Of a stretch of 20,363 bases of DNA, positions 1 to 20,363 are shown piece after piece. The DNA lies in IMG/VR virus record IMGVR_UViG_3300044958_000059, positions 1 to 20,363 of that record. One strand, given 5' to 3'. The stretch comes from a virus. Numbering within the stretch: the stretch's first letter is position 1; each line of letters opens with the position of its first letter. The position numbers and the translations under genes are program-made. Below the pieces are notes generated by a model. The model was given only the letters and a program-made list of their open reading frames with translations, was not told where the DNA came from and ran no database searches.

Positions 1-599
1 GCTTTAATGGCACATTCCGTTATATTCCAACCAACGCTGACGTTGCTGGTCTGATGACTCGCACTGCAGTTGTTGCGTATCCTTGGTTCTCACCTGCTGG
101 TCAGCAGAGAGGAATCATCAATAACGCTGTTAAACTTGTTTATAACCCAAACAAAGCACAAAGAGATCGTCTCTATCAGGCAAGAATCAATCCTGTTGTT
201 TCCAAACCTGGTATCGGAACTCTCCTCTTTGGAGACAAGACTGCTCTTGGATATGCATCCGCATTCGATAGAATTAATGTTCGCCGCTTATTCCTGACAG
301 TCGAGCAAGCACTTGAAAGAGCAGCAGAAGCACAACTCTTTGAACTCAATGATGAGTTGACAAGAGCAAACTTCAAGAACATTGTTGAACCTTATCTCCG
401 TGATGTTCAGGCAAAGAGAGGACTCTACGGATTCCTGGTTGTTTGTGATTCTTCAAACAATACTCCTGATATTATTGACAACAATGAATTTAGAGCAGAC
501 ATCTTCCTGAAGCCAACTAAGTCTATTAACTACGTCACTCTGACGTTTGTTGCAACCAGAACTGGCATCAGTTTTGAAGAAGTTGCTGGTACAGTTTGA
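1..599 (+). CDS. gp18: Contractile tail sheath protein gp18, C-terminal part (5' end outside window)
   Basis: The reading frame is open from base 3 (first codon partial) to TGA at 597-599, giving about 198 C-terminal residues of a protein that is about 660 residues in T4. The visible part has the features of the conserved sheath C-terminal domain: the segment around YNPNKAQRDRLYQARINPVV, then KPGIGTLLFGDKTAL, a NVRRLF motif followed by a helix, and the closing beta strands around FLKPTKSINYVTLTFVATRT. In T4 this domain packs around the gp19 tube and carries the inter-subunit contacts that drive contraction. The immediate downstream gene is the tail tube, the normal T4 order. An ATG at 54 is internal and is not the start. 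Family assignment is confident; the N-terminal domains cannot be judged. Confidence 0.93.
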   Translation, partial: FNGTFRYIPTNADVAGLMTRTAVVAYPWFSPAGQQRGIINNAVKLVYNPNKAQRDRLYQARINPVVSKPGIGTLLFGDKTALGYASAFDRINVRRLFLTVEQALERAAEAQLFELNDELTRANFKNIVEPYLRDVQAKRGLYGFLVVCDSSNNTPDIIDNNEFRADIFLKPTKSINYVTLTFVATRTGISFEEVAGTV

Positions 600-608
600 T
601 ACATTGGC

Positions 609-616
609 AATAAATA
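609..616 (+). promoter_or_regulatory. Late promoter octamer upstream of gp19
   Basis: AATAAATA differs from the T4 late consensus TATAAATA at one base. It lies 20 bases before the gp19 start. By T4 spacing, transcription would start near 622, just before the GGAG ribosome-binding site at 624-627. Inferred from motif and position only. Confidence 0.55.
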
Positions 617-636
617 ACTAAACGGAGAATTAAAAA

Positions 637-1203
637 ATGCCACACTCTATTCAGGATTTCAAATCAACCCTAATTGGGGGCGGCGCACGCCCCAATCTAT
701 TTGAGGTTGTTCTTACTAGTGAGTTCCCAGGTTCGGGAGATTACGATGCAGAGGATTTCTCAATTCTCTGCAAGGCAGCTCAGTTGCCTGCATCTAACAT
801 CGCTTCAATTGATGTTCCCTTCAGAGGTAGAACATTCAAGGTTGCTGGAGACCGCACATTTGATACCTGGACCGTCACGGTCATTAATGACATTAACTTC
901 AGAATTCGTACCTCCATGGAAGCATGGATGCAGTCTATTGGTCAGTATAGCGATGGATCTGGTGCTACCGATCCTGCCGACTACCAAATCGATGCAGTTG
1001 TTAAGCAATTCAGCAGAGCATCTTCAAATCTTTCTGGAGTTGAAGGTAATGGTATGGATGTTATTAAACAGTATAAGTTTTATAGCATCTTCCCAACCAA
1101 CATCTCTGCTATTGATTTGTCTTATGATTCTGCAGACACTATTGAAGAATTCACTATTGAATTCCAAGTTCAATACTGGTCTCCAATGACGGGTGAAAAC
1201 TGA
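637..1203 (+). CDS. gp19: Tail tube protein gp19
   Basis: This 188-residue protein is the subunit of the inner tail tube, which stacks as hexameric rings inside the sheath and conducts DNA. T4 gp19 is 163 residues, so this is slightly longer, as is usual in cyanophages. Visible family features are an N-terminal segment around GGARPNLFEVVL, a central DVPFRGRTFKVAGDRTFDTW block, the NDINFRIRTSMEAWM helix, and the C-terminal strands ending in EFQVQYWS. The ATG at 637 is preceded by GGAG at 624-627 with 9 bases between. Tail tube and gp3 (7133-7702) share this fold: both have a DVPF/DLPG-like strand, a 'D' + aromatic + 'R' strand, and an 'M-WM' helix. It follows gp18 by 37 bases and has its own late octamer. 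Confidence 0.93.
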   Translation: MPHSIQDFKSTLIGGGARPNLFEVVLTSEFPGSGDYDAEDFSILCKAAQLPASNIASIDVPFRGRTFKVAGDRTFDTWTVTVINDINFRIRTSMEAWMQSIGQYSDGSGATDPADYQIDAVVKQFSRASSNLSGVEGNGMDVIKQYKFYSIFPTNISAIDLSYDSADTIEEFTIEFQVQYWSPMTGEN

Positions 1204-1206
1204 TCA

Positions 1207-1214
1207 ACTAAATA
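1207..1214 (+). promoter_or_regulatory. Late promoter octamer upstream of gp20
   Basis: ACTAAATA lies 25 bases upstream of the gp20 start, in the 36-base gap after gp19. The CTAAATA core is repeated in the same position before gp3 (7116-7122), so it looks like a real local variant of the T4 late TATAAATA element. The predicted start is near 1220, leaving a leader of about 20 bases. Confidence 0.5.
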
Positions 1215-1239
1215 ATAGAGATTAGTTCAACTAGTAATA

Positions 1240-2907
1240 ATGTCGTCCAAATTATTTGGGTTCTCAATTGAGGACAACGAACCACAAAGTAAAGGAGTAG
1301 TCTCCCCCGTTCCTCAGAATAACGAGGACGGGGTTGACCACTATCTTACTAGTGGTTTTTTTGGTTCATATGTTGATATTGAAGGTGTATTTAGAACAGA
1401 GTTTGATTTAATCAAACGATATCGTGAGATGTCTTTGCATCCTGAAGCAGATAGTGCCATCGAAGACATTGTAAATGAAGCAGTTGTTTCGGATACTAAC
1501 GATACGCCTGTTGAAATTGAATTGTCAAACCTCAATGCCAGTGACGGTATTAAAGGAAAAATTCGTGAAGAGTTTAAATATATCCTTAGTTTATTGGACT
1601 TTGATAAAAAAGCACACGAAATCTACAGAAATTGGTACATTGACGGAAGACTTTACTATCATAAAGTCATTGATATGAAGAATCCCCAAGAGGGAATTCA
1701 AGAATTACGTTATATTGACGCAATGAAGATGCGTTATGTAAGACAGCAAAAGCAAAAAGCAGAGGATAAACTCCGCCTTGCTAATATTAATACCGATAAT
1801 CCGATGGAATATGAGTTCCCTCAGATTGAAGAGTATTTTGTATATCAACCAAAGGCATCATACCCAACTGGAAGCCCCAGCGCAATGACTGGTGGTAATA
1901 AGGGAATTAAAATGTCAAAAGATTCCATCACCTATTGTACATCCGGTCTTGTAGATAGAAACAAAGGAACGGTTCTTTCATACCTTCACAAAGCAATTAA
2001 ATCACTCAATCAACTCCGTATGATTGAGGATTCACTGGTTATCTATCGTTTAAGTAGGGCACCAGAACGTAGAATTTTCTATATTGACGTTGGCAATCTT
2101 CCAAAAGTCAAGGCAGAGCAATATTTGCGTGACGTTATGACGAGATATCGTAACAAACTTGTATACGATGCATCTACAGGAGAAATTCGTGATGACAAGA
2201 AATACATGTCAATGCTTGAGGATTTTTGGTTACCTAGAAGAGAGGGAGGACGTGGTACTGAAATTACTACTCTTCCAGGAGGACAAAACCTTGGAGAAAT
2301 CACAGACATTGAGTATTTTAAGAAAAAACTTTACAGATCCCTTAACGTGCCACCATCTCGCATGGATGGCGAAGGTGGATTTAATCTCGGTAGGTCCTCA
2401 GAAATCCTCAGAGACGAACTGAAGTTTACTAAGTTTGTTGGACGTTTGAGAAAGAGATTCTCTGGTATGTTTAATGACATGCTAAAGACCCAATTACTTC
2501 TGAAGAACATAATTACTCCAGAAGATTGGGAGATGATGTCGGGGCATATTCAGTATGACTTCTTGTATGACAACCATTTCTCCGAACTTAAGGATTCAGA
2601 ACTTCTCAATGAGAGACTGAATAGTTTGCAGGCTGCTGAACCTTATATTGGTAAGTACTATTCTCAAGATTATGTTCGTCGTCAGATTTTGCGTCAGACT
2701 GATGAAGAAATTATTGAGCAGGATGCACTGATTAAGAAAGAAATTTCAACAGGTGTAATTCCTGACCCCAATGCACCAATCGATCCCGAAACTGGTGTTC
2801 CATTAGATACTGGCGCAAGCACTGATCTTGGCAAACCTCAAGTAGAACCAGATATTGATGGTTCTCCAGCAGAGGCCCCAGAAATTCCTAATGGTGGAGA
2901 AATATAA
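1240..2907 (+). CDS. gp20: Portal vertex protein gp20
   Basis: This 555-residue protein forms the dodecameric portal through which the terminase packages DNA and on which the prohead is initiated (T4 gp20 is 524 residues). The sequence reads as a T4-type portal throughout: an N-terminal YREMSLHPEADSAIEDIVNEA block, the RNWYIDGRLYYHK segment, RAPERRIFYIDVGNLPKVKAEQYL before the crown/wing helices, the stem-tunnel region with LPGGQNLGEITDIEYFKKKLY, and NVPPSRM. The C-terminal approximately 60 residues are rich in Pro, Asp and Glu and are probably flexible. This gene is widely used as a cyanophage diversity marker. No strong ribosome-binding site precedes the ATG at 1240; the start was chosen because the next in-frame Met would cut conserved sequence. 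Confidence 0.95.
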   Translation: MSSKLFGFSIEDNEPQSKGVVSPVPQNNEDGVDHYLTSGFFGSYVDIEGVFRTEFDLIKRYREMSLHPEADSAIEDIVNEAVVSDTNDTPVEIELSNLNASDGIKGKIREEFKYILSLLDFDKKAHEIYRNWYIDGRLYYHKVIDMKNPQEGIQELRYIDAMKMRYVRQQKQKAEDKLRLANINTDNPMEYEFPQIEEYFVYQPKASYPTGSPSAMTGGNKGIKMSKDSITYCTSGLVDRNKGTVLSYLHKAIKSLNQLRMIEDSLVIYRLSRAPERRIFYIDVGNLPKVKAEQYLRDVMTRYRNKLVYDASTGEIRDDKKYMSMLEDFWLPRREGGRGTEITTLPGGQNLGEITDIEYFKKKLYRSLNVPPSRMDGEGGFNLGRSSEILRDELKFTKFVGRLRKRFSGMFNDMLKTQLLLKNIITPEDWEMMSGHIQYDFLYDNHFSELKDSELLNERLNSLQAAEPYIGKYYSQDYVRRQILRQTDEEIIEQDALIKKEISTGVIPDPNAPIDPETGVPLDTGASTDLGKPQVEPDIDGSPAEAPEIPNGGEI

Positions 2908-2910
2908 ATA
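2903..2910 (+). promoter_or_regulatory. Late promoter, exact TATAAATA, upstream of gp67-like gene
   Basis: The octamer is a perfect match to the T4 late promoter and overlaps the gp20 stop codon (TAA 2905-2907). The predicted start is near 2916, giving a leader of about 22 bases before the ATG at 2938. Confidence 0.65.
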
Positions 2911-2937
2911 CCCATAGTTCTATATTAATATAACTAA

Positions 2938-3138
2938 ATGGATGAATTAATTGATGCGATTTCATCGGATGAGTCTCCAGCAGATATTAGCGATAAGATT
3001 AAAGATATCTTATTTGGTAAGTCTGCAGAAAGAATTGATGCTTTTCGTCCCGTAGCATCACAATCTATGTTCGGTGATGAAACTGAACTAGAAGATGAAC
3101 CAGATGAAGAAGAAATTTCTTCAGAAGACGAAGAATAA
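2938..3138 (+). CDS. gp67: Prohead core protein, gp67-like
   Basis: This 66-residue, very acidic protein ends in a run dominated by Glu and Asp (about residues 48-66). T4 gp67 is an 80-residue prohead core protein with the same layout: a short helical N-terminus with an M-(E/D)-x-LI-(E/D)-AI opening, an (A/S)-x-R-ID segment in the middle, and an acidic tail. Here the opening is MDELIDAI and the middle is SAERIDAF. In T4, gp67 is needed for correct core assembly and is cut by gp21 to an internal peptide. The position directly between portal gp20 and the gp21 protease is the T4 position. The name rests on this pattern and synteny rather than strong similarity. Confidence 0.72.
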   Translation: MDELIDAISSDESPADISDKIKDILFGKSAERIDAFRPVASQSMFGDETELEDEPDEEEISSEDEE

Positions 3139-3148
3139 ATAATAAATA
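3134..3148 (+). promoter_or_regulatory. Tandem late promoter octamers upstream of the beta-rich gene
   Basis: Two copies of AATAAATA, at 3134-3141 and 3141-3148, share one base and are offset by 7 bases. The first overlaps the preceding stop codon. The second would start transcription near 3154, with AAGGA at 3166-3170 in the short leader before the ATG at 3173. Confidence 0.5.
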
Positions 3149-3172
3149 ATTACTAAAATGACCTAAAGGATA

Positions 3173-3736
3173 ATGGCTTTTAAACCGGTTGGCATTTGTA
3201 CTGCCATAACAATTAGCACTACTACGGCAACTTCTTCAACATTCACTCAGCAGAGTGCTTATATTAGAGTTGTTGCTTTAACTAAGAGTGCTCACGTTAC
3301 GATTGGTGGTACAAATCCAATCGCGACTCCAGCAAATTTCTTTGTTCATGAAGGTGAACCAGAGACTCTCTCTGTTGGCCGCGTCGATGCCCAACAGGTT
3401 GTTGGTATTGAAACTGGATCAACTACAACTGTCTCGTTCCCAGAGGGGATTATTGGGTCACCTTTTGTTGCAGGTGATTCCATTTCGCTGACTGTAACTG
3501 GTCAGTCCGACTACGACATTTCAAATGCTCTGGTTAAGGGAATCACTCAAACGGTTGTAGAACCATATCAAACTAAAGTTGAATTATTTCATGACTCTTC
3601 TTCAGGCGCTCCAGACCAAACAAGAGATGGTCTTGGAAGTTTTGCAGAACTGAGAAGAACGTTCAGAGTTGCGGCTCTTGGACTTGGTAGCGGAACTCTT
3701 TATGTCCAGCAAGTTCAACAAACAGGAGGAGTATGA
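3173..3736 (+). CDS. Unrecognised beta-rich protein in the head-assembly cluster
   Basis: This is a 187-residue protein that I cannot assign to a T4 gene. It occupies the place of T4 gene 68 (141 residues, core protein) but does not resemble it: it has few charged residues, is rich in Thr, Ser, Val and Gly, and reads as alternating beta strands. The first half has the pattern YIRVVALTKSAHVTIGG, an ATPANFFVHEGEPETLSVG loop, then a VVGIETGSTT turn. This pattern recurs in small virion-associated proteins of marine phages, so a beta-sandwich decoration or spike-like role is an inference. The C-terminal third (FRVAALGLGSGTLYVQQVQQ) is also strand-like. The start has a clear AAGGA 2 bases upstream, and the gene ends overlapping gp21. 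It is surely expressed late with its neighbours. Confidence 0.85.
   Translation: MAFKPVGICTAITISTTTATSSTFTQQSAYIRVVALTKSAHVTIGGTNPIATPANFFVHEGEPETLSVGRVDAQQVVGIETGSTTTVSFPEGIIGSPFVAGDSISLTVTGQSDYDISNALVKGITQTVVEPYQTKVELFHDSSSGAPDQTRDGLGSFAELRRTFRVAALGLGSGTLYVQQVQQTGGV
3724..3729 (+). promoter_or_regulatory. Ribosome-binding site AGGAGG deciding the gp21 start
   Basis: AGGAGG lies inside the end of the preceding gene. It is 3 bases from an ATG at 3733 and 6 bases from an ATG at 3736. The second spacing is normal, so 3736 is preferred as the gp21 start. It is one of the few strong Shine-Dalgarno sequences in the window. Confidence 0.6.
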
Positions 3737-4389
3737 TGAAACTCATTAGAGAAGAAATCGAATCAGTAAAATTCTTGGTTGAAACAACCAAGAGCGGTAA
3801 GAAGTCGTTATATATTGAAGGAGTTTTCCTTCAGGGTAACATCAAAAACCGCAATGGTCGTATGTATCCTATGGAGACTCTCCGCAAGGAAGTTGCTCGG
3901 TATAATGAATCGAATGTTCGATCAGGTAGAGCACTTGGAGAACTTGGACACCCAGATGGTCCTACTGTAAACCTCGACAGAGTTTCTCATAAAATTGTAT
4001 CACTTAGAGAAAGTGGTTCAAACTTCATTGGTAAAGCAAAGATTTTGAATACCCCAATGGGTAAGATTGCTTCTGCTTTAGTAGAAGATGGAGTTAAACT
4101 TGGCGTATCTTCTCGCGGTATTGGTTCATTAAAGCAGACCCGTGAGGGTGTTAATATTGTCGGTGACGACTTCATGTTAGCAACTGCTGCTGATATCGTT
4201 GCTGATCCTTCTGCTCCCGATGCATTTGTTGAGGGAATTATGGAAGGTAAAGAATGGGTATGGGAAGGTGGACTTCTACGTGAAAGGTATGCAGAAGAAA
4301 CTAAAAAAAGAATTAACGCATTAGCAGACCAAAGAGTACTTGAAGAGCATAAATTAGGTCTCTTCAATGACTTCCTCAATAATCTTTGA
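3736..4389 (+). CDS. gp21: Prohead core protease gp21
   Basis: This 217-residue serine protease (T4 gp21, 212 residues) sits in the prohead core and cuts gp22, gp67, gp23 and other proteins after a (L/I)-x-E motif during head maturation. The herpesvirus-assemblin-like catalytic signature is visible: His72 in GELGHPDGP and a Ser at 125/126 in LGVSSRG, followed by a D-x-x-AD-PSAPDA segment at about 153-162. The N-terminal GVFLQGNIKNRNGRMYP block is also typical. The start overlaps the previous stop codon (TGATG), so translation is probably coupled. I preferred ATG 3736 over ATG 3733 because of the ribosome-binding-site spacing. Potential LxE sites are present in gp23 and gp22 downstream. Confidence 0.93.
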   Translation: MKLIREEIESVKFLVETTKSGKKSLYIEGVFLQGNIKNRNGRMYPMETLRKEVARYNESNVRSGRALGELGHPDGPTVNLDRVSHKIVSLRESGSNFIGKAKILNTPMGKIASALVEDGVKLGVSSRGIGSLKQTREGVNIVGDDFMLATAADIVADPSAPDAFVEGIMEGKEWVWEGGLLRERYAEETKKRINALADQRVLEEHKLGLFNDFLNNL

Positions 4390-4416
4390 TATTGAGTATC
4401 ATAAAAATTATTAATT

Positions 4417-4424
4417 TATAAATA
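4417..4424 (+). promoter_or_regulatory. Late promoter, exact TATAAATA, upstream of gp22
   Basis: This is a perfect T4 late octamer in the 74-base gap after gp21, with an overlapping AATAAATA at 4421-4428. The predicted start is near 4430, with a leader of about 34 bases carrying GGAGA at 4453-4457 before the ATG at 4464. Confidence 0.68.
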
Positions 4425-4463
4425 AATATAGATTTAACCAAGGAAAAATCCCGGAGAGTTCAA

Positions 4464-5597
4464 ATGTCTAGTGGCAACAACTTACAAGAAATGGAAGTAG
4501 GCACGAAGCAATCCAAGACCGCTGTTAATGCTGGCGCAAAAGCAGCGGATCCCATGCCAACGCTTCAAGGAGACGGATCTCAACTGGCTGCAGTTGAAGA
4601 TCTCGGCGGTCCTACACCCGAAAACTACAAAGCTGATGATGATTCTGCAAAGTTGAAAACACCTGGCGGCAGCCTTAAGCAAGTTAAGGATGTTGTCAAT
4701 AAGGGCGCTAAGCCTGCAGATGCAATGAAAGGAGTCAAGGAAGAAGAAGATCTTTCTGATGAAGAAGTAGTTGCAGAATCAGAAGAGACAACCGATCAAG
4801 TTGTTTCCGAACAGGAAGTAACTGAAGAAGAAGTCGCTGAAGTTGTTGAGTACAACATGGAAGAGGACGTAAATGCACTCCTCCAAGGCGAAGAACTTTC
4901 CGAAGAATTCCAAGAAAAAGCGCGTACCATCTTTGAAACCGCGATCAATGCTAAAGTTGCATCGATCCAAGTTGAGATGGAAGAGCAACTCAACGCTCAG
5001 ATTGCTGAAGAGCAAGAAAAGATTGCTGAGGAGTTCGCCGCAGTTAAAGAGGCACTCGCTGAGCGTGTTGACTCTTATCTTGAGTATGTTGCTGACGAGT
5101 GGTTTGAAGAAAATGCACTCGCAGTTGAATCCGGTCTGAAGACTGAAATGACCGAATCATTCCTTGGTGGAATGAAGTCACTCTTTGAAGAACATTATGT
5201 ATCAATCCCTGAAGACAAATATGATGTGCTAGAGAGCATGGTAGAAAAACTTGATGAAATGGAGACAAAACTCAACGAGCAAATTGAGAAGAATATTGGA
5301 TTAAACTCCCGTCTCGCAGAGTCGGTTGCCGATGGTATCCTCGATAACGTTTCTGAAGGCCTTGCGGCTACTCAGAAAGAGAAACTCGCTTCACTCGCAG
5401 AGGGTGTTGAGTTTGAAAGTGAAGCAACGTATCGTGAAAAGTTGAAGACTTTGAAGGAGTCATATTTCTCCTCAACTAAAACATCTTCAACTGCTAACAA
5501 GACTGAGACTCTCTCAGAAGGTGTAGAGTCTGGACATGAGTCCTACTCAGGTTCAATGGCTGCATACATGAAGACTCTTGGGTCTTTTAGCAAATAA
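4464..5597 (+). CDS. gp22: Prohead scaffold (core) protein gp22
   Basis: This is a 377-residue scaffold protein that forms the prohead core and is degraded by gp21 before DNA packaging. T4 gp22 is 269 residues. The central part (about residues 95-310) is strongly acidic and helical with heptad-like Glu, Leu and Ala spacing, as expected for a scaffold. The first approximately 95 residues are an extension absent from T4: Gly, Ala and Lys rich, with an imperfect internal duplication (residues 15-34 and 72-91, both with K-Q-x-K then VN-x-GAK-x-AD-x-M). The C-terminal LSEGVESGHESYSGSMAAYM region resembles the conserved gp22 tail thought to bind the capsid. It lies between protease gp21 and capsid gp23, with a late promoter and GGAGA upstream of the ATG. 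Confidence 0.88.
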   Translation: MSSGNNLQEMEVGTKQSKTAVNAGAKAADPMPTLQGDGSQLAAVEDLGGPTPENYKADDDSAKLKTPGGSLKQVKDVVNKGAKPADAMKGVKEEEDLSDEEVVAESEETTDQVVSEQEVTEEEVAEVVEYNMEEDVNALLQGEELSEEFQEKARTIFETAINAKVASIQVEMEEQLNAQIAEEQEKIAEEFAAVKEALAERVDSYLEYVADEWFEENALAVESGLKTEMTESFLGGMKSLFEEHYVSIPEDKYDVLESMVEKLDEMETKLNEQIEKNIGLNSRLAESVADGILDNVSEGLAATQKEKLASLAEGVEFESEATYREKLKTLKESYFSSTKTSSTANKTETLSEGVESGHESYSGSMAAYMKTLGSFSK

Positions 5598-5618
5598 TTG
5601 AATTTATTATTAATTCAA
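5598..5618 (+). repeat. Perfect 7-bp inverted repeat between gp22 and gp23
   Basis: TTGAATT (5598-5604) and AATTCAA (5612-5618) pair perfectly around a 7-base AT loop, starting one base after the gp22 stop codon. No T-tract follows, so it is not a classical terminator. It could be an RNA-processing or mRNA-stabilising hairpin upstream of the capsid gene. Confidence 0.5.
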
Positions 5619-5654
5619 ACTGTAAACAACAACACTTAAAAAGGTAAAAAGCAA

Positions 5655-7064
5655 ATGTTCCATTCCGAGCATCTGCAGGAAAAGTGGGCACCTCTCCTCG
5701 ATCATGAGGACGGAATCAAAGATTCCCATCGTAGAGCTGTCACCGCTGTCCTGCTTGAGAACCAAGAAAAATTCCTCCATGAGCAAAATGCTTTTGGAAA
5801 CTCAGGTCTCCTGAACGAAGCCCCAACCAACGCCGCAGGCGCTGACGGTTTCCAAGGTGGATCCGCCGCTGGTGGTCCTACCGCAGGTTTCGACCCCGTT
5901 CTGATCTCTCTGATCAGACGCTCCATGCCCAACCTGATCGCTTATGATCTGGCTGGCGTTCAACCAATGTCTGGTCCTACTGGTCTGATCTTCGCGATGC
6001 GCTCACAGCGCATTAAGGAAGGCAGCAGAAGCGAGACCTTCTTCGACGAAGTTGATTCGGCATTCTCCGGACAAGATGCAGGATTCGACCTGACCAACGG
6101 CATGTCTAACAGACTTGCTGGTATGGGTAGTACTTCCCAGGCAGGCACCAATCCTTCCGTCCTGAACCCAGTTGGTTCCGCATCCTCCGCAGGTTATACT
6201 GTTGGACAGGGTATGCGTACCGACGATGCTGAGAACCTTGATGGTACGGGTGCTAACGCATTCAACCAGATGGCATTCTCCATCGAGAAGGTCACCGTTA
6301 CTGCTAAGTCACGCGCCCTGAAGGCTGAGTACAGTCTGGAACTGGCACAGGACCTTAAGGCAATCCACGGTCTGAATGCTGAAGCGGAACTCGCAAACAT
6401 TCTCTCCACAGAGATTCTTGCTGAGATCAACCGCGAAGTCATTCGTACCATCTACAAGACTGCTGAGCAAGGTGCTGTCCAGAACGTCGCTACCGCTGGT
6501 GAGTTCGACCTCGATATCGACTCCAACGGTCGTTGGTCTGTTGAGAAGTTCAAAGGACTTCTGTTCCAGATTGAAAGAGACGCTAACGCGATTGCACAAA
6601 GAACTCGTAGAGGGAAGGGCAACATCATTCTGTGTTCCGCAGACGTTGCTTCCGCTCTGACCATGGCCGGTGTACTTGACTACACCCCAGCACTCAACGC
6701 TAACCTTAACGTTGACGACACTGGTAACACCTTCGCTGGTGTTCTGCAAGGCAAGTATCGTGTATACATCGATCCTTATGCTGCAAACCTGACTTCCGCT
6801 AACGGAACTCCTGGTAACCAGTATTATGTTGTTGGTTATAAGGGTTCTTCACCTTATGATGCAGGTCTATTCTACTGCCCATACGTTCCTCTTCAGATGG
6901 TTCGTGCAGTTGGAGAGAACTCCTTCCAGCCCAAGATTGGCTTTAAGACCCGCTACGGCATGGTCGCTAACCCATTCGCAGCAGGAACCACCCAGGGTCT
7001 GGGTAACCTGGTTGTTAACGCTAACCGCTACTATCGTCGCGTTGCTGTTAAGAACCTTATGTGA
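5655..7064 (+). CDS. gp23: Major capsid protein gp23
   Basis: This 469-residue HK97-fold capsid protein forms the hexamers of the head (T4 gp23 is 521 residues). Recognisable segments are the N-terminal LQEKWAPLLDHE, RRAVTAVLLENQEKFL, the SLIRRSMPNLIAYDLAGVQPM block, PTGLIFAMRS, the KSRALKAEYSLELAQDLKAIHGLNAEAEL spine helix and the C-terminal FQPKIGFKTRYGM segment, all conserved in T4-like capsids. The sequence LLNE-APTN at residues 52-59 fits the gp21 (L/I)-x-E rule and gives a probable maturation cut after Glu55 (T4 cuts after Glu65). The gene is visibly richer in C-ending codons (CTG, ACC, AAC, GGC) than its AT-rich neighbours, in keeping with very high expression. There is no clear late octamer directly upstream, but a hairpin at 5598-5618 and a terminator after the gene frame it as a separate transcript end. 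Confidence 0.97.
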   Translation: MFHSEHLQEKWAPLLDHEDGIKDSHRRAVTAVLLENQEKFLHEQNAFGNSGLLNEAPTNAAGADGFQGGSAAGGPTAGFDPVLISLIRRSMPNLIAYDLAGVQPMSGPTGLIFAMRSQRIKEGSRSETFFDEVDSAFSGQDAGFDLTNGMSNRLAGMGSTSQAGTNPSVLNPVGSASSAGYTVGQGMRTDDAENLDGTGANAFNQMAFSIEKVTVTAKSRALKAEYSLELAQDLKAIHGLNAEAELANILSTEILAEINREVIRTIYKTAEQGAVQNVATAGEFDLDIDSNGRWSVEKFKGLLFQIERDANAIAQRTRRGKGNIILCSADVASALTMAGVLDYTPALNANLNVDDTGNTFAGVLQGKYRVYIDPYAANLTSANGTPGNQYYVVGYKGSSPYDAGLFYCPYVPLQMVRAVGENSFQPKIGFKTRYGMVANPFAAGTTQGLGNLVVNANRYYRRVAVKNLM

Positions 7065-7086
7065 GCCCTGGTTCACAAGATTATAC

Positions 7087-7113
7087 AAGACTCCCTTCGG
7101 GGGGTCTTTTTTT
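7087..7113 (+). terminator. Intrinsic terminator after gp23
   Basis: An 8-bp GC-rich stem (AGACTCCC at 7088-7095 with GGGGGTCT at 7100-7107, one T-G wobble) closes an exceptionally stable C-TTCG-G tetraloop. The stem runs straight into a T-tract (7107-7113). It lies 23 bases after the gp23 stop codon and is the clearest terminator in the window. Confidence 0.92.
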
Positions 7114-7114
7114 A

Positions 7115-7122
7115 TCTAAATA
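7115..7122 (+). promoter_or_regulatory. Late promoter octamer upstream of gp3
   Basis: TCTAAATA begins two bases after the terminator T-tract and ends 10 bases before the gp3 ATG. By T4 spacing, transcription would start near 7128, so the gp3 leader would be only about 5 bases. It shares the CTAAATA core with the gp20 promoter. Confidence 0.5.
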
Positions 7123-7132
7123 CTTAAAAAAA

Positions 7133-7702
7133 ATGACCAACTCTAACCTCAATAGAATTGAGAATAGAAATTTTCTGGCACCTACTGGGTTTAAATTTAT
7201 ATTAGATAGAACTCCTGGAGTCACTTACTTCTGCAATTCAGCAAACATCCCGTCTTTGGATCTTGCGGTTGCGGTTCAACCAACATACCTGAAGGACATT
7301 GATCTTCCAGGTGACAAGTTATCTTTTGGAGACTTATCAATTAGATTCTTGGTTGATGAAGATCTAACCAACTATATGGAAATCCAAAACTGGATGAGAG
7401 GTCTTGGGTATCCAGAAAATCTGAAGCAGATTCATGATCTACAAATAGTGAAGGGCAATAGAGCATATAATGAGAGAAGCAGAACTATGGAAAATGTGTT
7501 CTCTGATGCAACTCTTGCAGTTTTGAATAGTAGTAATATTACTAACTTTTTTGTAAAATTCAGAGAATGTTTCCCATATTCCTTGACATCAATGAACTTC
7601 GATACTACAGATACGGATGTTCAATACTTTACAGCAGAGGCATCTTTCAAGTATACTTACTATGAGATAACTGACATAACAGGAAAACTACTACATAAAT
7701 GA
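7133..7702 (+). CDS. gp3: Tail completion and sheath stabiliser protein gp3
   Basis: This 189-residue protein matches the cyanophage gp3, which caps the end of the tail tube and sheath so that the head can join (T4 gp3 is 176 residues). It has a tail-tube-like fold signature shared with gp19: an APTGFKFILDRTPGVTYFCNSANIPSLDL opening, a DIDLPGDKLSFGDLSIRFLVDEDLTNY strand pair, an M-x-IQNWMRGLGYPE helix and a final FKYTYYEI strand. The frame is open upstream to 7061, but that part lies over the terminator, so the ATG at 7133 is the real start. It follows the capsid gene, as in other cyanomyoviruses, and overlaps uvsY by ATGA. Confidence 0.85.
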   Translation: MTNSNLNRIENRNFLAPTGFKFILDRTPGVTYFCNSANIPSLDLAVAVQPTYLKDIDLPGDKLSFGDLSIRFLVDEDLTNYMEIQNWMRGLGYPENLKQIHDLQIVKGNRAYNERSRTMENVFSDATLAVLNSSNITNFFVKFRECFPYSLTSMNFDTTDTDVQYFTAEASFKYTYYEITDITGKLLHK

Positions 7703-8133
7703 TTGATCTTGACAAACTTCAAGAGATGTGGGAAAAAGATTCTAAGATTGATATGGATAATCTCCATACAGAATCTACAGGTATTCCCACACTCCATGCG
7801 AAGTATTTTGGAATATACAATAACATCTTTCTTCTAAGGAAGAAAGCAGAGCAACAGAGAAAGAGTATTAGACATGAGCGTTATGAATACTTCAGTGGTA
7901 AAGCAGACCCTGATGTGTATATAGAGAATCCTTTTCCAAAAAAGATTCGTGATAAAGATACTATGCAAAAGTATCTTGACGCTGATGAAAAATTATCTAC
8001 GGTATGCTTAAAGATAGATTATTATGAGACGATGCTTGTCTATATTGAAAGTATATTAAAACAGATAAGCAATAGAACTTACCAAATTAAAAATGCCATT
8101 GAGTTTATGAGATTCAACTCAGGATTAGGATAA
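7699..8133 (+). CDS. uvsY: Recombination mediator protein UvsY
   Basis: This is a 144-residue homologue of T4 UvsY (137 residues), which loads UvsX recombinase onto gp32-coated single-stranded DNA. The alignment to T4 is recognisable along the length: an LDKLQEMWEKDSKID opening (T4 LEDLQEELKKDVFID), an H/Y-x-KYFGIYN segment, a basic RHERYEYFSGKADPD block matching the T4 ARLDYYSGRGDGD, a central K-T-M-QKYLDAD segment, and a C-terminal helix with IKSR/ISNR then IKNAIEFMRF. The basic helical block probably binds DNA. It starts inside the gp3 stop (ATGA overlap) and ends with a TAATG overlap onto the next gene, so it is translated as part of the gp3 transcript and is likely expressed late. Confidence 0.92.
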   Translation: MIDLDKLQEMWEKDSKIDMDNLHTESTGIPTLHAKYFGIYNNIFLLRKKAEQQRKSIRHERYEYFSGKADPDVYIENPFPKKIRDKDTMQKYLDADEKLSTVCLKIDYYETMLVYIESILKQISNRTYQIKNAIEFMRFNSGLG

Positions 8134-8342
8134 TGGATGAAGAATTTGAACCAAGTCAAGAATATGACTATTCGGTCAATTTAACAATAGAAGATATTCA
8201 TCTTCTGCACCATTGCGTCTTAAAAAGACTAGAAAAATGGGAAGGATCCCCTGCTAGACATCCAATGGAACAAGAACATCTTTGGTATTTAAGAGATTCT
8301 TTGTATAGGATGATATTGGAATATAAGTTTGAAAATATGTAA
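8133..8342 (+). CDS. Small conserved-looking protein between uvsY and uvsW, unknown
   Basis: A 69-residue protein of unknown function. It starts with a TAATG overlap on uvsY, a sign of a genuine coupled gene. After an acidic N-terminus (residues 1-13) it reads as two amphipathic helices: about 18-37 (LTIEDIHLLHHCVLKRLEKW) and about 45-66 (EQEHLWYLRDSLYRMILEYK), joined by a GSPARHPM turn. The helices are rich in His, Leu and aromatic residues and have no membrane segment. A helical-hairpin binding partner of UvsY or UvsW is possible from position alone, but nothing in the sequence shows it. Confidence 0.78.
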   Translation: MDEEFEPSQEYDYSVNLTIEDIHLLHHCVLKRLEKWEGSPARHPMEQEHLWYLRDSLYRMILEYKFENM

Positions 8343-8348
8343 TAAATA
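8341..8348 (+). promoter_or_regulatory. Late promoter octamer upstream of uvsW
   Basis: AATAAATA overlaps the stop codon of the preceding gene and lies 22 bases before the uvsW start. The predicted start is near 8354. T4 uvsW is a late gene, so a late element here fits known regulation. Confidence 0.5.
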
Positions 8349-8369
8349 TTAGTAGATGAATGGATCTGT

Positions 8370-9848
8370 GTGATTGACACGACTGCCAATCTTGTTATAT
8401 TTAAATCAAACGAAGTATTTTTAAAGATTAATACCGAACCTCATATAGAATATGAACTTAGAGATCACTTTAAGTTTGAGGTTCCTAATGCAAAATTTAT
8501 GCCACAATATCGTGGAAGGAATTGGAACGGAGAGATTCACCTTTACGATATGAGATCTAAGCAGATCTATGTTGGCCTGTTAGATAAGATTATATCCTTC
8601 TGCAATAACTACGGATATACTTATAGGTTTGAAGATAATAAGTTTTTTGGACAACCTTTTGAAGTCAATAAGATGATTTCAAAGGAAGGAGTTAAGGATT
8701 ATATTCGTTCAATATCGGTCCATGAACCACGGGAATACCAAATTGAGGGAGTATATGATGCTCTAAGGCATAATAGAAGGCTGCTGATATCTCCCACTGG
8801 GTCAGGAAAAAGTCTGATGATTTACGCCCTCTCGCGATATCATGTGGATACAGGGAAAAATATTCTTTTAGTTGTTCCCACGACATCTCTAGTAGAACAG
8901 ATGTATAAGGACTTCCAGGATTACGGTTGGGATACAGATTCATATTGTCACAAGATTTATTCTGGCAGGGAGAAGGGCACTGATAAAAGTGTCGTCATCA
9001 CAACATGGCAATCTATTTATAAGTTAGAGCGCAGTTGGTTTGAAAGATTTGATGTTGTGATTGGTGATGAGGCCCATCTATTCAAGTCAAAGTCTCTGAT
9101 TCAGATCATGACTAAGTTGCATACTGCAAAACATAGGATTGGTTTTACGGGAACACTTGATGGAACACAAACTCATAAGTGGGTTTTGGAAGGGTTGTTT
9201 GGTCCTTCATATAAGATTGTTAGAACTAAAGAACTGCAGGAAGCAGGATTCTTATCCAAGTTAGATATTACTTGTTTACTTCTCAAGCATCCACCACAGA
9301 AGTTTGAGGTATTTGAGGATGAAGTTCAGTATCTAATTGGTCATGACCAAAGAAATAATTTTATATCTAAACTTGCATTAGATTTAAAAGGCAACACTCT
9401 TGTTCTATTCAGTAGAGTAGAAACTCATGGTGCTGTATTATTTGAGAAGATAAATACTAGCAAAGAAGGTAACCGAAAAGTATTTTTTGTCCACGGTGGA
9501 GTTGATACTGAAGAAAGAGAGAAAGTCAGAGAAATAACTGAAAGAGAAAATGACGCAATTATTGTTGCCTCTTATGGAACTTTTTCTACAGGTATTAATA
9601 TTAAGAACCTCCATAATGTTATCTTTGCCTCACCCAGTAAGTCGAGAGTTAGAAATCTTCAATCAATTGGAAGAGTTCTTAGAAAAGGAAAGAATAAAAA
9701 TAAAGCAATGCTCTATGACATCGCTGATGATTGTTCGACTAAATCAAGACGAAACTATACCCTAAACCATTTCATAGAGAGAATTAAAATTTATAATGAA
9801 GAGAATTTTAATTATGACATAATCACCATTCAACTTAAAGGTAAGTAA
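8370..9848 (+). CDS. uvsW: RNA-DNA and DNA helicase UvsW
   Basis: This is a 492-residue superfamily 2 helicase homologous to T4 UvsW, which unwinds R-loops and branched DNA, shuts off origin replication and drives branch migration. An N-terminal domain (residues 1-115) carries the T4-like ELRDHFKFEVPNAKF and RGRNWNGEIHLYD segments. Helicase motifs follow: EYQ (122-124), Walker A PTGSGKS (142-148), TTSLVEQM (171-178), DEAH (233-236), GFTGT (258-262), ASYGTFSTGINIKNLHNVIFA (400-420) and motif VI QSIGRVLRKG (431-440). The ending EENFNYDII matches T4. The start is a GTG at 8370: an upstream in-frame stop at 8343 leaves no ATG before conserved sequence. The late octamer just upstream fits late expression. 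Confidence 0.95.
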   Translation: MIDTTANLVIFKSNEVFLKINTEPHIEYELRDHFKFEVPNAKFMPQYRGRNWNGEIHLYDMRSKQIYVGLLDKIISFCNNYGYTYRFEDNKFFGQPFEVNKMISKEGVKDYIRSISVHEPREYQIEGVYDALRHNRRLLISPTGSGKSLMIYALSRYHVDTGKNILLVVPTTSLVEQMYKDFQDYGWDTDSYCHKIYSGREKGTDKSVVITTWQSIYKLERSWFERFDVVIGDEAHLFKSKSLIQIMTKLHTAKHRIGFTGTLDGTQTHKWVLEGLFGPSYKIVRTKELQEAGFLSKLDITCLLLKHPPQKFEVFEDEVQYLIGHDQRNNFISKLALDLKGNTLVLFSRVETHGAVLFEKINTSKEGNRKVFFVHGGVDTEEREKVREITERENDAIIVASYGTFSTGINIKNLHNVIFASPSKSRVRNLQSIGRVLRKGKNKNKAMLYDIADDCSTKSRRNYTLNHFIERIKIYNEENFNYDIITIQLKGK

Positions 9849-9850
9849 AT

Positions 9851-10273
9851 ATGGGAATAGAAGATGATTTTTACGCAACAATTAAATTCAAGTCTGGAGA
9901 AGAGATATTCTCTAAAGTAGCTGCATCTGAAGAAGATGATAGGACGATGTTGATTCTTTCAAATCCTATTAATGTAATTGAAATCAAAGGTAGAAAAGGA
10001 GATCCACTAGGATATAAGATGGAACCTTGGTTAAAGACTACAACTGATGATATGTTTATTATTAATATGGAAGACGTATTAACTCTCTCCGAATCATCAG
10101 ATATTAAAATGATTATGATGTATCAAAACTACATTAGACAAGTAGATAGTTTTGATGATGAGACTAATAACTATAAACTTAATAAAAGAGAAATGGGTTA
10201 TATCTCATCTGTATCAGATGCTAAAGAAGTTTTAGAGAAGATATTCAAGTTAGAAACCAAAGATACTCAATAG
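9851..10273 (+). CDS. Unknown protein, possible Sm-like fold
   Basis: A 140-residue protein that I cannot name. The first 75 residues have the strand pattern of a bent five-strand Sm-like barrel: YATIKFKSGEEIFSKVAA, then TMLILSNPINVIEIKG, then a GYKMEPWLKTTTDDMFIINMEDVLTLSE segment. The SGEE-I-x-x-V turn, a PW-L motif and a final strand-forming D-V-L-T-L are seen in many short proteins of T4-like marine phages. The last 60 residues are helical and charged (MMYQNYIRQ onward). It starts two bases after the uvsW stop, so it is co-transcribed with it. An RNA- or protein-binding role is speculative. It ends the late-side gene run before the gap leading to gp55. Confidence 0.85.
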   Translation: MGIEDDFYATIKFKSGEEIFSKVAASEEDDRTMLILSNPINVIEIKGRKGDPLGYKMEPWLKTTTDDMFIINMEDVLTLSESSDIKMIMMYQNYIRQVDSFDDETNNYKLNKREMGYISSVSDAKEVLEKIFKLETKDTQ

Positions 10274-10329
10274 TAGCTAAGCCTTCCTTTCTAACCGGGA
10301 CAAGCCCAGTCTACAATGATATTGAGAAC

Positions 10330-10358
10330 TTGTCAATTATATTAAAAAGTGATATACT
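10330..10358 (+). promoter_or_regulatory. Sigma-70 promoter for gp55
   Basis: The -35 box TTGTCA (10330-10335) and -10 box TATACT (10353-10358) each match consensus in five of six bases and are separated by exactly 17 bases of AT-rich spacer. They lie in the 126-base gap between the uvsW block and gp55, the longest gap in the window. The predicted start is near 10365. This is a typical host RNA polymerase promoter, so the gp55 block should be transcribed before late genes. Confidence 0.8.
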
Positions 10359-10399
10359 GTCTACATAGTAGAACATATAAACTTATGATTAGAGCACCT

Positions 10400-10933
10400 A
10401 TGGCCAAAAGAAAAAGGTCAGAACATTATGTCAATAATAAAGAACTTTTAGAAGCACTGATTAATTACAGATCAAGAATTGAGAGATCTTATCTGGAGAA
10501 ATTTGGAAAAGATTTAACTGTACAAGATAAATCAGAAAGAGCAAAGCGTTGGCCAGGCAAACCACAGATTACTAATTACCTTGGCGAATGCTTCTTGAAG
10601 ATTGCCAATCACCTATCATTCAAACCTAACTTCGTGAACTATATGTTCAAGGATGATATGATCTGTGATGGTATTGAAAACTGTGTTCAGTATATCCACA
10701 ACTTCGATCCTGCAAAGTCTCAAAACCCTTTTGCTTACTTCACGCAAATTATTCACTACGCCTTTCTACGTCGAATTCAGAAAGAGAAGAAGCAACTAGA
10801 AATTAAAAATAGAATTCTTGAGAAGACTGGTTTTGATCAGGTTTTTGATGACAACAATACCATTGACGGTAATAACTATTCCGACTATAATTCTATTAAA
10901 GATGCGGTTCATAGTAAACTACGGTACGGATGA
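10400..10933 (+). CDS. gp55: Late-transcription sigma factor gp55
   Basis: This 177-residue protein is the T4-type late sigma factor (T4 gp55, 185 residues). With host core RNA polymerase it recognises the TATAAATA octamer, and gp45 acts as the sliding co-activator. It has a basic N-terminus (MAKRKRSEHYVNNKELLEAL), a QITNYLGECFLKIANHL segment, and a region-2-like stretch DGIENCVQYIHNFDPAKSQNPFAYFTQIIHYAFLRRIQKE (about 91-130) in which the aromatic-rich part would melt the promoter. I chose ATG 10400, with AGAG 5 bases upstream; an ATG at 10385 adds five residues and is possible. A GTG at 10349 is excluded because it lies inside the promoter. The gene ends with an ATGA overlap onto gp47. Confidence 0.92.
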   Translation: MAKRKRSEHYVNNKELLEALINYRSRIERSYLEKFGKDLTVQDKSERAKRWPGKPQITNYLGECFLKIANHLSFKPNFVNYMFKDDMICDGIENCVQYIHNFDPAKSQNPFAYFTQIIHYAFLRRIQKEKKQLEIKNRILEKTGFDQVFDDNNTIDGNNYSDYNSIKDAVHSKLRYG

Positions 10934-11979
10934 AAGTTGCTATCATTACGGATCAACACTTCGGTGCCCGTAAAAATTCTAAATTATTCCACGATTACTT
11001 TCTCAAATTTTATGAAGAAGTATTCTTTCCTTCCCTAGAGTCAGAAGGTATCACCACAGTCATTGATATGGGTGATACTTTTGATAGTAGAAAGGGAATT
11101 GATTTTGCTGCATTGGCATGGGCAAAGGATAATTACTATGATCGTCTAAAAGAAATGGGCATTCATGTCCATACAATCATTGGTAATCATACTGCATACT
11201 ATAAAAATACTAATAATGTTAATGCTGCGGATCTCTTGCTTCGTGAGTATGATAATGTTACAGTATATTCCAAACCCACCGAAGTCACAATTGGTGGCCT
11301 AGATGTATTATTCATTCCGTGGATAAATCAAGAAAATGAAAAAGAAACTTATGAACGTATTAAAAAGACAATTTGCCCAGTCGCGATGGGGCACCTTGAA
11401 CTCACAGGATTTAGAGTTAATAAGCAAATCGTCATGGAAAATGGTCATGATGGCGAGTTATATTCAAAGTTCAGAAAGGTCTTCTCTGGTCACTACCACA
11501 CTAGATCGGATAATGGACGGATCTATTACCTTGGAAATCCATACGAACTCTACTGGACAGATGTCGGTGATCGGAGAGGATTCACCTACTTTGATACAGA
11601 AACTTTGGAACATGATCCAGTAGATAATCCATTCAATATCTTCCATAACATTTACTATGAAGATGACAATCATCAAACTTTTGATGCACGTCCTTATGAA
11701 AATAAGATTGTAAAACTTATTGTTCGTAAAAAAACTGACACTAAGAAGTTTGAAAAATTTATTGACAAACTTTACAATATTGGAGTATCTGATTTAAAGG
11801 TCATTGAAAATTACGATTTTGGTGGATGGTTTCAGGAATCAGATTGTGAAGAACTTGAAGGTGAAGATACTATGTCAATCTTGAATAGATACATTCAAGA
11901 GTCAGAAATTGATCTAGATAAATCGGAAATCACTAAGATGATGAATGAGATCTATAGAGAGGCGTGTGAGATGGTGTGA
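10930..11979 (+). CDS. gp47: Recombination endonuclease subunit gp47 (SbcD/Mre11 family)
   Basis: This 349-residue protein is the nuclease subunit of the gp46-gp47 complex, which resects double-strand ends for recombination-dependent replication (T4 gp47, 339 residues). The calcineurin-like metallophosphoesterase motifs are complete: D8-x-H10 (TDQHFG), D49 in DMGDTFD, N86-H87 in IIGNHT, H155 in MGHLEL, and H188-x-H190 in SGHYHTR. These ligands bind the two catalytic metal ions. The C-terminal 110 residues form the expected capping and gp46-binding region. It overlaps gp55 by four bases, so the late sigma factor and the nuclease are translated together. In T4 the partner gp46 lies beside it; here one small gene intervenes. 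Confidence 0.95.
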   Translation: MKVAIITDQHFGARKNSKLFHDYFLKFYEEVFFPSLESEGITTVIDMGDTFDSRKGIDFAALAWAKDNYYDRLKEMGIHVHTIIGNHTAYYKNTNNVNAADLLLREYDNVTVYSKPTEVTIGGLDVLFIPWINQENEKETYERIKKTICPVAMGHLELTGFRVNKQIVMENGHDGELYSKFRKVFSGHYHTRSDNGRIYYLGNPYELYWTDVGDRRGFTYFDTETLEHDPVDNPFNIFHNIYYEDDNHQTFDARPYENKIVKLIVRKKTDTKKFEKFIDKLYNIGVSDLKVIENYDFGGWFQESDCEELEGEDTMSILNRYIQESEIDLDKSEITKMMNEIYREACEMV

Positions 11980-12251
11980 TGTATATACTTACGATCTATC
12001 AAAAAGAATCTGATGGAGCATATTCGGTAAAGAATGAGTTTGATGAAGATATACTTTACATATTTGAACAGGAGGACGATGCCTCAAGGTATGCTATGAT
12101 GCTTGAGGAAGAAGGTTCTCCTGAAATGCATGTCATCGAAATTGATGATATACTGATGATCAAAACTTGTGAGATGCACTCTTATAAGTATACGATTATT
12201 ACTGCCAATGATATTGTGATTCCCCCAACTGAGAATGATTACGTTTCATAA
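11979..12251 (+). CDS. DUF3110-type protein inserted between gp47 and gp46
   Basis: This is a 90-residue protein whose sequence fits the DUF3110 family, which is largely confined to cyanobacteria and has no established function. The match is seen in FEQEDDASRYAMMLEEEG (residues 29-46; the family has FE-x-EDDA-x-RYA-x-LLEA), the VIEIDD segment, and the IPPTEND end (81-87). The start overlaps the gp47 stop (TGATG at 11977-11981); a GTG at 11976 is less likely. The last 17 bases overlap gp46, so the three genes form one translationally coupled set. Host origin followed by fixation in cyanophages is the simplest inference. A role with gp46-gp47, for instance in controlling resection, is only suggested by location. 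Confidence 0.83.
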   Translation: MYILTIYQKESDGAYSVKNEFDEDILYIFEQEDDASRYAMMLEEEGSPEMHVIEIDDILMIKTCEMHSYKYTIITANDIVIPPTENDYVS

Positions 12252-13947
12252 AATTAAGTGGAAAAACTTTCTATCTACAGGAAATCAATTCACTGAAATT
12301 AATTTTGAAAGTGCCCAAACAACTTTGATTATCGGATCTAACGGAGCAGGTAAGAGCACGGTATTGGATGCACTTACGTTCTCCTTATATGGCAAACCAT
12401 TCCGTAAGATTAATAAACCACAGTTATCTAACTCTGTGAATGAGAAAGACTGTCGTGTTGAGGTGGAGTTCTCCGTTAATGGGGTAGAATGGAAAGTTGT
12501 TCGTGGCATTAAACCAAATTTATTTGAGATTTATCGTAATGATAAACCTTTAGATCAAGATGCTGCTGCACTTGATCAGCAGAAGTGGCTTGAGAAAAAT
12601 GTTCTCAAGATGAACTATAAATCTTTCACTCAGATTGTAATTTTAGGTAGCAGTACTTTTGTGCCTTTTATGCAACTCTCTGCTATAAATCGTAGAGATG
12701 TGATTGAAGATCTTCTAGATATTAAAATTTTCTCTTCCATGGGAATTGTAATCAAGGAAAAGATCCGTAATCTGAAAGATGAACTCAAGGTTTTAGAACT
12801 CAAAAAAGAAACCTTGAACGATAAAGTTACCATGCAAGAAAACTTTATCGATGAACTTGAGAGCCGTGGAAAAGAAAATATTGAAGACAAGGAAAATCGT
12901 ATAGGTAATCTTCTTAATGAAGAGAATGTGTATATGGGATCTAATGAAGAGTTGGAAAGATCTCTTATAGATTTCAATAGTAAACTTGAAAAATTTTCTG
13001 GTGCAACCAGCAAACTTCGTAAATTGGGAGATCTAAAAGGAAAGATTTCTAATAAGGTATCAACAATTACAAAGGAGTATAAGTTCTTCACAGAGAATAC
13101 GGTTTGTCCTACCTGTACACAATCTATCGAAGAGGACTTTAGAATAAATAAAATTGACGACGCTCAAACTAAAGCTAAAGAGTTGCAATCTGGTTATAAA
13201 GAACTAGAGCAGGCAATTAAAGGAGAGGAGAATAGAGAGCGTCAATTCACTACACTATCTAAGGAGATTACTTCACTCACGCATGGCATTTCTCAAAACA
13301 ATACTAAGATCGCTGGATGTCAGAGACAAATCAGAGATCTGGAATCGGAAATTCAAAGAATTACCAACCAACTTGCAAATAGAAATGTTGAAGATGTCAA
13401 GTTAACCTCTTTCAAGGAGAACCTAAAAACTACATACGACGAACTCGCAACAAAAAAGGATACAATTAGTTACTACGATTTTTCTTATAGTTTACTAAAA
13501 GACGGTGGAGTCAAATCCAAAATCATTAAGAAGTATCTACCGCTGATAAATCAGCAAGTCAATCGTTATCTTCAGATGATGGACTTCTACATTAACTTCA
13601 CACTTGATGAGGAATTCAACGAAACCGTCCAGTCTCCAATACACGATAACTTTTCATATAGTTCATTCAGCGAGGGAGAAAAAATGAGAATTGACTTAGC
13701 ACTTCTCTTTACTTGGAGAGAAGTAGCTAGGATGAAAAACTCAGTCAATACAAATTTACTTATTATGGATGAGGTATTTGACTCTTCACTTGACGGATTT
13801 GGAACTCAAGAATTTATTAAAATTATTAGATATGTAATTCAAGATGCAAACGTCTTTGTCATATCTCATAAAACAGGCCTTGAAGATCGCTTTGAGACTG
13901 TGCTAAAATTCGAGAAAGTAAAAGGTTTTTCAAACATAGTACCATGA
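12235..13947 (+). CDS. gp46: Recombination endonuclease ATPase subunit gp46 (SbcC/Rad50 family)
   Basis: This 570-residue SMC-like ATPase partners gp47 (T4 gp46, 560 residues). It has the full Rad50 layout: Walker A GSNGAGKS (34-41), the Q-loop FTQIVILGSSTFVPFMQL (131-148), a coiled coil of about residues 170-410 interrupted by a zinc hook CPTC (291-294), a signature SFSEGEKMRIDLALLF (477-492), Walker B LLIMDEVFD (508-516), the D-loop SSLD and the switch His545 in ISHK. The zinc hook dimerises two complexes and bridges DNA ends. The ATG at 12235 lies within the previous gene (17-base overlap). The stop overlaps the next ATG (ATGA at 13944-13947). Confidence 0.96.
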   Translation: MITFHKIKWKNFLSTGNQFTEINFESAQTTLIIGSNGAGKSTVLDALTFSLYGKPFRKINKPQLSNSVNEKDCRVEVEFSVNGVEWKVVRGIKPNLFEIYRNDKPLDQDAAALDQQKWLEKNVLKMNYKSFTQIVILGSSTFVPFMQLSAINRRDVIEDLLDIKIFSSMGIVIKEKIRNLKDELKVLELKKETLNDKVTMQENFIDELESRGKENIEDKENRIGNLLNEENVYMGSNEELERSLIDFNSKLEKFSGATSKLRKLGDLKGKISNKVSTITKEYKFFTENTVCPTCTQSIEEDFRINKIDDAQTKAKELQSGYKELEQAIKGEENRERQFTTLSKEITSLTHGISQNNTKIAGCQRQIRDLESEIQRITNQLANRNVEDVKLTSFKENLKTTYDELATKKDTISYYDFSYSLLKDGGVKSKIIKKYLPLINQQVNRYLQMMDFYINFTLDEEFNETVQSPIHDNFSYSSFSEGEKMRIDLALLFTWREVARMKNSVNTNLLIMDEVFDSSLDGFGTQEFIKIIRYVIQDANVFVISHKTGLEDRFETVLKFEKVKGFSNIVP

Positions 13948-14099
13948 CCGATTGGACAATCCGCCGACCAGTTGACATCTCCCAAGACTTCAAGCAAAAT
14001 GGAATGACACTCATTACCGACCCTGCATCAGACAGGTATTTAGATGAATACTCCAAACTGGCAACACCACAGCAAGAAACAACAGAAGAGAAAACTTAA
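13944..14099 (+). CDS. Small protein of 51 residues, unknown
   Basis: This ORF starts in the gp46 stop codon (ATGA overlap), the same coupling used by many true genes here. It encodes MTDWTIRRPVDISQDFKQNG followed by a LITDPASDRYLDEYSKLA segment and an acidic, Gln and Thr rich end. No family is recognised, and there is no signal peptide or membrane segment. Its last 56 bases overlap a second ORF in another frame (14044-14280), so the two cannot both be under ordinary constraint there. The start overlap argues that this one is translated. Confidence 0.6.
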   Translation: MTDWTIRRPVDISQDFKQNGMTLITDPASDRYLDEYSKLATPQQETTEEKT

Positions 14100-14280
14100 A
14101 CCACAAGCAATGAGGGCCAGGAGAGAAGCACTGCGCCACTTCAAAAAGCGTCATATGGGTCGTCCAAAGGGCGACCTTTTGTTGTATTATGGATTCATAA
14201 GAAAGGAACTCGATGGGAATCAATTTAGAGATCAAGGGGCAACTTGCAAAACTTCTTGCCACCGAAGACCTTATCATTGA
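14044..14280 (+). CDS. Possible small basic protein overlapping its neighbours, uncertain
   Basis: A 78-codon ORF whose first 45 residues are strikingly basic, rich in Lys, Arg, His and Gln (KKQQKRKLKPQAMRARREAL then RHFKKRHMGRPKGD). That composition suggests nucleic-acid binding if it is real. It overlaps the 51-residue ORF at its 5' end and the first 68 bases of the VWA gene at its 3' end, each in a different frame. The terminator-like hairpin at 14157-14185 lies inside it. Its C-terminal part after about residue 60 looks like out-of-frame VWA-gene sequence. An internal ATG at 14110 would avoid the 5' overlap. No ribosome-binding site is evident at 14044. Confidence 0.35.
   Translation: MNTPNWQHHSKKQQKRKLKPQAMRARREALRHFKKRHMGRPKGDLLLYYGFIRKELDGNQFRDQGATCKTSCHRRPYH
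14157..14185 (+). terminator. Terminator-like hairpin before the VWA gene
   Basis: GGTCGTCC (14158-14165) pairs with GGGCGACC (14169-14176) with one wobble and an AAA loop, followed by TTTTGTTGT. This has the shape of an intrinsic terminator closing the gp55-47-46 transcript. The possible basic ORF reads through it, so the two interpretations compete. Confidence 0.6.
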
Positions 14281-16312
14281 AAACAAAGAAGTTCACACTG
14301 CTTCCTTCAATGTAGATTCCCGTGTGCTGACCCTCCCTATCTGGGACAAGGCAGATAACAACGTGTACGACCTGCTGGTAGCACATGAAGTTGGTCATGC
14401 ACTCTTCACTCCTAATGAAGATCCCCCTGACGATATCCCCCATCAGTATTTGAACGTCACCGAGGATGCACGTATTGAGAAACTGATGAAGCGCAAGTTT
14501 ATGGGACTTGCTAAGACTTTCTATCGTGGTTATACTAAGTTCCATAATGACGACTTCTTTGAACTGGAGAATGAAGATATTAATTCTATGAGTCTTGCTG
14601 ATCGTGTGAACCTTTACTTTAAGATCGGTTCACTCAATCCCGTCTCTTTCACTACTGAGGAGCAAGTGGTTGTTGACATGGTTGCCAATGCAGAGACTTT
14701 CCTGGATGCACAGGAAGCAGCACGGGCAATGTATCAACTCCAAAAGCAACAGAAACAGGAGAAGATTGCTAATGTTCAGACTTCTAAACATGGACAAGGT
14801 GGTGGCACTGAGTCTTCTTCTATGGAGTCCTCTACGGAGCAAGAGAATCAATCAGAAGAACTGTCTAGAGAAGAAGGTGGTTCTATGGGTGGGAGTCGCC
14901 CTGAGACTGTTCTGGAGTTCCCTACTGAAGGTGATGAAGTATGGCAAGATGAAGAAGTCAAGACCGACTCCAGCCTCTCTGGAAATCTTGAAAATCTGAT
15001 CTCTTCTGATGCCATGGCGAATGAATATGTTGAGATCCCTGATGTTAATCTGAAGACTATTATCAATTCTAATAAAGAGGTCTCTGCATATATTAATGAT
15101 TTCTTTAGTCAGTTCTCTTCTGAAATTTATATTCTCTCTGATGAGTCCTACAACAAATTCAAAAAATCCGCACAGAAAGAAGTCAACTACCTCGTCAAGG
15201 AGTTCGAGTGTAGAAAGTCTGCTAGTTCTTATCATCGTGCTACTACATCTAGGACTGGAGTCCTTGATTGTACTAAACTCCACACTTACAAATATAATGA
15301 AGATCTGTTCAAAAAGATCAGTGTGATTCCTGATGGTAAGAATCATGGTCTGATATTTGTTTTGGACTGGTCTGGTTCTATGACCGATGTGATTGAAGAT
15401 ACCCTGAAGCAACTCTATAATCTTGTTTGGTTCTGTAAGAAAGTTGCTATTCCTTTCAAGGTGTTTGTATTCACTAATGAATATAATCATGCATATGATG
15501 ATGACGGCCACATCGCTGATGCTCCTGAGCACTACATTGCTAAAGAAGGTCAACTTTTTGTTGATCGTCGGTTCTCTATGATGGAGTTCTTCAATAACGA
15601 AACCACTGCTCAAGAACTTGATATTCAGATGCGAAATATCTGGAGGATCTCTTACTCTGCTACCCACTACTGTTGGTCTGGAACTTACATGACACCCCCC
15701 AGGATTGGATTCTCTGGAACTCCTTTGAATGAGTCTGTTGTTGCTCTCCATAAAATCATTCCCGATTTCAAGAAAAAGAATAATCTTGAGAAAGTTAATT
15801 GTGTGATCCTGACTGACGGTGAGGCAAATCATCTTGCCCGTCATAAGATGGTTGAGCGTAGGGACTGTCACATTATGGGTAAGATTCGTCTGAATGATCG
15901 CTGTTATCTGCGCGACCGTAAGACTGGCCAGACTTACAGGATTCCTTATGCCTGGTATGACTTTCACAATATGTTGGTTGAGAACCTTTGTCATCGATTC
16001 CCTGAAGTCAACGTGATCGGTATTCGTGTGGTTGAGAGTCGTGATGTGAACAGTTGGATGCGTCGGGGTATCAGTCTGAATGAGTTCTTGAAACTTCAGA
16101 AGGTGTGGAAGAAAGAACGTGCCGTGGTCGTAAATGTACGTGGTTATACAAAATACTTTGGATTATCTTCTTCTTCTCTATCAAGTGATAGTGACTTTGA
16201 AGTTGACGAAGGAGCAACCAAAGCAAAAATCAAGAGTGCATTTATGAAGTCTCTGAAGACCAAAAAACTAAATAAGAAAGTCTTAGGCGAATTCGTGGAG
16301 TTGATCGCATGA
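14213..16312 (+). CDS. Metallopeptidase-VWA domain fusion protein (CobT-like architecture)
   Basis: This is a 699-residue protein in two parts. The N-terminal part (1-170) has a zinc-peptidase motif HEVGH (58-62) and a downstream NVTEDARIEK segment (81-90), in which Glu84 or Glu88 could be the third ligand; this layout resembles the putative-metallopeptidase domain found before VWA domains (DUF2201 type). A low-complexity linker (about 175-265) is rich in Gln, Ser, Glu and Gly. The C-terminal part has a VWA fold with a complete MIDAS: D385-x-S387-x-S389 in LDWSGSM, Thr503 in SGTPL, and Asp535 in LTDGEAN. Cobaltochelatase CobT and many MoxR partners have such a VWA domain. AAGGA at 14203-14207, 5 bases upstream, supports the ATG at 14213. 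The CobS/MoxR-type ATPase lies 210 bases downstream, so the pair probably works together. Cyanophage genomes usually call it a peptidase; the true substrate is unknown. Confidence 0.9.
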   Translation: MGINLEIKGQLAKLLATEDLIIENKEVHTASFNVDSRVLTLPIWDKADNNVYDLLVAHEVGHALFTPNEDPPDDIPHQYLNVTEDARIEKLMKRKFMGLAKTFYRGYTKFHNDDFFELENEDINSMSLADRVNLYFKIGSLNPVSFTTEEQVVVDMVANAETFLDAQEAARAMYQLQKQQKQEKIANVQTSKHGQGGGTESSSMESSTEQENQSEELSREEGGSMGGSRPETVLEFPTEGDEVWQDEEVKTDSSLSGNLENLISSDAMANEYVEIPDVNLKTIINSNKEVSAYINDFFSQFSSEIYILSDESYNKFKKSAQKEVNYLVKEFECRKSASSYHRATTSRTGVLDCTKLHTYKYNEDLFKKISVIPDGKNHGLIFVLDWSGSMTDVIEDTLKQLYNLVWFCKKVAIPFKVFVFTNEYNHAYDDDGHIADAPEHYIAKEGQLFVDRRFSMMEFFNNETTAQELDIQMRNIWRISYSATHYCWSGTYMTPPRIGFSGTPLNESVVALHKIIPDFKKKNNLEKVNCVILTDGEANHLARHKMVERRDCHIMGKIRLNDRCYLRDRKTGQTYRIPYAWYDFHNMLVENLCHRFPEVNVIGIRVVESRDVNSWMRRGISLNEFLKLQKVWKKERAVVVNVRGYTKYFGLSSSSLSSDSDFEVDEGATKAKIKSAFMKSLKTKKLNKKVLGEFVELIA

Positions 16313-16461
16313 CTCAATATAGGGACAATTGGAAGGAGATCGCCAAGGCATCGGAAAGAGATCCCAAAGCATTGGACATTCTTGAGAATGGTGCAAAATC
16401 TTTAACACAAGCATATTTCCTACAAGCAATGCGATACAAATATGGCCGATCTAACAACTGA
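16309..16461 (+). CDS. Small protein of 50 residues between the VWA and AAA+ genes, unknown
   Basis: This ORF overlaps the VWA-gene stop codon by ATGA, so translation is probably coupled. It encodes MTQYRDNWKEIAKASERDPK, then ALDILENGAKSLTQAYFLQA and a short basic end. It is predicted to be mostly helical with a net balanced charge, and no family is recognised. Its place between the two partners of a likely MoxR-VWA pair makes an adaptor role possible, but only position supports this. Without it, the 210 bases between the two genes would be empty, which is unusual in this genome. Confidence 0.68.
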   Translation: MTQYRDNWKEIAKASERDPKALDILENGAKSLTQAYFLQAMRYKYGRSNN

Positions 16462-16494
16462 CCACTCTTCCCCTGTCTCTGCTCCACTCTGCCC

Positions 16495-16500
16495 TATAAT
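16495..16500 (+). promoter_or_regulatory. Possible promoter -10 box upstream of cobS
   Basis: A perfect TATAAT lies 22 bases before the chosen cobS ATG. No good -35 box is seen at 16-18 bases spacing (CCTGTC at best). The likely start near 16507 would give a 16-base leader. An activator-dependent promoter would fit a lone -10, but this is weak evidence. Confidence 0.4.
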
Positions 16501-16522
16501 AACTTCAGTTCAAACAAACCAA

Positions 16523-17635
16523 ATGTCCCTCTCACCTGAGTTTATTCGCACTTCCCTTCAGGGATTGTATGGTGAGTCTGTTTCTGCTGCTGATATTCGT
16601 GCCTGGTGTGCTATGAATGGTGCGAACTATCAAACTGTCACCAACAAACTTACTGATTACAAAACTGGTCGTGGAAAGTGGAACCTAGAAGTAATAGATG
16701 AGACAGTACAAGAACTAGAAGTAACTTACAATGCACCTGCGGCAATGCCTGCTGTTGAACAAAACCTTATTCCTGCAAAAGATGATACCTTCGTCAGCTT
16801 TGGTAACTTCTCTGATATTAAAAAGATTATTAAGTCCCATGTATTTTATCCAACATTTATCACTGGACTTTCTGGTAATGGTAAAACGTTCAGTGTTGAG
16901 CAAGCGTGTGCTCAACTCGGACGTGAACTCATCCGTGTAAACATCACTATCGAGACCGATGAAGATGATCTTATTGGCGGTTTCCGTTTGGTTGACGGTA
17001 ATACTGTGTGGCACAATGGCCCTGTTATTGAATCTCTTGAGCGTGGAGCTGTTCTCCTTCTGGATGAAATCGATCTGGCGTCCAACAAAATTCTTTGCCT
17101 TCAGTCAGTTCTTGAAGGAAAGGGTGTTTTCCTCAAGAAGATTGGTAAATTTATTATGCCAACAAAAGGTTTCCAAGTATTCGCAACCGCCAACACCAAA
17201 GGTAAAGGTTCTGACGATGGACGATTCATTGGAACTAACGTGCTTAACGAAGCATTCCTTGAGCGATTCCCAGTGACCTTTGAGCAGGAGTATCCGACTG
17301 CTAAGACTGAAGAGAAGATCCTTACAGGTATCTGTAGCGATACTGACTTCTGCAAGCGTCTGGCAGACTGGGCAGACATTATCCGCAAGACCTTCTATGA
17401 TGGTGGTATTGATGAGATTATCTCCACCCGCCGACTGGTTCATATTGTTCGTGCATACAGTATTTTCAATGATAAAGCAAAGGCCATTCAGGTCTGTGTG
17501 AATCGTTTTGATGATGAAACTAAGCAAGCATTCCTGGAACTGTATGATAAGGTTGATGCTGACTTCAATCTTCCTACACTTGATGTGGAAGCAATGAAAG
17601 AGTTTTCTCCCATTGACCAATCAGAGAATCTCTGA
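16523..17635 (+). CDS. cobS: CobS/MoxR-type AAA+ ATPase
   Basis: This 370-residue protein is the gene usually called cobS in cyanomyoviruses, after the ATPase subunit of aerobic cobaltochelatase, which inserts cobalt in cobalamin synthesis. The AAA+ core is clear: Walker A GLSGNGKT (115-122), Walker B LLLDEID (178-184), sensor-1 Asn224 in FATAN, and an arginine-finger region LERFP with Arg248. CobS and MoxR share the insertion seen between Walker A and B (DEDDLIGGFRLVDGNTVWHNGP). The first 80 residues form a separate helical domain with no counterpart I can name. The frame is open back to 16442, but the exact TATAAT at 16495 and family-like MSLSPEF start favour 16523. No large-subunit CobN is present, so a chelatase role here is uncertain. 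The adjacent VWA protein is its likely partner. Confidence 0.9.
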   Translation: MSLSPEFIRTSLQGLYGESVSAADIRAWCAMNGANYQTVTNKLTDYKTGRGKWNLEVIDETVQELEVTYNAPAAMPAVEQNLIPAKDDTFVSFGNFSDIKKIIKSHVFYPTFITGLSGNGKTFSVEQACAQLGRELIRVNITIETDEDDLIGGFRLVDGNTVWHNGPVIESLERGAVLLLDEIDLASNKILCLQSVLEGKGVFLKKIGKFIMPTKGFQVFATANTKGKGSDDGRFIGTNVLNEAFLERFPVTFEQEYPTAKTEEKILTGICSDTDFCKRLADWADIIRKTFYDGGIDEIISTRRLVHIVRAYSIFNDKAKAIQVCVNRFDDETKQAFLELYDKVDADFNLPTLDVEAMKEFSPIDQSENL

Positions 17636-17641
17636 TATAAT
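17613..17641 (+). promoter_or_regulatory. Sigma-70 promoter with extended -10, driving DUF3310 and gp45
   Basis: The -35 box TTGACC (17613-17618) and consensus -10 TATAAT (17636-17641) are exactly 17 bases apart, with an upstream TG (17633-17634) forming an extended -10. It lies across the end of cobS. The predicted start is near 17648, which excludes the upstream in-frame starts of the next gene and supports ATG 17682. Confidence 0.8.
17621..17635 (+). promoter_or_regulatory. Perfect palindrome in the promoter spacer, candidate operator
   Basis: TCAGAGA and TCTCTGA flank a single central A, a perfect 7-bp inverted repeat. It fills 15 of the 17 spacer bases between the -35 and -10 boxes and touches the -10. 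A dimeric repressor bound here would block polymerase. It is also coding for the last cobS residues, so chance is possible. Confidence 0.45.
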
Positions 17642-17681
17642 GATGACAAACTCCTGGTCCCTTTTATTTGATAAATTGAAC

Positions 17682-18176
17682 ATGACTAATCAAGACTCTG
17701 GAATCAGTTTTATGGAAGGCAATCCTCCTTATTCTGTGGATACAATCAATTTTAGTGGTGATACTGTGATCTTTGGAGGAGAAGGTACAGATACTATCTC
17801 CTTCCAAGCAGCACAAGCAGTTCCAACAGATTACTATAGTAATGATATTACTTCTTTTGACTTTGACATGACTACTAGCACCAACCCTAATCGATTTAAG
17901 TATAGTGAAGAACGAATTCTTAAAGAACTCTCAGAGTATATTTCAGGAACATATCGACAGCACTATTCTGCTGGTGATGATAAGATTCAAACTCTAGATC
18001 TTATTGAAGCGTGTGGTGATGGTGAGGCATTCTGCCGATCTAACATTCTGAAGTATGCTTCTCGCTATGACAAGAAAGGTACTGCCCGTCGTGACATTGT
18101 AAAGATCCTGCACTATGCAGTTCTTCTCTTACACTTCAACGACAAAAATGCCAACCGTGAAACCTACCCTCAGTAA
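17682..18176 (+). CDS. DUF3310 domain protein
   Basis: This is a 164-residue protein. The C-terminal half (about 76-153) fits DUF3310, a small helical domain common in phages and described as nucleotide-kinase-like without firm biochemistry. The family pattern is seen in YSAGDDKIQTLDLIEA, then an ILKYASRYDKKGTARRDIVK block (122-141) and a HYAVLLLHF helix. The N-terminal half is a variable region rich in Thr, Ser and Asp with short strand repeats (DTINFSGDTVIF and GGEGTDTISF). The frame is open back to TTG 17613 and ATG 17640, but these lie upstream of, or within, the promoter, so ATG 17682 is chosen. It is followed at two bases by gp45 and shares its transcript. Confidence 0.85.
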   Translation: MTNQDSGISFMEGNPPYSVDTINFSGDTVIFGGEGTDTISFQAAQAVPTDYYSNDITSFDFDMTTSTNPNRFKYSEERILKELSEYISGTYRQHYSAGDDKIQTLDLIEACGDGEAFCRSNILKYASRYDKKGTARRDIVKILHYAVLLLHFNDKNANRETYPQ

Positions 18177-18178
18177 TT

Positions 18179-18847
18179 ATGAAACTGTCTGATAAAACTA
18201 TTAATCTGCTTAAGAACTTCTCTTCCATCAATCAGTCTATCCTGATCAAAGAAGGAGATTCTATCCGTACTATTTCTGTGATGAAGAACATTCTCGCAGA
18301 AGCAAAAGTTCCCGAAGAGTTTCCTAAGGACTTTGGTATCTATGATCTGAATCAGTTTCTGAATGCTATTTCTTCGCTGTATGTTAATCCCGAACTAGAC
18401 TTCAGCAATAATGAATATCTTCTGATTCGTGAAGGTAAAAAACGTAATCGTTTCTTCTTTGCTGATCCTAACGTCATCGTCAGTCCACCTGAGAAATCCA
18501 TCACTCTTCCTTCTGAGGATGTTAGTTTTGAACTGGATACTCAAGTCCTTGGCACTCTGATGAAAGCAGCAGCAATCTATCAGGTTCCTGATTTGTCTGT
18601 GATTGGTGAAGCAGGTGTTGTCAAACTGGTTGTCCATGACAAGAAGAACGAAACATCCAACACTCACGAAGAAGTTGTTGGGGAGACTGGTGAAGAGTTC
18701 TGCTTCAACTTCAAGGTAGAGAACATCAAGATTCTTCCTGGCACTTATGAATCTGTTATCTCTAAAAAACTGCTCTCTCGCTTTGAGAGTAAGAATCGTG
18801 ACCTTACCTATTATATTGCCCTGGAACCAGACTCCAGATTTAACTGA
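18179..18847 (+). CDS. gp45: DNA polymerase sliding clamp gp45
   Basis: This 222-residue protein is the T4-type clamp (T4 gp45, 228 residues), a ring-shaped trimer that tethers the phage polymerase and also acts as the mobile activator of late transcription through gp55. Recognisable features are the opening MKLSDKTINLLKNFSSIN (T4 MKLSKDTTALLKNFATIN), FGIYDLNQFLNAIS, an FFFADPNVIVSPPEKSI block matching T4 WPAADPSTVVAPNKPI, and the final NFKVENIKILPGTYE and YYIALEPDS strands. The ATG at 18179 is two bases after the DUF3310 gene stop, so it belongs to the sigma-70 promoter at 17613. The stop codon overlaps the next start (TGATGA). Confidence 0.96.
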   Translation: MKLSDKTINLLKNFSSINQSILIKEGDSIRTISVMKNILAEAKVPEEFPKDFGIYDLNQFLNAISSLYVNPELDFSNNEYLLIREGKKRNRFFFADPNVIVSPPEKSITLPSEDVSFELDTQVLGTLMKAAAIYQVPDLSVIGEAGVVKLVVHDKKNETSNTHEEVVGETGEEFCFNFKVENIKILPGTYESVISKKLLSRFESKNRDLTYYIALEPDSRFN

Positions 18848-19005
18848 TGACTAAGTGGGAAGTAACATACAAACTCCCTTCTACGGGAGCAAAGTATTAC
18901 TATAAGATTGTTGAGGCACGCTATCAGCATGATGCCAAAAAAATTGCACAAGCAGAAATGCCTGATGCAATTCTTTGCGGAGGACCGAGGCAACTCTATA
19001 AATGA
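18847..19005 (+). CDS. Small protein of 52 residues between gp45 and speD, unknown
   Basis: This ORF starts on the last base of the gp45 stop and ends in an ATGA overlap with speD, so it is translationally coupled on both sides. It encodes a strand-helix-strand-like protein: MTKWEVTYKLPSTGAKYYYK, a helix VEARYQHDAKKIAQAE, then PDAILCGGPRQLYK. It is basic and has no membrane segment or known motif. The DAKKIAQ-A-x-x-P-x-A-x-I-L-x-G-x-P pattern looks like that of other small cyanophage proteins. Function is unknown. Confidence 0.7.
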   Translation: MTKWEVTYKLPSTGAKYYYKIVEARYQHDAKKIAQAEMPDAILCGGPRQLYK

Positions 19006-19337
19006 AACACATTCTCTTTACCTTGAAAGGTTGCCCTTTTGATTTGCTTGATGATGAAGAGTTCATAAGAATGGTTTTGTTTAAAGCATCAAAAGAATGT
19101 AATTCAACATTGCTTGATTTAACAGTGCATAAATTTGAACCACAAGGTGTGACTGGAATTGCTATGCTTGCTGAGAGTCATCTCAGTATCCATACTTGGC
19201 CTGAGAATGGTATGGCAGTTTGTGATGTTTTTACCTGTGGAGATAGTACAGAACCAGAAAAGGCAGTGGAGTATATGCAAGAGCAATTAAAGGCAACTGA
19301 TATTGTATCTGAAATCTTTACTCGACCTTTGAAATGA
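19002..19337 (+). CDS. speD: S-adenosylmethionine decarboxylase proenzyme SpeD
   Basis: This 111-residue pyruvoyl-dependent enzyme makes decarboxylated S-adenosylmethionine, the aminopropyl donor for spermidine. The prokaryotic family hallmarks are complete: the self-cleavage site E58-S59 in AESHLSIHTWPE, with Ser59 becoming the pyruvoyl group of the alpha chain, plus catalytic His64 and Cys79 in VFTCG (equivalent to Ser63, His68 and Cys83 of the Thermotoga enzyme). At 111 residues it lacks part of the C-terminal tail seen in longer bacterial forms but keeps the active core. speD is a known host-derived metabolic gene of cyanomyoviruses and probably adjusts polyamines, which neutralise DNA charge. 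It overlaps both neighbours by ATGA, so it is fully embedded in the gp45 operon. Confidence 0.95.
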   Translation: MKHILFTLKGCPFDLLDDEEFIRMVLFKASKECNSTLLDLTVHKFEPQGVTGIAMLAESHLSIHTWPENGMAVCDVFTCGDSTEPEKAVEYMQEQLKATDIVSEIFTRPLK

Positions 19338-19549
19338 CTAAAGTTGATGTCCCAATGAGAATAACTGGCAGTATCCTAGTGATTACTGCATACTTTGTTG
19401 TTCTTCATATCAATATAACTTTTGGAGTGATGCTTCACTTTGTTGCTGATATGATTTCAGTTCCTTACTTTATAAGGACAAAATCTTGGGATGTTGTTAT
19501 AATGCTTATGTTCCTACTGGCAATCAGTTTTAGCAAACTCTTAACATGA
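19334..19549 (+). CDS. Small inner-membrane protein downstream of speD, unknown
   Basis: A 71-residue hydrophobic protein overlapping speD by ATGA. Likely membrane segments are about residues 9-26 (ITGSILVITAYFVVLHI), possibly 28-47 (TFGVMLHFVADMISVPYFI) and 52-70 (DVVIMLMFLLAISFSKLL), with the polar turn RTKSWD between the last two. The VPYF-x-RTK-x-WD stretch resembles the short loops of small transporters such as SemiSWEET or PnuC fragments, but this is not enough to name it. Polyamine or nucleotide uptake would suit the speD coupling and remains speculative. Confidence 0.82.
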   Translation: MTKVDVPMRITGSILVITAYFVVLHINITFGVMLHFVADMISVPYFIRTKSWDVVIMLMFLLAISFSKLLT

Positions 19550-19573
19550 ACATTTTCCTGAACGTAAACCAGA

Positions 19574-19750
19574 ATGGGTGTAGAAAATCCCTTAAGTCCT
19601 ATTAGAAATACTAGGCAAATATATGACAAACAACTTGAACGAGTGATCACTGAAGTTCAGGTTAAGTTTGCAGATGAGAATCCCGCATGGATTCCTCTGG
19701 AGACTCTCTTGGCAATCTGTAACATGCAAGGGTTCTCCCTTACCGACTGA
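19574..19750 (+). CDS. Small protein of 58 residues upstream of gp44, unknown
   Basis: This ORF encodes MGVENPLSPIRNTRQIYDKQ, a helix LERVITEVQVKFADE and a NPAWIPLETLLAICNMQGFS end. The Asn-Pro-Ala-Trp and LETLLAIC segments look like a folded, constrained protein rather than noise, and the codons are like those of neighbours. No ribosome-binding site is clear, and there is a 24-base gap after the membrane protein. A 5-bp hairpin (AAGGG-TTCT-CCCTT, 19728-19741) overlaps its last codons. Function is unknown. Confidence 0.62.
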   Translation: MGVENPLSPIRNTRQIYDKQLERVITEVQVKFADENPAWIPLETLLAICNMQGFSLTD

Positions 19751-19767
19751 TTCTATTTTTTTTTATT

Positions 19768-20363
19768 ATGCGCGACGAATTTCTTTGGGTTGAAAAATAC
19801 AGGCCCAAAACTATTGATGAGTGTATTTTACCACCAAGTATTAAGAAGACTTTTCAAGACTTCCTAGATAAAGGTGAGATACCTAACATGCTTCTTGCAG
19901 GTCCTGCAGGTTGCGGTAAAACTACGGTAGCAAAGGCACTGTGCCACCAACTAGGAGCAGACTATTATGTCATCAACGGATCCGATGAAGGACGATTCCT
20001 TGATACCGTCAGAAATATTGCGAAGAATTTCGCTTCGACCGTCTCGCTTTCTTCAACTGCAAAACACAAAGTCATCATCATTGATGAGGCAGATAACACA
20101 ACGAACGACGTACAACTCCTCCTACGGGCGTTTATTGAGGAGTTTAGTGGTAACTGCAGATTCATCTTCACCTGCAACTTCAAAAACAAAATTCTCGAAC
20201 CACTTCATTCCCGCACAACGGTTATCGAATTCGGAATCGGAGGTAAAAACAAACCTGCCATTGCAGCCTCATTCTTCAAACGTGTCCAAGAAATCTTGGA
20301 TACAGAAGGTGTTAAATATGATAACAAGGTCCTGGTAGAACTTATTAACAAACATTTTCCTGA
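19768..20363 (+). CDS. gp44: Clamp loader large subunit gp44, N-terminal part (3' end outside window)
   Basis: This shows 198 complete codons of the AAA+ ATPase that, with gp62, loads the gp45 clamp on primer junctions (T4 gp44 is 319 residues). The frame stays open to the last base; the final 'tga' of the window is out of frame. Motifs match T4: EKYRPKTIDECILP (9-22; T4 QKYRPSTIDECILP), Walker A GPAGCGKTT, then VAKALCHQLGADY, VINGSDEGRFLDTVRNIAKNFAS, Walker B VIIIDEAD, an arginine-finger SRT in LEPLHSRTTVIEF, and the KHFP segment. The ATG at 19768 follows a 9-T run and has no ribosome-binding site, but T4 alignment supports it. Confidence 0.95.
   Translation, partial: MRDEFLWVEKYRPKTIDECILPPSIKKTFQDFLDKGEIPNMLLAGPAGCGKTTVAKALCHQLGADYYVINGSDEGRFLDTVRNIAKNFASTVSLSSTAKHKVIIIDEADNTTNDVQLLLRAFIEEFSGNCRFIFTCNFKNKILEPLHSRTTVIEFGIGGKNKPAIAASFFKRVQEILDTEGVKYDNKVLVELINKHFP

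Follow-up and report, generated by a model that had tools for sequence, protein, structure and literature searches.

Genes and control elements at the locus

The window, i.e. the whole stretch of viral DNA analyzed here, is a 20.4-kb fragment of the genome of a marine cyanophage in which a gene for a metallopeptidase-VWA protein and one for a CobS/MoxR-class AAA+ ATPase are encoded on the same strand with a small ORF between them. The pair is located between gp46 (upstream) and gp45 (downstream), and the genome block upstream in the same window is structural (gp19 to gp23). The ORFs of this unit and the features recognized in and before it are:

14157..14177, + strand: terminator-like hairpin, GGGTCGTCC-AAA-GGGCGACCT with a T-rich tail, between the gp46 operon and the pair
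14185..14190, + strand: -10-like TATTAT, lying 28 nt upstream of the start codon; putative promoter for both genes
14213-16312, + strand: metallopeptidase-VWA protein of CobT-like architecture, 699 aa; phrog_459 'peptidase', 834 bits
14384..14398, + strand: HEVGH, residues 58-62, on predicted helix 49-65; H, E and H invariant in 67 sequences
14453..14479, + strand: NVTEDARIE, residues 81-89, on predicted helix 77-95; from the 67-sequence alignment and the model
15365..15382, + strand: MIDAS motif DWSGSM, residues 385-390; D385, S387 and S389 invariant
15719-15721, + strand: MIDAS T503, invariant in the alignment
15815-15817, + strand: MIDAS D535, invariant in the alignment
16309-16461, + strand: small ORF, 50 aa, phrog_869 by profile match; optional component
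16442-17635, + strand: CobS/MoxR-class AAA+ ATPase, phrog_249, 397 aa; AAA_5 and PD_CobS profiles
16865..16888, + strand: Walker A GLSGNGKT, residues 142-149, from the homologue alignment
17054..17074, + strand: Walker B LLLDEID, residues 205-211, from the homologue alignment

The 50-aa ORF, which had been noted between the pair in the original prediction, is a genuine coding sequence, and at least 26 of 77 loci have a homologue of it between the VWA and AAA+ genes; as the ORF of the ATPase overlaps it, the start codon of the ATPase is uncertain. Of 86 loci, 77 have a terminator-like hairpin ahead of the VWA gene, as against 11 of 430 shuffled sequences, the corresponding values for the control genes gp45 and gp46 being 6/56 and 2/57. 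Similarly, a TAT[AGT]AT element is present upstream of the VWA gene in 71 of the 86 loci and in 8.5% of the shuffles. The late motif ATAAATA, seen in this window before each of gp19, gp67, gp68 and gp22, was not found there upstream of the pair and occurs before the VWA gene in one of the 86 loci. These signals suggest that the pair possesses its own terminator and -10-like promoter, and not the late motif of the virion genes.

Sequence and structural features of the two proteins

Sequence profile analysis of the ATPase recovered matches to AAA_5 (57 bits; cut-off 22) and phrog_249 (455 bits), and both Walker motifs are present, in agreement with the original assignment of a CobS/MoxR-class gene alongside the VWA gene. 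Of 73 homologues, 72 carry GLSGNGKT as the Walker A motif and one has GMSGNGKT, and all 73 share the Walker B pattern LLLDE[IVL]D. Sequence matches of this protein include midasin, CobS and NorQ, and its predicted structure is of middling quality (pLDDT 71, pTM 0.44).

In the 699-aa protein the peptidase-site residues H58, E59, H62, N81, E84, D85, R87 and E89, and likewise all five MIDAS residues, are invariant across 67 aligned homologues; hence, the earlier observation that HEVGH and EDARIE motifs are combined with a complete MIDAS is borne out far beyond chance. An AlphaFold2 model (pLDDT 78.7) displays the zincin layout at the level of predicted helices, with HEVGH on the first and E84 on the second of the two helices listed above, and we infer that E84 is a candidate third zinc ligand. 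At the motif level, the HExxH and NxxED signatures thus define an N-terminal domain with putative metallopeptidase activity. The C-terminal region combines the DxSxS, T and D residues with a VWA fold. In a PDB fold search that took in residues 315-699, and in which the VWA domain dominated the match list, the best structural matches of this domain were partners of AAA+ rings, namely the MIDAS domain of MDN1 (Z 15.8, rmsd 3.7, 217 aligned) and the VWA domain of NorD (Z 15.3, rmsd 3.6, 235 aligned); solved CobT chains were absent from the matches listed, an absence that has no bearing on CobT kinship.

The HExxH motif is retained in phages at only about 15-30% overall similarity. One of the locus search patterns contained 'HE', which renders the conservation in those loci partly circular, and the patterns lacking 'HE' gave agreeing conservation. 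The pair is also retained in Acinetobacter phage-plasmids in which the motif has been lost (QEVAK); therefore, proteolysis is not always needed. This raises the alternative that the two proteins are an AAA+/VWA chaperone only, with the HExxH domain serving as a structural or regulatory metal site devoid of protease function. Other MoxR ATPases have VWA partners that act as adaptors, which agrees with such a role, as does the fact that genuine CobT and the Acinetobacter proteins function or have been retained despite lacking the motif. However, HExxH persists in distant homologues, and none of the 67 sequences departs from the catalytic glutamate E59, from NxxED or from either histidine; given that a purely structural metal site would need no E59, we regard this alternative as rather improbable.

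Distribution, gene neighborhoods and the cobalamin connection

Searches with the two proteins each matched records labeled Synechococcus (365), Cyanophage (61) and Prochlorococcus (24), and 80 loci with the complete pair were recovered from viral contigs, where less than 2 kb of sequence remained at each VWA locus in which no AAA+ gene was detected. Independent loss of either gene had been named beforehand as grounds for refuting the proposed role of the pair; only joint presence or joint absence was encountered, with cyanophage S-B68 lacking both genes and S-CRM01 possessing both, and the proposal was not refuted by this test. The pair is also borne by E. coli and Vibrio phages. A genome scan for cellular relatives yielded mostly metagenome-assembled contigs that are probably viral, in addition to a contig from a Prochlorococcus single cell and a single, distant element of Pseudovibrio. 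In a mirror-tree comparison against a gp46 background the VWA and AAA+ trees gave a partial r of 0.50; the r values with gp46 were similar (0.39 and 0.46), and the signal is not specific to the pair.

Replication and recombination genes surround the pair in four lineages: beyond the gp46-gp45 interval seen here, dnaE is a neighbor in 33 of 36 phage-plasmid loci, primase, helicase and polymerase genes lie next to it in ICP2, and RecT and YqaJ adjoin it in the Pseudovibrio element. These contexts bear on the possibility that the pair is a virion assembly or processing machine that remodels and cleaves structural proteins, as has been proposed for the MoxR-vWA-metallopeptidase pair of jumbo phages and for that of Acidianus two-tailed virus (PMC7824862). 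The domain architecture matches the one described for that pair, and the structural block upstream in the window could be taken in the same sense. Nevertheless, the position between gp46 and gp45, the replication and recombination neighbors in other lineages, the upstream region devoid of the ATAAATA motif that marks gp19, gp67, gp68 and gp22, and the ability of S-B68, a cluster C cyanophage, to do without the pair render this unlikely. Of the original proposal of a phage remodeling machine, the part concerning an AAA+/VWA pair with a plausible zinc-peptidase is supported, while action on a virion complex becomes less likely given a location within the replication module and a promoter that is not of the late type.

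A further published proposal holds that the pair is a viral CobST, which supplies the CobS and CobT that a mosaic cobaltochelatase lacks and drives, as a chelatase, a borrowed host CobN toward more (pseudo)cobalamin (PMC8651126). In line with this, the ATPase scores 71-72 bits against solved CobS; however, its 63.2 bits against the CobS model (TIGR01650 / PD_CobS) fall ninefold short of the cut-off of 558.55 bits, and in a phylogenetic tree, some rows of which are long-branched, the cyanophage AAA+ clade (99/98) is set apart from the genuine CobS clade (100/99). The 699-aa protein has no match above the curated cut-offs of the CobT models PF06213 and PF11775, and weak matches to PF06213 are seen in 7 of 67 relatives (best E 0.037). 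Direct comparison of the cyanophage and CobT N-domain profiles is weak (probability 4-8%), while a path through phage-plasmid proteins links them with probabilities of 96% and then 55%. Further, HExxH is missing from genuine CobT and kept in mobile-element homologues that match the Pfam CobT N-domain. Hence, from these profiles the N-domain of CobT appears to be related to that of the phage proteins, minus the active site, a distant tie that lends the CobST proposal some support even as the loss in CobT of residues invariant in the phages speaks against it.

As originally noted, no CobN-family gene was found in the window, itself a fragment, and there was no sign of a cobalamin role; CobN was likewise not found in seven complete phage records, which include the pair-bearing E. 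coli and Vibrio phages, nor in E. coli. In a control cyanobacterium a CobN/ChlH-family gene is present and CobT is not, which leaves a gap that a phage CobT could fill. Against this, the small subunit of the B12-independent class I ribonucleotide reductase is present in all five pair-bearing phages tested, and a B12-binding domain was detected in none of the phages tested. On balance, we consider CobST function rather improbable, and the evidence fits a protein-remodeling protease better than the usual label of a vitamin-B12 enzyme.

Proposed function and comparison with known systems

In conclusion, we propose, with a probability of roughly 0.45, that the pair is an ATP-driven protein-remodeling zinc-metallopeptidase of the replicative phase, rather than a cobalt chelatase or mainly a late virion-assembly factor. 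The AAA+ ring would be the motor, and the VWA/MIDAS domain of the partner may dock on it and grip the substrate, in the way that NorD serves NorQ and the MIDAS domain of midasin serves its own ring. The N-terminal HExxH...NxxEDxRIE domain could then cleave or trim the substrate as a zinc-metallopeptidase. Such action would be intracellular and fall in the early or middle part of infection, when DNA is replicated, and the substrate probably belongs to the replication/recombination machinery or is a host protein bound to that machinery. Gene neighborhood and promoter class bear on this proposal indirectly. A more speculative extension, which we judge unlikely as it stands, is that an ATP-driven zinc protease of this kind clears or processes proteins at viral sites of replication and recombination and has spread among phages unrelated to one another as well as phage-plasmids and mobile elements, and that CobT descends from such proteins after losing the catalytic residues; the cyanophage 'cobS' gene would then be misnamed.

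'cobS' is counted among the core auxiliary metabolic genes of cyanophages, and environmental studies take it as a sign of viral influence on B12. If the remodeling protease proposal is true, this reading of 'cobS' is wrong, and phage genes of a large family gain a new testable role, for which the invariant active site permits a single-residue test. The apparent kinship with CobT also bears on the evolution of a metal chelatase subunit.

With respect to known systems, profile matches and synteny identify the pair as one already known from T4-like cyanophages, where phrog_459 ('peptidase') and phrog_249 ('porphyrin biosynthesis') belong to the core genes; the novelty implied by the original prediction does not hold, given the published proposals considered above. 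Bellamy genes 146/148 and Syn9 gp150/gp153 belong to the same families in the same order and place between gp46 and gp45, the Bellamy pair differing only by sequence divergence, with 51% identity between the VWA proteins and 82% between the ATPases. The group 2.2 jumbo-phage MoxR-vWA pair (ASV44728/ASV44729; PMC7824862) likewise has a MoxR-class AAA+ whose neighbor, a vWA protein, bears a peptidase domain at its N-terminus; the likeness is one of domain architecture, and the proposed virion role is disfavored by the context here. The Pfam DUF2201 'putative metallopeptidase domain' resembles the phage family in its HExxH domain, but its match to the family is not significant (2 of the 67 members match, below the cut-off and at a best E of 0.0033) and homology is unproven. 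DUF2201 proteins have a C-terminal VWA-like domain as well. The aerobic cobaltochelatase CobS/CobT shares the CobS/MoxR-class AAA+, the layout of an N-domain followed by a VWA/MIDAS domain and, through phage-plasmid proteins, a weak N-domain likeness; it differs in that CobT is without the HExxH and NxxED retained by the phage proteins, in that the phage proteins score below all its family cut-offs, and in that the phage AAA+, found in phages that were CobN-negative where tested, forms a separate clade. Finally, NorQ/NorD and midasin (Rea1/MDN1), whose substrates are NO reductase and a ribosome precursor, have, to our knowledge, no N-terminal HExxH domain described, and the phage VWA domain has its best structural matches in the VWA domain of NorD and the MIDAS domain of midasin.

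Identity and linkage of the two genes

The window of 20,363 bases originates from a T4-like cyanomyovirus, and among annotated phages Synechococcus phage Bellamy is its nearest relative over this stretch. The three open reading frames of the original prediction are all present, and comparison with phage protein families gave the following assignments:

14213-16312, VWA protein, 699 aa (phrog_459, 'peptidase', 834 bits)
16309-16461, small ORF, 50 aa (phrog_869)
16442-17635, AAA+ ATPase, 397 aa (phrog_249, 'porphyrin biosynthesis', 455 bits)

Searches of the 699-residue protein with the curated Pfam VWA, CobT and peptidase models recovered no match at the cut-off. The phrog_869 product (16309-16461) belongs to a conserved group of 45-50-residue proteins (NWKEIA...ILENGPKSLSQAWLLQAMKYKYG) that are frequently encoded between the two genes of the pair.

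The pair itself is not new, because earlier descriptions and proposals have been published. The group 2.2 jumbo phages encode a MoxR AAA+ protein together with a vWA protein that has a metallopeptidase fused to its N-terminus, for which a role in virion assembly and processing was proposed (Iyer et al., PMC7824862). The MoxR of phage S-CREM1 was placed in the CGN subfamily, separate from the host MoxR (PMC9964418).

The two genes are linked. When record matches were compared as totals per cyanophage group, the VWA and AAA+ proteins gave equal numbers, namely 365 for Synechococcus, 61 for Cyanophage and 24 for Prochlorococcus. The major capsid protein matches 379 Synechococcus records as against 365 for each pair protein; therefore some records are without the pair, at least one of them being a short fragment. 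Both genes are absent from S-B68, a member of a cluster reported to lack cobS, and both are present in S-CRM01. Among viral contigs the pair was found in 80 loci with a spacing of 61-4027 nt, the genes overlapping in one, and all 21 VWA loci in which no AAA+ gene was detected had less than 2 kb remaining downstream.

The putative N-terminal peptidase site

Across 67 diverse VWA proteins the residues H58, E59, H62, N81, E84, D85, R87 and E89 are invariant, as are the residues of the MIDAS. The HExxH motif is retained in relatives with 26-30% identity, which were found with search patterns that did not contain this motif, and also occurs in Ochrobactrum phage OC, Pelagibacter phage Mosig, Vibrio phage ICP2 and one E. 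coli phage-plasmid. In the AlphaFold2 model of the VWA protein (pLDDT 78.7) the HEVGH motif falls within helix 49-65 and E84 within helix 77-95, a predicted placement that is expected of a third ligand and makes E84 a candidate for this role. The exceptions are the Acinetobacter phage-plasmids, which have QEVAK at this place. It is against this pattern of retention and exception that the alternative of a peptidase-dead chaperone has to be weighed, and it appears quite improbable.

Two further observations concern the distribution of the site. The Acinetobacter phage-plasmid homologues (comparison sequences L110:3984-5906 and L128:2388-4310) have kept the pair with a naturally lost site, and the Methylobacterium plasmid pAMS5a (comparison sequence L131:2104-3492) encodes, close to a MoxR ATPase, a short VWA protein (462 aa) that lacks the N-terminal peptidase motif.

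Gene neighbourhood and upstream signals

In cyanophage loci the pair is preceded by gp46 in 73 cases and followed by gp45 in 66. Comparable neighbours are found elsewhere: dnaE comes after the pair in 33 of 36 phage-plasmid loci, genes for a primase, a helicase and a polymerase follow it in ICP2, and an element of Pseudovibrio sp. Ad37 (comparison sequence L193:1533-7656) has the genes for RecT, a YqaJ exonuclease and a DUF3150 protein bracketed by the AAA+ gene on one side and the VWA gene on the other. These five genes, the VWA protein having an HExxH motif, stand in a single row. In the window a probable S-adenosylmethionine decarboxylase gene lies between gp45 and gp44 (19002-19337), and the annotation of Bellamy has the identical gene order.

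In 77 of 86 loci a terminator-like hairpin directly precedes the VWA gene, as against 11 of 430 shuffled sequences; at the control genes it was seen in 6/56 (gp45) and 2/57 (gp46). Promoter-type sequence, in the form of a -10-like TATNAT, occurs close to the VWA start in 71 of the 86 loci. The late motif ATAAATA, found before several virion genes of the window, was present upstream of the VWA gene in just one of the 86 loci searched. Taken together, the hairpin, the TATNAT and the rarity of the late motif argue for the pair forming a putative separate, non-late transcription unit. In the window the hairpin and the TATNAT immediately behind it together occupy 14157-14190, and in most cyanophage loci the spacing between these elements and the VWA start codon is almost fixed, although the stem sequences differ.

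The best-supported reading, with a probability of roughly 0.45, is that the pair constitutes a zinc-metallopeptidase driven by the AAA+ and VWA modules and directed at a protein during the replicative phase. In such a system the N-terminal site would bind zinc, the two proteins would act as a complex, and proteolysis of the substrate would take place during replication. Alternatively, the pair might serve virion assembly, as proposed for the jumbo phages; with the replication genes around it and the late motif in a single locus, this appears unlikely.

Relation to CobT and other VWA proteins, and to CobS

A further proposal is that the pair acts as CobS and CobT with the CobN of the host (PMC8651126). 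Pfam searches with the E. coli phage-plasmid protein recovered the CobT N-domain (E 7.6e-28) and the CobT VWA domain (2e-81), and this protein still carries HEVAH; likewise, a Pseudovibrio protein matches the CobT N-domain (1.6e-7) with its HEAGH kept. Profile comparisons linked the cyanophage N-domain to that of the phage-plasmids (probability 96%) and the latter to the CobT N-domain (55%). Genuine CobT proteins do not carry HExxH, and this also holds for the one with a solved structure. Most simply, the CobT N-domain would be a related domain that probably lost the active site.

Searches for a CobN-family gene found none in seven complete phage records, nor in E. coli, the host of one pair-bearing phage-plasmid, and a search of seven phages yielded no B12-binding domain. 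Class I ribonucleotide reductase is independent of B12, and its small subunit is encoded by each of the six phages that were checked, of which five bear the pair. Since a gene of the CobN/ChlH family is present and CobT is missing in one control cyanobacterium, a CobN role is possible in cyanobacteria; the cobaltochelatase proposal is improbable.

In the tree the phage AAA+ proteins form a clade of their own, separate from CobS, and the VWA fold class of the window protein is closest to the MDN1 MIDAS domain and NorD.
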